DNA of 64,000 bases from Candidatus Margulisiibacteriota bacterium (GTDB lineage Bacteria; Margulisbacteria; Riflemargulisbacteria; GWF2-39-127), in the NCBI GenBank assembly GCA_003242895.1, contig QKMY01000045.1, positions 186,001 through 250,000 on the forward strand, read 5' to 3'. A program made the translations under genes and the position numbers. Positions 1 through 64,000 of the stretch are shown in pieces (within the stretch, counting starts at the first letter, position 1; each line of letters starts with the position of its first letter). Below the pieces are notes generated by a model that was not told where the DNA came from, searched no databases, and saw only the letters and a list, made by a program, of their open reading frames with translations.

Positions 1-416
1 TGCGTTGACTCTTTGGCCGCAACAGAACTGAATCCTTGATTCTCCTGGTTCCCCAGTTGTTTGAGGGCATGACTTAATGCTTCATTAAATTCAAGCAGAG
101 TAATTACTTTACTGTTAACCATCGCAGCATAATTATCACCACTTAGATAAGTACCTTTAATATCTTTTCTTAAAATATTTACGGTCGTAGGGGATTCCTC
201 AAGTTTCCGGACGTGGAGAACTCTTTTATGAAGCATCTTTGTATTATTTTTTTTGATAGCGATAGGATTAGATTTATTTGTACTTTCTCTTTTAATAGTA
301 GTTTCCTGGGCCTTCGCTTCTAGCGACCACAAACAAACCAGTATCATAAAAAAAACTAATTTTACTAGAAACTGCCCTCTGCTCAACTTATTATACTCAT
401 ATAGGTAATACGCCAT
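1..416 (-). CDS. SurA-like peptidyl-prolyl isomerase/foldase, N-terminal part (cut by window edge)
   Basis: About 138 residues are visible; the gene runs off the left edge. Residues 15-37 look like a signal peptide (hydrophobic stretch around VFFMILVCLW, then AKAQ as a likely cleavage site), so the protein should act in the periplasm. Around residues 97-115 the pattern AAMVNSKVITLLEFNEAL matches the start of the SurA/PrsA N-terminal chaperone domain (a V-N-x-x-x-I-T pattern followed by a helix). The catalytic parvulin domain would lie outside the window, so peptidyl-prolyl isomerase activity is inferred. It lies downstream of mfd on the same strand, a common arrangement for mfd and surA/prsA-type genes. 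The ATG at 416 has only a weak ribosome binding site; a much stronger one lies 60 bases upstream in front of an 11-codon frame. Confidence 0.6.
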   Translation of the reverse strand, partial: MAYYLYEYNKLSRGQFLVKLVFFMILVCLWSLEAKAQETTIKRESTNKSNPIAIKKNNTKMLHKRVLHVRKLEESPTTVNILRKDIKGTYLSGDNYAAMVNSKVITLLEFNEALSHALKQLGNQENQGFSSVAAKEST

Positions 417-438
417 CACATTGATTAACCCTTTTTCT

Positions 439-474
439 TTAACCTTTATTAATTAATATAGAGTTTTTGCTCAT
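439..474 (-). other. 11-codon upstream frame with a strong ribosome binding site
   Basis: An ATG at 474 follows GGAGGTGG (478-485) at ideal spacing and opens a frame of 11 codons ending in TAA at 439. It lies in the leader of the SurA-like gene, 22 bases before that gene's start. It could be a leader peptide, a translational-coupling device, or the original gene start disrupted by a frameshift. The sequence alone cannot decide between these. Confidence 0.35.
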
Positions 475-521
475 TTCCCACCTCCAAATATTCAGGCAGT
501 CAAGATTACAATCCCTCTACT

Positions 522-551
522 ATTATAATAGTTTACATTAGAATAAAACAA
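522..551 (-). promoter_or_regulatory. Sigma-70 type promoter for the SurA-like gene
   Basis: On the minus strand TTGTTT (546-551) is followed after 18 bases by a perfect TATAAT (522-527). It lies just past the mfd stop and upstream of the short leader frame and the SurA-like gene, so that gene can be transcribed independently of mfd. Confidence 0.5.
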
Positions 552-587
552 AAGTATCTAAGCTAATAATAATAGCAATCGTGGTCA

Positions 588-2741
588 TTATGTCAACTGA
601 TCTTTTAGCGATTTAACAAGCTTGACCACCTCTTCCGGCGGTTTCCCAAAGCGATCTTCCATTTCTCTCGCTACTTCTTCAATATCTTGAGTTTTTTTTG
701 AGGAAAATAATCGCTGATAAATAGCAATTTTCTGTTTGTGATCCTCAATATAATAGTCAGGGATATGCAGTAACCCCGTGACAAACTCCTTTGCCTGAGG
801 GACAGACTCACCCCTTGCCCGAGAGATGGAATCCTGAAGCAATTTACAATAGAGCTCAAATCCAATAGCAACCATATTCCCGTGCTGCTCAGCTCCCAAC
901 ACATTTCCCGCACCTCGAATCTGAAGATCTTTCATGGCAATATTAAACCCTGAGCCCAAAGCGGTATATTCAGCAATAGCTTCAAGCCTTTCACGTGCAT
1001 CTTTTGAAAGAACTTTTCCCGGTTGATACAACAGATAGGCGAAGGCATTCTTTGAAGTTCTTCCAACCCTGCCTCTTAACTGATGCAATTGAGAAAGCCC
1101 GAACTTGTCTGCATCGATAATAATGATCGTGTTAACATTGGCTATATCCAGTCCTGATTCTATGATGGTAGAACAAGCCAATATATCGTAATGTTTGTCG
1201 AGAAAGTCGAGCATGATTTTTTCCAGGCTATGACCTTTCATTTGACCATGGGCAACACCCACCTTCGCCTCTGGTACCAAACTGGATATTTTTTTAGCAG
1301 TCTTCTCTAAGGAGCGCACGTCATTATGGAGGTAAAAAACCTGACCACCCCGTGCAATTTCCTTTTCGACAGCCTGTTTGATAATATCCTCGTTATATGG
1401 CTCTACAATCGTTCGTACCGGTTCCCTTCCTTGCGGAGGCGTTGATATCACGCTGATGTCCCTCACTCCGGAAAGGCTCATATAAAGCGTGCGAGGGATA
1501 GGCGTCGCAGTCATTGTGAGCACATCAACGGTTTTCCTGAACTGCTTGAGTTTTTCTTTATGAACTACGCCAAACCGTTGCTCTTCATCGATAATTAGCA
1601 ATCCGATATCTTTAAACTGTATATCACCTTGAAGCAACCGATGTGTCCCGATAATGACATCAACTTTTCCTTCCTTAAGTTTTTGAATCACTGCAATTTG
1701 CTCTTTTTTGCTTCTAAATCGAGTGAGTACCTCAACGATAAGTCCGAACTCTTGAAACCTGCTGATACAGTTGAGATAATGCTGCTGTGCCAGAACGGTT
1801 GTAGGCACAAGTATTGCGACTTGCTTACTATCAAGCGAAGCCTTAAATGCCGCTCGAATCGCTATCTCTGTTTTTCCAAAACCAACGTCTCCACAGATGA
1901 GCCGATCCATTGGACGGGGAGTTTCCATATCTTTTTTCACTTCGAGTATGGCTTTTTCCTGATCTTTGGTTTCTTCATATGGGAAGGTTTCTTCCAGGTC
2001 AATTTGCCAGACCGAGTCAGCAGAAAACGCATACCCCGGCTGGTTATAACGGACCTTGTAGAGCTGCAACAACTCGCGTGCGATGTTCTGCGTGGCCTTC
2101 TGTGCTTTTCTTTTGATAGCTCGCCATTGACTGTCACTGAGCGAATGAATCTGCGCCACCACGCCGGAATCATCAAATTTGTGTATCAGATTTATTTGCT
2201 CAAGCGGAACATAGAGCTTGTCATTGCCTTTGTATTCCAGAAGCAGATATTCTCCTTCGATACTGTTGGTTGCAAGGTGTTTCAATCCCCGATACACTGC
2301 AACACCGTGATTCTCATGAACAACGTGATCACCATCATTATACTGGGCAACAATGGCTAAGGAAGCGCCACCTGAATTCGGAAGACGCGAAAACACTAGA
2401 GATTCTCTCTCATTTTCGCTAAACATAACTTTGTCTAACTTATTTATCGAGCACTGAGTATTGATGTCAAAGGTACGAACATCTTCCACCTTATCACCAA
2501 AATATTCTACTCTTACCGGATGGCTGTGATTTTGAGCAAATACGTCGATGATATCTCCTCTTACCGCGAACTCTCCCCGGTTCAGAACAAGAGGAACTCG
2601 TCTATAATTCTGGTTAACCAGCTGAAAGACTAGATTTGAATGAGGTATTTTTTCAGGACTTTTTAACTCGATAACAATTCTATTCATTTTTATCATAGGG
2701 ATCAGTAAATCCCTGACCATTATTTTTTTACAATACATCAC
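588..2741 (-). CDS. mfd: Short transcription-repair coupling factor Mfd
   Basis: This is the translocase that removes stalled RNA polymerase from DNA damage and hands the site to UvrA. It has 717 residues against about 1150 in the family. Residues 17-113 match Mfd domain D2, the UvrB-like UvrA-binding module (GEFAVRGDIIDVF, YFGDKVEDVRTFD). Residues 135-190 are the RNA-polymerase-interacting domain (GDHVVHENHGVAVYRG). The translocase follows, with Walker A GDVGFGKT at 284-291, DEEQ at 385-388, ATPIPRTL, and HQLRGRVGR near the end of the motor. Domains D1a, D1b and D3, about 250-380 residues in E. coli numbering, are absent, and D7 stops after its first half. The chain begins almost exactly at the D2 boundary, and I see no continuing frame upstream or after the stop. 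A minus-strand TATAAT at 2782-2787, preceded by TG, is a likely -10. The start is GTG 2741 or ATG 2738. Confidence 0.9.
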   Translation of the reverse strand: MMYCKKIMVRDLLIPMIKMNRIVIELKSPEKIPHSNLVFQLVNQNYRRVPLVLNRGEFAVRGDIIDVFAQNHSHPVRVEYFGDKVEDVRTFDINTQCSINKLDKVMFSENERESLVFSRLPNSGGASLAIVAQYNDGDHVVHENHGVAVYRGLKHLATNSIEGEYLLLEYKGNDKLYVPLEQINLIHKFDDSGVVAQIHSLSDSQWRAIKRKAQKATQNIARELLQLYKVRYNQPGYAFSADSVWQIDLEETFPYEETKDQEKAILEVKKDMETPRPMDRLICGDVGFGKTEIAIRAAFKASLDSKQVAILVPTTVLAQQHYLNCISRFQEFGLIVEVLTRFRSKKEQIAVIQKLKEGKVDVIIGTHRLLQGDIQFKDIGLLIIDEEQRFGVVHKEKLKQFRKTVDVLTMTATPIPRTLYMSLSGVRDISVISTPPQGREPVRTIVEPYNEDIIKQAVEKEIARGGQVFYLHNDVRSLEKTAKKISSLVPEAKVGVAHGQMKGHSLEKIMLDFLDKHYDILACSTIIESGLDIANVNTIIIIDADKFGLSQLHQLRGRVGRTSKNAFAYLLYQPGKVLSKDARERLEAIAEYTALGSGFNIAMKDLQIRGAGNVLGAEQHGNMVAIGFELYCKLLQDSISRARGESVPQAKEFVTGLLHIPDYYIEDHKQKIAIYQRLFSSKKTQDIEEVAREMEDRFGKPPEEVVKLVKSLKDQLT

Positions 2742-3107
2742 TTACCATACTGCGACGCTGTACGGTTAGCCGTAACGTCATATTATACCATATCTATATT
2801 ACCAATTCATATTCAATAAATCGTCTACGATAGCACCAATTATACGTGCAAAGTTGCACCCTTCATGACAGAAACATTCGAAACAAGTATTGCCGTAACT
2901 CTCTATAACGATTACCCATAGGGTTTGTTACCTATGCTAAGACATTATTGATATATATTATTTTTTGGGCATAAACAAGAAAAGGGGAACTCTTAGTGTA
3001 TTTAAAACTCAGCGTATAACCAAAGGCCATTCTATGAGAAAACCAGGCCCAGAACTAGATCTAGCAATTGGAATAGTTGCGCGGATTATCGAAAACAATT
3101 TGTAAAC
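2742..3107. other. Intergenic region between mfd and the TonB operon
   Basis: It holds the likely mfd -10 box (2782-2787, minus strand). The rest is AT-rich, with no conserved gene, strong terminator or repeat that I can see. A 23-codon plus-strand frame at 3034-3105 has no ribosome binding site and is not called. Confidence 0.5.
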
Positions 3108-3872
3108 CTACTCTAACCTGAAATGAATGACAACAGTGCCCCATTGAGCCCTCTTCTCAATGTTAGGACTAAGCACCTCAAATTTCCATTTTTGTACTGC
3201 TTCGACAGCCAGCCTATCAAGATCAAAATGCCCGGATAAGGTCTCAACTTCAACTGTCATAACATTCCCCACGGGATCAACCCAGAACTTCAACTCGACA
3301 TCCGATTCGATCCCTTTCTGCTTTGCCCACTCGGGATACGAAGGGTATAAAGCTTTAATAAGCTTCCTTTTGGCTACCGGCCCTTCTATGAGAGCATTCC
3401 CATTTCCGCCTTCACCGTTATTATTTCCCGGACTACCCGCACCAGCCAAATTATCACCGGCACTGCTATTTTCTTCTGTTATCACTTGTGGTGGGCTAAT
3501 CACATTAACCGGTTCCTTTTTAATAACCTGTTCGGTAACTTTGGGTTCGATTTTGGGTTGGACTTTTACGATTTCTTTCTCTGGGGCGAAAACAGGAATT
3601 ATTGTCTCTTTTACTACCGGAGGTCTGCTCTTTACCTGAGAATCAGTTTTTAAATTTTTTTGACTTGGCGGCGGTTGTGCTGGCGTAGAAGCTTGCGGCT
3701 CCATCTCAGTCGCGATTTGCGGTACAATTTCAGAAACAAATGCGATTTCCATATACTGGGGAGGTTTTGGAACACGGTCTAAATCTATAAAGGTAAGGGA
3801 AAAAATAAGCACACAATGGAAAATCATTGAAACAATAACAGATAGAGAAAAATAGTAAGTATCCTTTTTCAT
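3108..3872 (-). CDS. TonB-family energy transducer
   Basis: This inner-membrane protein spans the periplasm and drives outer-membrane transport. Residues 10-32 form the single N-terminal membrane helix (SLSVIVSMIFHCVLIFSLTF). A proline- and lysine-rich spacer follows, then a Gly/Asn-rich linker around residue 150. The C-terminal TonB domain covers about residues 170-254 and shows the family pattern YPEWAKQKGIESDVELKFWV followed by VQKWKF. ATG 3872 is preferred because AAGG lies six bases upstream; a TTG at 3878 is the alternative. It is last in an operon after a TPR protein and an outer-membrane barrel. The membrane helix lacks the usual SxxxH motif spacing of E. coli TonB but has Ser and His (S18, H22). 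No ExbB or ExbD lies in the window, so the motor must be encoded elsewhere. Confidence 0.85.
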   Translation of the reverse strand: MKKDTYYFSLSVIVSMIFHCVLIFSLTFIDLDRVPKPPQYMEIAFVSEIVPQIATEMEPQASTPAQPPPSQKNLKTDSQVKSRPPVVKETIIPVFAPEKEIVKVQPKIEPKVTEQVIKKEPVNVISPPQVITEENSSAGDNLAGAGSPGNNNGEGGNGNALIEGPVAKRKLIKALYPSYPEWAKQKGIESDVELKFWVDPVGNVMTVEVETLSGHFDLDRLAVEAVQKWKFEVLSPNIEKRAQWGTVVIHFRLE

Positions 3873-3921
3873 TGCCAACCTTCTGATTTGGTAGATGAAA
3901 CCTTGTAGTAAAATCCGAGAT

Positions 3922-5535
3922 CTATAAATTAAGGGTAAATCCTACCGCTACGATAAAGTTTTCATCCGGGATATTTTGATATATATAACGTTTTTGTCCA
4001 AGAATATTTTTAATTGAAAGGTATCCCTCAAATTTCTTCGAAATCTGCTTCTTCAAGCTTGTATCGAACGTTATATTTCCGGGAACTGTGCCTCCGGTAG
4101 AACTGGCATACTGATCTGATATTATATTGACCCTAGATTGCCACAATAGCGAGGGATCAAGAGTATAATTAAATTCCAGCATCCCTTTTATAAAAGGAAT
4201 ATACGGAACCTTGATCGACGGTTTTTCAGCACTTGCTCCGGTTAAGGATATAAGTGTTCGAAGCTGTGCCTGATCATTGAAGGTATACGATGCATCACAC
4301 TCTAAGGCTATCACGGAAATATCAGTCCCATTGTGATATTCGACAAGTTTATTCCCATTAATATCAGATAACAGTAATGGATCTTTAACCATCTTACCGT
4401 TGAGCTTCATAACCAGCTCCCAGTTTTTGAAATATCTCGAACTTACTCCCAGTTCAGTCTGAAAAAACCTTCGTTCAGGATGTATCCGTCCGGCATTTTC
4501 CCTATAAGGATCTGACATATAGAGGTCATCGTTGCTTGGGAATTCCATTCCAGGAAAATATTTTATCCATGCGGTGGACGCCTCTTCGAACTCTCGAGTA
4601 TACTGCACTACGAGGGACATCTGATTATATTGAGAGGCCTCGTTCCAGAAAAAAGGTGCATCAATCCCTAACCCTAATTTCTCATCTAATGAAAGCATTT
4701 GTTCATAAAAAGCATTGGCCGTGAAATAACTAAACCCATTGCTTAGTCCATTTATCCTACCGAGCTTTAGTCGGGTTTTGATCGGCAATTCACTATATTT
4801 ATTCGTCTGATAGTTCGCTACCAGCCCCACATCAGTAAGTTGATGTGATTTATTTGAAATTGCCTGAGAAAATGGTGAAATCACTCCTTGAACGAAGAGA
4901 TTATCCTGATACTCGAGGGGTATCGTCATCCCGCCAAGAATCTTGAGCTGGCTTTTTTCAAAATTTTTGCTCCCGCCAGGGATTTCACTTTGATAGCGTT
5001 TATAGTCGGCATCAAAGTCGGTATTATTATCAAATACTACCGTTGATAAACTTCCGGTGAGATGATCTAAACTAAAATTATGAGAGTTGCTAATTAATCG
5101 CTGATTTCTCTCAAGTTCAACATAATATCTGTTACTATCGTCACTTTTTCCGTAGAAATATTTATAGTTTACGATGGAGCTGCCAAACAACATATAAAAA
5201 TTATTGATTGACTGGACTAGCCGGTTTTTATTATCAATTATTATTGGAGCTTCTTTGCTATCAGGGAAAAATGCAAAAACAAAGTTTTTCTGCATCACCG
5301 GTTTTTCTTTTGCTAACCTGGGAACATCAATATCGACATGCTCTTTTTCAATTTCATTCATGCTCGAAGCATCCCGTGCCTTAATCGTTATATCAGGAAT
5401 ATCAAAACCTGAGATTGAATCCTCAGTAACACTCGTAGATACAGATGCATTCGGAGTCTCAGCAAAGCATGGCAATATGATCATACCAATACAACATGCA
5501 AACGCAATAAGTTCCTTCAATACAAATACTTTCAC
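3922..5535 (-). CDS. Outer-membrane beta-barrel, TonB-dependent-receptor-like
   Basis: Predicted outer-membrane protein of about 537 residues with an N-terminal signal peptide (hydrophobic FACCIGMIILPCFAE). After a short segment containing FDIPDITIKARDA, alternating polar and hydrophobic strands continue to the C-terminus. The ending SIKNILGQKRYIYQ and VAVGFTLNL resembles the last strands of TonB-dependent receptors. A full plug domain is not obvious, since only about 60 residues precede the barrel-like region. It could therefore be a plug-poor receptor or another barrel that uses TonB. The neighbouring tonB and TPR genes support a transport role; the substrate is unknown. GTG 5535 is chosen because AGAGGGG lies about six bases upstream; TTG 5541 is possible. 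It starts 12 bases after the TPR gene ends. Confidence 0.65.
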   Translation of the reverse strand: MKVFVLKELIAFACCIGMIILPCFAETPNASVSTSVTEDSISGFDIPDITIKARDASSMNEIEKEHVDIDVPRLAKEKPVMQKNFVFAFFPDSKEAPIIIDNKNRLVQSINNFYMLFGSSIVNYKYFYGKSDDSNRYYVELERNQRLISNSHNFSLDHLTGSLSTVVFDNNTDFDADYKRYQSEIPGGSKNFEKSQLKILGGMTIPLEYQDNLFVQGVISPFSQAISNKSHQLTDVGLVANYQTNKYSELPIKTRLKLGRINGLSNGFSYFTANAFYEQMLSLDEKLGLGIDAPFFWNEASQYNQMSLVVQYTREFEEASTAWIKYFPGMEFPSNDDLYMSDPYRENAGRIHPERRFFQTELGVSSRYFKNWELVMKLNGKMVKDPLLLSDINGNKLVEYHNGTDISVIALECDASYTFNDQAQLRTLISLTGASAEKPSIKVPYIPFIKGMLEFNYTLDPSLLWQSRVNIISDQYASSTGGTVPGNITFDTSLKKQISKKFEGYLSIKNILGQKRYIYQNIPDENFIVAVGFTLNL

Positions 5536-5547
5536 AGACAACCCCTC

Positions 5548-7647
5548 TTAATTATCTTTTGGTTTTAATTTATCCTTATTCTCAATTTGTTGCAAAATTA
5601 TATCTTTTTCGTTATATTTCTTTTGATAGTCATCTATTTCAGCTTTGGCTTCCTCTAACCGATCTAGCTTATTGAGGCTTAAGATAGCGCCATATTGGAG
5701 ATTTTTCGACCAGTTACTATCCGAATATTTCTCCGAGCCCTTCTTATAATATGTAAGCGCATTCGCATAATCCTTGCTGTTATAATAAGAATCCGCTATT
5801 TTCAAATAAATCTCGCTTGGTGACGACCACTTTGGCTTCAGATCTAATAGGGAGAAAAAAATCTGTCTAGCTTTATCCCACAGCCTTAATCGAAAATACG
5901 CAGAAGCTTCCCAGTATCTGGCTTTTTCCTGAATTGATTCATCGATACTAATAGAGTTCAATCTATGAAATTGATTAATGGCTTCATAGAGCTTTTCCTG
6001 TTTATAAAGAATATATCCCTGATAAAATATGGCTTTTTCGAGCAATTGAGAAGTAGGATACATTTGCGCAAACTCTTCCAAACTCTTCAAGGCTTCAGAA
6101 TATGAGTGGGCGTTAAGCAAACTTTCGGATTTTAAGAAGGATGCATTTTTTGTAAGATCGCTATCTTTATAGGAGGTAACAAACTGTCCAAAATATTTTG
6201 CACTGTCGCGATAATTTTTCATGAGATAACTACACCAGGCTAGGTTGTACAATGACTGCATTTTGTAGGGGTGGTTCGGCAGGTTTTCTATTATCAGCTG
6301 GTAATAGTTTTTTGCTTTATCATAACTATTTGCTTTATAGTAAATATCAGCAACAAAATACAGTGATTCATTTTTATAGCTGCCACTTGAAATTTGCTCA
6401 AATACTCCGGTTGCTTTTTCATATTCTTTAAGCTTATAAAACGCAACTCCCCGCTCAAGCATTATTGCATCCAAATAATTACCTTGAGGGTAATTCTGTA
6501 AATAAATATCGGTTTTATCAATGAGTTCAGTCCACCGTAATCTCTGATACAAAACCGAAGACTGCAGATTAACAACCTTTTCCAGCAGATTATTATCAGT
6601 TACGGTCGTTGCTAACTGGGCAAGAATGCCTTCAGTCTTATCAAATTGCTGCAGTTTATTGTGAATCAAAGCCTGTTGGTATAATACTTTTTGTTTCTTA
6701 TTTGCATCCCCCGTTATCGCAGTATACCGCGAAAATTCTTTCAGAGCTTCTTCATATTTCTCTAACTGAAAAAAACTCCACCCCATCCCTAGATAGGCGG
6801 ACTCCAGGTAGGGGGACTCAGGAAGTAAATTGAAGTAACAACTTATCGCTTTGTTATAGGAATTATCTTGAAAAGCTATTTCGGCCAGCAGCAAATTGGC
6901 TTCATAATTGTATTTCGATTTTGGAAAGTTATTTACGTACTTTTCAAGTATGCTTTGAGCAGCTGCATACTCTTTTAAACTGAAATGCGCGTTTGCGAGA
7001 AAAAAAAGTGAACTTTCCTCAAGTTCGCGCTTCCCTTTCTTCACTAAGCCAGAAAAAAAACGTTTTGCCTGCGGGTAATTATTCTGCAGCAAATATATTC
7101 TTCCCAAAGAATAACGAGCATAATCTCCATATTCGAATCCCGGGCTTGAGGTAACAATATCGTTGTAATAATGCTTCGCTTGTTCGTAGCCTGAGGTCAA
7201 ATAATAGCTTTCAGCAATCCAATATTTCGCGTAAAGATGAAACTTTGAGTACGGGTACCTTCGCTCCAGGAGGGTAAAATAATTAATAGCTTCGGGATAG
7301 TTCGACTGCTGATAAGCAATATGACCCAATTCGAACAAGGCGACATCGCTATATCCATAACCATTCGAAGTAAGCACCAGCTTATAATTCTCTTTGGCCT
7401 TATCAACATTATTAAGATTTTTGTAGCTCTCTGCGAGATAAAAATAGGCAATTTTCTTATTTTCGAGTTCTCCGGCAGTAATGAGGACTTTGTTAAGTTG
7501 CTCAATTGCCAGAATATAAGCATCTTTCTCAAAAAGACTTATCGCAAGGTCCAAATTTCGGTTAACACTATCACTTGCTGAAACGACCTCACACAGTAAC
7601 AGAATGGAAATAATTATGGGAAAAATTTTTTTACTTATTTTCAACAC
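5548..7647 (-). CDS. Large tetratricopeptide-repeat protein
   Basis: A 699-residue exported protein. The N-terminus has a signal-peptide-like segment (IFPIIISILLLCEVVSAS). The rest is almost entirely TPR-like helical hairpins, recognisable by recurring A-x-x-x-Y-x-x-A and P-x-x-x-Y patterns (for example YAKYWIAESYYLTSGYEQA and YFLANAHFSLKEYAAA in spirit). I estimate 15 or more repeats. It is the first gene of an operon with an outer-membrane barrel and TonB, so a periplasmic scaffold or assembly role for that transporter is likely but inferred. The start is GTG 7647, with AGGT upstream; a TTG follows directly. The C-terminus is lysine- and glutamate-rich. Confidence 0.7.
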   Translation of the reverse strand: MLKISKKIFPIIISILLLCEVVSASDSVNRNLDLAISLFEKDAYILAIEQLNKVLITAGELENKKIAYFYLAESYKNLNNVDKAKENYKLVLTSNGYGYSDVALFELGHIAYQQSNYPEAINYFTLLERRYPYSKFHLYAKYWIAESYYLTSGYEQAKHYYNDIVTSSPGFEYGDYARYSLGRIYLLQNNYPQAKRFFSGLVKKGKRELEESSLFFLANAHFSLKEYAAAQSILEKYVNNFPKSKYNYEANLLLAEIAFQDNSYNKAISCYFNLLPESPYLESAYLGMGWSFFQLEKYEEALKEFSRYTAITGDANKKQKVLYQQALIHNKLQQFDKTEGILAQLATTVTDNNLLEKVVNLQSSVLYQRLRWTELIDKTDIYLQNYPQGNYLDAIMLERGVAFYKLKEYEKATGVFEQISSGSYKNESLYFVADIYYKANSYDKAKNYYQLIIENLPNHPYKMQSLYNLAWCSYLMKNYRDSAKYFGQFVTSYKDSDLTKNASFLKSESLLNAHSYSEALKSLEEFAQMYPTSQLLEKAIFYQGYILYKQEKLYEAINQFHRLNSISIDESIQEKARYWEASAYFRLRLWDKARQIFFSLLDLKPKWSSPSEIYLKIADSYYNSKDYANALTYYKKGSEKYSDSNWSKNLQYGAILSLNKLDRLEEAKAEIDDYQKKYNEKDIILQQIENKDKLKPKDN

Positions 7648-7771
7648 TAAGATACCTAGCCATGAAGCTATATTAATATTCCTATAGTAGTAATCGAACT
7701 TCGTTAACTAAATACTAACATAGCATAGTGCTTATAAGCAACGTGGCAGCATTGCAGTCGATTTCCTTATA

Positions 7772-7800
7772 TTGACCCGATTTAATCATCATGATATAAA
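7772..7800 (+). promoter_or_regulatory. Promoter of pgk
   Basis: TTGACC (7772-7777), a 17-base spacer ending in TGA, and TATAAA (7795-7800) form a near-consensus promoter with an extended -10. It lies about 40 bases before pgk in the region divergent from the TPR operon. Confidence 0.65.
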
Positions 7801-7838
7801 TTTACTTAGGTTTCGGAAATAATGAGGAGGGGAAATAA

Positions 7839-9038
7839 ATGAACAAAAAATCAATCCATGATTTGAAAAAATCTGACCTTGCAGACAAAAAAGTACTGGT
7901 AAGAGTAGACTATAATGTGCCAATCGCTGATGGCAAGATCACAGACGACCAGAGGATCAAAGCAACAATCCCTACAATTAATTATCTCGTTAGCAATGGA
8001 GCTAAGGTAATTCTGATGTCACATCTCGGAAGACCGAAAGGTGCTGTAAAAGAAGAGTTACGACTAGATCCTATCGCAGAAAGATTGAGTGACCTATTAA
8101 ATAAATCTATTATTAAAACAGATGACTGCATAGGTGAAGAGGTAGAAAAATCGGTTAATAACATGAAATCCGGAGACGTACTCCTGCTAGAAAATTTACG
8201 ATTCTATAAAGAAGAAGAAGCAAACAGCGAAAACTTTTCAAAGAAACTCGCCAGCCTTGGAGATATCTATGTTAATGATGCTTTTGGAACTGCGCACAGA
8301 GCGCACGCATCAACGGCAGGAATTGCACAGTTTCTACCCGCATATGCCGGTCTCTTAGTCCAAAAGGAACTCGATATTATGGGAAAAGCCCTGTCTAATC
8401 CGAAACGACCTTTTGTCGCAATAATCGGAGGAGCAAAAGTCGGATCAAAAATTGGTGTCTTAAAAAATCTTCTTGATAAAGTAGGAACCGATGGCGCTAT
8501 CATAATAGGTGGCGGCATGGCATATACGTTTCTTAAGGCAAAAGGTTATGAAGTTGGAAAATCACTCCTTGATAAAGATAACCTTGATGTAGCAAAAGAA
8601 TTCATGGCTAAAGCAGAAACTGCAAATGTAAAAGTTGTGTTCCCAATAGATTTAGTTGTTGCTGATGACTATTCAGAAAACGCCAACACAAAGGTAGTTG
8701 ATAGTGACAAGATCCCTGCGGATTGGGAGGCACTTGATATCGGACCACAAACGATAAATAAATTTGCACAATACATTGAGACCGCGGCTACGGTAATATG
8801 GAACGGGCCAATGGGCGTATTTGAAATGGATAAATTTTCAGTAGGCACAAACGCAATTGCGAAAATCCTTGCTGAAAGCAAAGCAATATCGATTATTGGC
8901 GGCGGAGATAGTGCTGCAGCAGTAGAAAAAGCCGGCCTTGCAGATAAAATGACACACATTTCCACCGGCGGGGGAGCCTCGCTTGAATTCCTCGAAGGCA
9001 TAGAATTGCCCGGGATTGCAGTTCTACAAGACAAATAA
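7839..9038 (+). CDS. pgk: Phosphoglycerate kinase
   Basis: Cytoplasmic glycolytic enzyme making ATP and 3-phosphoglycerate from 1,3-bisphosphoglycerate. At 399 residues it has the usual length. The N-terminal signature [12 protein letters not shown], then [21 protein letters not shown] and [14 protein letters not shown] are typical of the substrate-binding domain. [16 protein letters not shown] and WNGPMGVFE are in the nucleotide-binding domain, and [13 protein letters not shown] and [15 protein letters not shown] close the protein. A strong ribosome binding site (GAGGAGGGG) lies before ATG 7839. It has its own promoter and is followed by a strong terminator, so it is a single-gene unit. Confidence 0.98.
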
Positions 9039-9063
9039 ATAAAAGATTCGCAGTTGTTCTACA

Positions 9064-9099
9064 AGTATTCCCGCGCAATAGCGCGGGAATACTATTTTT
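9064..9099 (+). terminator. Intrinsic terminator of pgk
   Basis: A perfect 13-bp stem (9064-9076 with 9081-9093) with the four-base loop AATA and a run of T at 9095-9099 lies 26 bases after the pgk stop. Confidence 0.92.
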
Positions 9100-9216
9100 C
9101 CCGAATTATTTCCCGAATACTACATGATTTTCAAAAAAAACATTTTTCACATTTATAGACTAGAAATGTACTTGAAATAAGCTATAATAGATCAGGATTG
9201 AAAATTTAAAAGGAGA

Positions 9217-9708
9217 ATGGTTATTTTCTACTATATAATTATTGCTTTGATATTTCTTTTTGACCAACTCACAAAATACTTGATCTTTACCTCGCTTCCT
9301 TTTGGCCACGAGTTTAAGGTCTCAGCTTTTTTGAGTATTGCCCATGTGCAAAACAAAGGAGCGGCTTTCGGGCTATTCCGAAATCAACAATTATTTCTTA
9401 TCATCATAGGGATTCTGGTCTTATTCATTGTTACCATTTATCGCTACCGGAAACCCGAGGCATCATCCCTTTTAACTATTGGAGTGGCATTCTTGATGGG
9501 TGGAAATCTGGGTAATTTATTTGATCGAATATATCACGGGTTTGTTGTCGACTTTATCAGGATTCCTTACTGGCCGACATTTAACATAGCTGATATTACG
9601 ATTAATATAGGGGTCCTCCTGATCAGCATATTTCTTATAACAACTAACGATGAAAATAAAGTCACCGCCCACGACGTGGCAGACAGCAGCGATTATGGAA
9701 ATAATTAA
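9217..9708 (+). CDS. lspA: Signal peptidase II (prolipoprotein signal peptidase)
   Basis: Inner-membrane aspartyl protease that cleaves lipoprotein signal peptides. At 163 residues it has normal length, with four membrane helices. The signature near the first helix is DQLTKYLI. The catalytic regions are GGNLGNLFDRI (first Asp) and FNIADITINIG (second Asp). VQNKGAAFGLF is the conserved loop. The ATG at 9217 starts only one base after AGGAG (9211-9215), which is too close. The in-frame ATT at 9223 sits seven bases after AGGAG and may be the real start. It overlaps rluD by 14 bases. A lipoprotein substrate candidate lies at 41.3 kb. Confidence 0.95.
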   Translation: MVIFYYIIIALIFLFDQLTKYLIFTSLPFGHEFKVSAFLSIAHVQNKGAAFGLFRNQQLFLIIIGILVLFIVTIYRYRKPEASSLLTIGVAFLMGGNLGNLFDRIYHGFVVDFIRIPYWPTFNIADITINIGVLLISIFLITTNDENKVTAHDVADSSDYGNN

Positions 9709-10585
9709 GGTTACTGATACCGATCAAGGGGAACGACTCGACATCTTTCTCGCAGAGAAACTTTCGGAGTCACGTACGCGCATAAAAAAACTGATAGAAG
9801 CCAAAAGTATCCTGGTTAATAATGCCCACACCAAAGCAAGTTATATAATTTCTTCTGATGACGAAATTAATCTTACCATCTCCCCACCCCAGAAGCTTGA
9901 GCTAAAGGGAAAGGAAATACCTCTTGATATTATTTATGAAGATACCGACTTTATTGTCATCAACAAGCCCGTAGGTCTCGTTGTCCATCCCGGAGCTGGG
10001 ACAGACGATAATACCCTTGTACACGCACTTCTTCATCATTGCCAGGACTTATCCGGCATAGGTGGAGTAGAGCGCCCAGGAATTATACACAGGCTCGACA
10101 AGGACACTTCAGGAATAATACTTATCGCAAAAAATGACAATGCTCATAAAAAGCTATCCGAACAATTTAAAAAGAGGACGATAAAGAAAACCTATCTTGC
10201 ACTCATTGAAGGTACCATCAAGGAAGATGAAGGCGAAATTAATTATCCCATAGGCAGGAATCCCAAAAACAGAAAAAAAATGACTACCTTCCGTGAAATA
10301 CCGGAGAATCTCAGTGCAAAAAGCGCGGTAACACATTATAAGGTCCTAGGGCAAAAAGAACATAAAGCGCTCCTTGAAGTAACTCCACTTACCGGAAGGA
10401 CCCACCAGATAAGAGTGCACCTGGCAGCAATAGGACATCCGATTATCGGCGATCCGCTTTACGGCAATAAACATGGGAAAAGACAACTTCTTCACGCCTA
10501 TAAAATATCATTTTTTCATCCTAGTACGGGACAGATGATGGAGTTCTCCGCACCATTGCCATTATGGGCTAAAAATTACTGTTAA
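9695..10585 (+). CDS. RluD-family 23S rRNA pseudouridine synthase
   Basis: Isomerises uridines in large-subunit rRNA. Residues about 15-75 form an S4 RNA-binding domain (SRTRIKKLIEAKSILVN). The catalytic domain follows, with the hallmark HRLDKDTSGIILIAK (catalytic Asp) and later TGRTHQIRVHLAAIGHPIIGD. ATG 9695 is chosen because the protein from there begins like other RluD proteins and gives 296 residues; an in-frame start at 9650 would lie deeper inside lspA. The 14-base overlap with lspA, a very common neighbour, suggests translational coupling. Which rRNA site it modifies (RluC, RluD or YlyB type) cannot be told here. Confidence 0.93.
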   Translation: MEIIKVTDTDQGERLDIFLAEKLSESRTRIKKLIEAKSILVNNAHTKASYIISSDDEINLTISPPQKLELKGKEIPLDIIYEDTDFIVINKPVGLVVHPGAGTDDNTLVHALLHHCQDLSGIGGVERPGIIHRLDKDTSGIILIAKNDNAHKKLSEQFKKRTIKKTYLALIEGTIKEDEGEINYPIGRNPKNRKKMTTFREIPENLSAKSAVTHYKVLGQKEHKALLEVTPLTGRTHQIRVHLAAIGHPIIGDPLYGNKHGKRQLLHAYKISFFHPSTGQMMEFSAPLPLWAKNYC

Positions 10586-10632
10586 CCTCATCTTGACTCT
10601 CTAAAAATACTGCGCTACTATGTATCATAGCA

Positions 10633-10658
10633 TTATGCCATTCAGCATAAGTGTTTTT
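10633..10658 (+). terminator. Possible weak terminator after rluD
   Basis: A six-base-pair stem (10633-10638 with 10645-10650) is followed by GTG and five T. It lies about 50 bases after the rluD stop. The stem is short, so the call is tentative. Confidence 0.35.
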
Positions 10659-10721
10659 CAAAAAAGCACAAATCACATCAATATTTATTTATAAATATAC
10701 ACTTTATCGAGGAGTAAGGCA

Positions 10722-11846
10722 TTGAATAATTCATTTTCCCTGGATCATTTGTACACGAATTTAATCACTGAGCATGAGGAAGATATCGCTGCAATTAAGC
10801 AGTGCATTGCACAACATCACAACAGCTTTATTTATTTTTCGGCCCATGAGCCTATCGATACTATTTTAAAAAAAATTAAAGATAGTATCTCAGACAGCCA
10901 TAATGCCATATATTTTGACCTTAAGAATGCATTTACGCCTAAAGGACTTCTTTCCTATCTCACCAAAGAGCTCCTGAAATCTTCTTCTTCCAAGTTAACG
11001 GATATATTTGAATTCGCAAACAAGTACATGCCGAATTTGAAGCCTCAGTTTTATAAACAAGGGCTATTAAAAACAGAATTAACTATAAATTACTCAATCA
11101 ATGAACAGACAATCTACACTTTCTTGAGGGATCTGCTCGATGCTATCCCGCTTATAGCACAGGAGACAGGAAAGCCGTTCCTCATAATTTTCAATAATTA
11201 TGACAATATTTATACCATAGACAAAAGGCTGACTGAAGAAATATTCCGAGATAAAATTGCGAAACAAAAAAATATTAATTATATCTTTGCCTGCTCCAAC
11301 GAAGAGCACATAGCAAAAATTTTTGACAAGAAGCTGGCTCACAACTACAAAATCAAAAAAATGCAGGTTATTAAGCCCTTATCAGAAGAAACAAAAAAGA
11401 ACTATATACTGACAACGTTTAGAAACAACGGATTCAGCATCGAAGACCCGGTAATCGAACAAATCATAAAAAAAACCAGCAATCTGCATAATATTTTTCT
11501 ACTCTGCCACAAACTCTTTCATCGCAATCTCCACAAAAAAAGTATTAGCACCAATGCCATCAAAGAGATTATACAAGAAATAATTCGAGAGTTATCTCCT
11601 TCCTATTTAACAATTTGGAGTAACTTGTCGCCACATCAGAAAACTCTTCTTTATGCGCTAGGGTCCAAAGGCGGAAATCAGATTTTTTCTGCTAAGTTTC
11701 TGGTTGAAAATGATCTTGGTTCGGCGCCTTCAGTGCAAACGTCAATTAATGCTCTCATAAAAAAAAGCATCCTTGCAAAAAAAGAAAAAGAATTTTATTT
11801 CTGTGATTACTTTTTTCGCGAATGGATACTTTTGATCCTATCTTAA
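10722..11846 (+). CDS. AAA/STAND-like ATPase homologue without a P-loop
   Basis: A 374-residue protein whose layout resembles the archaeal-type ATPases: a RecA-like domain (about 1-200), a lid (about 215-290) and a C-terminal winged helix (about 300-374, ending CDYFFREWILLIL, close to the usual FFREWL ending). Where the Walker A motif should be, SFIYFSAHEPIDTILKKI contains no GxxGxGK[ST]. The Walker B strand reads FLIIFNNYDNI, without the acidic pair. So it probably does not hydrolyse ATP, if the family assignment is right. The start is TTG 10722 with GAGGAG upstream. The next gene, a membrane protein, starts directly after its stop, so the two are probably co-translated. Function unknown. 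Confidence 0.5.
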   Translation: MNNSFSLDHLYTNLITEHEEDIAAIKQCIAQHHNSFIYFSAHEPIDTILKKIKDSISDSHNAIYFDLKNAFTPKGLLSYLTKELLKSSSSKLTDIFEFANKYMPNLKPQFYKQGLLKTELTINYSINEQTIYTFLRDLLDAIPLIAQETGKPFLIIFNNYDNIYTIDKRLTEEIFRDKIAKQKNINYIFACSNEEHIAKIFDKKLAHNYKIKKMQVIKPLSEETKKNYILTTFRNNGFSIEDPVIEQIIKKTSNLHNIFLLCHKLFHRNLHKKSISTNAIKEIIQEIIRELSPSYLTIWSNLSPHQKTLLYALGSKGGNQIFSAKFLVENDLGSAPSVQTSINALIKKSILAKKEKEFYFCDYFFREWILLILS

Positions 11847-13001
11847 GTGGTTATAAACATGATAATATTATTGCTTTTTATTATTAATATCTGTTTGGCA
11901 TTGTGGCTATTTCTCCTCTACTATTTCATTCTAGCTCCACTGTTTAGTCTCTATTTTAGAATGAGGAAAACAGGCATGCCTGCAACATACAATTTGTTGA
12001 CCCAGCGTGTTTACTCCTCCCTTCTTAATCATAAATTATTGATTTCAGTTACCAGGGTATGGAGGCTCTTTTCAATAAAAATTAGAATCCCAATCTTATC
12101 TCAGTATGAAGTTACTTTCGATACTCGTTGCAAACCAAATGGCGATTTTTTCCTGTTTTGCGAAAAAAATATATTTATTACCGCCCCAAAAAGTGATATT
12201 GTTCCCGCTCTTTATAGCACAAGAAGTAATTATCACGCTATTTTTTCCAGATATTTACCGACTTTTTTTCATACCCCGTTTAATTCAATTCACATTACTC
12301 GCAACTTCATTGAAGTCAGAATGTCCGCAGAAAATCTGTCAAAAATCATCCCAAACTTTATCGAAATACTTCATTTTGCTAAAGAGATAAATAAAGAGAT
12401 GAATTCCAGTTCAACACCACAAAGTGCACATGATTACTTGCAGCATACAGAAAAAGCCTCAGGGACTATCAGCAAGAAATTAATTCTTATTTTTTTCATT
12501 ACCATTTTTTTCTTTACCATTATTGGCGCTGCGTTATCGCTACTCGTTAACAAAAACAATCCAGCACAAAATACTTATCGCTATAACTCGTTTATCCAGA
12601 TATGGGAACTTTATAAAGATTTTGCTTATGTTTATGATCTCAAGCAAGATACTACCGGCAATTTGGAAATAATATCGAGGACCACAACTCCGCTTACTGA
12701 ATATGCCGGGTTTAAACCGGAACTTGCCCCCTGGGGGTTTAGAATCTCCCCGAAGTTAAACTTCAAATATCATTACAAAATACTTATTTTTCCAAAAGAG
12801 ACCGAAATTTTAGGATGCATTAATTTTCAACCGATAAAAAAATTAAAAACAACAGATCATCTTATTGTTACTTATGACCTATCAAACGTATCGGAAAATA
12901 GCTTTATCAAAATATATATGAGGTACAGAGGGAAATTAGTCCCAGTCGATATCAAGGTTTTCGTCGAAAAAGTAGCCTCTCTTACCGGGACAACAAGCTA
13001 A
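11847..13001 (+). CDS. Unknown membrane protein with two transmembrane segments
   Basis: I do not recognise this family. There are about 380 residues. A long hydrophobic N-terminus (residues about 5-35, MIILLLFIINICLALWLFLL) probably spans the membrane once or twice. A cytoplasm-like region of about 170 residues follows, then a second strong helix near residue 215-235 (LILIFFITIFFFTIIGAALS) and a C-terminal beta-rich domain of about 145 residues. GTG 11847 abuts the previous stop codon; ATG 11859 is the alternative, and neither has a good ribosome binding site, suggesting coupling to the P-loop-less ATPase gene. The pair may form one membrane-bound unit; this is inference from spacing only. 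Confidence 0.55.
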   Translation: MVINMIILLLFIINICLALWLFLLYYFILAPLFSLYFRMRKTGMPATYNLLTQRVYSSLLNHKLLISVTRVWRLFSIKIRIPILSQYEVTFDTRCKPNGDFFLFCEKNIFITAPKSDIVPALYSTRSNYHAIFSRYLPTFFHTPFNSIHITRNFIEVRMSAENLSKIIPNFIEILHFAKEINKEMNSSSTPQSAHDYLQHTEKASGTISKKLILIFFITIFFFTIIGAALSLLVNKNNPAQNTYRYNSFIQIWELYKDFAYVYDLKQDTTGNLEIISRTTTPLTEYAGFKPELAPWGFRISPKLNFKYHYKILIFPKETEILGCINFQPIKKLKTTDHLIVTYDLSNVSENSFIKIYMRYRGKLVPVDIKVFVEKVASLTGTTS

Positions 13002-13041
13002 GAAGCCTATTTCAGCAAGGAATAGCAAAAAGGGTTGAGGA

Positions 13042-13776
13042 ATGAAAAATTTAATTATTATAGGCAACTCATTAATCAAGATTTATTCCGTCGATAGCAG
13101 AAATACATTAATGTCGGTTAATCGCTATACTCACAGCCAGATTCCTGACAGCCTTAAAGAATTGGAGAACAAAGAAACAATTTATATTGCAAGCGTTGTC
13201 CCAAAATTGACAAGTCATTATTGCAATCTGTTCACGCATGCATATGTTATTAAAAATAACGATATTCCCATATTAGAAAACAAAACCGAAAACCCTGAGC
13301 ATTCAGGGATTGATCGCTTACTGAACACACTTGCGGCCTATTACCTGATACCCAATTACAATAAAATTATCGTTGACGGTGGAACTGCAATATCAATTTC
13401 TGTAGCCACTGAGCCAGGGATGTTTTTGGGTGGTGCAATATTTTCAGGAATAGAAACAGAAATGAAGGCCTTAGCAAGGAACACGGAATTATTACCAGAT
13501 ATCGCCGGAGCATCCTTTCCAGAGCGCGGTATCGGCACCTCAACAATCGAAGCACTAAAAAGCGGTATTTTTATCGGCACGGTTGGTGCGATCAAAGAAA
13601 TTATAAGAACAACGGAACTGGAACTTAAAGCCTGGAATGAGTTGCCGACGCATACAATCCTAACCGGTGGCTGGGGAAAAATAATTTCTGACCACCTGGA
13701 TATTCATCACACTTATGAAGAACATTTAACCTTCACCGGCATGCTTAAGACCGTAGAAAGGTTGAAAGATTGTTAG
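13042..13776 (+). CDS. coaX: Type III pantothenate kinase-like protein, divergent
   Basis: CoaX phosphorylates pantothenate in the first step of coenzyme A synthesis. The length (244 residues) and fold markers fit: HSGIDRLLNTLAAYY, IIVDGGTAISI, LGGAIFSGIETEMKALA and GIGTSTIEALKSGIF. In the first phosphate-binding motif, normally D-x-G-N-T, the protein reads LIIIGNSLIK, so the conserved Asp is an Ile. That Asp is part of the nucleotide/metal site in characterised CoaX, so activity may be reduced or altered. The alternative is a CoaX-family protein with another job. A good ribosome binding site (GAGG) precedes ATG 13042. It overlaps dus by 7 bases. Confidence 0.75.
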   Translation: MKNLIIIGNSLIKIYSVDSRNTLMSVNRYTHSQIPDSLKELENKETIYIASVVPKLTSHYCNLFTHAYVIKNNDIPILENKTENPEHSGIDRLLNTLAAYYLIPNYNKIIVDGGTAISISVATEPGMFLGGAIFSGIETEMKALARNTELLPDIAGASFPERGIGTSTIEALKSGIFIGTVGAIKEIIRTTELELKAWNELPTHTILTGGWGKIISDHLDIHHTYEEHLTFTGMLKTVERLKDC

Positions 13777-14762
13777 ATTCACCAATGCTCACAATGCTAA
13801 AAATAAAAGATCTGGAATTAAAAAACAACATCATTTCCGCACCCTTGGCAGGAATATCAGATAGAATCTATCGTTCCTTCGCGAAAAAATACGGTGCCGG
13901 CTTAGTTTGTAGCGAAATGATCAGTGCAACTGCACTGAAATATAACCCTAACCCACGATATATTGTTTCAGTTTCAGCACATGAGCACCCAATCAGCATG
14001 CAACTCTTTGGAAGCAATCCCGAAGATTTTGAGCAAGCGGTCAAATACATGGAGAAACTAGGTGCCGATATTATTGATCTCAATGCCGGCTGTCCTGTTC
14101 CCAAAGTTATGAAACAACAGGCAGGGGCGCATTTATTGAAAACCCCCCGATTACTCGCAACTATCATTGCCACGATGAGAAAGGCCACGACACTTCCCTT
14201 AACAGTAAAAATCCGCAGCGGCTGGGATAATTCCTCAATTAATATTGCACAGATAGCAAAAATAGTGGAAAATGAAGGTGCAGACGCCATAACCGTACAT
14301 CCACGGACCAGAAGCCAGGGTTACGCTGGAACAGCAAACTGGGAACTGATTAAACTGGTAAAAGAAACTGTTACCATTCCGGTTATAGGAAACGGGGATA
14401 TTACGAGCCCTGAAAATGCATTGAATATGATTAATGAGACTGGTTGTGACGGGATTATGATTGGGAGAGCTGCGATAGGTAATCCCTGGATATTTCATGA
14501 TATAATATCCTACCTGACCACAAAGCTTATAGACAGAGAGAAACCGTTAGCCCAAAGAATAGAGGTAGCACTAGACCACGCGCAGAAGCTTATAGAATTT
14601 AAAGGAGAAAGTACAGCACTTAAAGAAATGAGAAAGTTTTTAATACGTTATTTTCGAGGAATCAGCAATGCTTCCTACTATAGGACAAAACTATCGTATG
14701 TTAGTGATCTGAAAGAACTCATCAATATCCTTGACGAGATAAAAAACCAGCAGTTAGAATAA
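13770..14762 (+). CDS. dus: tRNA-dihydrouridine synthase (DusB-like)
   Basis: FMN enzyme that reduces uridine to dihydrouridine in tRNA D-loops. Markers: APLAGISDRIYRSFAKKYGA (flavin site near the N-terminus), SMQLFGSNPEDF, IDLNAGCPVPKVMKQQAGAH with the catalytic Cys, VKIRSGWD, ITVHPRTRSQGYAG, VIGNGDITSPENA and GIMIGRAAIGNPWIF. The length of 330 residues is normal for DusB. The start is TTG 13770 (AAAGG upstream) or ATG 13785 or 13794; the TTG overlaps coaX. It is co-directional and tightly packed with coaX before lysS. Confidence 0.95.
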   Translation: MLDSPMLTMLKIKDLELKNNIISAPLAGISDRIYRSFAKKYGAGLVCSEMISATALKYNPNPRYIVSVSAHEHPISMQLFGSNPEDFEQAVKYMEKLGADIIDLNAGCPVPKVMKQQAGAHLLKTPRLLATIIATMRKATTLPLTVKIRSGWDNSSINIAQIAKIVENEGADAITVHPRTRSQGYAGTANWELIKLVKETVTIPVIGNGDITSPENALNMINETGCDGIMIGRAAIGNPWIFHDIISYLTTKLIDREKPLAQRIEVALDHAQKLIEFKGESTALKEMRKFLIRYFRGISNASYYRTKLSYVSDLKELINILDEIKNQQLE

Positions 14763-14800
14763 AATCTAATGCAATATCATAGAAAGAGAGATGAATTACT

Positions 14801-16264
14801 TTGGAATTAAATGAATTAGAGGTAAGAAAAAACAAACTGGACGAACTAATACAAAATGGAGAGAATCCATTTAAGTATACCTACAAAGCCAATGCATCAG
14901 TAGAAGAAACACTAAAAAAATATGACCACATAACTATTGAAGACATGATTAGTGAAGAATATAGCCTCGCAGGAAGGCTTATTGCTCGAAGAGGCCATGG
15001 CAAAGCTTGCTTTGCAAACATACTCGACCAAACAGGAAAGATCCAGCTTTATGCAAAACAAGATGTCCTCGGGGAAGAAAAATATAAAGCATTTGAAAAA
15101 TTAGATATCGGTGATATCGTCGGAATTAAGGGTGTCCCATTCCGAACACACAAAGGTGAACTATCACTAAGATTAACCGACCTTACGCTCTTAACGAAGT
15201 CCTTACATCCACTTCCTGAAAAATTTCATGGACTTACCGACAAAGAGCTTCGTTATCGAAAAAGATATGTTGACCTTATTGCTAATCCCGAGATCAGAGA
15301 AACATTTCTTATCCGAAGCAAAATCATATCATTTATAAGAAGATACCTTGAAAATAAAAACTTCATGGAAGTCGAAACTCCGATACTCAATCCGATTGCC
15401 GGTGGAGCAACAGCCCGACCGTTCATAACCCATCATAACGCGCTGGACATGGACCTTTTTATGCGCATTGCTCCTGAGTTATACTTAAAAAGAATTATCG
15501 TCGGAGGATTCGAGAAAGTTTTTGAGATTGGCAGAGTATTTAGAAACGAGGGAATTTCTTACAAGCATAATCCGGAATATACATTGCTTGAACTCTACGA
15601 AGCCTATGCAGATTATTACGACATCATGAATCTCACAGAGAATATTTTGTCGTCAGCACTCATGGAAGTTAAAGGGACGATGCAGTTCACATATCAAGGT
15701 GTAGACCTGGATTTCAAACCTCCATTTTGTCGTATGACTATGACTGATGCCGTTAAAAAATATACAGGAATCGATATTGATCAACCGCTTGAGTCAATTA
15801 AGAAGCAAGCACTTGCTAAAAAAGTCGAAGTAACGGCTGATCTGACAAAAGGGCAAACTATCAATATGATCTACGATGAACTGGTTGAGCACCACCTAAT
15901 ACAGCCGACCTTCATCCTTGATTATCCAATCGAAACCTCACCGCTCGCAAAGAAGAAAAGAGATAACGACAAACTCGTCGAAAGATTTGAGCTTATAGTC
16001 AACGGTATGGAAATCGCAAACGCTTTCTCCGAACTAAATGACCCGATAGATCAACGAGAACGGTTTCTCGAACAGGTTAAAGAAAGAGAAGCCGGCGATG
16101 AAGAAGCTCAAATGATGGATACTAACTATGTTGAAGCACTCGAATACGGTATGCCTCCAACTGGCGGTTTAGGGATCGGAATTGATAGAATTGTAATGTT
16201 ATTCACAGACAGTGCATCTATCAGAGACGTTATTTTCTTCCCTCATATGAGAAATAAAGAATAG
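14801..16264 (+). CDS. lysS: Lysyl-tRNA synthetase, class II
   Basis: Charges tRNA-Lys. At 487 residues it is typical. The N-terminal OB-fold anticodon-binding domain spans about 50-150 (LAGRLIARRGHGKACFANI). Class II motif 2 is FRNEGISYKHNPEYTLLELY and motif 3 is GLGIGIDRIVMLFTDSASIR. TTG 14801 is the likely start, with GAGAG about nine bases before; an overlapping ATG at 14790 is in another frame and soon stops. It follows dus, a frequent bacterial neighbour. The only lysine tRNA in the window is tRNA-Lys(CTT) at 55.1 kb. Confidence 0.98.
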   Translation: MELNELEVRKNKLDELIQNGENPFKYTYKANASVEETLKKYDHITIEDMISEEYSLAGRLIARRGHGKACFANILDQTGKIQLYAKQDVLGEEKYKAFEKLDIGDIVGIKGVPFRTHKGELSLRLTDLTLLTKSLHPLPEKFHGLTDKELRYRKRYVDLIANPEIRETFLIRSKIISFIRRYLENKNFMEVETPILNPIAGGATARPFITHHNALDMDLFMRIAPELYLKRIIVGGFEKVFEIGRVFRNEGISYKHNPEYTLLELYEAYADYYDIMNLTENILSSALMEVKGTMQFTYQGVDLDFKPPFCRMTMTDAVKKYTGIDIDQPLESIKKQALAKKVEVTADLTKGQTINMIYDELVEHHLIQPTFILDYPIETSPLAKKKRDNDKLVERFELIVNGMEIANAFSELNDPIDQRERFLEQVKEREAGDEEAQMMDTNYVEALEYGMPPTGGLGIGIDRIVMLFTDSASIRDVIFFPHMRNKE

Positions 16265-16440
16265 CAGCATCAATTCAGGGCTAAAATAACAGGTATAACA
16301 AAGAATCAAACCTAAACGCTTTAAGATCGATAAAAGCGCAGACAGTATAACCTACCCGCGTCAAAGCTGTCGCTCAGGTTATTGCAACTCTTACCGGAAA
16401 AAGCGACAGAAAAACCCATACGAAAAAAACACCTGCGTAG

Positions 16441-16803
16441 TTAAAAAGATAATTTCTTTTGTTTGTTCTCATGTGAATACTTTATCACTTGAACCGGCTG
16501 AATACTAATAAGTCCATTCTTAACCATGCTCTCCAGCTTGGGAAGAATTTTGTCGATGTACTCGATGCTGTCGACTATTTCCACGATTATCGGATGGTCA
16601 TTGGTTGTGGACATCAGGTTTGCGTAATGTTGTCTGCTATTGGCGCCAAACCCATCGACACCTTTCAATACAGTAGCCCCAGCTAGCCCTTGCTCTTTTG
16701 CTAATTCAACGATAGCCTGATACAACGCCTTACCGCACCATTGATCATTCTCTTCGATGAATATGCGCAAAAGCTTTCCTTCTCCACTAATTTTTGCCCC
16801 CAT
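16441..16803 (-). CDS. DUF190 family PII-like protein
   Basis: A 120-residue soluble protein related in fold to PII signalling proteins. Markers: GKLLRIFIEENDQW at the start, then ALYQAIVELAKEQGLAGATV, KGVDGFGANS and HPIIVEIVDSIEYIDKILP. ATG 16803 is chosen because AAGGAG lies at 16811-16816; an in-frame upstream start at 16833 is less likely. DUF190 genes often sit beside crcB fluoride channels; none is here and I see no fluoride riboswitch. It is convergent with lysS and divergent from the chemotaxis operon. An imperfect downstream hairpin (8-bp stem 16367-16374 with 16402-16409, long loop) may help end both transcripts. Confidence 0.85.
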   Translation of the reverse strand: MGAKISGEGKLLRIFIEENDQWCGKALYQAIVELAKEQGLAGATVLKGVDGFGANSRQHYANLMSTTNDHPIIVEIVDSIEYIDKILPKLESMVKNGLISIQPVQVIKYSHENKQKKLSF

Positions 16804-17057
16804 ATATTTGCTCCTTTTATCTTTTGATTTCAAGTTCTTCAGGAAGTAATGAACTAACCGCTGCAGTTAATGCTCCGGCTATTCAAGTCATATTTAAAAC
16901 ATCTAGGATATATTGTCAATCACAAAACAGTACCCTTTCTAAAATTATAACCCCATTTTATAAATGTGTTAAGTGTAAACGGAGGTCCATAAGAAAAAAA
17001 ATTTTATCATATAGCCAAATAAAATGGGTATAAGGATCGTTACTTTTCCCAATTTTC

Positions 17058-17087
17058 TTGATTTTTTACTATCCTCTATGATATATT
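17058..17087 (+). promoter_or_regulatory. Possible promoter of the chemotaxis operon
   Basis: TTGATT (17058-17063) and TATATT (17082-17087) are separated by 18 bases, about 50 bases before the J-domain-CheW start. A TATAAT at 17092-17097 is an alternative -10 without a clear -35. I saw no sigma-28-type (TAAA...GCCGATAA) promoter. Confidence 0.4.
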
Positions 17088-17140
17088 TAATTATAATCAG
17101 AGAAAATGTGCTCTCGGGTCTTAGGATTGAGGAGGTTGCC

Positions 17141-17818
17141 ATGAAGGAACACTACACAACGTTAAATATTATGGAAGGCGCTAGCCTGTCAGAAGTAAAA
17201 AAAGCATCTCGCAGACTCTTACTAAAATATCACCCGGACCTTCATCCAACGAACCAGTTATGGGCCGAAGAAAAAACTAAAAAGATACTTTTTGCCTATA
17301 ACTTTCTATGCGATACGCTTGCAGAAAACCAATCGAGCACATTTATAAACCGAGATGGTATTCATAAACAAACTACGCCTAAAATTCACACCGTTCCGTT
17401 AATGGTGTTCAGTCTGGGAAGTTTACTTTTCGCTGTCACGATAACTAATGTGAAAAGCATTACAGCCCTGCAAGCTCTTAAAATTGTTAGAATAACAAAC
17501 AGGAAAGGGCTCTATCCCTTTATTACAGGGATCACCCACTATCAAGGAACGATTGCCCCCTTACTCGACCTTGGAAACAAATTAAATCTTGAAACCTCAC
17601 TCCCGAAACAACAAGTGCTTATATGTGAAATTGAAGACCAACCGCTAGCGCTCATTATCGATGAAGGAAAAAATGTTATTAATATTGAAATGAATGACTT
17701 CTATAATCATGCACATTTCCAAGAGAGCGAAATTCCCCAAGTATACGTATCCAATGTTATAATAAATAAAGATAAAAAAATACATATTCTAGATCTCGGC
17801 AAGTTACTCACACATTAA
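17141..17818 (+). CDS. J-domain-CheW fusion protein
   Basis: A 225-residue protein combining two domains not normally found together. Residues 4-58 form an Hsp40 J domain: YTTLNIMEGASLSEVKKA, then KYHPD with the HPD triad at 31-33, and a third helix KTKKILFAYNFLCD. After a linker, residues about 78-225 form a CheW domain (MVFSLGSLLFAVTI, ITHYQGTIAPLLDLGNKL, ICEIEDQPLALIIDEGKNVI, ILDLGKLL). CheW couples receptors to CheA; the J domain would be expected to stimulate DnaK. ATG 17141 is chosen because GAGGAGG lies just upstream; the frame is open back to 17024, but that extension is hydrophobic and lacks a ribosome binding site. It is first in the cheC-cheD-cheB-cheR operon and the only CheW in the window. 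Confidence 0.85.
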   Translation: MKEHYTTLNIMEGASLSEVKKASRRLLLKYHPDLHPTNQLWAEEKTKKILFAYNFLCDTLAENQSSTFINRDGIHKQTTPKIHTVPLMVFSLGSLLFAVTITNVKSITALQALKIVRITNRKGLYPFITGITHYQGTIAPLLDLGNKLNLETSLPKQQVLICEIEDQPLALIIDEGKNVINIEMNDFYNHAHFQESEIPQVYVSNVIINKDKKIHILDLGKLLTH

Positions 17819-17839
17819 TAATACAAAAGGAGCATATTA

Positions 17840-18499
17840 TTGCCGCTTAATTATATATCACATAAAGAAAATCAAGCATTAAATGCAATTCTCGCGGAAG
17901 GTCTTAATAATGGGGCACTTGCACTCTCAGAGATGCTCAACAAAAATATACAGATCAAGACTCCCGATACAAAAGTAATTAAACTAAGAGATCTCCCTAA
18001 TCTGCTCGGTGGCGCAGAGATAATAGTCACCGGGATTTTTTTGCGGTTCCAAGAAGGGCTTAACTTAAATGCTTTTGATATTTCCACAGGAATTTCAGGA
18101 AGTATCCTGATCCTTTTCTCCGTTGATAAAGCCTTCGAAATAACAAGCATTCTCCTGAGCAGTGTTGATTACACACCGGCAATAGATCCTAAAATGATCT
18201 TTGAGTCCGCCTTAGGTGAAGTAGGGAATATTACCGGATCAGCGGTACTGAACACTATCTCTGATAAATTAAAAATTCCTATTAACCCTTCACCACCTGC
18301 TGTTGTCACAGACATGGCCGGGTCATTACTTGAATCGGTTGCGGCAACATCACTCATTGAGGATAATGAAATAATTCTTATTGATACCTGCTTCATTAAT
18401 GAATCCAGAGAAATTAAAGGACACTTCATACTGCTTCCTGATTCAAAAGAAAGCATATTAGAAATCCTTAACAAACTAGGAGCCGCCAACAATGACTGA
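17840..18499 (+). CDS. cheC: CheC family CheY-P phosphatase
   Basis: Dephosphorylates CheY-P and partners with CheD. The 219 residues contain both CheC active-site motifs of the E-x-x-N type: E20/N23 in ILAEGLNNGALALSEML and E127/N130 in ESALGEVGNITGSAVLN. The length is close to the usual 200-210. The start is TTG 17840 with AAAGGAG at 17826-17832. It overlaps cheD by 8 bases, consistent with the CheC-CheD complex known from Bacillus and Thermotoga. A second, distinct phosphatase, CheX, lies at 43.7 kb. Confidence 0.88.
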   Translation: MPLNYISHKENQALNAILAEGLNNGALALSEMLNKNIQIKTPDTKVIKLRDLPNLLGGAEIIVTGIFLRFQEGLNLNAFDISTGISGSILILFSVDKAFEITSILLSSVDYTPAIDPKMIFESALGEVGNITGSAVLNTISDKLKIPINPSPPAVVTDMAGSLLESVAATSLIEDNEIILIDTCFINESREIKGHFILLPDSKESILEILNKLGAANND

Positions 18500-18983
18500 A
18501 ATGGTGATATCGGTGGGTCTTGGAGAGGTACACGTCTCTAAAGATCCCTCTGTTGTACTTGCTGCACATGGACTTGGCTCGTGTATTGGATTGCTAGCCT
18601 ATGATCCTATTCACAAAATCGGAGGCCTCGCCCATATTCTCCTCCCAGACAGTACCATTATTAAAGTATGCGATAATAAAGGAAAATTTGCCGACACGGC
18701 AATACCATACCTTATTGAACTAATGAAAGGACAAGGAGCAATCCAGATCAATCTGATGATCAAAATTGCCGGTGGAGCGCAAATGTTTGCTGTACCCGGT
18801 ATGAATTCAAAAATGAATATCGGAGAGAAAAACATCATTGCAGTAAAAAGAGCATTAAGCCAAGTCAACCTGAAAATAAAAGCCGAAGAAGTCGGGGGAC
18901 ATACTGGCCGCACAGTAAAATTATTCGTAAAAGACGGCACGTCTCTTATACGTACCGCAGGTTTAAATGAAAAAGTTTTTTGA
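18492..18983 (+). CDS. cheD: CheD chemoreceptor glutamine deamidase
   Basis: Deamidates receptor glutamines and stimulates CheC. It has 163 residues. The catalytic Cys is C31 in GLGSCIG and the His is H48 in GGLAHILLP. KIAGGAQMFAVPGMNSKMNIG and AEEVGGHTGRTVKL are further family markers. Relative to Thermotoga maritima CheD (T21, C27, H44), the Thr six residues before the Cys is Ala (A25) here. This could weaken deamidation while sparing CheC binding. It overlaps cheC and precedes cheB by 9 bases. Confidence 0.92.
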   Translation: MTEMVISVGLGEVHVSKDPSVVLAAHGLGSCIGLLAYDPIHKIGGLAHILLPDSTIIKVCDNKGKFADTAIPYLIELMKGQGAIQINLMIKIAGGAQMFAVPGMNSKMNIGEKNIIAVKRALSQVNLKIKAEEVGGHTGRTVKLFVKDGTSLIRTAGLNEKVF

Positions 18984-18992
18984 GGATTAATA

Positions 18993-20045
18993 ATGGCTGA
19001 ACGAATAAAAGTTATGATTGTCGATGATGCCGCTTATATCAGGTTTATATTAACAAAGTATTTGTCACAAGAACCTGATATCGAAGTCATTGCCACCGCA
19101 ACTAATGGGATAGATGCACTAAAAAAACTAGAAGAAATTCGTCCGGATGTCATGACAGTCGATATTGAGATGCCAGGGATGAATGGCATCGAGTTGTTAA
19201 AAAAGGTTATGTCTACGAACCCTGTTCCAATTATAATGCTTAGCAGCTTATCTCCTGAGATATCCGATATTACTATCAAAGCACTTCAATATGGTGCAAT
19301 TGATTTTATAAATAAAGATAGCATCAAGCTAAGTGTTGATGTTACAAAGGTACACCGAAAGCTTATTGATATTATTAAAACAGCTAAAATGGCTAAGTTA
19401 AAAAAACTTGAGCCAGACGACCAAATAACAGCTGCTCCCATTGTAAGACAAACCTCCTTTAAGATCACGAAGGCTCAAATAATCGCGATCGGATGTTCTA
19501 CCGGAGGACCAAAAGCACTCTATCACCTGGTCCCGTTATTACCACCAAATTTGCCGGCCGGAATTGTTATTGTACAGCATATGCCAGCAAAATTTACTAC
19601 TTCGCTGGCCAATAGATTAAATGAAATTTCTAAAATAAGTGTTAAAGAAGCTGAAGACGGAGACCTTGTATTGCCTGGTCGGGTGCTTATTGCACCAGGG
19701 GATTATCACATGGAAATTAAAGCTAATTTTACGGTAAAGTTGAATCAATCACCGCATGTAAATCACGTTCGACCAGCGGTTGATGTACTATTTAATTCCC
19801 TGCCTGCGGTATATGGCAAAAATATAACAGGAATTATTTTAACCGGCATGGGGCAAGATGGCGCTAATGGTGCAGAAACAATAAAAAAGAGCGGCGGATA
19901 TATTATTGCTGAAGCAGAAAGTACCTGCACGATTTACGGAATGCCTAAGGTTATTGCAGAAAGAAACCTAGCCGATAAAGTATTACCACTAACTGCTATC
20001 AATGAACAGATTATATCGTTTTTTAAGAATAAAGGGGAATTATAA
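18993..20045 (+). CDS. cheB: CheB chemoreceptor methylesterase/deamidase
   Basis: Removes methyl groups from receptors when phosphorylated. Residues 5-120 are a receiver domain with phospho-acceptor D57 (VMTVDIEMPGMNG) and acidic pair D11/D12. Residues about 160-345 are the methylesterase: catalytic Ser in GCSTGGPKAL, His in VQHMPAKFT and Asp in TGMGQDGANG. The total of 350 residues is standard. It sits between cheD and cheR; its TAA overlaps the cheR ATG by one base. Confidence 0.97.
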   Translation: MAERIKVMIVDDAAYIRFILTKYLSQEPDIEVIATATNGIDALKKLEEIRPDVMTVDIEMPGMNGIELLKKVMSTNPVPIIMLSSLSPEISDITIKALQYGAIDFINKDSIKLSVDVTKVHRKLIDIIKTAKMAKLKKLEPDDQITAAPIVRQTSFKITKAQIIAIGCSTGGPKALYHLVPLLPPNLPAGIVIVQHMPAKFTTSLANRLNEISKISVKEAEDGDLVLPGRVLIAPGDYHMEIKANFTVKLNQSPHVNHVRPAVDVLFNSLPAVYGKNITGIILTGMGQDGANGAETIKKSGGYIIAEAESTCTIYGMPKVIAERNLADKVLPLTAINEQIISFFKNKGEL

Positions 20046-20839
20046 TGGACGTTATTATAGATGATATGGACTATACCCTCTTTAAGAGGAAAGTGAATGA
20101 TTTTATTGGATTTGACCTTAACTCCTATAAACAAAAGCAAATGTATCGCAGGCTTAATTCGCTCATCGCCCGATTAAATGTGAAAACTTTTGCAGACTAT
20201 TTTAATTTGATTAAAAATGATCCATCTAAACTGGAAGAGTTTAAAAATTTTGTAACAATTAATGTTACGGAATTTTTTAGAAATCCAGAAAAATTTGATG
20301 ACTTGATTCAATTTGTCCTCCCTGAATTAATTAAGAACAGCCATAATGGCTTAAAAATATGGAGTGCAGGCTGTTCTTTAGGCGCGGAAGCATATACTCT
20401 CTCAATTATTATGCAGGAGAACTTCAGATTTGTTCCATACTCAATAATTGCCACTGATATCGATGAGGAAATCCTAAAAAAAGCCAAGCTTGGCGTTTAC
20501 ATGGAAAACGAAATAAGGAATATTCCAAAACACATATTAAATAAATATTTTACACAAAACGATAAAGGAGGGGCAATTCAAGAGAATGTAAAGAAGAATG
20601 TAACCTTTAAAAAAAATAATTTATTACAGGATATATTCGAGCGTGACTTTGACCTCATACTCTGCCGAAATGTTGTCATCTACTTTACAGAAGAAACTAA
20701 AAATATTTTATACAAAAAGTTTTATGATTCACTAAAAGCAAATGGAATATTATTTGTCGGTGGAACAGAAAACATTCTCAATTCAAAAGAATTGGGTTTC
20801 ATCGTGCCAAAGCCATTTTTTTATAAAAAAGCTAAATAA
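20045..20839 (+). CDS. cheR: CheR chemoreceptor methyltransferase
   Basis: SAM-dependent enzyme methylating receptor glutamates. It has 264 residues. The helical N-domain (about 1-75) ends with NVTEFFRNPEKF. SAM motif I is IWSAGCSLGAEAYTLSII. ATDIDEEILKKAK and FDLILCRNVVIYFTEE are the second and fourth motifs, and LFVGGTENI closes the fold. It starts at an ATG overlapping the cheB stop (TAATG), implying coupling. With CheB and CheD it forms the adaptation arm, although no receptor is in the window. Confidence 0.96.
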   Translation: MDVIIDDMDYTLFKRKVNDFIGFDLNSYKQKQMYRRLNSLIARLNVKTFADYFNLIKNDPSKLEEFKNFVTINVTEFFRNPEKFDDLIQFVLPELIKNSHNGLKIWSAGCSLGAEAYTLSIIMQENFRFVPYSIIATDIDEEILKKAKLGVYMENEIRNIPKHILNKYFTQNDKGGAIQENVKKNVTFKKNNLLQDIFERDFDLILCRNVVIYFTEETKNILYKKFYDSLKANGILFVGGTENILNSKELGFIVPKPFFYKKAK

Positions 20840-20876
20840 GATCTCTAGTAACGATAAGGCGCAAAAGGAAGGCTAT

Positions 20877-21719
20877 ATGTCAGATAATTTATTAAATTAT
20901 ATCTTAAATAAAATTAGAGACTTACCCCCACTTCCGGAGAGTACCCATAAAATTCTTCAAATTGCAGGGAATAATGCTTCATCTGCCAAAGATCTTGCAA
21001 AAGTTTTAGAAAAAGACTTATCGCTCACTACAAAAGTCTTGAAACTAGTCAACTCGTCATTTTATGGCTTCTCCAGAGAGATTTCTACAATTTCGCAGGC
21101 TGTAGTATATTTAGGCTTTAATACAATAAAAAGTCTTGTATTAACAGCTTCATCATACGATACGCTCAATAAAGATGTCGTATCGTATGAACTTGAAAAA
21201 GGGATGTTATGGAAGCACTCAATTGCCTGCGCGTCTTGCTCTCGTCTAATAGCCAAGGAAATAAAATACAGTGACCCAGAAGAAGCATATATTGCCGGGC
21301 TTATTCACGATATCGGGAAATTAATGATTGACCAATATGCGAATAATCTCTTCAAGCTTATTCTTGAAAAAGTTACTACAGATGCAATATCTTTCGATAA
21401 GGCAGAAAAAGAAGTACTTGGATTTGACCATCCTGAAATAGGTAGCAAAATTGCACAAAAATGGAATTTCCCTTTATCTCTGGTAGAATCGATTTCTTAT
21501 CATCATCAACCGGAAAATGCTACAAATCATAAAGAACTAACCTATATCGTACACCTGGCAAACACTATTACCGCTATGGCAGGTATCGGTATTGGCAATG
21601 ACTCCCTGCAATATAATTTTCAACCGAATACCCTCGATATCTTACAATTAAAGGAAGAGAACGTACAAAATTATATCATTCAATTATCAGAAATTATAAA
21701 TAAAGATATTGCGTCCTAA
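20877..21719 (+). CDS. HDOD-domain protein
   Basis: A 280-residue protein with an HDOD domain (about 10-205), a fold related to HD phosphohydrolases and found in signalling and motility proteins. It shows RDLPPLPESTHKILQ, LTTKVLKLVNSSFYG, AVVYLGFNTIKSLVLTAS and AGLIHDIGKLMID, so the HD pair is retained, and a second HHQPENA motif later. ATG 20877 is chosen because AAAGGAAGG precedes it, although the frame is open further back into cheR. It is last in the chemotaxis operon. The partner is unknown; a link to c-di-GMP or flagellar control is only a family-level guess. Confidence 0.85.
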   Translation: MSDNLLNYILNKIRDLPPLPESTHKILQIAGNNASSAKDLAKVLEKDLSLTTKVLKLVNSSFYGFSREISTISQAVVYLGFNTIKSLVLTASSYDTLNKDVVSYELEKGMLWKHSIACASCSRLIAKEIKYSDPEEAYIAGLIHDIGKLMIDQYANNLFKLILEKVTTDAISFDKAEKEVLGFDHPEIGSKIAQKWNFPLSLVESISYHHQPENATNHKELTYIVHLANTITAMAGIGIGNDSLQYNFQPNTLDILQLKEENVQNYIIQLSEIINKDIAS

Positions 21720-21947
21720 TGTACTAGCTATATCCTATCTCAATTTTTGCTAAACTAAATATTGCTTCTTATACAATTAGAAATTTGATAAAATGAATGT
21801 ACTAGGACTTATTATTCAAGCTTATACCGTAGTCTTGTTGTAAAAAGAGACAATATCTCAAGATAAAAGGATCTTAATGCATGAATATTGCTTCTATATT
21901 TTATTTCAACACTAACAAATTTACTTTATTCTTAAGAATTATGTACT

Positions 21948-23051
21948 ATGAGTAATATATTAACACAAGAAGAAATAGATGCTCTTTTAGCTGCGTCAAA
22001 CCTAGCCGAGGAAGGAGCCCTAGCGGCTCCGCAATCTGCAACCGCGAATAATTCATCTTCTCAACAAGAAAGTCCGGTCGTTAAACGAGGTGCGAGAACT
22101 AGTAAGAGGATTTCTCTCTATGATTTCAGACGCCCGAACAAATTTTCAAAAGATCATATGCGTCATATTCAGATGATACATGATAATTTTTCCCGTATCT
22201 ACAAGCCCACACTAACCTTCCAACTACGAACAAACGCGCACTTGCGCCTCATCTATATTGAACAGCACTCCTATGAAGAGTTTCTGGATCTTGCTAATAA
22301 CCAAACAATCTACGCCATACTTTCTTTTTTAAAAGGTCGGGCGATATTGGGCATTGATATACAAACCATTTTAGTAATAATAGAAAGGCTGCTCGGTGGC
22401 GAAGGTAGTGCGAATTTAAATCGCAGAGAACTCACCGATATAGAGATGAGCCTTTTCCAGCGTATGCTGGAACGTATTATTGCAAGCTTAACTGAAGCAT
22501 GGGGTAGTATTCTTACCTCAACCCCTAAAGTAGAACTTATTGAGAACAATCCGCAAGTGATACAAATCGTTTCCCCAAATGAGATTGTTATCAAGCTTGT
22601 CATTGAAATAGCTATTGGAGAAGAATACACAGGGAACATTACCCTTTGCTATCCCTACGTTTCCCTAGCACCAATAATCGACGATCTAGGGTCATATCAA
22701 TGGATTACGTCAGAAATCGAAAAAACATTTACCCAAGAAGATGAAGCTTTCATCAAAAGAAGAATTGAAAAAACTAAAGTTCCTATAATTTTTGAATTAG
22801 GAAAGACAACAATAACCTTACGAGACTTGCTTAACCTTCAAATAGGAGACATTATTAAGCTCGATAAACGAGCTACTGATAATCTCCCGTTAAAAATAGG
22901 AGGCAAAATAAAGTTTCTTGGTCAGTGTGGCATTATTGGAAAGAATTTAGCTGGCAAAATTGAAGAGGCTATATATCCCGATAGCGATGACAGCTATATT
23001 AATAGAATACTCGATAAAGAAAATAACCGGTTTTTAAAAGAGCCTGATTAG
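21948..23051 (+). CDS. fliM: Flagellar motor switch protein FliM
   Basis: C-ring component binding CheY-P. It has 367 residues. The N-terminus ILTQEEIDALLAA is the CheY-P-binding peptide (usual form LSQxEIDALL). A Ser/Gln-rich linker runs to about residue 45. The FliM middle domain includes YDFRRPNKFSKDHMRHIQ and LLGGEGSANLNRRELTDIE. The last 80 residues form the FliN-like domain (ELGKTTITLRDLLNLQIGDI). No fliN, fliG or fliY is adjacent, so it is detached from the usual flagellar operon and sits beside the chemotaxis operon. ATG 21948 has no clear ribosome binding site. The 230-base gap before it holds no called gene. Confidence 0.96.
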   Translation: MSNILTQEEIDALLAASNLAEEGALAAPQSATANNSSSQQESPVVKRGARTSKRISLYDFRRPNKFSKDHMRHIQMIHDNFSRIYKPTLTFQLRTNAHLRLIYIEQHSYEEFLDLANNQTIYAILSFLKGRAILGIDIQTILVIIERLLGGEGSANLNRRELTDIEMSLFQRMLERIIASLTEAWGSILTSTPKVELIENNPQVIQIVSPNEIVIKLVIEIAIGEEYTGNITLCYPYVSLAPIIDDLGSYQWITSEIEKTFTQEDEAFIKRRIEKTKVPIIFELGKTTITLRDLLNLQIGDIIKLDKRATDNLPLKIGGKIKFLGQCGIIGKNLAGKIEEAIYPDSDDSYINRILDKENNRFLKEPD

Positions 23052-23114
23052 TACTCATCGCAATGAAAAAAACCATAAAAAAGTGAACAGTTATTACTTA
23101 CAATTTTTTTTGCT

Positions 23115-23154
23115 AAAAATAAAGCCCTCTTCAAGTGTTAAAGAAGGGGGCTTT
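23115..23154 (-). terminator. Intrinsic terminator, shared between fliM and the Cache-domain gene
   Basis: A 12-bp stem (23121-23132 with 23143-23154, one G-U pair) with a ten-base loop. Read on the minus strand it is followed by ATTTTTA, so it ends the Cache-domain transcript; it may also stop fliM read-through. Confidence 0.8.
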
Positions 23155-23177
23155 ATCGAAGAATTAATATGTTTAAA

Positions 23178-23717
23178 TTAAAGTGCTTTTTTAGCTTCTT
23201 CAGGAAAAAGCTTTAATATATCTTCCTTAGTTACATCATATGGTCCGGCTCCAATTATGTATTCAACCCCATCTTTTTTTAACATTTTCACATAGGATAC
23301 TTTTGCAGCAGCTTCAACTGCTCCAGGTTTCGGCCATGAATATGCCACCCAGCCATTTTCATGTTTCTGCGCCATTTTAATAAATAAATTAAAAAAAGCT
23401 ACTCCTTTTACGTCTTTAACTCCAAGCAGATTTTTTCCTTTTAAAGCTGGTTTTGCCGCATTGAGGATAGTGTTACCGGTTGAGTCAATTATAAAAATAT
23501 ACCCTTGTTCACTATCGAAAAAGAAGTCGCCCTTTTTATCTAAGATTTTTCTTTCGGCACTCTGTGCACCTTCTTTATTAATTAGTTGTGCTGCTGCATT
23601 TACTTTCTCTTTATACAAGACTAACCTTGCCTTCATATCGGTTTTTTTGTCTGCACTTATCGCGACTCCTGTAAACATTAATGTTAATAACAAAAACATA
23701 CTCACACGTCTGACCAT
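23178..23717 (-). CDS. Exported single-Cache-domain protein
   Basis: A 179-residue protein with a clear signal peptide (MFLLLTLMFTGVAISA) and one Cache-type ligand-binding domain. It shows the pattern QGYIFIIDSTGNTILNAAKP, GKNLLGVKDVKGVAFFN, GWVAYSWPKPG and YIIGAGPYD, typical of small Cache domains found in chemoreceptors and histidine kinases. Here the domain is alone with no membrane anchor after it, so it should be a free periplasmic protein. It may bind a small ligand and interact with a receptor; this is inference. AAGGAGG precedes ATG 23717. It is convergent with fliM. Confidence 0.75.
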   Translation of the reverse strand: MVRRVSMFLLLTLMFTGVAISADKKTDMKARLVLYKEKVNAAAQLINKEGAQSAERKILDKKGDFFFDSEQGYIFIIDSTGNTILNAAKPALKGKNLLGVKDVKGVAFFNLFIKMAQKHENGWVAYSWPKPGAVEAAAKVSYVKMLKKDGVEYIIGAGPYDVTKEDILKLFPEEAKKAL

Positions 23718-24150
23718 ATGCTATTATTCCTCCTTGTTTATTTATGCTTTTTTATATAATATAAGAAATGCATATTAATATTTTATCTTGAAAATTAGAA
23801 TTTCACAATGCCTGCATGATTATTATTCAGAAAGATCGCATACAAATTGAAACCAAGGGAATTAACCCACCTAACGGCATTGACGCTCTATCAGGGCAAT
23901 CGCATACTAAATGAAAAAATGCTTAATAAATCTCGTCATCCCAGCATGATTTTATGGGGGAACCATCTAACCCAATTAAATAATAAGTAACTTGTATAAA
24001 TAACTAATATACTGCTAATTGGAGAAATTATGGATAATAATACTGATTGGAATGACCTTGATATTCGGCTTTAGTTATGGATCCCTGATAAAGAAATTCA
24101 GCGATAAGCCATTACCCTGGATGTGCGATGCATCTCCATTGCCACGTCAA
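23718..24150. other. Intergenic region with degraded repeat-like sequence
   Basis: About 430 bases without a called gene. It contains REP-like fragments (CTCGTCATCCCAGCATGATT near 23935, and two copies of TCGCATAC about 70 bases apart). A 14-codon frame at 24030-24074 begins after GGAGAAATT but stops at once. It looks like decayed sequence. Confidence 0.4.
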
Positions 24151-24948
24151 CTAGTCACGTTTGTCTATTCTTGTTATTTTAATAGCTTTACCGGTTGAAT
24201 TATCAATACTTATCAGAACTGCCTGGAGCATATTTCTGGATTTTTTTGGGGGGGAAAACCTTACAGATCTTTGCGTAAGAAACCGCTCAATAATAGGCTC
24301 AGTAGAAAACCCCAAGATACCTTCGATACATCCAGTCATACCTACATCAGTAATATAAGCGGTACCACCCTTTAAGATACTCTCATCTGCTGTTACTACA
24401 TGAGTATGTGTTCCGACTACGGCAGATACCATGCCCTCGAAGTAGTAACCAATAGCTTTCTTTTCAGAGGTAGCTTCAGCATGTATATCAATTAAAATAT
24501 TCTTATACCCTTCCTTTTGCAACGTATCAATTATAGATCTTCCGGCTCTAAAAGGGCAGTCGACAGTTGACGTAAAGACTCTCCCCAACAAATTAACAAC
24601 TGCTAATGAACAGGAGTTTTTCTTAATTACCGAATATCCTTTGCCTGGGTTTCCCGGTGGATAATTAAGAGGACGAATAAGTCGATCAAAGTCATCCATT
24701 ATCTCTACAAATTCTTTTTGATCGTAAATATGGTTACCCGAAGTAAAAAAGTCTATTCCCAGCGATAATAGTTCATGATAAACAGATCTGGTGCAACCAA
24801 ACCCTCCAGCCGCATTTTCAATATTAGCGATAACCAAATCAATATTATATTCCTTTTTAAGCTCAGGCAAAAAATCTTCAATAGCCTGTCTACCAGGTTT
24901 TCCAACTATATCTCCGATAAATAATACATCAATTACGTTACCTTGCAC
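24151..24948 (-). CDS. ymdB: YmdB-family metallophosphoesterase
   Basis: A 265-residue dinuclear-metal phosphodiesterase; the Bacillus member hydrolyses 2',3'-cyclic nucleotides. It shows DVLFIGDIVGKPGRQAI, IANIENAAGGFG, FFTSGNHIYDQ, IHAEATSEKKAIGYYFEG, VVGTHTHVVTADE and YITDVGMTGC. These carry the metal-binding Asp, Asn and His residues. The start is GTG 24948 with a weak ribosome binding site. It follows rny on the same strand, as rny and ymdB are neighbours in Bacillus, but a terminator separates them. Confidence 0.93.
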   Translation of the reverse strand: MQGNVIDVLFIGDIVGKPGRQAIEDFLPELKKEYNIDLVIANIENAAGGFGCTRSVYHELLSLGIDFFTSGNHIYDQKEFVEIMDDFDRLIRPLNYPPGNPGKGYSVIKKNSCSLAVVNLLGRVFTSTVDCPFRAGRSIIDTLQKEGYKNILIDIHAEATSEKKAIGYYFEGMVSAVVGTHTHVVTADESILKGGTAYITDVGMTGCIEGILGFSTEPIIERFLTQRSVRFSPPKKSRNMLQAVLISIDNSTGKAIKITRIDKRD

Positions 24949-24995
24949 TTCAGACCACCATTTCTAATCATTAATGGAATTTATTTCTTGGTATT

Positions 24996-25030
24996 AATAA
25001 AACAAAAACGCGGACCTAAGCCCGCGTTTT
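24996..25030 (-). terminator. Intrinsic terminator of rny
   Basis: A 9-bp stem (25005-25013 with 25022-25030) and an eight-base loop, followed on the minus strand by a T-rich tract (TTGTTTTA), just after the rny stop. Confidence 0.85.
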
Positions 25031-25038
25031 CATCCTTA

Positions 25039-26580
25039 TTATTTTGCGAATTCAACAGTTCTTGTTTCTCTAATAACTGAAACTTTGATCTGTCCGGGAT
25101 ATTCCAATTCTCTCTCGATTTTTTTAGCTACATCTCTTGCTAATTTTACAGAACCGGTATCATCGATAACATCAGGCCTTACCATTATTCGAATTTCTCT
25201 ACCCGCCTGAATTGCGTATGATTTTTCAACTCCGCCAAAGGAGTTCGCCAACGTCTCGAGTTTCTCAAGTCGTTTAATGTAAGCTTCTAACGACTCTCTT
25301 CTGGCACCAGGTCTAGCTGCAGACACAGCATCACCGGCTAGGACTAGAATCGCCTCAATAGTATTCGGTGGAATATCTTCATGATGCGCAGCAATACAAT
25401 GAACAATTTCGTCTGACTCTCCATATCGTTTTGCCAAATCTGCACCGATCTGCTGATGTGTACCTTCTTGCTCGAAATCAATAGCTTTTCCTATGTCATG
25501 CAATAACCCTGCTCTTCTCGCAAGCCTTACATTTACACCAAGCTCTTGCGCCATAAGACTTGAAATATGCGCTACTTCAACAGAATGCTGAAGAACATTC
25601 TGGCCATAACTAGTCCTAAACTGCAATCTACCTAAAAGCTCTATTAATTTTGGATTTAGATTCTGGACATCTACCTCCATAGCTACCTGTTCACCACGTT
25701 CGATGATCTTGTTATATACTTCTTCTTTTGCATAATTGTATACTTCTTCAACACGCGCAGGATGAATCCTGCCATCAGAAACTAATTTCTCTAAACATAT
25801 TCTTGCAATTTCTCTTCTAATCGGATCAAATCCGGATAGAATAACGGCTTCCGGCGTATCATCAACAACCAGATCGATTCCGGTAAGTGTCTCAAAAGCC
25901 CGAATATTACGACCTTCCCGACCAATTATTCTTCCTTTCATTTCTTCATTCGGCAACTGAACAACTGAAGTTGTATAATCAACAACATGATCAACCGCAC
26001 AACGTTGTATCGCTGTAGATACGATCTCACGAGCCTTTTTCTGCGCCGTTTGTTTAGCCTGAGTTTCTACTTCTTTGATTAGGATTGCCGCTTCTTTTTT
26101 TACTTCTCTTTCTATGTGGACAAGAAGTAACTTTTTTGCGTCTTCCCTGGTCAGATTAGAAACCTTTTCTAAGGCTTCAATTTGTTGCTGGTAAACGTTT
26201 TCGAGTTTTTTCTTTAATCCCTGGACTTCTTCCTGTTTACTATCAAGTAATTTTTCTCGCTTATTGACTTCATCTTCCCTACTATCCAGATGTTCTTCCT
26301 TTGATACAATCCTCTTTTCGAACCCTATAAGTTCCGATCTCCTACTTTTTGACTCTTCCTCAAATTCCTTCCGGGCCTTGATAACCTCATCCTTTGCCTC
26401 AATAACTGCTTCCCTGCGGATAACTTCTGCCTTTCTTTCTGCATCCTCAACAAGTTTCTTTACGCGTAATTCTGCATTTTTTATCTTATCGTCAGAAGAT
26501 ATTTTTTTATAAAATGCAAAGCTTACAAGTACTAACGATATTGCAATTGCTATTACTGTTACGATTATTATTCCTGTCAA
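25039..26580 (-). CDS. rny: Ribonuclease Y
   Basis: Membrane-anchored endoribonuclease that starts mRNA decay. At 513 residues it has the usual length. An N-terminal helix ([20 protein letters not shown]) is followed by a long charged coiled coil (about 30-170). A KH domain contains [19 protein letters not shown]. The HD domain contains [14 protein letters not shown] and [10 protein letters not shown]. It starts at TTG 26580 after AAGGAGG. It lies directly downstream of recA, matching the recA-rny order of Firmicutes. Confidence 0.98.
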
Positions 26581-26656
26581 CGATCTAACCTCCTTTATAC
26601 TAATTTCTCAAACATACTGACCCTATTCTTCACGACCACATAAAACAACAAAACTA

Positions 26657-27697
26657 TCATTTCTTGCTTTCTTCAACTGCTTTTGCATTTGAAGGTAGGT
26701 CTTTATTTGTAGCTGGCACAAGTCCCATTTCCTTCTTTAGTTTTTCTTTTAACTTTAACATCATCTCTTGATTCTGCTTTAAAAATTCTCTTACATTTTC
26801 TTTTCCTTGACCAAGCCTTTGGTTTTCATAAGAATACCAGGCTCCGCTTTTTTCGATCAACTTATGCTTCACAGCAAGGTCTATTAAATCGCCTTCCACA
26901 GAAATTCCTACACCGTACATTATGTCAAATTCAGCGGTTTTAAATGGTGGGGCAACTTTGTTCTTAACAACTTTCACTTTCACTCTATTCCCAACAATTT
27001 CTTCTCCAACTTTTAAGATATCCGATTTTCGGACATCTAGTCTAATTGAAGAATAGAACTTTAACGCCCTACCTCCAGGAGTTGTTTCGGGATTACCAAA
27101 CATAATTCCAATTTTTTCTCTAAGCTGATTGATAAAGATCACGATAGAACTTGACTTACTCGTAACTGCGGTTAACTTTCGAAGACCTTGAGACATCAGC
27201 CTGGCCTGAAGCCCAACATGCTGATCACCCATACTTCCTTCTAATTCAACTTTTGGTATAAGTGCAGCTACAGAGTCAATTACCACAACATCTATAGCGC
27301 CACTTCGTACTAAAGTCTCACAAATTTCTAATGCCTGCTCACCATAATCAGGTTGCGAAATTAACAGACTTTCTACATTGATGCCAATACGTTTAGCATA
27401 GTTAGGATCAAACGCATGTTCAGCATCAATAAAGGCACAAGTTCCACCTAATTTTTGCGCCTCAGCAATTAAATGTAAAGATAAAGTGGTTTTTCCTGAC
27501 GATTCAGGACCAAAGATTTCCACAACTCTACCTATCGGGTATCCGCCGACACCTAATGCCTCATCCAGGGATAATGCACCCGATGGAATAGTTTTCACTT
27601 CAAATTTCTGAAAATCACCCCATTTCATTATGGAACCTTTTCCGAAATTCTTCTCAATCTGAGATATTGCTATCTCTAATGCCTGTTCTTTTGACAT
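26657..27697 (-). CDS. recA: Recombinase RecA
   Basis: Forms filaments on single-stranded DNA for recombination and the SOS response. It has 346 residues. Walker A is [13 protein letters not shown]; other markers are [56 protein letters not shown]-type loop residues and [19 protein letters not shown] lies upstream of ATG 27697. I saw no convincing LexA box nearby. It sits between pncC and rny, the classic Firmicutes-like order. Confidence 0.99.
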
Positions 27698-27756
27698 ATA
27701 CTATTAACCTCCCAAAAACCTTAAAAAATGCTTAACTTATCTTTCGATAGTTGATA

Positions 27757-28302
27757 TTAATTCCCTTCACGTACCATGATCACTAATAACCTTAGTGATG
27801 CACGCACAGCAGCTAATCTGACTTCATCTCTCGAACCTTCAAAATGAAATTGCTTAACTACCGATTTGTCACCTACCACCAACGCCGTATACACGCTACC
27901 TGCCAGCCCAAAATTCGGAAATACGCCGGGTCCGGGACCGGCAACGCCAGTAACAGCGAGCCCTATTTCTGCCTGCAGTCTTTTTTTAATTCCTACCGCC
28001 ATTTCCATTGTTACTTCTTTACTTACAGCTCCAAACTCAGATATGGTTTTAGGGTTGACGCCTACAAGTAAATACTTTGTCTTAGCTTGATAGCAAACAA
28101 CACCTCCAAGAAAAAAACCAGAGCCGCCCGGTAATGCGGTAATCTCGGAGGAAATTAATCCTCCTGTCATCGATTCAGCAACTGCTAACGTAAGATTCTT
28201 ATCTTTGCATAAACCATGCAGCTGCTCGACAAGCTTTCGGATATCCTGATCTTCATATCCGTTTAATATGCTACCAAAACTACTACTACCCTTCATACGC
28301 AA
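27757..28302 (-). CDS. pncC: CinA C-terminal domain protein, nicotinamide-nucleotide amidase
   Basis: A 181-residue stand-alone version of the C-terminal CinA domain, which deamidates nicotinamide mononucleotide. Markers: LAVAESMTGGLISSEITALPGGSGFFLGGVVCYQ, split here as AESMTGGLIS, GGVVCYQAKTKYLLVG and FGAVSKEVTMEMA, then AVTGVAGPGPG. The stretch after GVAGP is longer than usual. The N-terminal CinA (MoCF-like) domain is absent. TTG 28302 or ATG 28296 is the start; both lie within pgsA (17-base overlap), so translation is coupled. Confidence 0.92.
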   Translation of the reverse strand: MRMKGSSSFGSILNGYEDQDIRKLVEQLHGLCKDKNLTLAVAESMTGGLISSEITALPGGSGFFLGGVVCYQAKTKYLLVGVNPKTISEFGAVSKEVTMEMAVGIKKRLQAEIGLAVTGVAGPGPGVFPNFGLAGSVYTALVVGDKSVVKQFHFEGSRDEVRLAAVRASLRLLVIMVREGN

Positions 28303-28807
28303 ATATTCTTATATTTTTCTTAAAATAATCAAATCCGGATAACACCGTTATTAAAACAGTCAGCCATAGAAAAATTACTGCGAAATCCAACCTTAAAAGC
28401 AAAATTATTACTGTAACCACTTGTGCAATTGTTTTATACTTTCCCCATCTCGAAGCATCAATCACAACACCTTCACCGGCAGCAATTAACCGAAGTCCGG
28501 TAACCGCAAATTCTCTCGCTATTATTATTATCACAGGAATGCTTTCCACTAATCGCATTTCTACCATGCATATCAGTACCGAAGTAATAAGCAACTTGTC
28601 TGCAAGTGGATCAAGGAATTTACCTAACGTCGTTATCTGTTTAAGGCGGCGTGCCAAGTATCCATCAATCACATCGGTAAGTGAGGTTATTACAAAAAGC
28701 AGTATGACAAAAAGGCGGCTATAAGTTGTATTCGTCGTTAGAAGCAAGTAGACGATTACCGGTGTGGCAAAAATACGGGCAAGTGTAATTTTACTTGCTA
28801 ATGTCAT
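28286..28807 (-). CDS. pgsA: CDP-diacylglycerol-glycerol-3-phosphate 3-phosphatidyltransferase
   Basis: Integral membrane enzyme making phosphatidylglycerol phosphate. It has 173 residues and several hydrophobic helices. The CDP-alcohol phosphotransferase signature D-x2-D-G-x2-A-R-x8-G-x3-D-x3-D is present as DVIDGYLARRLKQITTLG followed by KFLDPLADK. NKITLARI-type opening reads ASKITLARIFATPVIV. It overlaps rimO by 4 bases and pncC by 17, so the three are one operon. Confidence 0.96.
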   Translation of the reverse strand: MTLASKITLARIFATPVIVYLLLTTNTTYSRLFVILLFVITSLTDVIDGYLARRLKQITTLGKFLDPLADKLLITSVLICMVEMRLVESIPVIIIIAREFAVTGLRLIAAGEGVVIDASRWGKYKTIAQVVTVIILLLRLDFAVIFLWLTVLITVLSGFDYFKKNIRIFAYEG

Positions 28808-30117
28808 GCTACGAACTCTCCTTTTAGATTAATATCGGCAACGTCAACTATCTTTACTTTTTGAAAGACATCTAATGTCCCAATACTTTTTTGAACCAGA
28901 ATCACACCATCTACCTCTGGCGACTGACCATAATAACGTCCACTTACTGCATTATCCATAATAACTGTAAATTGCCTGCCAAGCAGTTCCTTGTTCTTTT
29001 CTTCTAAAACCCTGGTTTGTTCATTTAACAACGCTTGAATTCTTTCTTCTTTATCTTCTTCGCTTACCTGACCAGAAAATGCTGCAGCTTTTGTACCAGC
29101 CTCGCGTGAGTATTTAAAAAAACCGACTTTGTCTAATTTCACCTCTTTAACAAATGCCAATAAATCCAAGAATTCCTCTTCAGTTTCTCCCGGGAATCCA
29201 ACAATAAACGTCGATCTGATAACTATTCCCGGAATTTGCTCTCTTAACTTATTAATAAGTGCCAATAACTGCTTATTCGTACTCCGTCTATTCATCAAGC
29301 TCAAAATTCTGTCACTGCTATGTTGCATCGGGATATCAACATAATTACATATTTTTGGCTCGTTTTTTATTAACTCAATCAGCTCATCAGTTATATTATC
29401 CGGATAAAGATATAATAATCTCACCCATTCGATTCCATTAACTTTACAGATGTCCTTTAACAGACTTACCAAATTACCTTTTTTTAAATCTTTGCCATAA
29501 CCACCAATATCTTGAGCGATTAAACAAAGCTCCCGGATCCCTTCCGCTGCCAGTTCTGCTACCTCCTGGAGAATGTGCTTCGCCTGCCTGCTCCTATAAT
29601 TTCCTCTTAATTGAGGAATAATGCAATAACTACAGAAATTATCGCAGCCTTCCGCAATCTTAATATAGGTTGAAGCTGAAAGTGTACTTATTACTCTAGG
29701 AAATTTATATTCAATGGAACAAAATGTTTGATTTATAAAACTAATCTGAGTTTTGTTTTTCTTATATAAATCAAATAATAATTTTGTTAAATTTGGGATA
29801 TCATTAACCCCAATAATGCCATCTATCTCTGGCCAAAGAGAAAAAATAGCTTTTTTTTCCCTTTGCACATGACATCCCGCTAAAATAAGTTTTCTGGAAT
29901 TGTCACTTTTTTTCCAATGAATAAATTCTTCAACTACCTGTGTTGTTTCTTCCCTAGCATCACTAATAAACGTACACGTATTAATAACTACTAAATCAGC
30001 TTCATCTTTGTTATTCGTAATTTCAAAATCATTCTCAACAAGAATGCCAAGCATTATTTCTGAGTCAATTAAATTTTTTTGGCATCCTAGACTTACTAAC
30101 GCTATTTTTTTTGCCAT
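28804..30117 (-). CDS. rimO: Ribosomal protein S12 methylthiotransferase RimO
   Basis: Radical-SAM enzyme that methylthiolates an Asp of ribosomal protein S12. At 437 residues it is typical. The N-terminal UPF0004 domain begins VSLGCQKNLIDSEIM, with Cys residues for the auxiliary cluster (NTCTFISDA, LAGCHVQRE). The radical-SAM motif is CDNFCSYCIIP, and EGCDNFCSYC plus GNYRSR favours RimO over MiaB. A TRAM domain (about 370-437) ends the protein. There is no strong ribosome binding site at ATG 30117, which lies 6 bases after yajQ, so coupling is likely. Confidence 0.96.
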   Translation of the reverse strand: MAKKIALVSLGCQKNLIDSEIMLGILVENDFEITNNKDEADLVVINTCTFISDAREETTQVVEEFIHWKKSDNSRKLILAGCHVQREKKAIFSLWPEIDGIIGVNDIPNLTKLLFDLYKKNKTQISFINQTFCSIEYKFPRVISTLSASTYIKIAEGCDNFCSYCIIPQLRGNYRSRQAKHILQEVAELAAEGIRELCLIAQDIGGYGKDLKKGNLVSLLKDICKVNGIEWVRLLYLYPDNITDELIELIKNEPKICNYVDIPMQHSSDRILSLMNRRSTNKQLLALINKLREQIPGIVIRSTFIVGFPGETEEEFLDLLAFVKEVKLDKVGFFKYSREAGTKAAAFSGQVSEEDKEERIQALLNEQTRVLEEKNKELLGRQFTVIMDNAVSGRYYGQSPEVDGVILVQKSIGTLDVFQKVKIVDVADINLKGEFVA

Positions 30118-30123
30118 TCGCTA

Positions 30124-30615
30124 TTATCTATAATTTATAAACTGCAATTCAATATCTATATCCTGCTTCTTTAAATACGTAATTACAGCCTGCAAATCAT
30201 CCTTATTTTTTCCTATTACCCTTATCTGGTCACCTTGAATTTGTGAATTAACCTTAATGGCTGAGCTTTTGATCAACTTATTAACTTCTTTCGCTTTTTC
30301 TGAGGAAATACCATTTTTTAGCTTTATCTCTTGCTTTACATTTCCACCTAAAGAATGTTCGGTTTTTCCATAGTCAAGGAATCGTATACTTATCCCTCTT
30401 TTAACAAGCTTATTCTCAATTATCTCGCAGACATTCTTAAGCTTCATATCATCATCTGCAACTATCTTTAGAACTTCGCCTTCGCGAACAATCGAAGCTA
30501 TACTGCCTTTAAAATCAAACCGTTGACTTAACTCTTTCTGAGACTGACTTAGGGCATTATCAACCTCGGACAAATCAACCTGGGAAACTATATCAAAAGA
30601 GCTTTCTTTTGCCAT
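30124..30615 (-). CDS. YajQ family nucleotide-binding protein
   Basis: A 163-residue protein of the YajQ (DUF520) family, some members of which bind c-di-GMP. It opens ESSFDIVSQVDLSEVDNA and contains QRFDFKGSIASI, ENKLVKRGISIRFLDYG and NSQIQGDQIRVIGKNKDDLQ, all family marks. The length matches the family. GAGG lies 11 bases before ATG 30615. It is co-directional with rimO, 6 bases apart. Confidence 0.95.
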   Translation of the reverse strand: MAKESSFDIVSQVDLSEVDNALSQSQKELSQRFDFKGSIASIVREGEVLKIVADDDMKLKNVCEIIENKLVKRGISIRFLDYGKTEHSLGGNVKQEIKLKNGISSEKAKEVNKLIKSSAIKVNSQIQGDQIRVIGKNKDDLQAVITYLKKQDIDIELQFINYR

Positions 30616-30669
30616 AAATATAACTGCCTCTTTCCGAAGTATATCACTGATGAAATATAAAGTAAAACA

Positions 30670-31839
30670 TTAAATTTTAGCGTCGTTTCGCAATATTTCT
30701 GCTTTATCAGTTCTTTCCCAAGGCAAATCAAGATCCGGTCGACCGAAATGTCCATAAGCCGCAGTTTGCCGATAAATAGGTTTTCTCAAACCTAAGGTTT
30801 TTATTATACAAGCCGGTCTCAAATCAAAATGCTTCTCAATTAGATCCTGAATCTTGTCCTCTGGCATACGCCCTGATCCGAATGTATTAACGTGAATACT
30901 TACTGGTTTAGCTACCCCAATAGCATACGCTACCTGGACTTCACATTCATCAGCGATCCCTGCTGCTACAATGTTTTTTGCAACGTATCTGGTAGCATAA
31001 GCAGCACTTCGATCAACTTTCGTACAATCTTTTCCGGAAAAAGCTCCTCCGCCATGACGTGCCCAGCCACCATAGGTATCAACAATAATCTTTCTGCCAG
31101 TCAGACCACAATCACCTTGAGGACCACCAATAACAAATCTGCCGGTCGGGTTGACGAAAATCTCAACATCTTTGTCCATCAGAGCTGCCGGAATTACCTT
31201 CATAATAACATTCTCTATGATATCTTTTCGCAACACTTCGTGTGTTACATTCTCATCATGCTGGCTTGATACAACAACGTTCCTTACCGCGACAGGCTTT
31301 CTACCTTTGTACTCAACCGTAACTTGCGTTTTGCCATCTGCTCGCAAATATGGAAGAAGCCCATTTTTTCTCACTTCAGTTAATTTAATAGCTAATTTTT
31401 GTGCAAGAGAAATAGGTAGCGGCATAAGTTCTTCAGTCTGATTACATGCATACCCGAACATCATACCCTGATCGCCAGCGCCTTGTTCATCATACAGTCC
31501 ACAACCTTCCGTTACTCCTTGAGAAATATCGGGAGATTGCTTATCAATTGAAGTAAGGACCGCGCATGTCTTATAATCAAACCCTTGATCTGAGCTTGAA
31601 TAACCAATCTCTTTTACTGTTTTTCTTACAATTTCAGGGATATCAACTATAGCATTAGTTGTTATTTCCCCAGCAACGACAACCATCCCGGTTGTGACAA
31701 GCGATTCACAAGCAACTCTTCCATTTGGGTCCTGAGCCAGGATCGCATCAAGCACTGCATCAGAAATCTGATCACATATTTTATCCGGATGCCCTTCGGT
31801 GACTGACTCTGACGTAAATCTAAAACTTCTATCTGACAT
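30670..31839 (-). CDS. metK: S-adenosylmethionine synthetase
   Basis: Makes SAM from methionine and ATP. At 389 residues it is typical. Markers: [66 protein letters not shown] and [15 protein letters not shown] 31839 is chosen because GGAGGAGGAAG lies just upstream; an upstream in-frame start at 31899 would overlap the leader. It has its own promoter. I found no SAM riboswitch in the 165-base leader region. Confidence 0.99.
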
Positions 31840-31903
31840 TCTTTCTTCCTCCTCCAGGATTGTATATTTTTTCAATAATAATAATTTTAGAACAAACAAG
31901 ATT

Positions 31904-31933
31904 AGTATAGCATAATCCCTTTTAGGGTGACAA
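31904..31933 (-). promoter_or_regulatory. Promoter of metK
   Basis: On the minus strand TTGTCA (31928-31933), an 18-base spacer ending in TGC, and TATACT (31904-31909) form a near-consensus promoter with an extended -10, about 65 bases before the metK start. Confidence 0.7.
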
Positions 31934-32006
31934 TTAGACGTATTTTCACGATTCTTAGCCTAATCAAGGGATTAAAATCAAATCATATAATTAAGGTGTG
32001 AGAAAA

Positions 32007-32942
32007 TTAATTATATTTGATAATATCTTTAACAAGCAATCTGGGAATGCTTTCCAAATATTCTTTTACCTGAAGGCTCATCTCTAATGATTGAAAGATA
32101 TGATATCCCACCTTCTTACTTTTTTTGGCCTCTTTTGGCTCTCCTTTAAAAAGAATAACGTCATCGAAAACAAATAGCTGAAAGTTGAACCCAGTGCCAG
32201 CCATATCGAGCCATACCGGTATCTTCCTTGAAGAAAGCGCTTGAGCTTCTTCCAGATTTTTCTCATTTTTTGTAAATAAATTCAAAATTGAATATGAACT
32301 CACAGAGTTCTGATCAAAAAGAATCTTCACAGGAACATTATTTATTTGTTTATTTTTTAACAGATTGTAGAATTTTTCTTTATCCTTCTTATTAAGGAAA
32401 TCCCCGTTATTTAATGCAATTACGATAGAACTTGTTGATTTAGCGGCCCCCGCGGTTAAATACTTAACGAAATACCTTTCATCAACAGAAGATAATAAAT
32501 CCTGTTTTTTGAAAAGAAAACTAAGGGCATGACCGTCGAGAAAATCTTGCTTGGTCCATGAATGACTCCCAATGATGATCTCACCATCAACGCAGATTTT
32601 TGTTTGCTGGAATTGTCCAAGGCATGAAACAATCTTGATTCCTGAACTACTAAGTTTCTTGGAGATATCTTGAGGCAGTGGGGCTTCGATAGCTACCTGA
32701 ACCCCTCTTTGCGCAGCCCTAGCCAGAGCGGTTAATACCTTCAAGACCGGATCAGACTTATTATTTTTATCTACCGATAATGCCGACACAGTTACACCGA
32801 CCTTTGTCGTAGATTGCTCGATTGCTTTAAGTAGGGCAGGATAATAAGATTGGTCAGCAAGCATCGTTATTGCATGTACCTGTGTAAATGATAGAATAAA
32901 AAAAATTACCGAAAGAGATCCAACGATTGTGTGTATTTTCAT
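32007..32942 (-). CDS. Exported phospholipase-D-like protein with degenerate HKD motifs
   Basis: A 311-residue protein with a signal peptide (IVGSLSVIFFILSFTQVHA). Two PLD-type half domains are visible: the first has AARAAQRGVQVAIEA-like strands then QTKICVDGEIIIGSHSWT, the second ends FQLFVFDDVILFKGEP. The PLD motif is H-x-K-x4-D-x6-G; here the His is Gln in the first motif (Q-T-K-x3-D), and both His and Lys are missing in the second. Hydrolase activity is therefore doubtful. Its ATG overlaps the metH stop by one base (TAATG), tying an exported protein to a cytoplasmic enzyme by translation. Its role is unknown. Confidence 0.65.
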   Translation of the reverse strand: MKIHTIVGSLSVIFFILSFTQVHAITMLADQSYYPALLKAIEQSTTKVGVTVSALSVDKNNKSDPVLKVLTALARAAQRGVQVAIEAPLPQDISKKLSSSGIKIVSCLGQFQQTKICVDGEIIIGSHSWTKQDFLDGHALSFLFKKQDLLSSVDERYFVKYLTAGAAKSTSSIVIALNNGDFLNKKDKEKFYNLLKNKQINNVPVKILFDQNSVSSYSILNLFTKNEKNLEEAQALSSRKIPVWLDMAGTGFNFQLFVFDDVILFKGEPKEAKKSKKVGYHIFQSLEMSLQVKEYLESIPRLLVKDIIKYN

Positions 32943-35425
32943 TATATTATTTCTACTAATCCTTTAGCAGTATCGACGGCTTCAATCGCATCACTCGAAT
33001 AGTATGCGCCGATTTTATCGGCATATGATTGAGTGACTACCGCACCTCCGATCATGACTTTAGCGCGTAATCCACCCTCAAGGCACTTCTTTATTACAAT
33101 TTCCATTTCCGGCATAGTCGTTGTTAACAAAGAACTCAAACAAATCAACTCTGCGTTATGTTCTTTCGCAGAAGCAATAATATCATCGCATTCGACATTC
33201 TTCCCCAGATCAATTACCTTAAATCCATTATTTTCAAGCATCATCGCGACAATATTTTTACCAATATCATGGATATCACCTTTGACGGTAGCAATAATAG
33301 CGGTGCCTTTATAGATAACAGCGTCTGTTTTCATAAACGACTTTAGATAAGCAAAAGCTTTTTTCATCGTCTCTGCACTAGCCATAACCTGGGGCAGAAA
33401 TACTCTCTGGGCTTTAAAATTAGCACCGACATACTCCATACCACCAAGCAATCCTTTTTCCATTATTTCCTGCGGAGTAAAGTCTTTTTTAGCTTTTTCC
33501 ACCATATCAATAATCGAATTGCTGTCGCCTTCGATAACTATCCTGGCAATATCGAACATAACCGGATATTCACGGAGTTTCCGGAGCTTTTGTTCCTCGA
33601 TATTGTTAGAATCATTATTTTTATCCTTTGGCACGCCGGAGATAGTCTCCTCCGCAACAAGAAACGTCTCATGGTTGGCTATGTAGTTGGCACAAATCCG
33701 ATCTCTATTTGTGATAACAGATGACGCGGCAATTAATGACCTGACAAAATGGTCCATGGGGTTAGCGATAATAGCATCCAACCCAGCTCCCAATGCCATC
33801 GCCATAAAGGTATGATTGATAAGCTTCCTTCGAGGAAGCCCATGGGATATATTGCTGATTCCCAGCGAGGTCTTAACCCCCAGTTCATTTTTTACCGTGG
33901 TTAACGCCTTGATCGTCTCCATGGCGTCCTGCTGGTTCGAACTGGCGGCAAGCACCAACGTATCGATGAAGATATCGTTTTTATTAATGCCATATTCCTG
34001 TGCTCGCTCAACAATCTTTCGAGCAATTCTTACTCGGTCTTCCGCTTTAGTGGGAATACCCTTCTCATCTAGCGTTAAACCAATAATGGCAGCACCGTAT
34101 TTCTTCGCTAACGGCAATACCGTTGTCAGGCTCTTTTCTTCACCGTTGACGGAATTAATAAGCGCTTTCCCAGGATACACGCGAAGTCCTTTTTCCAGAA
34201 CGAGATAGTTTGCGCTATCAAGGCATAAGGGAACATCAAAGTGCTTCGTAAGCATGAGTACTACCTGCTGCATTGCTTCAGCCTCGTTAATACCGGGATA
34301 TCCGACATTTACGTCGAGTAAGTCAGGAGCATTCTCAAGTTGTGCTTTTGCTTCTTTATAATAGAGCTCGGTTTTTTGAGATAAAAGATCCTCCGAAAGA
34401 TATTTTTTGGCAGTCGGGTTAAGCCTTTCACCAATAATAACGGGCAAGTGCTGATCAGATATCACTATTTTTTTGTTTCTTGAGGTGAGGACAGTCAGGT
34501 TCTTTATGGGTCCTTTTTTCTCAGTTCGATCAAAAAGCTTCGTAGCACTGATGACCTTTTTTACCTCAGAAATATGTTCCGGCGTGGTCCCGCAACACCC
34601 CCCAAGGATTGAAACACCAAAAGATACGAACGTCTCACTATAAGAAGAAAACTTCACAGGATCGAGATTGTAAACAGTCTTGTTGTCGATCATTTCCGGT
34701 AATCCGGCATTTGGCATCACAGATAGGATAGTGTTAAAGCCATTTTCTTCTTTTGCCTGATTATAAAGCTTGATTACCTGTACCATGCCATCCGGTCCCA
34801 TACCGCAATTAGTACCGATAACCTCAACTCCCATAGCAGCCAAGGTTACGAATACGAGATAGGGGTCAGAGCCGGTCATAGTATAGAGATTCTGATCATA
34901 GGTAACGCTACAGATAATCGGTAAGGTTGTATTGTCTCGTACTGCCAAAACTGCAGCTTTAAGTTCCGCTAAATCCCCCATTGTCTCAATAGAAACGATA
35001 TCGGCACCGCCATCCGCAAAAGCTCTTGCCTGGACAGAAAAACTCTCATAAACTTCTTCAAAACTGGTCGGTCCAACAGGTTCAAGTAACCTGCCACAAG
35101 GTCCTAATGAAGCTGCGACATAGTGATCAATACCGGCAGCTTCCCTTGCCAATACGACTGCAGACTTATTTAACTCATAAGCTCTATCGGACAACCCATA
35201 GTTTTTCAACTTAAGCGGAGACCCGCCAAAGGTATTTGTCTCGATAATATCTGCCCCGGCATCTAGATAAGCCTTGTGAACTTTTTTGATAATATCAGGA
35301 TGCGTGACATTCGCCGATTCAAAGCATGACCCCGAAGGAATGCCTGATTGAAGCAGCAACGTACCCATCGCTCCGTCAATTACCAGTAGGTTATTTTTTA
35401 ATACATCAAGTATAGGTTTTCTCAT
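32942..35425 (-). CDS. metH: Cobalamin-dependent methionine synthase without reactivation domain
   Basis: Transfers the methyl group from methyltetrahydrofolate to homocysteine through cobalamin. It has 827 residues. The homocysteine-binding domain (about 1-290) has the zinc-ligand pattern GTNCG and GGCCGTTPEHI. The pterin-binding domain (about 320-600) includes IIGERLNPT and LLDVNVGYPG. The cobalamin cap and B12 domain (about 630-827) have DIHDIGKNIVAMMLENNGF, with the cobalt-binding His, and VMIGGAVV. The C-terminal SAM-dependent reactivation domain of E. coli MetH is absent, as in some anaerobes and Thermotoga. AAGGA precedes ATG 35425. Confidence 0.96.
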   Translation of the reverse strand: MRKPILDVLKNNLLVIDGAMGTLLLQSGIPSGSCFESANVTHPDIIKKVHKAYLDAGADIIETNTFGGSPLKLKNYGLSDRAYELNKSAVVLAREAAGIDHYVAASLGPCGRLLEPVGPTSFEEVYESFSVQARAFADGGADIVSIETMGDLAELKAAVLAVRDNTTLPIICSVTYDQNLYTMTGSDPYLVFVTLAAMGVEVIGTNCGMGPDGMVQVIKLYNQAKEENGFNTILSVMPNAGLPEMIDNKTVYNLDPVKFSSYSETFVSFGVSILGGCCGTTPEHISEVKKVISATKLFDRTEKKGPIKNLTVLTSRNKKIVISDQHLPVIIGERLNPTAKKYLSEDLLSQKTELYYKEAKAQLENAPDLLDVNVGYPGINEAEAMQQVVLMLTKHFDVPLCLDSANYLVLEKGLRVYPGKALINSVNGEEKSLTTVLPLAKKYGAAIIGLTLDEKGIPTKAEDRVRIARKIVERAQEYGINKNDIFIDTLVLAASSNQQDAMETIKALTTVKNELGVKTSLGISNISHGLPRRKLINHTFMAMALGAGLDAIIANPMDHFVRSLIAASSVITNRDRICANYIANHETFLVAEETISGVPKDKNNDSNNIEEQKLRKLREYPVMFDIARIVIEGDSNSIIDMVEKAKKDFTPQEIMEKGLLGGMEYVGANFKAQRVFLPQVMASAETMKKAFAYLKSFMKTDAVIYKGTAIIATVKGDIHDIGKNIVAMMLENNGFKVIDLGKNVECDDIIASAKEHNAELICLSSLLTTTMPEMEIVIKKCLEGGLRAKVMIGGAVVTQSYADKIGAYYSSDAIEAVDTAKGLVEII

Positions 35426-35651
35426 TTTGATTCCTTTTTACTTCAATTAATAGAGCACCTGCAGCTTTGCTGCCATTGCATTATTATTTTTTCCCGGGTA
35501 GCAGGAATTTAAAATGTTAATCATCGCGACAATACGCGTTAATATAAATGATAGCTGAAAATTCACTGCTGAAAATGAAACGCGCAGCCCCCGAATATAA
35601 TTACCATAATTATTACAAATATACTTTATAATTTTAGGTTTAACAACTATT

Positions 35652-35679
35652 TTGTCTGGGAATAATGTTACTATACAAT
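35652..35679 (+). promoter_or_regulatory. Promoter of the small-gene cluster
   Basis: TTGTCT (35652-35657), a 16-base spacer and TACAAT (35674-35679), 36 bases before the GTG start at 35716. An ATG at 35665 lies inside this promoter, which argues against it being the start. Confidence 0.5.
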
Positions 35680-35715
35680 AAGAGCGTAAACATTAATGAA
35701 AAAGGGAGAAATACC

Positions 35716-36078
35716 GTGCTAGGCAATCAATTAACACAATCTTACTACAATTCAGGTTATTTTCCTCCATCACCAGAAGAAAACAAGGAAAAAAACTTTA
35801 AACATAAAAAATCTAAAATCATTCAATTTGCTGATCCCAATAAAACACTCCCTGACGGAAGCAAAGTTGTTTATGCAGAAAACGATGAAAAAATAACTCT
35901 CTATAAAAAAATCCCAGCCCAGCCAGGATTAGTTTACGTTTATTTACGCCATACTGGTGAGATTTATGTAAATGGCAAAAAGGGAGATATGGAAGATCAA
36001 CGAAAAATGTTACAAATAGGAAAATATCTTCTTGATAATGGCAGAGAATCTGATATGGTAACAATCACTCTAAGCTAG
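35716..36078 (+). CDS. Hypothetical protein, 120 residues
   Basis: I do not recognise this protein. GTG 35716 is chosen because GGGAG (35704-35708) lies just upstream. The first 35 residues are polar and probably disordered (Gln, Asn, Ser and Pro rich). The rest is a compact alpha/beta region: FADPNKTLPDGSKVVYAE, KITLYKKIPAQPGLVYVYLR, GEIYVNGKKGD and KMLQIGKYLLDNGRES. No signal peptide or membrane helix is present. It begins a three-gene cluster of small unknown proteins (spacings 12 and -14 bases) located before the PP2C-type regulator. Confidence 0.6.
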   Translation: MLGNQLTQSYYNSGYFPPSPEENKEKNFKHKKSKIIQFADPNKTLPDGSKVVYAENDEKITLYKKIPAQPGLVYVYLRHTGEIYVNGKKGDMEDQRKMLQIGKYLLDNGRESDMVTITLS

Positions 36079-36090
36079 GAGACCCTGAAA

Positions 36091-36432
36091 ATGTCACTTG
36101 AAGGAATTCAACAGCACTCGAATCAGCAATACGGCAATAATAACCTAAAAAAGGTATCAATCCCGAAAGAGCTTAAAATCCCCGGGACAGTTAGTGAGGT
36201 CCAAAAAGGTGGGCTCATAGCATTAGTAGCTACCGGATTAGCTGAAATCAAAAAAGACCTGGAGAAAAAACTCGACAACGCCAAGAAAAAGATCTCTTCA
36301 GAAGTACTCTCCATGCTTGGAATAGAAGGAGCCGAATCAGGAGAAGAACCCGGAGGGCTCGAGACAGTTAAAAGAGGCCTGCGAGAAGTCTGGAAAAACT
36401 TGCAAATGAAATTGAACAATGATGATAGATAA
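36091..36432 (+). CDS. Hypothetical helical protein, 113 residues
   Basis: Not recognised. AGGAG lies nine bases before ATG 36091. After about 40 disordered residues (rich in Gln and Asn) there is a helical, lysine-rich stretch GLAEIKKDLEKKLDNAKKKI and then EVLSMLGIEGAESGEEPGGL, a second helix and a polar tail. It looks like a small coiled-coil or adapter protein. It overlaps the next gene by 14 bases, so the two are probably made together. Confidence 0.55.
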   Translation: MSLEGIQQHSNQQYGNNNLKKVSIPKELKIPGTVSEVQKGGLIALVATGLAEIKKDLEKKLDNAKKKISSEVLSMLGIEGAESGEEPGGLETVKRGLREVWKNLQMKLNNDDR

Positions 36433-36607
36433 TCCTAACCCTATTACAAATTTTAAGCCTGAAGAAAATAATACCAGCATCATAATTTCTGCTAACGGTA
36501 TAGATGTTGAAATTGAAAGAGAAATCATTGAAGTTTTAGGGATTGATCCACGATTGATGAATATAGAAATCCACAGGATGAAAAAGGAAGAGATAAATAT
36601 AATGTAG
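36419..36607 (+). CDS. Hypothetical small protein, 62 residues
   Basis: Not recognised. ATG 36419 (or 36422) is inside the end of the previous gene and has no strong ribosome binding site. The first 18 residues are disordered; then SIIISANGIDVEIEREIIEV and LGIDPRLMNIEIHRMKKEEI suggest a beta-strand and helix. Translational coupling with the previous gene is the main argument that it is real. Confidence 0.45.
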   Translation: MMIDNPNPITNFKPEENNTSIIISANGIDVEIEREIIEVLGIDPRLMNIEIHRMKKEEINIM

Positions 36608-36717
36608 GAATGACAGCATCTGCAAATTGCTGCATCACGATTTTTCCGATATTTGATTTTTATCCAAGCATAATCTAGAATTAAATAAATATCTGGAAGA
36701 TTTTACCCCATATTTAT

Positions 36718-36745
36718 TTGAATAGCTAATTACAGTTTTTATACT
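36718..36745 (+). promoter_or_regulatory. Promoter of the PP2C/HATPase regulator
   Basis: TTGAAT (36718-36723), a 16-base spacer and TATACT (36740-36745). Transcription would begin around 36752, immediately before the AGGAGG at 36753-36758, giving a very short leader. Confidence 0.55.
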
Positions 36746-36765
36746 GCTATTAAGGAGGAAGAACT

Positions 36766-39621
36766 ATTTCTAATCTTGAGATAGACACGAGTAATGTAAC
36801 TATAGCCAATAAGTTAAAGGCAAATGCTTCTATAGATAACTTAGAGATTTTATCAGAAATTTTTAGTAGAATTAATAATTTGCCTGAAAAAGATCTTATC
36901 GTGCAGATAGTTGGCGGACTAATTAATGAAAACACCTCTCTTCAACAGCGGATCGAGCAGGAAAAAATAAAGCTCCAGCAAAGAAATCACGAATTATCAG
37001 TCCTTTATAATGTCAGCGCGGCCTTAAGTTATTATCTCAGCTATCAAGAGATTGCCAGCTTAATTATGAATTCGCTCTATAGTATTTTAACCTATGATTT
37101 CTGTTCTATTCTTTTGCATGATATTTCTGAAAACAAAGTTATCTACCTTAAGTCCTCACCCTATTTACACAAATCTTTTATAGACAACGTGATATCCAAT
37201 GTCTACAAGACAGCCGAAACCTTCTTCCAACAAAAAATAGATTATAATAATATCACAGTTAATTCTGAGCAGATCTCCATTGACGAAGCCTACGCAATTG
37301 ACGATATCTCTCAGAACATCAGGTCATTTATTAATATCCCGCTCTCATTTAAAGGTGAAATCATTGGAATAACTAGTCTATGCAGTGTTCATGAAAAAGC
37401 TTTTTCAAGAGAAAAAATCGCTTTTGCCTATACTATTGCAAACCAGATGGCCACGGTGCTTGGAAGGCTCAGCCAATTAGTTGAAAGTGAAAAAAAGAGA
37501 ATCAGCCATCTTATCGAGCACCTGGAAGATGCGATCATCATTTTAGACACCAACCAGCAACCTCTCACTCTCAACAAACAAGCGCGTGCTCTTTTCGGCT
37601 TTAAAAATAAAAGCGGGTTTAAGAAAATAGCTAAAATTCTACAAAAGATAAAAATATCCCATCTGGTAAAAGAAGCGCTACAGAACAATACTAAAATTTC
37701 GGGGCAGGAAATTAGTATTCAAAAAAACCAGGAAATCTTGATCTTTTTGGTCAATATCGACCCGGTCTATTCATCTGGGACGAACTTCTTCTCCGGGATT
37801 GCGATTTCACTCAAAAACATATCCTATTTAAAGAAAATCGAAAAAGAAAAGTCGGAGAAAATAGCGATTATCAATAAAGCGCGGGAACTTATTAACTCCA
37901 TCGCCAATCAAGAAAAATTATTCTCAATTTTAGGTGATTACATTTTAAATGTCGCAAACGCCGATATGGGAGCACTTTACCTTCTTGAGAAAAAAATTCT
38001 TTGTACAAAGTCATCATGGGTACTCCCGACGAAGTCAAAATCACGATATATTTCTGAATTCGAAGCAAATTTCCCTGAATCCATTGAATTCATAACAATG
38101 GCAACCGGAGATAATCTGCTCAAAAAAACAATTCAGGCCAGGCGTACCCTTATCTTTAAAAATATCCCGTTAAAAAAGAATTTCCTCTTGGAAAAAGCCA
38201 CAAAAAACTCACAGGAAGTAGATATAGTCCTTAAGGAACTCATATCAGTTCCACTCCTCTCAAAGGAACGAGTAATTGGAATCCTTACTGTCATAAGAAA
38301 AGACAAGCCCGAGATCCAGGAGCTTTCAAAAGATGATATCGAAACATTGGAAACAATCGCCTCACTTTCGGCTTCAGCAATTGAAAATGCCTATCTCTAC
38401 CAAAAAACCCTTAATGAACAGAAAATACAACAAGAATTAAAACTTGCCCACGAAATACAAAAAAGAATACTCCCGAAAAAGCTACCAAAAAGTACTAATT
38501 TTGAATATGGAGGGATTAGCATCCCGGCCCGTGGGATAGGTGGAGACTATTATGATTTTTTTCAAGTTAACAAAAATGATAATAATCATATCGGAATAGC
38601 CATTATTGACGTTATCGGAAAAGGGATTCCGGCAGCCCTTATCACAATTATGATCAAATCTATTATCCAAATAAATGTAAAGGGCTTTCAAAACACCAAA
38701 GAGGTTATAAAAAACATTAATATAGCAGTTTTAAATGAGCCTGCTATAACAAAATTCGTACCGATGTTCTACTGTATTATTAATGACTCCATGAGAGAAC
38801 TTCGGTATACCAATGCCGGTCATGAAGTACCACTCCTGTTTGTTGCAAAAACTGATGAATTCTTAAAGCTTGATACCGAAGGGTTTCCTGTGGGAGGCCT
38901 TGAAGACATTGATTATGAACAAAAAAGCCTGATTTTAGCACCGGGAGACATCTTATCTATATACACTGATGGTATAGTTGAAGCTAGAAGCCCTGAAGGA
39001 GAAAATTTTGGGGAAGACCGACTCCAAAAATACATACGAAAATACAAACATTTACCTTCAAATAAAATCGTCGATAAAATATATACGAGCCTAATTAATT
39101 TTGTTAAAGATGCTCCGCAGCATGATGACATCACGCTCGTCATTATAAAAGCAAAAGACCTCGATGGAATATCGGTCAGACATCAAGATAAAGTTTTATG
39201 GGAAAAACAACTTCATATCTCAAGCGCAACTAAGAATGTTAAATTGGTGCGAGAGGCTGTCGAAGAAGCAAGCAAAATTATGGGATTTAATACATCGGCA
39301 ATTTATGATATAAAACTAGCAGTAAATGAAGCACATGCAAATATTATCAAACATGCCTACGGAAATGATCCAGACCAAAATATAATATTTAAAGTTACCG
39401 TATTTGTTGACCGGGTCGAATATTATTTTCAAGATTTCGGGAAAACATATGGAGAACTAGCAATAAAACAAACCCGTAGCCTTGACGACTTTCAAGGGAA
39501 TGGACTCGGTGTGTTCTTGATAAAATCGACAATGGACGATGTTACATATAAAATCGATCCAGGGAAGGGAACAGAACTAATAATGATAAAATATTCCGAA
39601 CAGCTTGAAAATAATGTATAA
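36766..39621 (+). CDS. GAF-PP2C-HATPase regulator (RsbU- and RsbW-type domains in one chain)
   Basis: About 951 residues. Order: an N-terminal helical coil, a GAF domain (about 75-205), a PAS-like segment (about 245-345), a second GAF-like domain (about 360-545), a coil EIQKRILPKKLP, a SpoIIE/RsbU-type PP2C phosphatase (about 575-790; GIGGDYYDFF, IIDVIGKGIPAAL, YTNAGHEVPLL, YTDGIVEARSPEGENFG, HDDITLVII) and an RsbW/SpoIIAB-type HATPase (about 815-945; NEAHANIIKHAYGND, GNGLGVFLI). AGGAGG (36753-36758) lies seven bases before an ATT at 36766. From the upstream stop to TTG 36880 the frame has no ATG, GTG or TTG, and TTG 36880 has no ribosome binding site, so ATT is the likely start. It probably phosphorylates and dephosphorylates the adjacent STAS protein; no sigma factor is adjacent. 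Confidence 0.88.
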   Translation: MSNLEIDTSNVTIANKLKANASIDNLEILSEIFSRINNLPEKDLIVQIVGGLINENTSLQQRIEQEKIKLQQRNHELSVLYNVSAALSYYLSYQEIASLIMNSLYSILTYDFCSILLHDISENKVIYLKSSPYLHKSFIDNVISNVYKTAETFFQQKIDYNNITVNSEQISIDEAYAIDDISQNIRSFINIPLSFKGEIIGITSLCSVHEKAFSREKIAFAYTIANQMATVLGRLSQLVESEKKRISHLIEHLEDAIIILDTNQQPLTLNKQARALFGFKNKSGFKKIAKILQKIKISHLVKEALQNNTKISGQEISIQKNQEILIFLVNIDPVYSSGTNFFSGIAISLKNISYLKKIEKEKSEKIAIINKARELINSIANQEKLFSILGDYILNVANADMGALYLLEKKILCTKSSWVLPTKSKSRYISEFEANFPESIEFITMATGDNLLKKTIQARRTLIFKNIPLKKNFLLEKATKNSQEVDIVLKELISVPLLSKERVIGILTVIRKDKPEIQELSKDDIETLETIASLSASAIENAYLYQKTLNEQKIQQELKLAHEIQKRILPKKLPKSTNFEYGGISIPARGIGGDYYDFFQVNKNDNNHIGIAIIDVIGKGIPAALITIMIKSIIQINVKGFQNTKEVIKNINIAVLNEPAITKFVPMFYCIINDSMRELRYTNAGHEVPLLFVAKTDEFLKLDTEGFPVGGLEDIDYEQKSLILAPGDILSIYTDGIVEARSPEGENFGEDRLQKYIRKYKHLPSNKIVDKIYTSLINFVKDAPQHDDITLVIIKAKDLDGISVRHQDKVLWEKQLHISSATKNVKLVREAVEEASKIMGFNTSAIYDIKLAVNEAHANIIKHAYGNDPDQNIIFKVTVFVDRVEYYFQDFGKTYGELAIKQTRSLDDFQGNGLGVFLIKSTMDDVTYKIDPGKGTELIMIKYSEQLENNV

Positions 39622-39677
39622 ACCATTATAAAATATGAAAAGGTAATGCTAATTAAATCTAGAGAAGGAGTTTCACC

Positions 39678-40064
39678 ATGGAAATTAAGCAAAGAACGAA
39701 AAATAACGTAATTATCTTAGATATTGGATACGAGCTTACAAAAAATGATGAAGGACAAGAAACTGTAACAGGATTTACCGAGCTTGATATTGACAATCAT
39801 TTTATCTTTTTAGAAGCCATCGATGCTCTTCTCGATTCAGGACAAAATAATATCATTGTTAATTTAAGCAATGTATCCTATATAGACAGCTCAGGATTGG
39901 GCTCAATATTTGACGGCTACAGAAAAACCATTGCAAAAAATGGCAATTTAAAGTTATCAAATACCAATAAAGACGTAAAACGTGTTCTTGAAATTACAAA
40001 AATTTCTAAAAAGATTGATATTTTCGACACTGAAGATGAAGCGCTACAAAGCTTTCATTCATAA
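39678..40064 (+). CDS. STAS-domain anti-sigma-factor antagonist
   Basis: A 128-residue STAS protein of the SpoIIAA/RsbV type. The phosphorylatable Ser lies in VSYIDSSGLGSIFDGY. The loop before it is longer than in SpoIIAA (LTKNDEGQETVTGFTELD inserted after the first strand). GAAGGAG lies seven bases before ATG 39678. It follows the PP2C/HATPase protein by 56 bases, the natural kinase/phosphatase for this Ser. Together they form a partner-switching module whose output is not visible. Confidence 0.9.
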   Translation: MEIKQRTKNNVIILDIGYELTKNDEGQETVTGFTELDIDNHFIFLEAIDALLDSGQNNIIVNLSNVSYIDSSGLGSIFDGYRKTIAKNGNLKLSNTNKDVKRVLEITKISKKIDIFDTEDEALQSFHS

Positions 40065-40102
40065 ATGCTAAGGTGCTAAGCTAACATCTATCGCAAATCC
40101 GT

Positions 40103-40144
40103 ATTATAAAAAATACTCTATGAGTATTTTTTATAATCTTTTTG
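40103..40144 (+). terminator. Intrinsic terminator after the STAS gene
   Basis: A perfect 16-bp stem (40103-40118 with 40122-40137), three-base loop and a T-rich tail. It ends the PP2C/STAS operon. The next gene starts only about 20 bases beyond and so may depend on read-through or an unseen promoter. Confidence 0.88.
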
Positions 40145-40165
40145 TTTATAACTGAACTGAGAATT

Positions 40166-40753
40166 ATGGAAAGTGATCACTTACACAATATTGTAAAAGT
40201 TCTTGAGGGTAATGATATTACAAAAATATCAGAAGCCCTTACGTTCATTATTTTTTCTAATCCGGCAATAGACAGCAAGCTATTACTTAACCTTCTTAAT
40301 CACTCTCTCCCGGAAATCTCACTGGGAGCGTTTCAAGCACTCGGATCTTATAACGGGATTTTTAATGAGCAGATTATCGAGGAACTTAAAGAAAATGATG
40401 ACCAAATCAAGCAGGCAATGCTTATAGCAGCACTTTCGGTCCAGCCTACCGAGGCAAGTATTGCTTATTTTGTTGAATGCCTATCAGCCCAAGATGAAGT
40501 ATTGCAATCGGTGGCCCTAGAAATACTCACAAATTATCAGGAGTTAAGTCTCATACCTTTATTAACCAAAACCTTAACAGCCACGGAACATGAGCTCATT
40601 GCGATTAAAACAGTTTTTGAAAAAATCGGCACAACAAAAGTATTCGAGCTCCTTAAGCAAACTCCTTTTGAGGCTATTCTTGAAAATTTGAAAAAAATAT
40701 ATTCGGAAGATGAACTCAAGCAGCTTTCCGTTTCTTCTATCAACCCTCTTTAA
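40166..40753 (+). CDS. HEAT-repeat-like protein
   Basis: About 195 residues with repeated helical pairs typical of HEAT repeats: LLNHSLPEISLGAFQALGSY, IKQAMLIAALSVQPTEA, CLSAQDEVLQSVALEILTNY and IPLLTKTLTATEHELIAIKT. No signal peptide or membrane helix. ATG 40166 follows CTGAG weakly; TTG 40142 overlaps the terminator. It probably serves as a protein-protein scaffold. The function is unknown, and the link to the preceding regulatory module is only position. Confidence 0.65.
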   Translation: MESDHLHNIVKVLEGNDITKISEALTFIIFSNPAIDSKLLLNLLNHSLPEISLGAFQALGSYNGIFNEQIIEELKENDDQIKQAMLIAALSVQPTEASIAYFVECLSAQDEVLQSVALEILTNYQELSLIPLLTKTLTATEHELIAIKTVFEKIGTTKVFELLKQTPFEAILENLKKIYSEDELKQLSVSSINPL

Positions 40754-41137
40754 TATAAAAAGTTGTTCGCCATTTTTCCCGTCGCTACAATCTGATGACA
40801 CCGGATAATTTACCGGAATACGCAGAGACCTCATTCGCACTTCTCACCGCATCGCTATTTACCTCAACAATAGCCCTTGCGCACCCAACAAGCCCAAACC
40901 TGCCGCCTGGCGCTTTTGAGCCATAGCAGCCGAAATCGAGCCTCTGCGACGAACGCATTTACGTCAATCATTTAAAACAGAGCGATTGGAATTCACAAAG
41001 ATAATTCTTTTAAAATTCTCACTGAGAATACTTTGAGGATAGTTACTATATTTCTTTCGATATAATTTATTAATATTTATTCAAAAAAGTATCTTTTAGG
41101 ATAGAATAGTGCGGGAAGGAAATATTTCAGCAATAAT
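40754..41137. other. Intergenic region with a GC-rich patch
   Basis: No conserved gene is recognised. Positions about 40780-40960 are markedly richer in G and C than the flanks. Open frames run on both strands: 43 codons on plus (40795-40926) and 57 codons on minus (40785-40958), neither with a ribosome binding site. It could be a gene remnant or a structured RNA. The rest is AT-rich. Confidence 0.4.
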
Positions 41138-41177
41138 AAAAATTATAAAAGGGACTATACATTAACAGTACAGTCCC
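41138..41177 (-). terminator. Intrinsic terminator downstream of the lipoprotein gene
   Basis: GGGACT (41151-41156) pairs with AGTCCC (41172-41177), extended by further pairs around the loop. Read on the minus strand the stem is followed by TTTTATAATTTTT. A second AT hairpin (around 41286-41312) lies between it and the gene. Confidence 0.65.
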
Positions 41178-41327
41178 TCATTATAATTACCATATGATAT
41201 TTATAATGCCTTAGAATATAACAAATCTGAGTTATGTTAGTTTAAAAAGAGAAGGAGGAAGATGTACTAATAAACTAACAATTCTATTTAGAATTATTGT
41301 TATAATTCTAAAGGCTATTTTCAAATA

Positions 41328-41573
41328 TTATTTAGCTGCTGGAGCTTCTGCTGCTGGAGCTTCTGCCGCTGGGGCTTCTGCTGCTGGAGCTGCTTGCTCA
41401 GCTGGTGTAGCTACTTCTTCTGTTGCTGGAGCTGCGGTAGCTGGTGCTACTGCTTCCTGTTGATTTTCTTGTGGTGTTTCTGTTGCTTCTTGGTTGCTCT
41501 TTTGACCACATCCTGCAATACATAGAATACTAAGAGCTGCTATTGTTAACATTAAACTAATCTTTTTTACCAT
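41328..41573 (-). CDS. Ala/Pro/Glu-rich small lipoprotein
   Basis: An 81-residue predicted lipoprotein. The signal peptide KKISLMLTIAALSILCIAGC ends in the lipobox IAGC, with Cys as the lipidated residue; lspA at 9.2 kb would cleave it. The mature part has no globular domain: Gln, Glu, Pro, Ala and Thr rich, ending in three EAPAA repeats. It probably forms a flexible spacer at the membrane. ATG 41573 is chosen because the signal peptide starts there; GAGGAGG is 11 bases upstream. An upstream ATG at 41612 has its own GGAGG and would add 13 polar residues. Confidence 0.75.
   Translation of the reverse strand: MVKKISLMLTIAALSILCIAGCGQKSNQEATETPQENQQEAVAPATAAPATEEVATPAEQAAPAAEAPAAEAPAAEAPAAK
41335..41391. 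repeat. 15-base tandem repeat in the lipoprotein gene
   Basis: Three copies of GCTGCTGGAGCTTCT (one with two changes) plus a partial fourth, encoding the EAPAA repeats. Such repeats can gain or lose units by slippage. Confidence 0.85.
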
Positions 41574-41964
41574 TGTATTATTTTCCTCCTCATTTATATT
41601 TGATATTTGCATATCTTTTCTTCCTCCTTTTTGGGCCTTTCTTTTTTTTAGAGTTCCCTGTGCATATAATAATAATATTTTGCCTATTTTGTCTATACAC
41701 TGCGTTATTTAACTTAAATATGATTTTTTTATTGCAGCTATAGCTTTTTTTGACATTAAAAACAAGCAACAGGAAAAAGATATATATTTTTTTCTATAAA
41801 ATTTTTCATTTATATTTGATATTTTTTTAAAAAAAACCGACACTTTCTTATTTTTCTAACTTACCGACAGTCAACATAACGATAATTTTAAATGTTTAAC
41901 CTGCGATATTTAATGGGTAAAAAAAACAGGGAAGACAAATTAATTCCCTTAGGTATTTTTACTT
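41574..41964. other. Intergenic region between the lipoprotein and GH8 genes
   Basis: It is very AT-rich. It carries the lipoprotein promoter and leader on the minus strand. A small inverted repeat (GGGAA and TTCCC around 41928-41950) lies just before the GH8 start. I see no gene. Confidence 0.5.
41666..41695 (-). promoter_or_regulatory. Promoter of the lipoprotein gene
   Basis: On the minus strand TAGACA (41690-41695), an 18-base spacer and TATTAT (41666-41671), about 90 bases before the coding start. Confidence 0.45.
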
Positions 41965-43740
41965 ATGATACTTTCAAAGCTATTTCTGATCCTTTCACTC
42001 CTCACTCTAGTGTGTAGCTATGCGTTAGCTGCCGATGACATCCTCAAAACCAGTTGGGAACATTATAAAAGTTACAAGATTGAACCTGATGGAAGGCCAT
42101 TAGCAGACCTCGACAGGGAAGATATCGCTAATGGAAGCAAAGATTCCTATTTAACTTTTTCAGAAACTGTCTCATACGTACTATTCCGCTCAGTTTGGGT
42201 CAATGACAAAGAAACTTTCGATAAAACCTGGAAATGGGCGTATCATAACCTCATGAGAAAAAACATTAAGACATTCAATTGGCAAACAAAACAGTGGACA
42301 GAACTTCCAATAGAAAAGCAAGATAATCTCTTTGCCTGGAGATGGACAAAAAACGTAAATCAATCAGGACGAGACGGAGTCATTTACTATACCTGGCAAA
42401 AAAACAATCTTGAAAAGCAATGGAGGTCCGGGTATGACGTTGCTCCTGATGGCGATGAATTAATAGCAGGGTCCCTCATTTTTGCTCATAATCGATGGGG
42501 TTCAGAAAAAGGCGAACTCAACTACCTTTCCAATGCAAAAAATATTTTACATGATCTCTGGAACAAATGCGTTCTAAAAATCACGCCAGGCGAAATTGAT
42601 GGATTTGACAATCCTCTTACCGTAGGCGCTTGGTTCTCATATTCATCGGATGGGTTATCAGTAAAAAAGAAACTCGTTAACGGAATAAGCACCGGACATG
42701 GTCTCTATGCGGGATCTTTCGGCGCAACCTATATGGGGATAGGAAAAGTCCTGGGCAATTCAAACTTATCGGAAACAGAAGGCCTGTCTTTTTATGCAAA
42801 GGGCACTGACGCAGTTAGAATTATTATTGAAGATACTAACGGATTAAAAGCAAGTATAGTAAAAAATCTATGGGAAGAGGATTGGGAAAATATTGTTTTT
42901 TCATTCAGCGAGATGGATTCCCCTCGCGAATTTAATTGGGAAGGCGTTAAAAACATAATGTTTCAACCAGAAGGAGACGAATTTTATATCGACAATATAA
43001 TTCTTTATGGCGGAAAAATTATTGGAAAGCCAAGGATACACCTTGTTTCAAACGATCATGGACAGCCATGGATCAATATATCCTATTATATGCCCTTTCT
43101 CTATGAGATATTTGCAGGCGTCGACACTGCAAGACCATGGAAAGAACTTATAGAATCAACGTATTATGATATTAATCGAGGTTCGACTGCTAAATTAAAA
43201 AATCAAAAAGGTGAATTGGTTATTGGAAATAACACCCTTGTTCCTGACTGGTTCATGTACTCGCTCACTGGAGAAGTTATTGACCTCCCCTGGGCACAAG
43301 ATAATAAGATTGATGATTACCTTTGCAGCTGGGACGCTTTTAGAATCTGGTTTTTTATTTCGCTTCATAGTTCCTGGTACGAAACCTCACTACCGGAAAA
43401 TATCTTAAAGAATAAAACCTATGAATTCTTTAAGACTGAACTTAATAAAAATGGGTTTATTCGAGGCGGCTACTATTTATCTGGGAAATCAGGAGATATA
43501 AGAGGACTTAACTACGAATACCCCGGAATAAATGGGGCCTATCTGGCTTTCTTTCATGCAGCAGGAGATACTGTAAATGCAAAAAAAATATTTAATAGAA
43601 TGCAAAACCGATATAATGCTGCTGGATATTGGGATAAAGACCCTTATGATTATTACAGTCAAAACTGGGCATGGTTAGGGTTAGCTTTTTATAAAGACAG
43701 AGGGAAAGAATTATTTAATTTTTTACCGCTAAGAAGATAA
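41965..43740 (+). CDS. Secreted glycoside hydrolase family 8 enzyme with an inserted sugar-binding-like domain
   Basis: A 591-residue protein with a signal peptide (LFLILSLLTLVCSYALA). The GH8 fold, which cleaves beta-1,4 glucans, xylans or chitosan, is recognised by YLTFSETVSYVLFRSVWVND with E67 as the probable acid, DKETFDKTWKWAYHNL, LFAWRW, VAPDGDELIAGSLIFAHNRW (substrate Asp region) and SWDAFRIWFFIS (probable base). Between residues about 211 and 352, inside the helical barrel, sits a beta-sandwich-like segment (DGLSVKKKLVNG, TEGLSFYAKGTDAVRIII, KNIMFQPEGDEFYIDNIILY) resembling CBM or CIA30-type domains. GH8 resumes at QPWINISYYMP. It could process cell-made glucan (like BcsZ) or external polymer. 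No cellulose synthase is nearby. The ribosome binding site is weak. Confidence 0.8.
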   Translation: MILSKLFLILSLLTLVCSYALAADDILKTSWEHYKSYKIEPDGRPLADLDREDIANGSKDSYLTFSETVSYVLFRSVWVNDKETFDKTWKWAYHNLMRKNIKTFNWQTKQWTELPIEKQDNLFAWRWTKNVNQSGRDGVIYYTWQKNNLEKQWRSGYDVAPDGDELIAGSLIFAHNRWGSEKGELNYLSNAKNILHDLWNKCVLKITPGEIDGFDNPLTVGAWFSYSSDGLSVKKKLVNGISTGHGLYAGSFGATYMGIGKVLGNSNLSETEGLSFYAKGTDAVRIIIEDTNGLKASIVKNLWEEDWENIVFSFSEMDSPREFNWEGVKNIMFQPEGDEFYIDNIILYGGKIIGKPRIHLVSNDHGQPWINISYYMPFLYEIFAGVDTARPWKELIESTYYDINRGSTAKLKNQKGELVIGNNTLVPDWFMYSLTGEVIDLPWAQDNKIDDYLCSWDAFRIWFFISLHSSWYETSLPENILKNKTYEFFKTELNKNGFIRGGYYLSGKSGDIRGLNYEYPGINGAYLAFFHAAGDTVNAKKIFNRMQNRYNAAGYWDKDPYDYYSQNWAWLGLAFYKDRGKELFNFLPLRR

Positions 43741-44232
43741 TGCGATATTAATAACTATCCGGCCAACTTTCGTATCAATAGGAATATGCAATATCTTTGT
43801 AATTTTTTCTGGTGCTGAAAAGGAGGAGGCAGTAATTATTTCGGGCGTAGAAATATCAAAACAGATTCCGCTTTCTCGCAGGTATGAAATTGCCTTTCCG
43901 GCAATCATATTGGCCATTTCTTTGATTGTAGCCGTCACCATTCCATTATATAAATTCAATACCGTACTATTCATTATTTCGGAAACCTTTATCGAAGTTT
44001 CTTCTTTCATATCAAAAATAAACAATCCTTCCAAATCACCAAAAAAGTTTATTATTATAAGCTGCTCACCGAGAAAACTGTATTCTTTTTTTATTGAAAG
44101 TTCACCTTGTTTAATTTCGGATGATGGAAGTAACTGCCGCAGGACTGATAATGCCCCGGTAACAAAAGGATTGATTATGTCGGCTTTCATATTGTTTACA
44201 ATATCCCTTCTAACGAATTTAATTACACCCAA
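43729..44232 (-). CDS. cheX: CheX-like CheY-P phosphatase
   Basis: A 167-residue CheC/CheX/FliY-family protein with a single active-site motif E-x-x-N in ATIKEMANMIAGKAISYL. This pattern and length match CheX, a dimeric CheY-P phosphatase. The C-terminus LHIPIDTKVGRIVINIAL is the usual last strand. Start: TTG 44232 abuts the cheY stop; ATG 44190 (AGAAGG upstream, loosely spaced) would give 153 residues and begin MKADIINPF, closer to typical CheX. Its 3' end overlaps the end of the GH8 gene by 12 bases, convergently. It is last in cheA-cheY-cheX. Confidence 0.85.
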   Translation of the reverse strand: MGVIKFVRRDIVNNMKADIINPFVTGALSVLRQLLPSSEIKQGELSIKKEYSFLGEQLIIINFFGDLEGLFIFDMKEETSIKVSEIMNSTVLNLYNGMVTATIKEMANMIAGKAISYLRESGICFDISTPEIITASSFSAPEKITKILHIPIDTKVGRIVINIALSS

Positions 44233-44613
44233 TTAATATCTTTTGTTGAGTACATACTTAATTACGTCCTTAACGATAGAGGGCGTGAACGGTTTAACAA
44301 TAAAATGCTTTGCACCCAAAAGGATTGCTTTTTTTACCTCATCTTTATTTCCTAAAGCACTAATCATAATAACTTTTGCTTTCGGATTTATCTTCAAAAG
44401 TTCTTGCAAAGTGACTATTCCATCTTGTTTCGGCATCGAAATATCAAGAGTCACAAGATCAACATTATCAGCTATATTTTTATATTTCTCAATAGCATCC
44501 ATTCCATCAGTTGCCTTATCTATAACTTCGCAACCAATTGTCTCCAGATTCTTTATCAACAAATTAATCATAAATTCCGAATCATCAACAATAAACACCT
44601 TTGCAAGGACCAT
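44233..44613 (-). CDS. cheY: CheY-like response regulator
   Basis: A 126-residue single receiver domain. The acidic pair is D10/D11 (FIVDDSEFM) and the phospho-acceptor D57 (LVTLDISMPKQDG). Thr/Ser switch region VIMISALGNK and Lys in FIVKPFTPS are present. It lies between cheA and cheX with 34- and 0-base spacing, so it is the likely CheA output that binds FliM. GGAG precedes ATG 44613. Confidence 0.93.
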   Translation of the reverse strand: MVLAKVFIVDDSEFMINLLIKNLETIGCEVIDKATDGMDAIEKYKNIADNVDLVTLDISMPKQDGIVTLQELLKINPKAKVIMISALGNKDEVKKAILLGAKHFIVKPFTPSIVKDVIKYVLNKRY

Positions 44614-44647
44614 ATTAAATTCTCCTACTCAGTTTTTTTACGTTCGC

Positions 44648-46792
44648 TCAATATCTTACGTTTTTATTATAATTACTCATATTAATAATGTTGTTGATTT
44701 CAGCTGTTCTTCTAATAATTGTTGCTACATCGATGATAAGTGCGATGGTGCCATCGCCTAATATTGCAGCACCTGAAATACCGGCACTCTCGGTGAGTTC
44801 ACTGGTCAATGATTTAATGACGATTTCCTGTTCCCCCATGCAAGCGTCAACAACAAGCCCAACATGCTGTTCAGCGATGTTGATTATCGCGACATCGGCA
44901 AGCTCTATTTCTTTATAAGGCAAATCCGGATTAAAGTAATTATTTAATCGAATAAGAGGAATTACTAGATCACGCAAAGCAATCATCTCATTTCCATTGA
45001 CCATTTTAATACTATTTGTAGAAATTTCAATTATCTCTGTAACCGAAGATAAAGGGACGGCAAAAACCCCGTTATTGATCTTTACAAGTAATGTCGGAAT
45101 AATAGCTAAAGTTAAGGGAAGTTTAATCAGAAATGTGGTGCCTTTATTAATTTCTGAAATAATTTTGATTGTTCCATTGAGTTTTTCGATATTCCTCTTA
45201 ACAATATCCATTCCAACCCCACGGCCGGACAAATCATTAACCTGCGTCGAAGTAGAAAATCCCGGCTGAAGAATTAAATACAAGATCTCTTGCTCAAGCA
45301 TTTTCTGGGCTTCTGCCTTATTAATCATACCTAGTTCAATGGCTTTTTGTTTAACTAAATCCAGATCAATCCCGCGGCCATCATCAGAAATCTTTATGAC
45401 AATTTGATTTCCTTCGTGGCAAGCATCTAACCGAAGCGTCCCGTTTTCCGGCTTCCCAAGTGCACTTCGTTCACTATATGTCTCGATACCATGATCGACA
45501 CAATTCCTCACGATATGCATGATCGGGTCCCGGATTTCTTCTATAACCCGTTTATCCAGCTCGGTTTCCTGTCCGGTTATTTCCAGATTGATCTTTTTAT
45601 CCAATTTCCTGGAAATGTCACGGACTAATCTAGGAAATTTGTTGAATATCTGGTTTATTTTTATCATCCGAAGCTGCATTATTCCTTCTTGCAGATCGTT
45701 GGTTATTTTCTTTAACTGCGTTACTGTTTCATTGAGGTGAGAGACAAAACTCAAATTGCTATGTGTTTTTTTTATTCCGGTAACTACCTGTGAGAATCGA
45801 GATCGATTAATAAGCAGCTCTCCAACTAAATTTAATAAGTTATCAACCCGTTGAGAATCTACTTTTAAGGTAGAAGTAACACTCCCTAAAATTGCCGGAT
45901 CCAGTTCATTTATATTCGGTTTTTCTTGAGGAGGCATAAGCACAGGGCTAACCTGGGGAAGATTGTTCTTTGTTTTTTCAGTTTTAAAAACATTTTTTAA
46001 AGCGTCCAGATTTATCGCCAAAATGTTTAATGACTTACATTCCGGTATTTTCAAGGATTTCAAAAGCTCGTTTTTCTTTGCATCAGAGGCAAGGACAAAG
46101 GTGATCCTGGTGCCGTCATAATCCTCTGAAAGCTCCACCGGCGGGTCGGACCAGATAATAGTTCCAAAGCCACCTAACTTTGTAAACAGCATAAAAACAA
46201 TAAGTGAATTCATTGGAATATCTTCTTTTAGTTGAATACATCCGCCAAAAACATCAATGTTCTCATTTAATTTTCGTTGTATTTTCTTAAGAATATTTTC
46301 AGGCAAGTTAGAAATCAGGGTATCTATAGTAAGAGAATTAATAGCCGTGGCAGCAGTTTTCTCCTTTACATTTTTTTGATTAGAATTTTCGATCTTTTTA
46401 ACCGGAGTAACAGAAATAATGTTCTCAAGCTTTTCTAGAATGTCATCAATCTTAATTGCATTAAAATCATTTGAATTAATCTTTGCCAGATAACTTTTTA
46501 AAAAATCCGAGGTTGTAAAAAAAACATCGATAATGTTTGGGGTGACCTGCAGTTTATCATTTCTAATATAATGAAAAATATCTTCCATGGCGTGCGTTAA
46601 TTGAGTAAAGTTCTCAAACCCCATGGCTGCTGAACCACCCTTCAGTGTATGGGTAGCCCTGAAAATGTTATTAATACACTCTTTATTGCCTGGGTCTTTT
46701 TCAAGCTCAAGCAACGAGTTATTAAGTATTTCTATTTTTTCTTCAGCTTCATTGATAAACTCATCTAACAAAGCCTTTCTATAGTCTTCCAA
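44648..46792 (-). CDS. cheA: Chemotaxis histidine kinase CheA
   Basis: Cytoplasmic kinase controlled by receptors and CheW. It has 714 residues. P1 Hpt domain with phospho-His H48 (FRATHTLKGGSAAMGF). A P2 CheY-binding domain lies around 175-265 (FGGCIQLKEDIPMNS). P3 dimerisation helices about 315-385. P4 ATPase: NCVDHGIETY, DDGRGIDLDLV, and STSTQVNDLSGRGVGMDIV. P5 CheW-like domain about 570-714. The start is TTG 46792 after GGAGG. It is the only CheA here. The only CheW-type coupling protein visible is the J-domain fusion at 17.1 kb. Confidence 0.97.
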   Translation of the reverse strand: MEDYRKALLDEFINEAEEKIEILNNSLLELEKDPGNKECINNIFRATHTLKGGSAAMGFENFTQLTHAMEDIFHYIRNDKLQVTPNIIDVFFTTSDFLKSYLAKINSNDFNAIKIDDILEKLENIISVTPVKKIENSNQKNVKEKTAATAINSLTIDTLISNLPENILKKIQRKLNENIDVFGGCIQLKEDIPMNSLIVFMLFTKLGGFGTIIWSDPPVELSEDYDGTRITFVLASDAKKNELLKSLKIPECKSLNILAINLDALKNVFKTEKTKNNLPQVSPVLMPPQEKPNINELDPAILGSVTSTLKVDSQRVDNLLNLVGELLINRSRFSQVVTGIKKTHSNLSFVSHLNETVTQLKKITNDLQEGIMQLRMIKINQIFNKFPRLVRDISRKLDKKINLEITGQETELDKRVIEEIRDPIMHIVRNCVDHGIETYSERSALGKPENGTLRLDACHEGNQIVIKISDDGRGIDLDLVKQKAIELGMINKAEAQKMLEQEILYLILQPGFSTSTQVNDLSGRGVGMDIVKRNIEKLNGTIKIISEINKGTTFLIKLPLTLAIIPTLLVKINNGVFAVPLSSVTEIIEISTNSIKMVNGNEMIALRDLVIPLIRLNNYFNPDLPYKEIELADVAIINIAEQHVGLVVDACMGEQEIVIKSLTSELTESAGISGAAILGDGTIALIIDVATIIRRTAEINNIINMSNYNKNVRY

Positions 46793-46837
46793 AGATAACC
46801 TCCGATAATAAAACTTAAAGTATTATTTTGATCTTTT

Positions 46838-46963
46838 ATGTTAATTTTAACTGATTTACATTTCATTTTCAATTATTTGGGTAAAGAGATTATTCCTGAC
46901 GACAAAAAAACAGCCGATAAATTGCAAAAAAAACTGGCAGAATTAGTGGCTACAATCAAATAA
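46838..46963 (+). CDS. Possible small protein of 41 residues
   Basis: ATG 46838 to TAA 46963, between cheA and the hrcA promoter. The composition is protein-like (hydrophobic start MLILTDLHFIFNYLG, then a charged helix KKTADKLQKKLAEL), but there is no clear ribosome binding site or promoter. It may be a remnant of a longer gene. Confidence 0.25.
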   Translation: MLILTDLHFIFNYLGKEIIPDDKKTADKLQKKLAELVATIK

Positions 46964-46968
46964 GTTAC

Positions 46969-46997
46969 TTGACATGCCTATTCGAGAATGGTATTCT
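46969..46997 (+). promoter_or_regulatory. Promoter of the hrcA-grpE-dnaK operon
   Basis: A perfect TTGACA (46969-46974), a 17-base spacer and TATTCT (46992-46997), directly before the CIRCE element. Confidence 0.85.
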
Positions 46998-47007
46998 TTA
47001 CCATTGA

Positions 47008-47034
47008 TTAGCACTCGCATGCGTCGAGTGCCAG
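47008..47034 (+). promoter_or_regulatory. CIRCE operator (HrcA binding site)
   Basis: TTAGCACTC (47008-47016), a nine-base spacer and GAGTGCCAG (47026-47034). This matches the CIRCE consensus TTAGCACTC-N9-GAGTGCTAA except for two bases near the 3' end. It overlaps the expected transcription start, so HrcA should repress its own operon and release it on heat shock. Confidence 0.95.
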
Positions 47035-47071
47035 CTCAATAAGATTGTAAACTAGAAATATACGATAGCAT

Positions 47072-48109
47072 ATGGATAAAAGAAAAAATTCTATTTTGCA
47101 AGCTGTTATAAATAGCTACATTGATTCTGGCAACGCCATAAGCTCGAGTAAACTGGCGCAAGATTATGGCTTTCATGTAAGCCCGGCCACTATTCGCAGT
47201 GAACTTGCCCTATTGGAAACAGAGGGTTATCTAACTCATCCCCATACCTCTTCAGGCAGAGTCCCAACGGATAAAGGATACAGATTTTACGTTGATAATT
47301 ATGTCAAAAGTCACTTAACACCAAATGACACCAGAACAGAAGTCATTAAAACTTATAAGGACCTGTTTAATGATATAAGCTTGATCCTTGAGCAGACAGC
47401 ATATATTCTCGCTGAGCTCACCAACTGTTTCTGCTTTATTTCTATGCCTGATATGAGGCATAGTATAATAAAAATGATCAAAGTAATACTCCTTAATGTT
47501 CATCAGATACTTGTTGTCATATTAATGGACACCGGCATAAGCAAAGATTTTCTCATCAACGGCTCCGAGAAAATTGATGATGCCGATTTAGACCAGATAT
47601 CGAACTTACTTCACAAAACATTCCTGGATAAAAGTTTTGCCGAGCTAGAAAATCTTGAACTTAAAAAAATGCTCGGAGAACTTCCTGGACATAAGAAATT
47701 ACTGGAAAAAACATTCCAGGTCATTAAAAATGCAGGTGCATATCTTAAGGAAAGACCCACGATTTTCAAAAAAGGCGCATCAAATCTCATGATCTACAAT
47801 CATGACTTCTCCTGCATTGAAGATCTAAGGGGGATTGTTGAGGTTATCGAACAGGAAAAAACTCTTGCCAATCTAATTTTCGAAAAAAATACCACAGCTG
47901 ATGAGGTAAACTTTACTATAGGCTCCGAAAATAACGAAAATAGATTAAGGAGTTGCACTATGGCGCAAGTTAGTTATACTGTGAACGATAATGAAGGTGA
48001 TGTTGTAGTAATTGGACCTCGGAGATTGAAATATATGAATATATCAACTGTACTCCATGCCGTATCAAAAAATCTTGATACGATAATTAATGAACAAATA
48101 ACGAATTAG
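47072..48109 (+). CDS. hrcA: Heat-inducible transcription repressor HrcA
   Basis: A 345-residue repressor that binds CIRCE and is held active by chaperonin. The N-terminal winged helix shows ILQAVINSYIDSGNAISSSK and VSPATIRSELALLETEGYLT, followed by HPHTSSGRVPTDKGYRFYVD, the family signature. The C-terminal GAF-like dimer domain includes GSENNENRLRSCTMAQVSY. ATG 47072 lacks a strong ribosome binding site. It is first in hrcA-grpE-dnaK-dnaJ; no groEL is in the window. Confidence 0.97.
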   Translation: MDKRKNSILQAVINSYIDSGNAISSSKLAQDYGFHVSPATIRSELALLETEGYLTHPHTSSGRVPTDKGYRFYVDNYVKSHLTPNDTRTEVIKTYKDLFNDISLILEQTAYILAELTNCFCFISMPDMRHSIIKMIKVILLNVHQILVVILMDTGISKDFLINGSEKIDDADLDQISNLLHKTFLDKSFAELENLELKKMLGELPGHKKLLEKTFQVIKNAGAYLKERPTIFKKGASNLMIYNHDFSCIEDLRGIVEVIEQEKTLANLIFEKNTTADEVNFTIGSENNENRLRSCTMAQVSYTVNDNEGDVVVIGPRRLKYMNISTVLHAVSKNLDTIINEQITN

Positions 48110-48121
48110 AGGGGGGGAAAG

Positions 48122-48757
48122 ATGAATCCAACAGGTGAAAACAACCAAGAAAATGAGAACACGTCGGAATCCAATGAAAAGGAAAAAGTAATAATCCATG
48201 AAAATCCGGGAGAGAATGTCGCTATGACATCAGAACCTGAACTTAAGGAAAAACCCGAAGAAGTTAACAAAATAATTGAGGAAATGCCCGAGCTGACAAA
48301 AGAGAAAGAAGTTGAAGAAAAAAACAAAGTAATAGAGGAACAAAAAGATAAATATTTACGGCTACTCGCAGAATTTGATAATTTCAAAAAAAGAAAAGAA
48401 GAAGAAAAAATAAATCTACTTAAATCAGCGAATGAAAAGCTACTCAAGGAATTCCTTACAGTGCTTGATAGTTTTGATCAAGCTTTTTTGAATATCGATG
48501 AAAAGACAAAAAATGAAAGCGTTACAAAAGGACTTGAATTAATCCACAAACAAGTGGAAAATTTCATCACCAAACACCATATTGAGCCAATAGAAGCGGT
48601 AGGAACAAAGTTTGATCCGCACGTTCATAATGCAGTAATGGAAGAAGACTCAGATAAGTATGAGCCGGGAGTTGTCACTAAAGAATTGCAAAAAGGATAT
48701 TTGTTTCACGGTAAAGTATTAAGGCCTACCATGGCTATAGTTTCCAAAGAAAAATAA
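48122..48757 (+). CDS. grpE: GrpE nucleotide exchange factor
   Basis: Releases ADP from DnaK. It has 211 residues. The first 75 are a long acidic disordered tail (Glu and Lys rich). A coiled coil with YLRLLAEFDNFKKRKEEEK follows, then the beta domain with PIEAVGTKFDPHVHNAVME and GYLFHGKVLRPTMAIVSK. A strong ribosome binding site (GAGGGGGGG) precedes ATG 48122. Confidence 0.97.
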   Translation: MNPTGENNQENENTSESNEKEKVIIHENPGENVAMTSEPELKEKPEEVNKIIEEMPELTKEKEVEEKNKVIEEQKDKYLRLLAEFDNFKKRKEEEKINLLKSANEKLLKEFLTVLDSFDQAFLNIDEKTKNESVTKGLELIHKQVENFITKHHIEPIEAVGTKFDPHVHNAVMEEDSDKYEPGVVTKELQKGYLFHGKVLRPTMAIVSKEK

Positions 48758-48775
48758 AATAAGGGGGTTACAATA

Positions 48776-50683
48776 ATGGGAAAAGTAATAGGTATAGATT
48801 TAGGAACAACAAATTCGTGCGTAGCTGTTATGGAGGGTGGCGAAGCAACTGTCATCACTAATGCAGAAGGAGGAAGAACGACACCTTCAATTGTTGCCTT
48901 TACCAAAACAGGAGAAAGGTTAGTTGGACAAGTTGCTAAAAGACAGGCAGTTACCAACCCCCACAATACGATATTTTCTATTAAGCGTTTTATGGGGCGT
49001 AAAGAAAACGAAGTAAGAGAAGAAGAGAAAATTGTCCCGTACAAAATTGTTAATGGCAAGAATGGAGACGCAGTTGTCGATATTCAGGGAAAACATTATG
49101 CTCCTCCTGAAATATCAGCAATGATCCTCCAGAAAATGAAATCAGACGCTGAAGCCTACTTAGGAGAAAAAGTAACCCAGGCAGTTATCACTGTCCCGGC
49201 ATATTTCAATGACAGCCAACGACAAGCAACCAAAGATGCCGGAAGGATAGCAGGACTCGAAGTTCTAAGAATTATTAACGAACCGACAGCGGCCGCATTA
49301 GCATATGGAATAGACAAAAAGAAAAAGGAAGAAAAAATTGCTGTCTATGACTTCGGCGGCGGTACCTTTGACATCTCTATCCTAGAATTGGGAGAAGGTG
49401 TATTCGAAGTTCTTTCAACCAATGGCGATACCCACCTGGGCGGAGATAACATTGATTCTAAAATTATTGAGTGGCTAGTTACTGAGTTTAAAAAAGAGCA
49501 GGGAATCGACCTCTCAAAGGACACAATGGCACTCCAACGATTAAAAGAAGCTTCCGAAAAAGCAAAAATCGAACTTTCTTCAACACAGCAGACAGAAATC
49601 AACTTACCGTTCATTACAGCAGACAGCAGCGGACCGAAACATCTTAATTATAATCTCACGAGAGCTAAGTTTAATCAGATGATCGAAGATTTCGTAAGAC
49701 GCTCGATCGAGCCCTGCAAAATCGCAATTAAGGATGCCGGACTATCAGTGAATGAAATCGATGAAGTAATTCTCGTGGGAGGCACAACAAGAATTCCTTA
49801 TATCCAGGAAAAAGTGAAAGAAGTGTTTGGCAAAGAACCAAACAAAAGCGTTAACCCAGATGAAGTTGTTGCCTTAGGAGCCGCAATTCAAGCCGGAGTT
49901 CTTGCCGGAGATGTAAAAGATGTCGTACTTCTTGACGTCACACCGCTTTCACTAGGAATAGAGACTCTTGGCGGTGTTTTTACAAAACTGCTCGAGAAAA
50001 ACACGACGATACCAACAAAGAAAAGCCAGGTATTCTCGACTGCGGCAGACGGACAGACTTCAGTCGATATTCACGTTCTTCAAGGTGAAAGAGCCATGGC
50101 TGGTGACAATAGAACGCTTGGAAGATTCCAGTTGACTTCCATCCCGCCAGCACCAAGAGGAATTCCGCAGATAGAGGTTACTTTCGATATCGACGCAAAC
50201 GGGATTGTTCACGTTTCTGCAAAAGATAAGGGAACAGGAAAAGAACAGAAAATAACCATAACTGCATCTTCAGGATTAAATGACACTGAAATAGAAAAGA
50301 TGAGGCAAGATGCCGAATCACATGAAGATGAAGACAAGAAAAGAAAAGAACTGATTGAGGCACGTAATGAAGCCGATTCACTCATATACTCTGCTGAAAA
50401 AACAATAAAAGACCTCGGAGACAAAGTTGATACAGCGACAAAAGATTCTATCAACGGTGATATTAGTGAACTTAGAAAAGCTATGGATTCCGATGATAAA
50501 GACAAAATTAAAGCTGGAATAGAAAAACTGCAGCAAGAGATATATAACGTCTCGTCAAAAATGTATGAACAACAAGGGCAAGAAGGCCCGCAACAAGGCA
50601 CTGGAGAAGAAACAGAACAGCAACAGAAAGCAGATGACGATAATGTTGTCGACGCAGAAGTCGTCGATGATGATAAAAAATAA
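48776..50683 (+). CDS. dnaK: Chaperone DnaK (Hsp70)
   Basis: ATP-driven chaperone. At 635 residues it is typical. Markers: [61 protein letters not shown] and [13 protein letters not shown] in the ATPase domain, then [14 protein letters not shown] and the substrate domain. The C-terminus is rich in Gln, Glu and Asp and ends [14 protein letters not shown] precedes ATG 48776. It is the expected partner of DnaJ and possibly of the J-domain-CheW protein. Confidence 0.99.
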
Positions 50684-50703
50684 ACTCTAAATTTGATAGC
50701 AAG

Positions 50704-50737
50704 CGGTTGCCAGTCTGATATACACCACTGGCACCCG
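50704..50737 (+). terminator. Hairpin between dnaK and dnaJ
   Basis: An 11-bp stem with one mismatch (50704-50714 with 50727-50737) followed by TTATTTATC. It could be a partial terminator lowering dnaJ expression or an RNA-stabilising hairpin. Confidence 0.5.
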
Positions 50738-50765
50738 TTATTTATCAGAAAAGAATGAGGTAATA

Positions 50766-51920
50766 ATGGCAAAGACTGATTATTACGAAGTACTGGGTAT
50801 CCCAAAAGATGCATCAGAAAGTGATATAAAAAAAGCTTACCGGAAATTAGCCCGGCAATTCCATCCTGATGTCAATAAAAGCCCAGATTCCAGCCACAAA
50901 TTCAAAGAAATCAATGAGGCCTACGAAACACTAGCTGACCCGAAAAAAAGATCTCAATATGACCAATACGGTCACGTTGACGAGTCGGCGGGACAAGGGT
51001 TCGGGGGCGGTTATGGTGGGTTCGAAGGATTTGGCGGATTCGAAGATATTTTTGAGTCATTTTTTGGAGGTACTTCTGCTAGAAGAACAAGGAGAGAGAC
51101 CGGACCTCGCAGAGGCGATGATCTTCGTTACGACTTATCAATAACACTCGAAGAGGCAGCAACAGGAATCGAAAGAGAAATCGACATCTTCAATTATCAA
51201 ACCTGCGCAACCTGCGCCGGATCAGGTGCTCGTCCGGGAACGAAACAAGCTACCTGCCCTACCTGCGGCGGCTCAGGCGAAGTTCAGCAAGTACAAAGAA
51301 CTATTCTCGGAAGTTTTACGCAGGTAACAACCTGCCCGAACTGCGGTGGAAAGGGGAAAGTAATTTCCAATCCCTGCGCTACATGTGGAGGTTCTGGGCG
51401 CGAAAAGAAAAAACAGACAGTTAAGGTCAGGATCCCAGCGGGAGTCGATACAGGAGCAAAATTGCGGGTAAGCGGAGCCGGAAATACCGGTGCAAACGGA
51501 GGACCTCCGGGAGACCTGTATATTTTTATCTCGGTGAAAACTCATCCGGTATTTGCCCGTGAGGGTGATGATATCAGTACTTCAGTAAAAATCTCCTTTG
51601 CACAAGCTGCGTTAGGCGATGAAATTGAAGTCCCAACTTTAAGTGGTCCGGTTGGACTTAAAGTCCCGCCTGGAACCCAATCCCACACTACATTCAGGAT
51701 AAAAGGAAAAGGCATCCCCCATTTACATGCCCGAGGCATCGGGGATGAACATGTGCTCGTTAAAATTGTTACACCAACATACCTTAATCAAGAAGAAAGT
51801 GATATCATGGAATATTTTGCCCATTTGCAAGGGGTTAACTTAAAAAAACAAAAGAACACCAAATTATTTGAAAAAATCAAAAAAGCGTTAAAAGACCAAT
51901 TTGGGGTTGCAATATTTTAA
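50766..51920 (+). CDS. dnaJ: Chaperone DnaJ (Hsp40, class A)
   Basis: Co-chaperone stimulating DnaK. It has 384 residues. J domain 4-70 with HPD in QFHPDVNK, a Gly/Phe-rich region about 75-110, and a zinc-binding domain with four CxxCxGxG repeats ([32 protein letters not shown]). The C-terminal substrate domains follow. It is the full-length, general DnaJ, in contrast to the J domain fused to CheW. GAGG lies before ATG 50766. It ends 3' to 3' against pilO with a 4-base overlap. Confidence 0.99.
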
Positions 51921-52531
51921 TTGCTGCTTATGTTACCGGAAGATGGGACACCCTGGCTCTTTAGAGGAATACTTGAATTCTTATTTGTCGTCAAATAAGA
52001 GGTAATAAATATTTCAGAATAAAACTTTTGGCTATCTTTCCTGGTAATTGTTATGCTATCAATCGTGCTTGATAGAAGAAAAGACTGCAAGTTACTATAA
52101 AAGTTCATTAGCCCGCTCAGCGTTCCTTCGCATGAAACAAAGAGATCTTTTGTTACATATTTTTTTTGTACAATTTCTTTTCCGGGACGTATATTATTTA
52201 TTTTAATATTATCCAGCGATTTCGTTGTGAGATTACTCAAGACAATAGGGAAATCATTTTTGTTCAGTAACAACGCTCGTTCACTTGAGAGGACTGACTT
52301 TAACTCCTGCTCGGAATGTTTGAGGTTCTGGTCTAAGAACCTATACGATTTAATATTCATTTCCTGTTCGAATTGCGTTTTTTTTAACTCATTTAATTTG
52401 CCAATACTACCATAGAAAACTATATTTCGCAGGGTATAGAATACTATAATGCCTATAATTATTACAAAAAATACTTTTTGCCATAAAGGTGCATCACTAA
52501 GATCTTTTAACACATTGCTTTCTATGTTCAT
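51917..52531 (-). CDS. pilO: Type IV pilus assembly protein PilO-like
   Basis: About 204 residues. One N-terminal membrane helix ([20 protein letters not shown]) is followed by a coiled coil (about 45-85) and a ferredoxin-like periplasmic domain ([20 protein letters not shown] is the typical PilO segment). The C-terminal 30 residues are Ser, Asn and Pro rich. ATG 52531 is chosen because GAGG lies eight bases before; TTG 52549 is possible. It follows the pilM-pilN fusion gene closely, as PilO follows PilN in canonical operons. No pilP or pilQ follows. Confidence 0.75.
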
Positions 52532-52551
52532 ATATAAAGCCTCAACCAATC

Positions 52552-54270
52552 CTACATAACTTTTATTAATAGCTCGAACTCAAATAAACTGTCTTTCTGA
52601 GTTATATATACAATATCCGCACTCCGTACCGAGGGATTCTTTTGAATGTCTTTTATAAATTGAGCAAAATTATTTCCATCTTTCGACTCACCGATAATAT
52701 GAGTTTCTTTCTTATCCTTATTAAATTCGATGCGCACGAAAGTAATTCGATTATTTCCTTGATATTCTACTAAATAGTTAGCAAACTCACTAAACACATT
52801 TTTTTTGTGCAAAAACAGAAACATCTTTGCCTCGTCACGAATCTCATTAATTGTATTCGTGTTATTAATAGCTTCATCAGCTTTTTTACTCAATAAAGCT
52901 AATTGTTGTTGATTCTTCTGAACCATATTATTCATTCTATGAATATTAGCCTGCAAGAATGCATAATACCCACCGACCATAACAGCAAAAACCACAGGGC
53001 CAAAAAGCAGCGATTTTTTAAGATTAAAACGATTGACATAGCTTGAAAGGGGTCGGGAAAAAACAACGAACCGCACTAAGTATCGATACAGCACAACCAA
53101 AAATCGGGTATTATTATTTTTGCTGAGTATTTTGTAATATGATTTTGAAGGAGAGCTCGGTTTTCTTTCATAATTTTCAGCCTCCTCTTTTAATAAATTA
53201 ATAAGGTTTTTATCTGATAATAACTTGTTAAAACCTAAAACATTTACTGCCTGCAAATAGCTATGCGTTGTATCGATAGCTTCTGCTATTGAGTCATTAA
53301 TGCCTGTAGCGATAATTTTATCTCTGTCACAAGGAAACAAATCCGTAGCAATCCCTATTTTATGCTCAAAATATTTATCAATATTATTAAGGAAAGCATT
53401 TCCTCCAAACAAATAGATCTTTTCAATACTGTTCCCCTGCTCGTTATTAATGTAATATCCCAATGTCCGCTTAATATCAGTGATAAGCGTATCTAAAACG
53501 TGCTCAACAACTTCCACCGGATCTTTTTTGCCAAGCTTATAGGAATAATTCCCGCTTAAAGCATTGAAATTAATTTCGTTTTTTAGTTTTCTGGCTTCAG
53601 TTAATTGTACCTGATAATAATCCTGGATTTCTTTTATGAGTAAATCGCTGCCGATAGCTATTGAACGGGAAAAAGAAACCTCCCCGTTACGAATAAAAAT
53701 AAGGTCACTTTTTGAGGCGCCAAAATCGATACACAAGATACTTTTGTCTGATACATCATTGATTTGATTATAGAGAGCCGCAACACAAAGAGGTGCCACA
53801 GTTATGATAGAAGGAATTAATCCCATTTCCGCGATAATATATTGATATTTTTCAATCAAATATTTGGGCACAGCGGCTATCATTACCCTGTAATTAACAT
53901 TATTGGTACCCTCTTTTTCATTAAGAATTACGTAGCTTAGTTCAATCTCATTTAGCGCAAAGGGAAAATTATTCTGGACATAGCTATTGATCTGAAACTC
54001 AAGTCTCTCGCTATTTTCAGTTTTTAATGTAGTTATCTTAATGAATATATTTTTTGAAGAGATACAGATGAAGGCTGTCTTTGTCTCAATTGTGTTCTCA
54101 AGCAAATATGCCTTAATTCTTTTAGAAGTTTCAAGGCTTTTTCTTTTTTCATTGGTAAACTGATTATCTTTAAAGAATTCTATATTCTGTATTTTGTTAT
54201 CGATATGTAAGAGCTTGATGACCTCTTCACCTATATCAAAAATCAAATACTCTTTTTCAATAGGTACCAT
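52552..54270 (-). CDS. PilM-PilN fusion, type IV pilus alignment complex
   Basis: About 572 residues. Residues about 1-330 are a PilM-like actin-fold ATPase: LIFDIGEEVIKLLHI at the start, FPFALNEIELSYVIL, LCIDFGASKSDLIFI (phosphate loop) and IYLFGGNAFLNN. After a basic linker (about 365-415) comes one membrane helix near 425-445 (FGPVVFAVMVGGYYAFLQA), a coiled coil and a PilN-like periplasmic domain with NNFAQFIKDIQKNPSVRSADI. In most bacteria PilM and PilN are separate, with the PilN N-terminal peptide bound to PilM. Here they are one chain. ATG 54270 is chosen because GGAG lies six bases before; TTG 54306 and ATG 54282 are alternatives. Confidence 0.82.
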   Translation of the reverse strand: MVPIEKEYLIFDIGEEVIKLLHIDNKIQNIEFFKDNQFTNEKRKSLETSKRIKAYLLENTIETKTAFICISSKNIFIKITTLKTENSERLEFQINSYVQNNFPFALNEIELSYVILNEKEGTNNVNYRVMIAAVPKYLIEKYQYIIAEMGLIPSIITVAPLCVAALYNQINDVSDKSILCIDFGASKSDLIFIRNGEVSFSRSIAIGSDLLIKEIQDYYQVQLTEARKLKNEINFNALSGNYSYKLGKKDPVEVVEHVLDTLITDIKRTLGYYINNEQGNSIEKIYLFGGNAFLNNIDKYFEHKIGIATDLFPCDRDKIIATGINDSIAEAIDTTHSYLQAVNVLGFNKLLSDKNLINLLKEEAENYERKPSSPSKSYYKILSKNNNTRFLVVLYRYLVRFVVFSRPLSSYVNRFNLKKSLLFGPVVFAVMVGGYYAFLQANIHRMNNMVQKNQQQLALLSKKADEAINNTNTINEIRDEAKMFLFLHKKNVFSEFANYLVEYQGNNRITFVRIEFNKDKKETHIIGESKDGNNFAQFIKDIQKNPSVRSADIVYITQKDSLFEFELLIKVM

Positions 54271-54403
54271 ATTACACTCCATATTACCTAAAGGACTCTT
54301 GCTCAAGAAGATACATTGAAATTCTACAAACTATCATACCCAATTAGGTAAAGATAATGGGAGGAAAATTTGCTACTATACTTAGATTTTAAAAACTTTA
54401 CTG

Positions 54404-54457
54404 TTAGGGCAACCAAAATTCTTGAATAAAAAGAATTAGGACTCACTATTTTGCCCT
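54404..54457 (-). terminator. Large inverted repeat after the pilin gene
   Basis: TAGGGCAA and TTGCCCTA (about 54404-54411 and 54449-54456) enclose an inner stem AATTCTT/AAGAATT. It lies just after the pilin stop on the minus strand. It may end or attenuate the pilin transcript before pilM. The T-tract is poor. Confidence 0.4.
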
Positions 54458-54461
54458 AGTG

Positions 54462-54932
54462 CTAATTACCGATTAGGGCATTTGTTCTGATAATATCATC
54501 TTTATCAGCTGAAATTTTGATTTTACCCTCTTCGTTGAGCCACTGCCAATCTTTAACATTGTTGATGCCATTTGACCAAACCACATAATAATCTATACCA
54601 TTAACATCTTTAAGTATGGTGTAACTATATAGTTTGTTGTTATTGAATGGATCCTTTAAATATTGGCTGATAATCCTAAAATATTTTTGATTAATCAGTG
54701 AATCCTGATAAGCCATCGGTGTTGTGCCGGCGCCATCCGGAGGATAGCTATGTCCATTATGGCGATAATACGATTCCACCGCAGCCTGTAAAGTATTCAA
54801 TTCTTGCTCAGCTTTGGTAAGATTACCTTCCTGTTGCATCCCCCTAAAAGAAGGAATAACAATCGCAACCAAAATACCAATAACGGTTAATACAATCAAT
54901 AACTCAATCAACGTAAAACCTTTTCTATTCAT
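54462..54932 (-). CDS. Type IV pilin-like or pseudopilin protein
   Basis: A 156-residue protein with a short leader MNRKG and prepilin cleavage before FTLIELLIVLTVIGILVAI, including the conserved Glu at +5. The following helix (QQEGNLTKAEQELNTLQAAV) and a globular part with YPPDG and DPFNNNKLYSYT resemble type II secretion GspG-type pseudopilins as much as type IV major pilins. Its position upstream of pilM-pilN and pilO favours a pilus or a related secretion system. No prepilin peptidase is in the window. Confidence 0.85.
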   Translation of the reverse strand: MNRKGFTLIELLIVLTVIGILVAIVIPSFRGMQQEGNLTKAEQELNTLQAAVESYYRHNGHSYPPDGAGTTPMAYQDSLINQKYFRIISQYLKDPFNNNKLYSYTILKDVNGIDYYVVWSNGINNVKDWQWLNEEGKIKISADKDDIIRTNALIGN

Positions 54933-55058
54933 ACCGGGACTCCTTCATAACAATAATAAGATAAGATGAAGACTTTTCATTATATTATTTTAGCATGGCA
55001 AAAAATATTTGCCAAATAAACACTTATAATTATTTTTAATTGTTTATACGATTATTCC

Positions 55059-55086
55059 TTTACAAACTAGCCAAAACAGATATAAT
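55059..55086 (+). promoter_or_regulatory. Promoter of tRNA-Lys
   Basis: TTTACA (55059-55064), a 16-base spacer and a perfect TATAAT (55081-55086), about 20 bases before the tRNA. Confidence 0.75.
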
Positions 55087-55105
55087 AATAAAGCATAACG
55101 CAAGG

Positions 55106-55181
55106 GCGCCGTTAGCTCAGTTGGTAGAGCAATTGACTCTTAATCAATGGGTCGTAAGTTCGATCCTTACACGGCGCACCA
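55106..55181 (+). tRNA. tRNA-Lys (anticodon CTT)
   Basis: A full cloverleaf: acceptor GCGCCGT/ACGGCGC, D-arm with AGCTCAGTTGGTAGAGC, anticodon stem ATTGA/TCAAT with loop CTCTTAA giving CTT, T-arm with TTCGATC, and the encoded CCA end (55179-55181). It decodes AAG. Confidence 0.97.
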
Positions 55182-55320
55182 CTTTTTCCTCTTCATCATG
55201 CGAAAATAAAGCCACTTCTGAGTCGATTTCCTTCCAGACACTCAGAAAATGATGGTTAATGTTCGTGTTTTTCGATATTGCTTTTACTATTCAGCGAACA
55301 GTATTATAATGGGTTCTTAT

Positions 55321-56412
55321 ATGAAACCTGAAAATTTAGCTATCTGCGTTGATCGATATCTGCCAAATTCTGAGACATTCATCTTTGACAGGATTCGTTC
55401 GTTTAAGCACTTTAATCCTGTGGTCATTTGCAGAAAAGATGATTACGCCGCTCAATTTCAATGGCCTTATATTTTTTCCTATCTACGTAGAAAAAATAAA
55501 TACAATACATACAAGAAATATGTCACTAGTCTTATTCAAGAGAACAGAATATCGTTACTCCAGGTACATCATTCAGTAAATGCCTTTCCGCTAATCCGTG
55601 TCGCAAAGAAAACAAGAGTACCGCTTATTACCTTTTTTCATGGTACGGATATATATTTTTTCAGAGGCATCTTTTTCAGATTACGGTTAAAGAACCTGTT
55701 TCATCAGGGAGATTATTTTGTCGTTAATTCTGATGATATGAAAAAGAATATAATCAAGATGGGTTGCAATCCAAGTAAGATATTTACGAATACCGCCGGC
55801 ATTGACAGCAATAAATTTATACCAAAGGATTGGTCAGCCTCGATAAGTGCTACGTTCCGGATGGTTATGGTTGGCCGTTTCATTGAAGTAAAAGGGTTGC
55901 TATATGGAATAAAAGCTTTTAAAATATTTTTTGATAAACATAAAACAGGATCCCTTACAATAATAGGTGATGGGGAACTCCGAAAAGAATATGAAAAAGA
56001 AGCGGAGGGTTATCCGATTGTGTTTATGGGAATGCAGCCTCATCAGATAGTCGCAGAAGAAATCAGGAAATCGGACCTCGTCTTAATCCCAAGTGTTTTC
56101 ACAAAAAAGGGAATTCCTGATAGCTGCAACAATGTAGTAAAAGAAGCAATGGCTTGCGCGGTCCCTGTTATTGCGTCCAGAATTGCAGCAATCCCGGAAA
56201 TGGTAGTAAATAAGGAAACAGGACTTCTCTTTGAAGAGAAAAACCATACGGAACTAGCTCTGCATATAGAATTCTTTTTTAAGAATCAGCCTAAGTTATC
56301 AGAATTTGGAAAAAAAAGCTACGAGAGATTTATAAAGAATTATACCCTTGATGCCCAGATGAAAAGGCTTGAGGAATTGTACGTTAAGATTATTAGGCAG
56401 TATAGAATATAA
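55321..56412 (+). CDS. Glycosyltransferase family 4 protein
   Basis: About 363 residues with a GT-B fold. The N-terminal half holds the acceptor domain (LAICVDRYLPNSETFIFDRI, VHHSVNAFPLI, TFFHGTDIYFF). The C-terminal half shows FRMVMVGRFIEVKGLLYGI, LTIIGDGELRKEYE, SDLVLIPS and the donor-binding E-x7-E-type region NNVVKEAMACAVPVIASRI. It should transfer a sugar from an NDP-sugar or similar donor in envelope or exopolysaccharide synthesis. ATG 55321 matches the usual first strand; the frame is open upstream to 55249. A TATAAT just upstream suggests a nearby promoter. It is the only plus-strand gene in this cluster. Confidence 0.85.
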   Translation: MKPENLAICVDRYLPNSETFIFDRIRSFKHFNPVVICRKDDYAAQFQWPYIFSYLRRKNKYNTYKKYVTSLIQENRISLLQVHHSVNAFPLIRVAKKTRVPLITFFHGTDIYFFRGIFFRLRLKNLFHQGDYFVVNSDDMKKNIIKMGCNPSKIFTNTAGIDSNKFIPKDWSASISATFRMVMVGRFIEVKGLLYGIKAFKIFFDKHKTGSLTIIGDGELRKEYEKEAEGYPIVFMGMQPHQIVAEEIRKSDLVLIPSVFTKKGIPDSCNNVVKEAMACAVPVIASRIAAIPEMVVNKETGLLFEEKNHTELALHIEFFFKNQPKLSEFGKKSYERFIKNYTLDAQMKRLEELYVKIIRQYRI

Positions 56413-56489
56413 TAGCATCTCTGGTTTTGTTTATTCTAAGTAGCCCACCGAATCTACCCGAACCCCTTTTCTCACTACAAATTCTGCTA

Positions 56490-56663
56490 TTAAACAGGGA
56501 ATCTATGGATAGCAAGTTGATATGCCCATTTAAAAGGAGCATGTGCGCTAAGGTGATGAAGGGGATCAATGTCTATGCCTAGCCGGCACTTAACCCAATA
56601 AAATGCCAGGGCCATCGATAGAAAAACAAAAAAAGATAAAATAGCTCTCAAAATTAATTTCAT
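56490..56663 (-). CDS. Possible small membrane or secreted protein, 57 residues
   Basis: ATG 56663 to TAA 56490, in the gap between the two glycosyltransferase genes. The N-terminus MKLILRAILSFFVFLSMALA is a convincing signal peptide or membrane helix, followed by a His-, Ala- and aromatic-rich tail (DPLHHLSAHAPFKWAYQL). A TATATAAT-like box lies upstream, but there is no ribosome binding site. I do not recognise a family. Confidence 0.4.
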   Translation of the reverse strand: MKLILRAILSFFVFLSMALAFYWVKCRLGIDIDPLHHLSAHAPFKWAYQLAIHRFPV

Positions 56664-56848
56664 ATTTGAGATTATATAGGGATTGTGATTATTTTAAAAG
56701 ATAATTATTAGCCTTCGAATAATACAGAATAGACAAGGTAATTTACTTGCAATTATAAAGGATTATAAAAAAACAAGTATCCCGCTCACACGTATCATAA
56801 CGAATATTGGAAATAATAAAACCCGGGATACAAAAAAAAAGCGCTCGA

Positions 56849-58102
56849 TTAATTTCGGCGAAGGGCTTGTTTACTTATTACCTCTTCGTACACCCGAAGA
56901 AGTTCCTCGCAAACAACAGACCAGTCAAAATTAGCAGATACTTTTTTGTAGCCATTTCGGGCAAGGAAATTTGCAAATTCCTGGTCGTCGATAAGCTGTT
57001 GTATTTTATCCAGAAAATCTTCTTGAACCTGGGGATCAAAATGCAAGCAATCTCCTGTATCTTCGGTAAACCCAAGAATACCACCAATGCCTGAGGTAAC
57101 AACCGGTTTGCCGGCTGCCCACGCTTCCAGGATAACAATTCCAAACGGTTCATGCAATGTTGGAAGTACAAAATAGTTGCAAGCATGATACGCACTCCTC
57201 AACATATGATCATTCGAAGTAAATCCGGGAATTACCAGCACGTTAGCTTCCAAGTGAAGCTTGGTAATCCTATTTTTTATCTCCTCATAATAATCCTCTA
57301 CCGAAACTGATCCTATAAGTACAAGCTTAGCCGTAGGATTCTTTTTTATTATTTCTGCCATAGCATTAATAAGAAACAATTGGTTCTTTTGAAAATCTAT
57401 ACGAGAAACGCATAACAAAAGTTTTTCTTCCTGCCGGATGTTATACGCATTACGAAAAGCTTCGCCGGAGCCTTCTTTGAAATAGTTCACGTCAACGCCA
57501 TTCGGCAAATAGACAACCCGCTTTTTTGGGTAGGCTATTTGTGCAGAACGATATTCATCAATGCCAACACAGATAATCGCATCGGCATCTTTCATGACTT
57601 TATTAGAACCCAGCAGCCATCCGAAAATACGACCCCATTCCAATTTCCCCTGATAGGGTTTCTGCATCATTTGATACTGTTCCTGCGGCACATTGAACAG
57701 ACCGCCATGCAGGGTTACAACGAACGGGATACCTTTGAGCTTCGCAACGAACCTCCCAATAGCACCTATACGTTTGGGCACATGGCTATGGATGAGAACT
57801 ACATTCTTCTCCCTTAGTAATGCCCAGAGCATGGAAAGAGAAAGAAGATTTCCACCTTTTCTGAGTAAAGCTGCTTTACTTTCCTCCGACAGCCCAAACC
57901 ATGGAAGCGAGAAGCTGAATCGATATATTTTTATTCCCTCAATGCTTTCTTCAGCCTGGTCGGATAAAGCTTTGGTCGTAAAAATCTTGACTTGGTAACC
58001 GGATTTGAGGAGCTCCTTGGCGCTGTTGATAATAACGGTTTCGGTTCCACCCCAGCGTGTCTTATTGAAAACCCTGCAGATATAAATAATCGTACCGTTC
58101 AT
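56849..58102 (-). CDS. Glycosyltransferase family 4 protein
   Basis: About 417 residues, GT-B fold. The N-terminus has IIYICRVFNKTRWGGTETVI, with the glycine-rich acceptor loop, and IHSHVPKRIGAIGRF. The donor domain shows LLLCVSRIDFQKNQLFLI, KLVLIGSVS, NVLVIPGFT and the catalytic region TLHEPFGIVILEAWAAGKPVV with both Glu residues of E-x7-E. ATG 58102 starts two bases after the methyltransferase stop; a GTG at 58114 overlaps it. Together with the methyltransferase it looks like part of a polysaccharide or glycolipid pathway. Confidence 0.9.
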   Translation of the reverse strand: MNGTIIYICRVFNKTRWGGTETVIINSAKELLKSGYQVKIFTTKALSDQAEESIEGIKIYRFSFSLPWFGLSEESKAALLRKGGNLLSLSMLWALLREKNVVLIHSHVPKRIGAIGRFVAKLKGIPFVVTLHGGLFNVPQEQYQMMQKPYQGKLEWGRIFGWLLGSNKVMKDADAIICVGIDEYRSAQIAYPKKRVVYLPNGVDVNYFKEGSGEAFRNAYNIRQEEKLLLCVSRIDFQKNQLFLINAMAEIIKKNPTAKLVLIGSVSVEDYYEEIKNRITKLHLEANVLVIPGFTSNDHMLRSAYHACNYFVLPTLHEPFGIVILEAWAAGKPVVTSGIGGILGFTEDTGDCLHFDPQVQEDFLDKIQQLIDDQEFANFLARNGYKKVSANFDWSVVCEELLRVYEEVISKQALRRN

Positions 58103-58103
58103 A

Positions 58104-58802
58104 TTACGCGCCACTGCTTATGCCGATTAAAGATTTTGTCAGGAACAGTACTTTTTCTTTTTTTATGGACAGTTTAGGAAATAATTCTTGAAAAAGACGA
58201 TAATCGAGAAGCTCGATGCAATCAACCTTCGCAACAGCTTCATCGATATTCAAGGCCCTGTTAAAATGTCCTAGGCCGAAAGTCAAACATAATGCTATTC
58301 GTACCGGCCGGGGCAACCAGTGAAAAAAGGGAGTCATAAAATGCGGTTCTATTGGAAACCAGAAAAATGGGGTCTGGATATAGGTTATAGGTGCCAATCG
58401 GAGGATCTCCTGAGCAAACTTTCTCATTTGCTTCCAGTCGCCTACATGCTCAATCACGGAATTGGAGTGTGCGATATCAAAGGAGTTGTTATCAAACCCG
58501 GACAGGTTACACCCATCCCCGTCAACAAAGGTAAAATGGTTATCATCTGCCGAACAATTGCTACCGGCTAAGTTGACTACAGTTATTTTTATGTTGTAGC
58601 TATCTAGTTTTTCTTTTGGGAGAATATTCCAGAAGGTCTTCGTACCCCCGATGTCTATGATGGCTACGCTCCCATTCTTCGCATACACGGTTTCTATCAA
58701 AGGTAATAGGTGCTGCATTCGGGAGGTCCTTAGTTTGGACCCGAGCGAGCTCGCAGCCTTATAGTCAGTCAACGCATGTGCTAAAGTTTTTGTTAATCCC
58801 AT
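58104..58802 (-). CDS. SAM-dependent methyltransferase, class I
   Basis: A 232-residue Rossmann-fold methyltransferase. SAM motif I is IIDIGGTKTFWNIL (GxG less perfect than usual), motif II has ITVVNLAGSN, and motif IV reads FDIAHSNSVIEHVGDW, as in type-11 methyltransferases. The later part YIQTPFFWFPIEPHFMTPFF is common in envelope-sugar methyltransferases. It is coupled to the following glycosyltransferase. The substrate is unknown. It starts at ATG 58802, with only a weak ribosome binding site. Confidence 0.8.
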   Translation of the reverse strand: MGLTKTLAHALTDYKAASSLGSKLRTSRMQHLLPLIETVYAKNGSVAIIDIGGTKTFWNILPKEKLDSYNIKITVVNLAGSNCSADDNHFTFVDGDGCNLSGFDNNSFDIAHSNSVIEHVGDWKQMRKFAQEILRLAPITYIQTPFFWFPIEPHFMTPFFHWLPRPVRIALCLTFGLGHFNRALNIDEAVAKVDCIELLDYRLFQELFPKLSIKKEKVLFLTKSLIGISSGA

Positions 58803-59097
58803 AGTGATCCTTTTAAAAAATTGATATTTTTATAATCTAAGAGATATCAAAGTATCTATTAATCCGGATATTCTGGCCCGTTTAAAAAAATTCTCTATTT
58901 TTAAATTAACATACCATAAACTTTTTGCCAAATTAATTAATATACTCAAATGAAAAAAAATATGATACAATCATTTCGAATGTTGATTAAAAGGCTAGCA
59001 ACTCAGCCTGAATATCAAACGTCGAGCATGGTCTCCGATAGATTTTATCACAATCGTGACATTAATACTCTATCAGGAACGTCGCTCAAACCAGAGT

Positions 59098-59182
59098 GCG
59101 CGCGTGGCGGAATTGGCAGACGCACTAGACTTAGGATCTAGCGCCGCAAGGTGTGTGGGTTCAAGTCCCTCCGCGCGCACCA
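59098..59182 (+). tRNA. tRNA-Leu (anticodon TAG)
   Basis: Class II tRNA with a long variable arm. Acceptor GCGCGCG/CGCGCGC, D-arm GCGGAATTGGCAGACGC, anticodon stem CTAGA/TCTAG with loop CTTAGGA giving TAG, variable arm around GCCGCAAGGTGT, T-loop TTCAAGT and encoded CCA. It decodes CTA. One T-stem pair looks mismatched. Confidence 0.95.
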
Positions 59183-59183
59183 T

Positions 59184-59396
59184 TTAACCTACGATATCTA
59201 GTAACGATTTTTGGGTTTCTTCTTCTACCTGAATAATTTTAATATTCGCAGCAGCACTTCCTTTTGCCTGTATTGTGTCGACTATTTCCCGTTCAAGATT
59301 TACACCTTTATCGAATCCAGCGCGGCTTACATTCTGTGCACTCACAGCCATCCGATTAGCAGCCTCGTTAAGACCATTTATACTTGAGTCCATCAT
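59184..59396 (-). CDS. Mini flagellar-rod-like protein
   Basis: A 70-residue protein starting at ATG 59396 (or 59393) with AAAAGGAGG at ideal distance. The N-terminal half SINGLNEAANRMAVSAQNVS resembles the opening of flagellar rod and hook proteins (L-x-x-A-x-x-R-x-x-x-x-x-x-N-x-A/S). The C-terminal half NLEREIVDTIQAKGSAAANI and EEETQKSLLDIVG resembles their C-terminal motif (E-x-V-x-x-I-x-A-Q-x-x-x-x-A-N-x-K-x-I-x-x-x-x-E). The whole middle domain of FlgB, FlgC or FlgG is missing, so the protein is just the two helices of the D0 coiled coil. It could be a decoy, a minimal axial protein or a remnant. It sits three bases after the tRNA-Leu 3' end, on the opposite strand. Confidence 0.65.
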   Translation of the reverse strand: MMDSSINGLNEAANRMAVSAQNVSRAGFDKGVNLEREIVDTIQAKGSAAANIKIIQVEEETQKSLLDIVG

Positions 59397-59514
59397 AAAT
59401 TCCTCCTTTTTAAAGTAAATTCTTAAAAATCCAGTGCTCTCAAACATTTAATTGGCTATCCACTACCTTCGATTTAAGCACAGATCTGATTTCATTTATT
59501 ATCGGTAGGAACAT

Positions 59515-59569
59515 CCAGATAATTCTTTTCAAATTACTACTTTTTTCTCCGTCAAAAGAAATTATCTGG
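59515..59569. repeat. Long imperfect inverted repeat
   Basis: CCAGATAATTCTTTT (59515-59529) pairs with AAAAGAAATTATCTGG (59554-59569) with a single bulge and a 24-base loop. It lies between the nitrilase stop and the mini rod-like gene. It lacks a T-tract on either strand; it may be an RNA processing hairpin or small repeat element. Confidence 0.6.
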
Positions 59570-59624
59570 GATTAATTGAACATTGAATGCCCTATAGGCA
59601 AGATAGTTACCTTAAATCGAGGAG

Positions 59625-60395
59625 CTAAGAGATGACACAGGGAATTTTTTCCCTAACGATACGGACTTCTTTAAGATCAATAGCGGTTAACGTGAACCCT
59701 GTCCTTTCTTCGCTGTTTGAAATGATCTCGCCCCAAGGATCAATCACTACCGATTGCCCAAAGAAATCATACCCCCCGCACTGCCCGACACAGTTCGTCG
59801 CTACAAAAAAGAGCTGGTTCTCTATAGCCCTGGCTTTTGTAAGGGTCAACCAATGATTGAGCCTCGGGACCGGGAATTGAGCCGGTAGAAAAATGAGTTG
59901 CGCACCTTCCCGTTGCATTAATCGAAACATCTCAGGAAAACGTAGATCAAAACAGATCGCCAGACCAATCCTGCAATGCTGTGTTTCAAAAGTATACACA
60001 TTCTCTCCAGGGGTGAATATTTTGAGCTCATCCATTAAGGGAAACAAATTAATTTTGCTGTATTGTCCGATAATCGTTCCCGAATCGTTAATAACAAAGG
60101 ACGTATTGAAAAGGTTATGTTCTCTGAGCCGGGGAAGAGACCCGCTGATGATGTAACTCTTATAATACTGTGCAAGTTGGCTGAATTTCCCTAATATATA
60201 AGAAGTACTTTCTATATTTGCGATGATCTGGTTCTTCGAAATAAAGCCGGTGCTCCACATTTCCGGCAGAACAAGAAAATCAACATGCCTTGAGGCTAGC
60301 GCTTTTTCGGCCAGACCCAGTGCAGTATCGATATTAAGCCGGATATCGCTATAACTGATGGGAAATTGCAGTTGGGCAACTATTATCTTACTCAT
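59625..60395 (-). CDS. Carbon-nitrogen hydrolase (nitrilase superfamily)
   Basis: A 256-residue nitrilase-fold enzyme. The catalytic triad is visible: Glu in FLVLPEMWSTGF, Lys in YSKINLFPLMDE and Cys in LAICFDLRFPEMFRL. IIVAQLQFPISYSDIRLNID is the usual start and VDPWGEII the late strand. The EMWSTGF type matches omega-amidase (YafV/Nit2-like) enzymes, so deaminated glutamine analogues are plausible substrates. ATG 60395 is chosen because AAAGG lies eight bases upstream; the frame is open far into the glycosylase gene. It overlaps that gene by 4 bases (ATGA). Confidence 0.9.
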   Translation of the reverse strand: MSKIIVAQLQFPISYSDIRLNIDTALGLAEKALASRHVDFLVLPEMWSTGFISKNQIIANIESTSYILGKFSQLAQYYKSYIISGSLPRLREHNLFNTSFVINDSGTIIGQYSKINLFPLMDELKIFTPGENVYTFETQHCRIGLAICFDLRFPEMFRLMQREGAQLIFLPAQFPVPRLNHWLTLTKARAIENQLFFVATNCVGQCGGYDFFGQSVVIDPWGEIISNSEERTGFTLTAIDLKEVRIVREKIPCVIS

Positions 60396-61069
60396 AGTAA
60401 AGACCTTTCTTCTATCACCGTTTTGATAGCTTTCATGTCTTGCCAGGTAAGCCATTTCGGGCCTCCAACTTCTCGACTGGCATTGCGCAAAAGATATGAA
60501 GGGTGAAAAACCGGCATGATTGCAAGCTCTTCTTGCATATAAGGTACTTTTTGAAAAAACCATTGCCCTCGTGCCTTGGTAATTGAAATCGTCTTATCGA
60601 GTACAGCTTTTAGAGCAGGAGAACCCACGAGAATAATTATTTTTGGCTTCAGCACAAGTAGTTGATTTACTAGATATGTCCGACACGCAAGCACTTCTTT
60701 TTCTTCGGGATTTCGATTCTGGGGCGGACGGCATTTAACAATATTAGTGATATAGATATCTTCCCGCCTAATACCAACAGAGAGCAAAATGCTGGTTAAC
60801 AATTGGCCTGCCCTTCCGACAAAAGGCACGCCCTGAATATCTTCCTGCTGACCAGGACCTTCTCCGATTAACATTAAATTGCTCGGGCTGGGACCAGCCC
60901 CCGGAACAAGGTTTGTCCTGCTCTTATGCAACGGACATTGTACGCAAAAATCCAGGTAATCGATTAATTCATCATAGGTTGTAACTCTTCGCTGCGGATA
61001 CTCCGCTTTTAGAGTTAAGGGGTTAGCGCCTCGCTCTTCGGTACTCCATACTTCCTCAAAAAAATTCAT
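60392..61069 (-). CDS. Uracil-DNA glycosylase, family 4 type
   Basis: Removes uracil from DNA. It has 225 residues. Iron-sulfur ligands: CVQCPLHKSR near the N-terminus and VKCRPPQNRNPEEKE plus C in LACRTYL. Catalytic motif 1 is GEGPGQQEDIQGVPFVGRAG and the C-terminal motif is HPSYLLRN. These match the thermophile-type family 4 enzymes, which many mesophiles also carry. It overlaps the thymidylate-kinase-like gene upstream by 4 bases and the nitrilase downstream by 4, forming a tight operon. Confidence 0.95.
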   Translation of the reverse strand: MNFFEEVWSTEERGANPLTLKAEYPQRRVTTYDELIDYLDFCVQCPLHKSRTNLVPGAGPSPSNLMLIGEGPGQQEDIQGVPFVGRAGQLLTSILLSVGIRREDIYITNIVKCRPPQNRNPEEKEVLACRTYLVNQLLVLKPKIIILVGSPALKAVLDKTISITKARGQWFFQKVPYMQEELAIMPVFHPSYLLRNASREVGGPKWLTWQDMKAIKTVIEERSLL

Positions 61070-61710
61070 GGCAGGACCCCCTTTACGACTTTTCGGATCA
61101 ACTGTTGTTGCTGCTGCACCGGGTCAAAGGAGTTTATCGTGATAAACTTAAAATCGGCATGCAACAGCTCGAACTGTCCGGTTAGTTGCGACTGGAACAT
61201 GGTAAAACTTTTCTCTAGCTGAGGTGAAAACCCAATATCCATACCGGCGTCATAGAAATCTACGTTACTGATACTCCCTAGGTTCTCTAGCGATCTCTCC
61301 GGTGTCGTCTTGAAATAAAAGGTTATGTCAGGTAACATCGCAAAGTCATAAAGTTGCCTTACCCAGTAATGTTCGCTGCCCCTGACAACATCTCTGGCAA
61401 ATGAAGTTAAAATATATTTATTAATAAGAACGATAAACCCGGCCTGAAGTGCAGGAATAATATTCTTAGCGAGAATATCAGAGGTATCGGCAGCGTGAAT
61501 AAGACTATAGGTAATCGGGCTGAGCGAACGGTTATTTTTGGCATTTTGAATCGTTTGGGCAATAAGCTTGGAATTTTTGCGTTTCGTTTGAACCGCACCA
61601 TAGCCTTCAACTTGAAGCCAGTCCATCAACAAGTTGATCTGTACGCCTTTACCAGAGCCATCTACACCTTCAAAGGCAATAAGTTTTCCCGGGTAGGTAT
61701 TTTTTCGCAT
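61066..61710 (-). CDS. Thymidylate-kinase-like protein with degenerate active site
   Basis: A 214-residue paralogue of the gene directly upstream. The two proteins align throughout: PGKLIAFEGVDGSGK here and AGKLIVVEGIDGSGK there, SLIHAAD and SLLHATD, ILTSFARDVVRG and AYTAFARDIARN, YDAGMDIG and YESGMDMK. But in this copy the Walker A ends G-K-G instead of G-K-S/T, and the catalytic D-R-Y is N-K-Y (VLINKYILTSFARD). It therefore probably cannot phosphorylate dTMP normally. It may act as a regulatory partner or heterodimer subunit. ATG 61710 is inside the end of the upstream gene (49-base overlap). Confidence 0.75.
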   Translation of the reverse strand: MRKNTYPGKLIAFEGVDGSGKGVQINLLMDWLQVEGYGAVQTKRKNSKLIAQTIQNAKNNRSLSPITYSLIHAADTSDILAKNIIPALQAGFIVLINKYILTSFARDVVRGSEHYWVRQLYDFAMLPDITFYFKTTPERSLENLGSISNVDFYDAGMDIGFSPQLEKSFTMFQSQLTGQFELLHADFKFITINSFDPVQQQQQLIRKVVKGVLP

Positions 61711-62450
61711 GCTTTAGCTTTCTTTTTTAAAATTAACATGACATCTTCTCTCAAAAGCTTTTGTTGCTCATGTATCGGTAAGGTAGCATTGATCGGTATA
61801 AAACTAAACTCTTTCACCATTTTCTCGTATTCTGACAGCACCTTGGACTGGAACAAAACAAAACTTTCCAGCGGGTCCTTCGACAGCTTCATGTCCATTC
61901 CTGATTCATAATACTTAGGTGTTCTGGTAAGCGAGATCCGGTCAAGTGCCAATTTAACTGGAACTTTAAAGTAAAAAACCGCATCCGGCTTGATACTGAA
62001 AGAATAACCATTACGCACCCATCGCGAATTACAATTCCTGGCGATATCCCTGGCAAATGCTGTATATGCATATCTATCGGCAAGAACAATCAATCCGGCC
62101 TTTAGCGCAGGAATTATCGTGCCTTCCAGCCTATCGGCGAAATCGGTTGCATGCAATAAGCTGAAAGTTTCAGGCCCAAGTTGCTCTTTTTTCTTGCCTT
62201 TTTTAATAACTTTGGAAACTAGTTTCGAAGAATTCCATTCGGTCAAAATAACCGGATAGCTTTTTGATTTTAGAAAGTTATATAGTATCTTAAGTTGCGT
62301 AGATTTTCCGGAGCCATCAATACCCTCAACAACGATCAGTTTACCTGCATAGGGATGTTCTTGCATGAAACGCGGCAGCTTCTGATCAGGCTTAGCATTC
62401 GCTAATTTTTTTGACTCATATACAGAGCTTTCAGAAAATAGTTTAACCAT
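61662..62450 (-). CDS. Thymidylate-kinase-like protein, intact motifs
   Basis: About 262 residues. Walker A EGIDGSGKSTQ, the D-R-Y motif in VLADRYAYTAFARD and the length of the core fit the thymidylate kinase superfamily. The N-terminus is about 40 residues longer than usual (Lys- and Pro-rich, MQEHPYAGKLI before the first strand) and the C-terminus is basic. The FARD-type loop differs from classic Tmk (DRYxxSxxAYQ), so the substrate could differ. ATG 62450 is chosen over upstream ATGs because AGAG lies at a sensible distance. It begins an operon tmk-like / tmk-like / uracil-DNA glycosylase / nitrilase, grouping nucleotide and repair functions. Confidence 0.8.
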   Translation of the reverse strand: MVKLFSESSVYESKKLANAKPDQKLPRFMQEHPYAGKLIVVEGIDGSGKSTQLKILYNFLKSKSYPVILTEWNSSKLVSKVIKKGKKKEQLGPETFSLLHATDFADRLEGTIIPALKAGLIVLADRYAYTAFARDIARNCNSRWVRNGYSFSIKPDAVFYFKVPVKLALDRISLTRTPKYYESGMDMKLSKDPLESFVLFQSKVLSEYEKMVKEFSFIPINATLPIHEQQKLLREDVMLILKKKAKACEKIPTRENLLPLKV

Positions 62451-62698
62451 ATTCATTCTCTTATTAAAGTTTCTAGTTAAGAAATAGTAGCACATGCAGC
62501 CTTAAGTATCAACGCTGTCAGCCAAGGCACCCGAATACTAACTATTTACTCCTTGGGACTTTCTATGCCTTTACTTTTTTCATAAACTAATTTACAATTT
62601 TACTGTATGCTGAAAATATGGTTCCAAGCTCAGAAGAATTGTTGACAAAGAATCATACCATTACAATTAATTATAGCGTTTATAGAGGTTAATTATCG

Positions 62699-63406
62699 AT
62701 GGGTATTCATGAAGCACAGGAAGCACTCTTCACTGTGCATTTTTTAGGAATGACCTTAGCAATTATAAAGCCTGTTTTATTAATGTGGTTCATTTCAGCT
62801 TTTATAATTGTTTTTTTCTTTTTAGCCCTTAAGATCAAAAGAGCCCGAACTATTGTAGAAATGCTCATAGCTTTCTGCCAGGACCAATTTCTGTCATCGT
62901 TCCCACATTACACTCGTTTCTGGCTGGTCTTCTTCTTGTCTCTGTTCCTTTTTGTAGCTACCAATAACCTCGTCGGCTCGATACCCCTGCTGGAATCGCC
63001 CAGCGGCAATCTTAACTTTACCGCGAGCCTTGCACTCGGCGTATTTTTTCTATCCGTTCTTATCGGGATTAAGATTCATGGCAGGAAGTACCTAAAACAA
63101 TTCGTTCCAAACGGCGTCCCCAAATTATTGATACCACTGATGGCACCAATAGAAATTGTTACTTATTTATTTCGCCCGCTATCTTTAGCTCTCCGGCTAT
63201 TTGCCAACATGTTTGCCGGACACATGATAATCGTCGTGTTCTTTACACTTCTTTCGATGGTGCCGATATTTGTAGGCAAGTTTGTACCGCTGGTACTCAT
63301 CGTAGGAATTAAACTTTTTGAATTATTTGTTTGTTTAATACAAGCATTTATTTTTACCTATTTATCTGCATCGTATATTTCTGATGCTATGAAAATAGAA
63401 CATTAA
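62699..63406 (+). CDS. atpB: ATP synthase subunit a
   Basis: Membrane stator subunit of F0 that forms the ion half-channels. At 235 residues it is normal. The essential Arg is in LSLALRLFANMFAGHM. Other markers: FATNNLVGSIP-like loop (VATNNLVGSIPL) and FELFVCLIQAFIFTYLSASY at the C-terminus. GAGG lies ten bases before ATG 62699. A perfect TTGACA (62642-62647) upstream is likely the -35, but its -10 is unclear (TACAAT at a 14-base spacing). No atpI precedes it. Confidence 0.98.
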   Translation: MGIHEAQEALFTVHFLGMTLAIIKPVLLMWFISAFIIVFFFLALKIKRARTIVEMLIAFCQDQFLSSFPHYTRFWLVFFLSLFLFVATNNLVGSIPLLESPSGNLNFTASLALGVFFLSVLIGIKIHGRKYLKQFVPNGVPKLLIPLMAPIEIVTYLFRPLSLALRLFANMFAGHMIIVVFFTLLSMVPIFVGKFVPLVLIVGIKLFELFVCLIQAFIFTYLSASYISDAMKIEH

Positions 63407-63422
63407 GGAAGGAGGAAAAAGA

Positions 63423-63656
63423 ATGGGTAATGTAGCATTAGCATATTTATCATCAGGTCTCGCAATTGGATTAGCAGCAATAGGTGCTGCGCTGGGAATA
63501 GGGTTAATCGGTGCAAAGTCTATCGAAAGTGTTACGAGGCAGCCAGAACAACTCGGCACAATCCGTACACTTATGTTCATTTGTATAGCATTCGTAGAAT
63601 CTATCTGTTTATATGGACTATTAATCGCTATTCTTCTTATTTTTACCGCTAAATAA
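63423..63656 (+). CDS. atpE: ATP synthase subunit c
   Basis: A 77-residue hairpin of two membrane helices forming the rotor ring. The loop ESVTRQPEQLG is typical. The ion-binding Glu lies in FVESICLYG: Glu-Ser and Tyr five residues after Glu, as in Na+-binding rings. The helix-1 Gln that completes the Ilyobacter Na+ site is Ile here (GIGLIGAKS). So H+ or Na+ use cannot be settled. GGAGG precedes ATG 63423. Confidence 0.97.
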   Translation: MGNVALAYLSSGLAIGLAAIGAALGIGLIGAKSIESVTRQPEQLGTIRTLMFICIAFVESICLYGLLIAILLIFTAK

Positions 63657-63671
63657 AGGAGGAAGAAAGCA

Positions 63672-64000
63672 TTGTTTCAATTTCAGTCAGAAATATTCTT
63701 CTGGACACTAGCTTCTTTTGGAATAGTTGTTCTTGTCCTCTATTTTTATGTGTTTCCGCCGATTCTTAAGGTACTTGAAGAAAGAGAAGAAACGCAGAAA
63801 AAAAATCTTGAACAAATAGAAACAAATATGGAAGAAGCTAAAAATTTACGAGAATCATATGAAAACAAACTGATAGCCTTCCAAAAAGACGTTTCGGATC
63901 GACTTATAGCGCTTGAGAAGGAAGAAGGGCTTCGCCGAAAAGAAGCCACCGACATAATGGCGCAAGAGAAAAAGATAACACTCGCGCAACTAGAGAACGA
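63672..64000 (+). CDS. atpF: ATP synthase subunit b (cut by window edge)
   Basis: About 109 residues are visible; it continues past the right edge. TTG 63672 follows AAAGGAGGAAG. The single N-terminal membrane helix (FFWTLASFGIVVLVLYFYVF) is followed by PPILKVLEEREET and a long charged coiled coil, the peripheral stalk. The order atpB-atpE-atpF is standard; the rest of the operon (atpH, A, G, D, C) should follow outside the window. Confidence 0.95.
   Translation, partial: MFQFQSEIFFWTLASFGIVVLVLYFYVFPPILKVLEEREETQKKNLEQIETNMEEAKNLRESYENKLIAFQKDVSDRLIALEKEEGLRRKEATDIMAQEKKITLAQLEN

Follow-up and report, generated by a model that had tools for sequence, protein, structure and literature searches.

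Chemoreceptors, CheA and CheW form very stable lattices, whose assembly and turnover are, to our knowledge, poorly understood. The stretch of DNA analysed here (64,000 nucleotides, hereafter the window) contains a gene, J-CheW, whose product carries an Hsp40-type J domain ahead of a CheW domain and which heads a chemotaxis operon. Is this gene a genuine fusion, and does its product act as a coupling CheW or as a co-chaperone directed to a particular target? The initial annotation knew of no described CheW with a J domain; none was found in the literature that we searched either, and the survey of prokaryotic J proteins by Barriot et al. (2020), which lay outside that search, may already list the pair. 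The features discussed below are collected in Table 1.

Table 1. Features of the J-CheW operon and of its presumed partners in the window
Feature	Position	Strand	Evidence
J-CheW gene, 225 aa: J domain 3-59, linker about 64-82, CheW domain 87-224	17141..17818	+	translation, Pfam, AlphaFold, Foldseek
Shine-Dalgarno region (TTGAGGAGGTTG) of J-CheW gene	17126..17137	+	read directly from sequence
J domain, intact HPD (31-33), basic helix II (K20, R24, R25), no helix IV modelled	17147..17317	+	Pfam, AlphaFold, 5nro_B match
Divergent CheW domain; E38-equivalent S106, R62-equivalent Q135	17399..17812	+	Pfam, alignments, long branch
cheC	17840..18499	+	PF04509 5.2e-11
cheD	18492..18983	+	PF03975 9.2e-30
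cheB	18993..20045	+	PF01339 3.2e-66, receiver domain
cheR	20045..20839	+	PF01739 1.2e-56
HDOD-domain protein	20874..21719	+	PF08668 1.4e-65
fliM, flagellar switch	21948..23051	+	PF02154 2e-47, FliMN_C
cheA, sole CheA in the window, candidate docking partner (P5 CheW-like)	44648..46792	-	Hpt, P2, dimer, ATPase, CheW domains
CIRCE-like operator (47008-47034), then hrcA-grpE-dnaK-dnaJ, the presumed partner Hsp70 system	47008..51920	+	operator search, Pfam

A single frame encodes a J domain and a CheW domain

Translation, Pfam and structure matching agreed with the initial annotation that J-CheW is one 225-residue frame with an intact HPD motif. A GAGGAGG Shine-Dalgarno sequence stands 5 nt before the ATG at 17141. 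The frame is open back to 17024, and the position of the Shine-Dalgarno sequence favours the start at 17141 over this upstream extension. No Shine-Dalgarno sequence was read ahead of the internal Met88 or of the CheW part, so that the one strong ribosome-binding site lies before the J domain, as had been claimed. In the Pfam search only DnaJ and CheW reached their cut-offs, far beyond what chance would give; no G/F region, zinc finger or DnaJ_C domain was found.

The DnaJ family (PF00226) matched residues 3–59 with an E value of 4e-13 (49.7 bits against a cut-off of 27.8). In the AlphaFold model, which was built from a five-row alignment, the J part had block-mean pLDDT values of 85–92 and formed helices at residues 2–7, 16–29 and 36–64, with the HPD motif (H31-P32-D33) between the latter two; residues 64–82 formed a low-confidence linker. 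Foldseek matched the J part to a DnaK-bound J domain (5nro_B) with an rmsd of 2.1 Å over 60 columns. Thus, the N-terminal ~60 residues are confidently modelled as a J fold. The basic residues of helix II are kept, as aligned by eye to the DnaJ encoded in the window; helix IV was not seen in the model, and Ser23 corresponds to Tyr25 of that DnaJ. The J domain is probably active. We class J-CheW as a class C (specialist) J-domain protein, with a J domain above the cut-off, an intact HPD and none of the other parts of DnaJ.

Operon and genome context

J-CheW was correctly placed at the head of the che operon: it opens the run J-CheW-cheC-cheD-cheB-cheR-HDOD-fliM (Pfam), with a DUF190 gene upstream on the opposite strand. 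It had also been described as the only CheW in the window. It is indeed the sole stand-alone one, but the CheA encoded at 44648–46792 on the minus strand has a CheW domain as well; CheA and CheX lie at 43.7–46.8 kb. The canonical dnaK and dnaJ noted earlier are present in hrcA-grpE-dnaK-dnaJ (47072–51920), and directly before hrcA we found a CIRCE-like HrcA operator with 2 mismatches, where chance would give 0.01 such sites. This was the one such site in the whole window, and none was found at the J-CheW operon. HrcA heat-shock control of that operon was therefore rejected, and the earlier suggestion of heat-tuning found no support.

The source genome encodes 12 CheW domains, several che systems and HtpG, and has about 30 receptor-domain matches. 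Two J domains were detected in it; as the other belongs to the canonical DnaJ, no specialist J protein besides J-CheW was detected in this genome.

The CheW domain keeps the fold and lacks the Glu/Arg pair

The CheW family (PF01584) matched residues 87–224 with an E value of 1.4e-17 (64.1 bits against a cut-off of 23.5), covering profile positions 2–135 of 138. Foldseek matched J-CheW to the CheW structures 2qdl, 2ch4 and 6s1k at E values of 1e-7 to 1e-6, and the AlphaFold model had a CheW-like beta fold at moderate confidence in this part. In our tree the domain grouped with CheWs, not with the P5 domains of CheA, and its branch was some ten times the median length. Unlike in the five aligned canonical CheWs of the source genome, the conserved Glu38/Arg62 pair is replaced, by S106 and Q135. 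The ‘complete CheW domain’ of the initial annotation is therefore complete at the level of the fold, while two hallmark residues are gone.

A conserved salt bridge joins Arg62 to Glu38 in the CheW of E. coli; the R62A protein binds receptor and CheA with near-normal affinity and is impaired in chemotaxis, and changes of Glu38 weaken receptor binding (PMC3828127). A CheW that lacks this arginine could in principle still dock, as R62A retains near-normal affinity, whereas the docking of J-CheW itself could be weakened, as the equivalent of Glu38 matters for receptor binding (PMC3828127). The replaced pair and the very long branch lead us to predict that J-CheW is at most a docking module; receptor binding may possibly have been lost, and the protein is probably not a signalling CheW. 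Although its CheW domain scores above the cut-off, we do not file it as a coupling CheW. The idea of an ordinary coupling CheW is further disfavoured by four syntenic relatives without a recognisable CheW.

Relatives at the same locus conserve the J domain

The window comes from an uncultured aquatic bacterium, and the members of its class that bear a name are Candidatus Marinamargulisbacteria. Among the eight class genomes examined, four relatives share with the window a J-domain protein (221–227 aa) encoded directly before cheD-cheR-HDOD-fliM. Three of the eight have cysE-cheD-(cheR)-HDOD-fliM without the J-domain gene (cysE was named by reading the translation); as these genomes keep their che genes, the J-domain gene is dispensable for the che module.

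The J domains of the four relatives are 44–48% identical to that of the window, and among the relatives the J part is 55–97% conserved versus 25–74% for the C-terminal part. The latter gave no Pfam match in the three proteins searched, an hhalign probability of 0.2% against CheW for the four taken together, and z-scores below 0, no better than shuffled sequence, when aligned to the CheW domain of the window; its model was of low confidence. It could be either a CheW too diverged to be recognised or a different domain. With no CheW recognisable in the four closest relatives, the target of this family may not be the array.

Very long, repetitive-looking open reading frames lie immediately upstream of the operon in the relatives (L032 1–8463, L034 10218–19901, L073 1–6594, L075 1–5196 and L076 8347–15000). 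They encode 1731–3227 aa within the stretches examined and, in four of these, have as their neighbour the J gene or a gene resembling serine acetyltransferase. The HDOD protein (window 20874–21719; L084 3965–4996) is a constant neighbour of cheD and cheR in the class and in the Armatimonadota cluster described below.

A second J-CheW occurs in Armatimonadota

The domain pair was also sought in other genomes. When 84,980 species genomes were scanned with two short peptide patterns, a search that is thus not exhaustive, one further J+CheW protein came up, in Armatimonadota bacterium JPNA_maxbin.160 (L084; DnaJ 5.8e-8, CheW 9.9e-22); a contig scan with the J-CheW protein alone as the query gave no match. 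The fusion thus recurs in a second phylum, and it does so inside a che/fli cluster: cheC-cheD-HDOD-cheB-cheR-cheY-cheX-[J-CheW], followed by flagellar genes including fliF and fliI (gene names from blastp against those of the window and from reading translations). The Armatimonadota protein keeps both residues of the Glu/Arg pair in the alignment, and the HPD motif is invariant in all members found in the two phyla.

Full-length J-CheW was found in one of 291 Armatimonadota genomes. None was found in the rest of the 74 genomes of the window’s phylum, in 399 genomes from the phylum that includes a Heliobacteriaceae bacterium (G083), or in 386 from the phylum to which a Gastranaerophilales genome belongs, this last search having no positive control. 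The Armatimonadota, G083 and Gastranaerophilales searches scored the best 6–8 candidates per genome, so that their counts are lower bounds. Within the genomes and candidates so covered, a broad distribution of J-CheW was rejected.

Do the two proteins share an origin? Both CheW domains sit on very long branches of the CheW tree, and in both the same loop is longer by about 5 residues. In a tree of J domains, the Armatimonadota J-CheW grouped with J-propeller proteins of Armatimonadota (support 99/98), which makes independent assembly of the two genes possible; this tree is biased, as its rows were chosen by a shared peptide pattern. The J-propeller genes (L141 1189–1722 and L142 403–1689, both on minus strands), present in two of the 291 Armatimonadota genomes, encode a J domain of the same W-A-x3-T type fused to an apparent PQQ-type beta-propeller, a further apparent J-domain fusion. 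Short J proteins of Desulfobacterota (L085 7938–8276 and L095 7953–8273), which share a conserved C-terminal tail, KYLKDEEWW, grouped with the J domains of J-CheW in the same pattern-selected tree, weakly (81/87).

Proposed role and alternatives

J proteins target Hsp70 to its clients (PMC8215388), and in E. coli the interactions of HtpG with CheA and FliN depend on the DnaJ/CbpA-DnaK pathway (PMC3708813). The joining of a J domain to CheW suggests that DnaK is sent specifically to the chemosensory or motility machinery. Our preferred reading, to which we give a probability of roughly 0.4, is that J-CheW is a class C co-chaperone with the CheW domain as its targeting part, bringing DnaK to CheA, receptor arrays or the flagellar switch to assemble or remodel them. 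It draws on two domains that both exceed their Pfam cut-offs and are matched by structure, on the retained HPD and basic helix II residues, on the syntenic J-domain gene of the four relatives with the J part as its most conserved portion, and on the che/fli location of the second J-CheW; the unseen helix IV, Ser23 at the position of the DnaJ tyrosine, the lost Glu38 equivalent, the relatives without a recognisable CheW and the three class genomes that lack the gene weaken it. We infer the steps as follows. The CheW domain would dock on CheA P5, on receptor-CheW rings or on both, without normal signal coupling, or alternatively on CheA or switch proteins that have just been synthesised. The J domain would then pass the bound protein to DnaK-ATP and trigger hydrolysis, with possible onward transfer of the client to HtpG. 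The signalling lattice and the switch may thereby be helped in their assembly, exchange or quality control. If this is true, J-CheW would be a built-in Hsp70 address label for the chemosensory machinery. We put forward more tentatively the broader proposal that, with this operon-encoded Hsp40 bringing DnaK to arrays, lattice assembly and turnover would be ATP-driven and chaperone-controlled in at least two phyla.

The CheW domain might instead have been repurposed to bind a non-array partner encoded next to it, such as the HDOD protein, CheC/CheD or FliM and export parts, to which the J domain would bring DnaK. The constant neighbours would fit this (cheD, HDOD and fliM in the class; cheC, cheD, HDOD, cheX and fli genes in Armatimonadota), as would the lost coupling pair of the window protein and a C-terminal domain that is replaced or unrecognisable in the relatives. 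However, both J-CheW proteins have good CheW scores and the Armatimonadota one keeps the Glu/Arg pair, and we regard this alternative as unlikely, if the one to be taken most seriously. We think it distinctly improbable that J-CheW is still a signalling CheW whose coupling is tuned by free DnaK, as a sensor of chaperone load or temperature. The replaced residues, the operon without a CIRCE site and the loss of a recognisable CheW in the relatives all speak against such a sensor, even though the CheW fold is complete, the genome has several che systems and about 30 receptor-domain matches, and the Armatimonadota protein retains its coupling residues.

A J domain that had lost its function with DnaK, and whose helix bundle had just a structural or binding role, would agree with the helix IV missing from the model and the serine in place of Tyr25; with an HPD invariant across two phyla and a J part that is the best conserved portion among the relatives, we give this little credence. 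Finally, a sequencing or assembly error could have joined two genes, given that the source genome is in 82 contigs and that the named relatives are metagenome-assembled. We rejected such an artefact as hardly credible: the frame is uninterrupted behind a single ribosome-binding site, four same-class genomes have, at this position of the operon, a J-domain gene with the same J plus C-terminal layout, and another phylum has an independent J+CheW gene.

Comparison with known systems

J-CheW resembles CheW of E. coli and T. maritima in its fold, its PF01584 match and its place on the CheW side of the tree, and differs from them in the N-terminal J domain, the replaced Glu38/Arg62 equivalents and the very long branch. 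E. coli likewise has an Hsp70-dependent chaperone path to array and switch proteins, in which HtpG and DnaK act on CheA and FliN; there, general co-chaperones (DnaJ and CbpA) serve, whereas a dedicated J protein is proposed here (PMC3708813). DnaK1/DnaJ3 of Nostoc (PMC9239167) and StkA of Myxococcus (PMC4319316) are Hsp70 systems tied to motility under chemotaxis-like control; they concern type IV pilus motility and polysaccharide, and the parts of these reports available to us describe no J-CheW fusion. AtcJ of Shewanella, also of class C, is a J protein that heads its own operon and docks its partner through its C-terminus (PMC6715715). Like J-CheW, it has only the J domain in common with DnaJ, and in both the C-terminal part is the (for J-CheW, presumed) targeting part; that of AtcJ is a 21-residue tail, whereas that of J-CheW is a CheW domain.

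Follow-up and report, generated by a model that had tools for sequence, protein, structure and literature searches.

A probable ATT start codon for a SpoIIE phosphatase/HATPase regulator in a Margulisbacteria genome

Where does translation begin in a gene whose reading frame offers no ATG, GTG or TTG at its ribosome-binding site? The question is raised by a regulator gene encoded on the plus strand of the window, a 64,000-nucleotide stretch of a contig from a Margulisbacteria assembly (82 contigs, 3.35 Mb in all). A first-pass annotation had proposed that the gene opens at an ATT codon and that the protein thereby gains 38 N-terminal residues over one beginning at the first canonical codon, a TTG.

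Layout of the start site and the gene it opens

Reading of the sequence confirmed the proposed layout. An in-frame TAA (36751-36753, plus strand) closes the reading frame upstream of the regulator, and the Shine-Dalgarno (SD) sequence AAGGAGG lies at 36752-36758 (plus strand; its AGGAGG part at 36753-36758), separated by 7 bases from the ATT at 36766-36768 (plus strand). From that ATT the frame runs without ATG, GTG or TTG up to the TTG at 36880-36882, which would be residue 39; the 38-codon extension thus spans 36766-36879. As the genome's own 16S tail, at its 3' end, is GGATCACCTCCTTTCT, all seven bases of the AAGGAGG can pair with it. The TTG was correctly described as lacking a ribosome-binding site, SD matches before it staying below 4. 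The predicted RNA fold around the start is ordinary (z -0.13), and an Rfam search of 35400-40200 returned zero matches.

The promoter that had been proposed just upstream found no support beyond chance. The sequence TTGAAT-16-TATACT (36718-36745, plus strand; TTGAAT at 36718-36723, TATACT at 36740-36745) is within the chance level, with 7 promoter-like sites in 551 bp compared with 3.3 (sd 1.8) in shuffled sequence. Five of the 7 sites, each scoring 9 of 12, share one strand. The doubtful site would place the transcript start on or beside the SD sequence.

Read from the ATT, the coding sequence (36766-39621, plus strand) specifies 951 residues. Pfam assigns a GAF domain to residues 94-231, a PAS domain to 245-342, a second GAF to 382-540 (the best stretch of the GAF_2 model), a SpoIIE (PP2C) phosphatase domain to 606-796 (38581-39153, E 5e-44) and an RsbW-like HATPase_c_2 domain to 819-942 (39220-39591, E 8.7e-21), the last two both exceeding the cut-off. 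Downstream on the same strand lies a STAS (RsbV-like) gene (39678-40064, Pfam E 7.8e-17) with an ATG start and the SD sequence AGAAGGAG. Judged by these domain matches, the regulator and the STAS gene are composed like a partner-switching module whose phosphatase and kinase are joined in a single chain; we take the functions to be those named RsbU, RsbW and RsbV. Upstream of the regulator, three consecutive small open reading frames (35665-36607 of the window; 137, 113 and 62 residues) have no Pfam match.

Homologues and the rival start at TTG 36880

The strongest alternative is that translation starts at TTG 36880 without an SD sequence, the upstream AAGGAGG and open frame being a coincidence. 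Several features of the extension suit this alternative. In an AlphaFold2 model of residues 1-245 (13 sequences, mean pLDDT 79), residues 1-18 have pLDDT below 50 and the confident helix spans 41-87, beginning two residues past the TTG; since that helix begins at residue 41, a TTG-started protein would lose no confidently folded part. The 38 codons of the extension show neutral usage, falling at the 24th percentile relative to the N-termini of 134 SD-started genes. Among intergenic windows of 38 codons, 5387 of 25910 are open, and 32% of the open ones reach the codon-usage score of the extension. Nor is a TTG start without SD impossible for this genome, since in 46 of 269 surveyed genes none of the canonical starts up to 60 codons from the first one has an SD match of at least 4.

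Set against this are the SD sequence itself, seven bases long at a spacing of 7 directly after an in-frame stop, and the nearest homologue. Homologues of the regulator were searched for in 55 genomes, and 10 other genomes hold one aligned over at least 889 of the 951 residues. Of 74 phylum genomes listed, the nearest 7 belong to the same class and none to the same order or family; no orthologue nearer than the one in genome G032 (38%) was found among the 74. The G032 gene is the same as that at locus L097 (record JAHFDA010000043.1), and L097 and L008 count as one homologue because both hold the same gene. The G030 match at C130:7970 and locus L100 (CALLLO010000130.1) fall in the same place. 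By eye, a STAS-like frame also follows the nearest homologue.

The first canonical start of the nearest homologue is an ATG without a clear SD, located 34 residues before the TTG position and 4 residues from the ATT. Accordingly, this protein reaches 34 residues further upstream than a TTG-started one, and the two share a 12-residue block there: residues 8-19 of the regulator, TSNVTIANKLKA, match residues 4-15 of the homologue, TDNIKLAEKTKA. When the 38 residues were shuffled, 92 of 20000 shuffles scored as well anywhere and 34 of 20000 within 6 residues of the diagonal, while the other two frames of the extension DNA score 16 and 15 versus 32 in the ATT frame. On conservation of the added residues, which the first-pass annotation had offered as a check, the sole homologue of this architecture found gives resemblance in this 12-residue block; the remainder of the extension is not conserved. 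Nor does the homologue share the ATT, having ATG instead. Since its start lies upstream of the TTG position and the block is common to both proteins, the proposal withstood the comparison that had been named as able to refute it, namely homologues beginning at the TTG or keeping nothing upstream of it.

A wider survey of homologue starts covered 16 loci, the window's own copy being left out; here the first start means the first ATG, GTG or TTG after a stop and not a proven start. In 12 of the 16 loci, all more distant, the first canonical codon precedes the TTG position by 163-185 residues. In the other 4 it lies 34 (L038), 21 (L048), 98 (L053) and 410 (L052) residues upstream; the L048 frame, of 589 residues, aligns with just the N-terminal part of the regulator. 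None of the 16 has its first canonical codon at the TTG position. A contig scan with the full regulator protein as query returned zero relatives, and one with alignment A1 returned 18 loci, of which 12 (L097 to L108) were used and the other 6 have 19-25% identity.

Non-canonical starts elsewhere in the genome and phylum

Whether an ATT behind a strong SD is unusual in this genome bears on the same choice. Genome-wide, AAGGAGG followed after 5 to 9 bases by ATG occurs at 94 sites compared with 33 for the reversed control, a clear start signal. The same motif with ATT occurs at 39 sites compared with 57 for its reversed control, and ATT is thus no general start codon here. All 39 sites were inspected for a frame of at least 100 codons that is unserved by a canonical start and not antisense to another frame of similar length. 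Besides the regulator, 6 of the 39 open frames of at least 100 codons. Five of these (L162, L178, L197, L199 and L200) have a canonical start one codon downstream that fits the same SD. The sixth (L180, at 43820 of the window) has no canonical codon at its SD, but on the minus strand a frame of 167 residues runs antisense to its own (43733-44236). The regulator is therefore the sole site among the 39 with a long frame, no canonical start at the SD and no antisense frame of similar length, which counts against the coincidence that the TTG-started alternative requires. By eye, the minus-strand region at 43729-44613 holds a response-regulator receiver-like frame and then the CheX-like 167-residue frame, to which the AAGGAGG and ATT at 43820 (plus strand) are antisense.

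A gene-level survey took in 439 kb, roughly 13% of the genome, where 269 genes were predicted with a simple codon model. It was scored against the genome's own 16S tail, which replaced an E. coli-type reference (TAAGGAGGTGA). We looked for an SD match of at least 6 before ATT, ATA, ATC or CTG, with the first canonical codon lying at least 29 codons downstream and having no SD match of at least 5 itself. Only the regulator and infC were found with this arrangement. Two weaker cases, C24:37077 (AAGGAG, ATA) and C45:137715 on the minus strand (TAAGGA, ATA), were left out, as each has an ATG 7 codons downstream. Stray SD-like 7-mers number 6 in 2126 gap codons, 4 of them belonging to neither the regulator nor infC. 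The chance of such an SD with an ATT, ATA, ATC or CTG within its range in a gap this long is about 2% by a hand estimate, so the SD alone is good, not overwhelming, evidence.

The same survey touched a TPR gene (L129, G000:C24:67991, minus strand) that by eye resembles O-GlcNAc transferases. The gene appears to be coding almost from its in-frame stop onwards, but its first ATG, GTG or TTG is 128 codons in. Because a different frame holds an ATG slightly upstream, the likely cause is a frameshift, an assembly error or a further unusual start.

infC provides a parallel within the same genome. At its locus (L096, G000:C24:130159-130410), GGAGGTG precedes an ATA, and the first canonical codon, a TTG, is 29 codons downstream; the gene appears from this arrangement to start at ATA. 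In a sample of 27 infC loci from 28 phylum genomes (the phylum loci being L135-L160), 21 have an SD-preceded ATA, ATT or ATC located 6 to 9 codons before a conserved Asn, with SD matches of at least 4 and mostly 6-7. L137 and L140 also show an SD-preceded ATA, ATT or ATC, giving 23 of 27; it is absent in L138, L144 and L145, and L148 is outside both the 23 positives and these 3 negatives. Some of the 23 hold in-frame canonical codons too, mostly without SD. Given the 23 of 27 loci, the phylum very probably initiates infC at non-canonical AT-codons, like other bacteria. The regulator resembles infC in that an AT(T/A/C) start stands behind a strong SD. The product of infC controls expression of its own gene, as PMC13009471 also describes for E. 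coli; for the regulator no such loop is expected, and in this the two genes differ.

The apparent non-canonical infC start also bears on a further alternative, that position 36768 really carries a G, through assembly error or a minority strain, leaving an ordinary ATG in the same place. One substitution would indeed give SD-7-ATG, the nearest homologue carries ATG, and the assembly is in 82 contigs. However, the same genome tolerates what looks like a non-canonical start on infC, and assemblies of good depth seldom contain point errors; we regard this alternative as somewhat less probable still than the already improbable TTG start. Another non-canonical start on the same SD, either ACT (spacing 4) or TCT (spacing 10), both within its range, or an out-of-frame start with a frameshift, is very improbable, as both other frames have early stops and, to our knowledge, neither ACT nor TCT initiates at useful rates.

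An ATT start with 38 additional residues is thus supported by the SD, the genome-wide uniqueness of the site, the infC parallel and the nearest homologue, as the first-pass annotation had proposed. From this sequence evidence, translation of the regulator most likely starts at ATT 36766 on the AAGGAGG at spacing 7.

An AUU start and the supply of the regulator

While the ATT start is very probable, its regulatory reading is plausible. Under that reading, the initiator tRNA would read the ATT at 36766 as Met, with the strong SD holding the 30S subunit at the AUU. IF3 would presumably discriminate against the AUU pairing, and because of that discrimination initiation would be possible but weak, at a fraction of the AUG level. 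The outcome would be a scarce phosphatase/anti-sigma chain facing a possibly more abundant STAS partner translated from an SD and an ATG. No report on IF3 start-codon discrimination was found in the open-licence PMC papers searched.

A weak AUU start behind a strong SD is an already known means of keeping a protein scarce. Binns and Masters are said to have found in 2002 that E. coli pcnB is limited by its AUU start. Like the regulator as read here, pcnB would be a gene limited by an AUU start, although its product, poly(A) polymerase, is an unrelated protein. In S. aureus, cvfC1 (AUU) and ccpN (AUA) have extended SD sequences and starts shown by ribosome profiling, and in poor medium AUU and AUA reporters reached about 10% of the AUG level, according to PMC13009471. 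The same paper describes the cvfC1 start as conserved among Staphylococci and that of ccpN as far as B. subtilis, whereas the nearest homologue of the regulator has ATG. From such published measurements in other bacteria it follows that the regulator would probably be kept scarce by its AUU start.

The closest comparison in kind is with Listeria. In start-codon mutants of rsbW, expression followed the order ATG > ATA > ATT, and the authors propose that a shifted RsbW:SigB ratio raised SigB activity (PMC13068326). The rsbW ATT mutants resemble the regulator in that a partner-switching kinase gene has an ATT start. They differ in being laboratory-selected mutations of a stand-alone rsbW (PMC13068326), while the ATT of the regulator is the genome's own state and belongs to a phosphatase-kinase fusion. 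In the open-licence PMC papers searched, no partner-switching gene was found reported with a natural AUU start, and none of the papers named both Margulisbacteria and RsbU. We tentatively suggest that the natural AUU start may set the ratio of phosphatase/kinase to STAS protein and may tie the level at which a stress response is poised to that of IF3, a possibility we hold to be doubtful at present. If true, it would be stoichiometry control of the kind seen in the Listeria rsbW mutants operating outside the laboratory, a natural counterpart of the rsbW ATT mutants.

Should the AUU start prove real, the few natural AUU starts on record would gain one in a signalling regulator, from a phylum known largely through metagenomes. 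Gene prediction programs working with ATG, GTG and TTG would cut 38 residues off such a protein and start it at the SD-less TTG.
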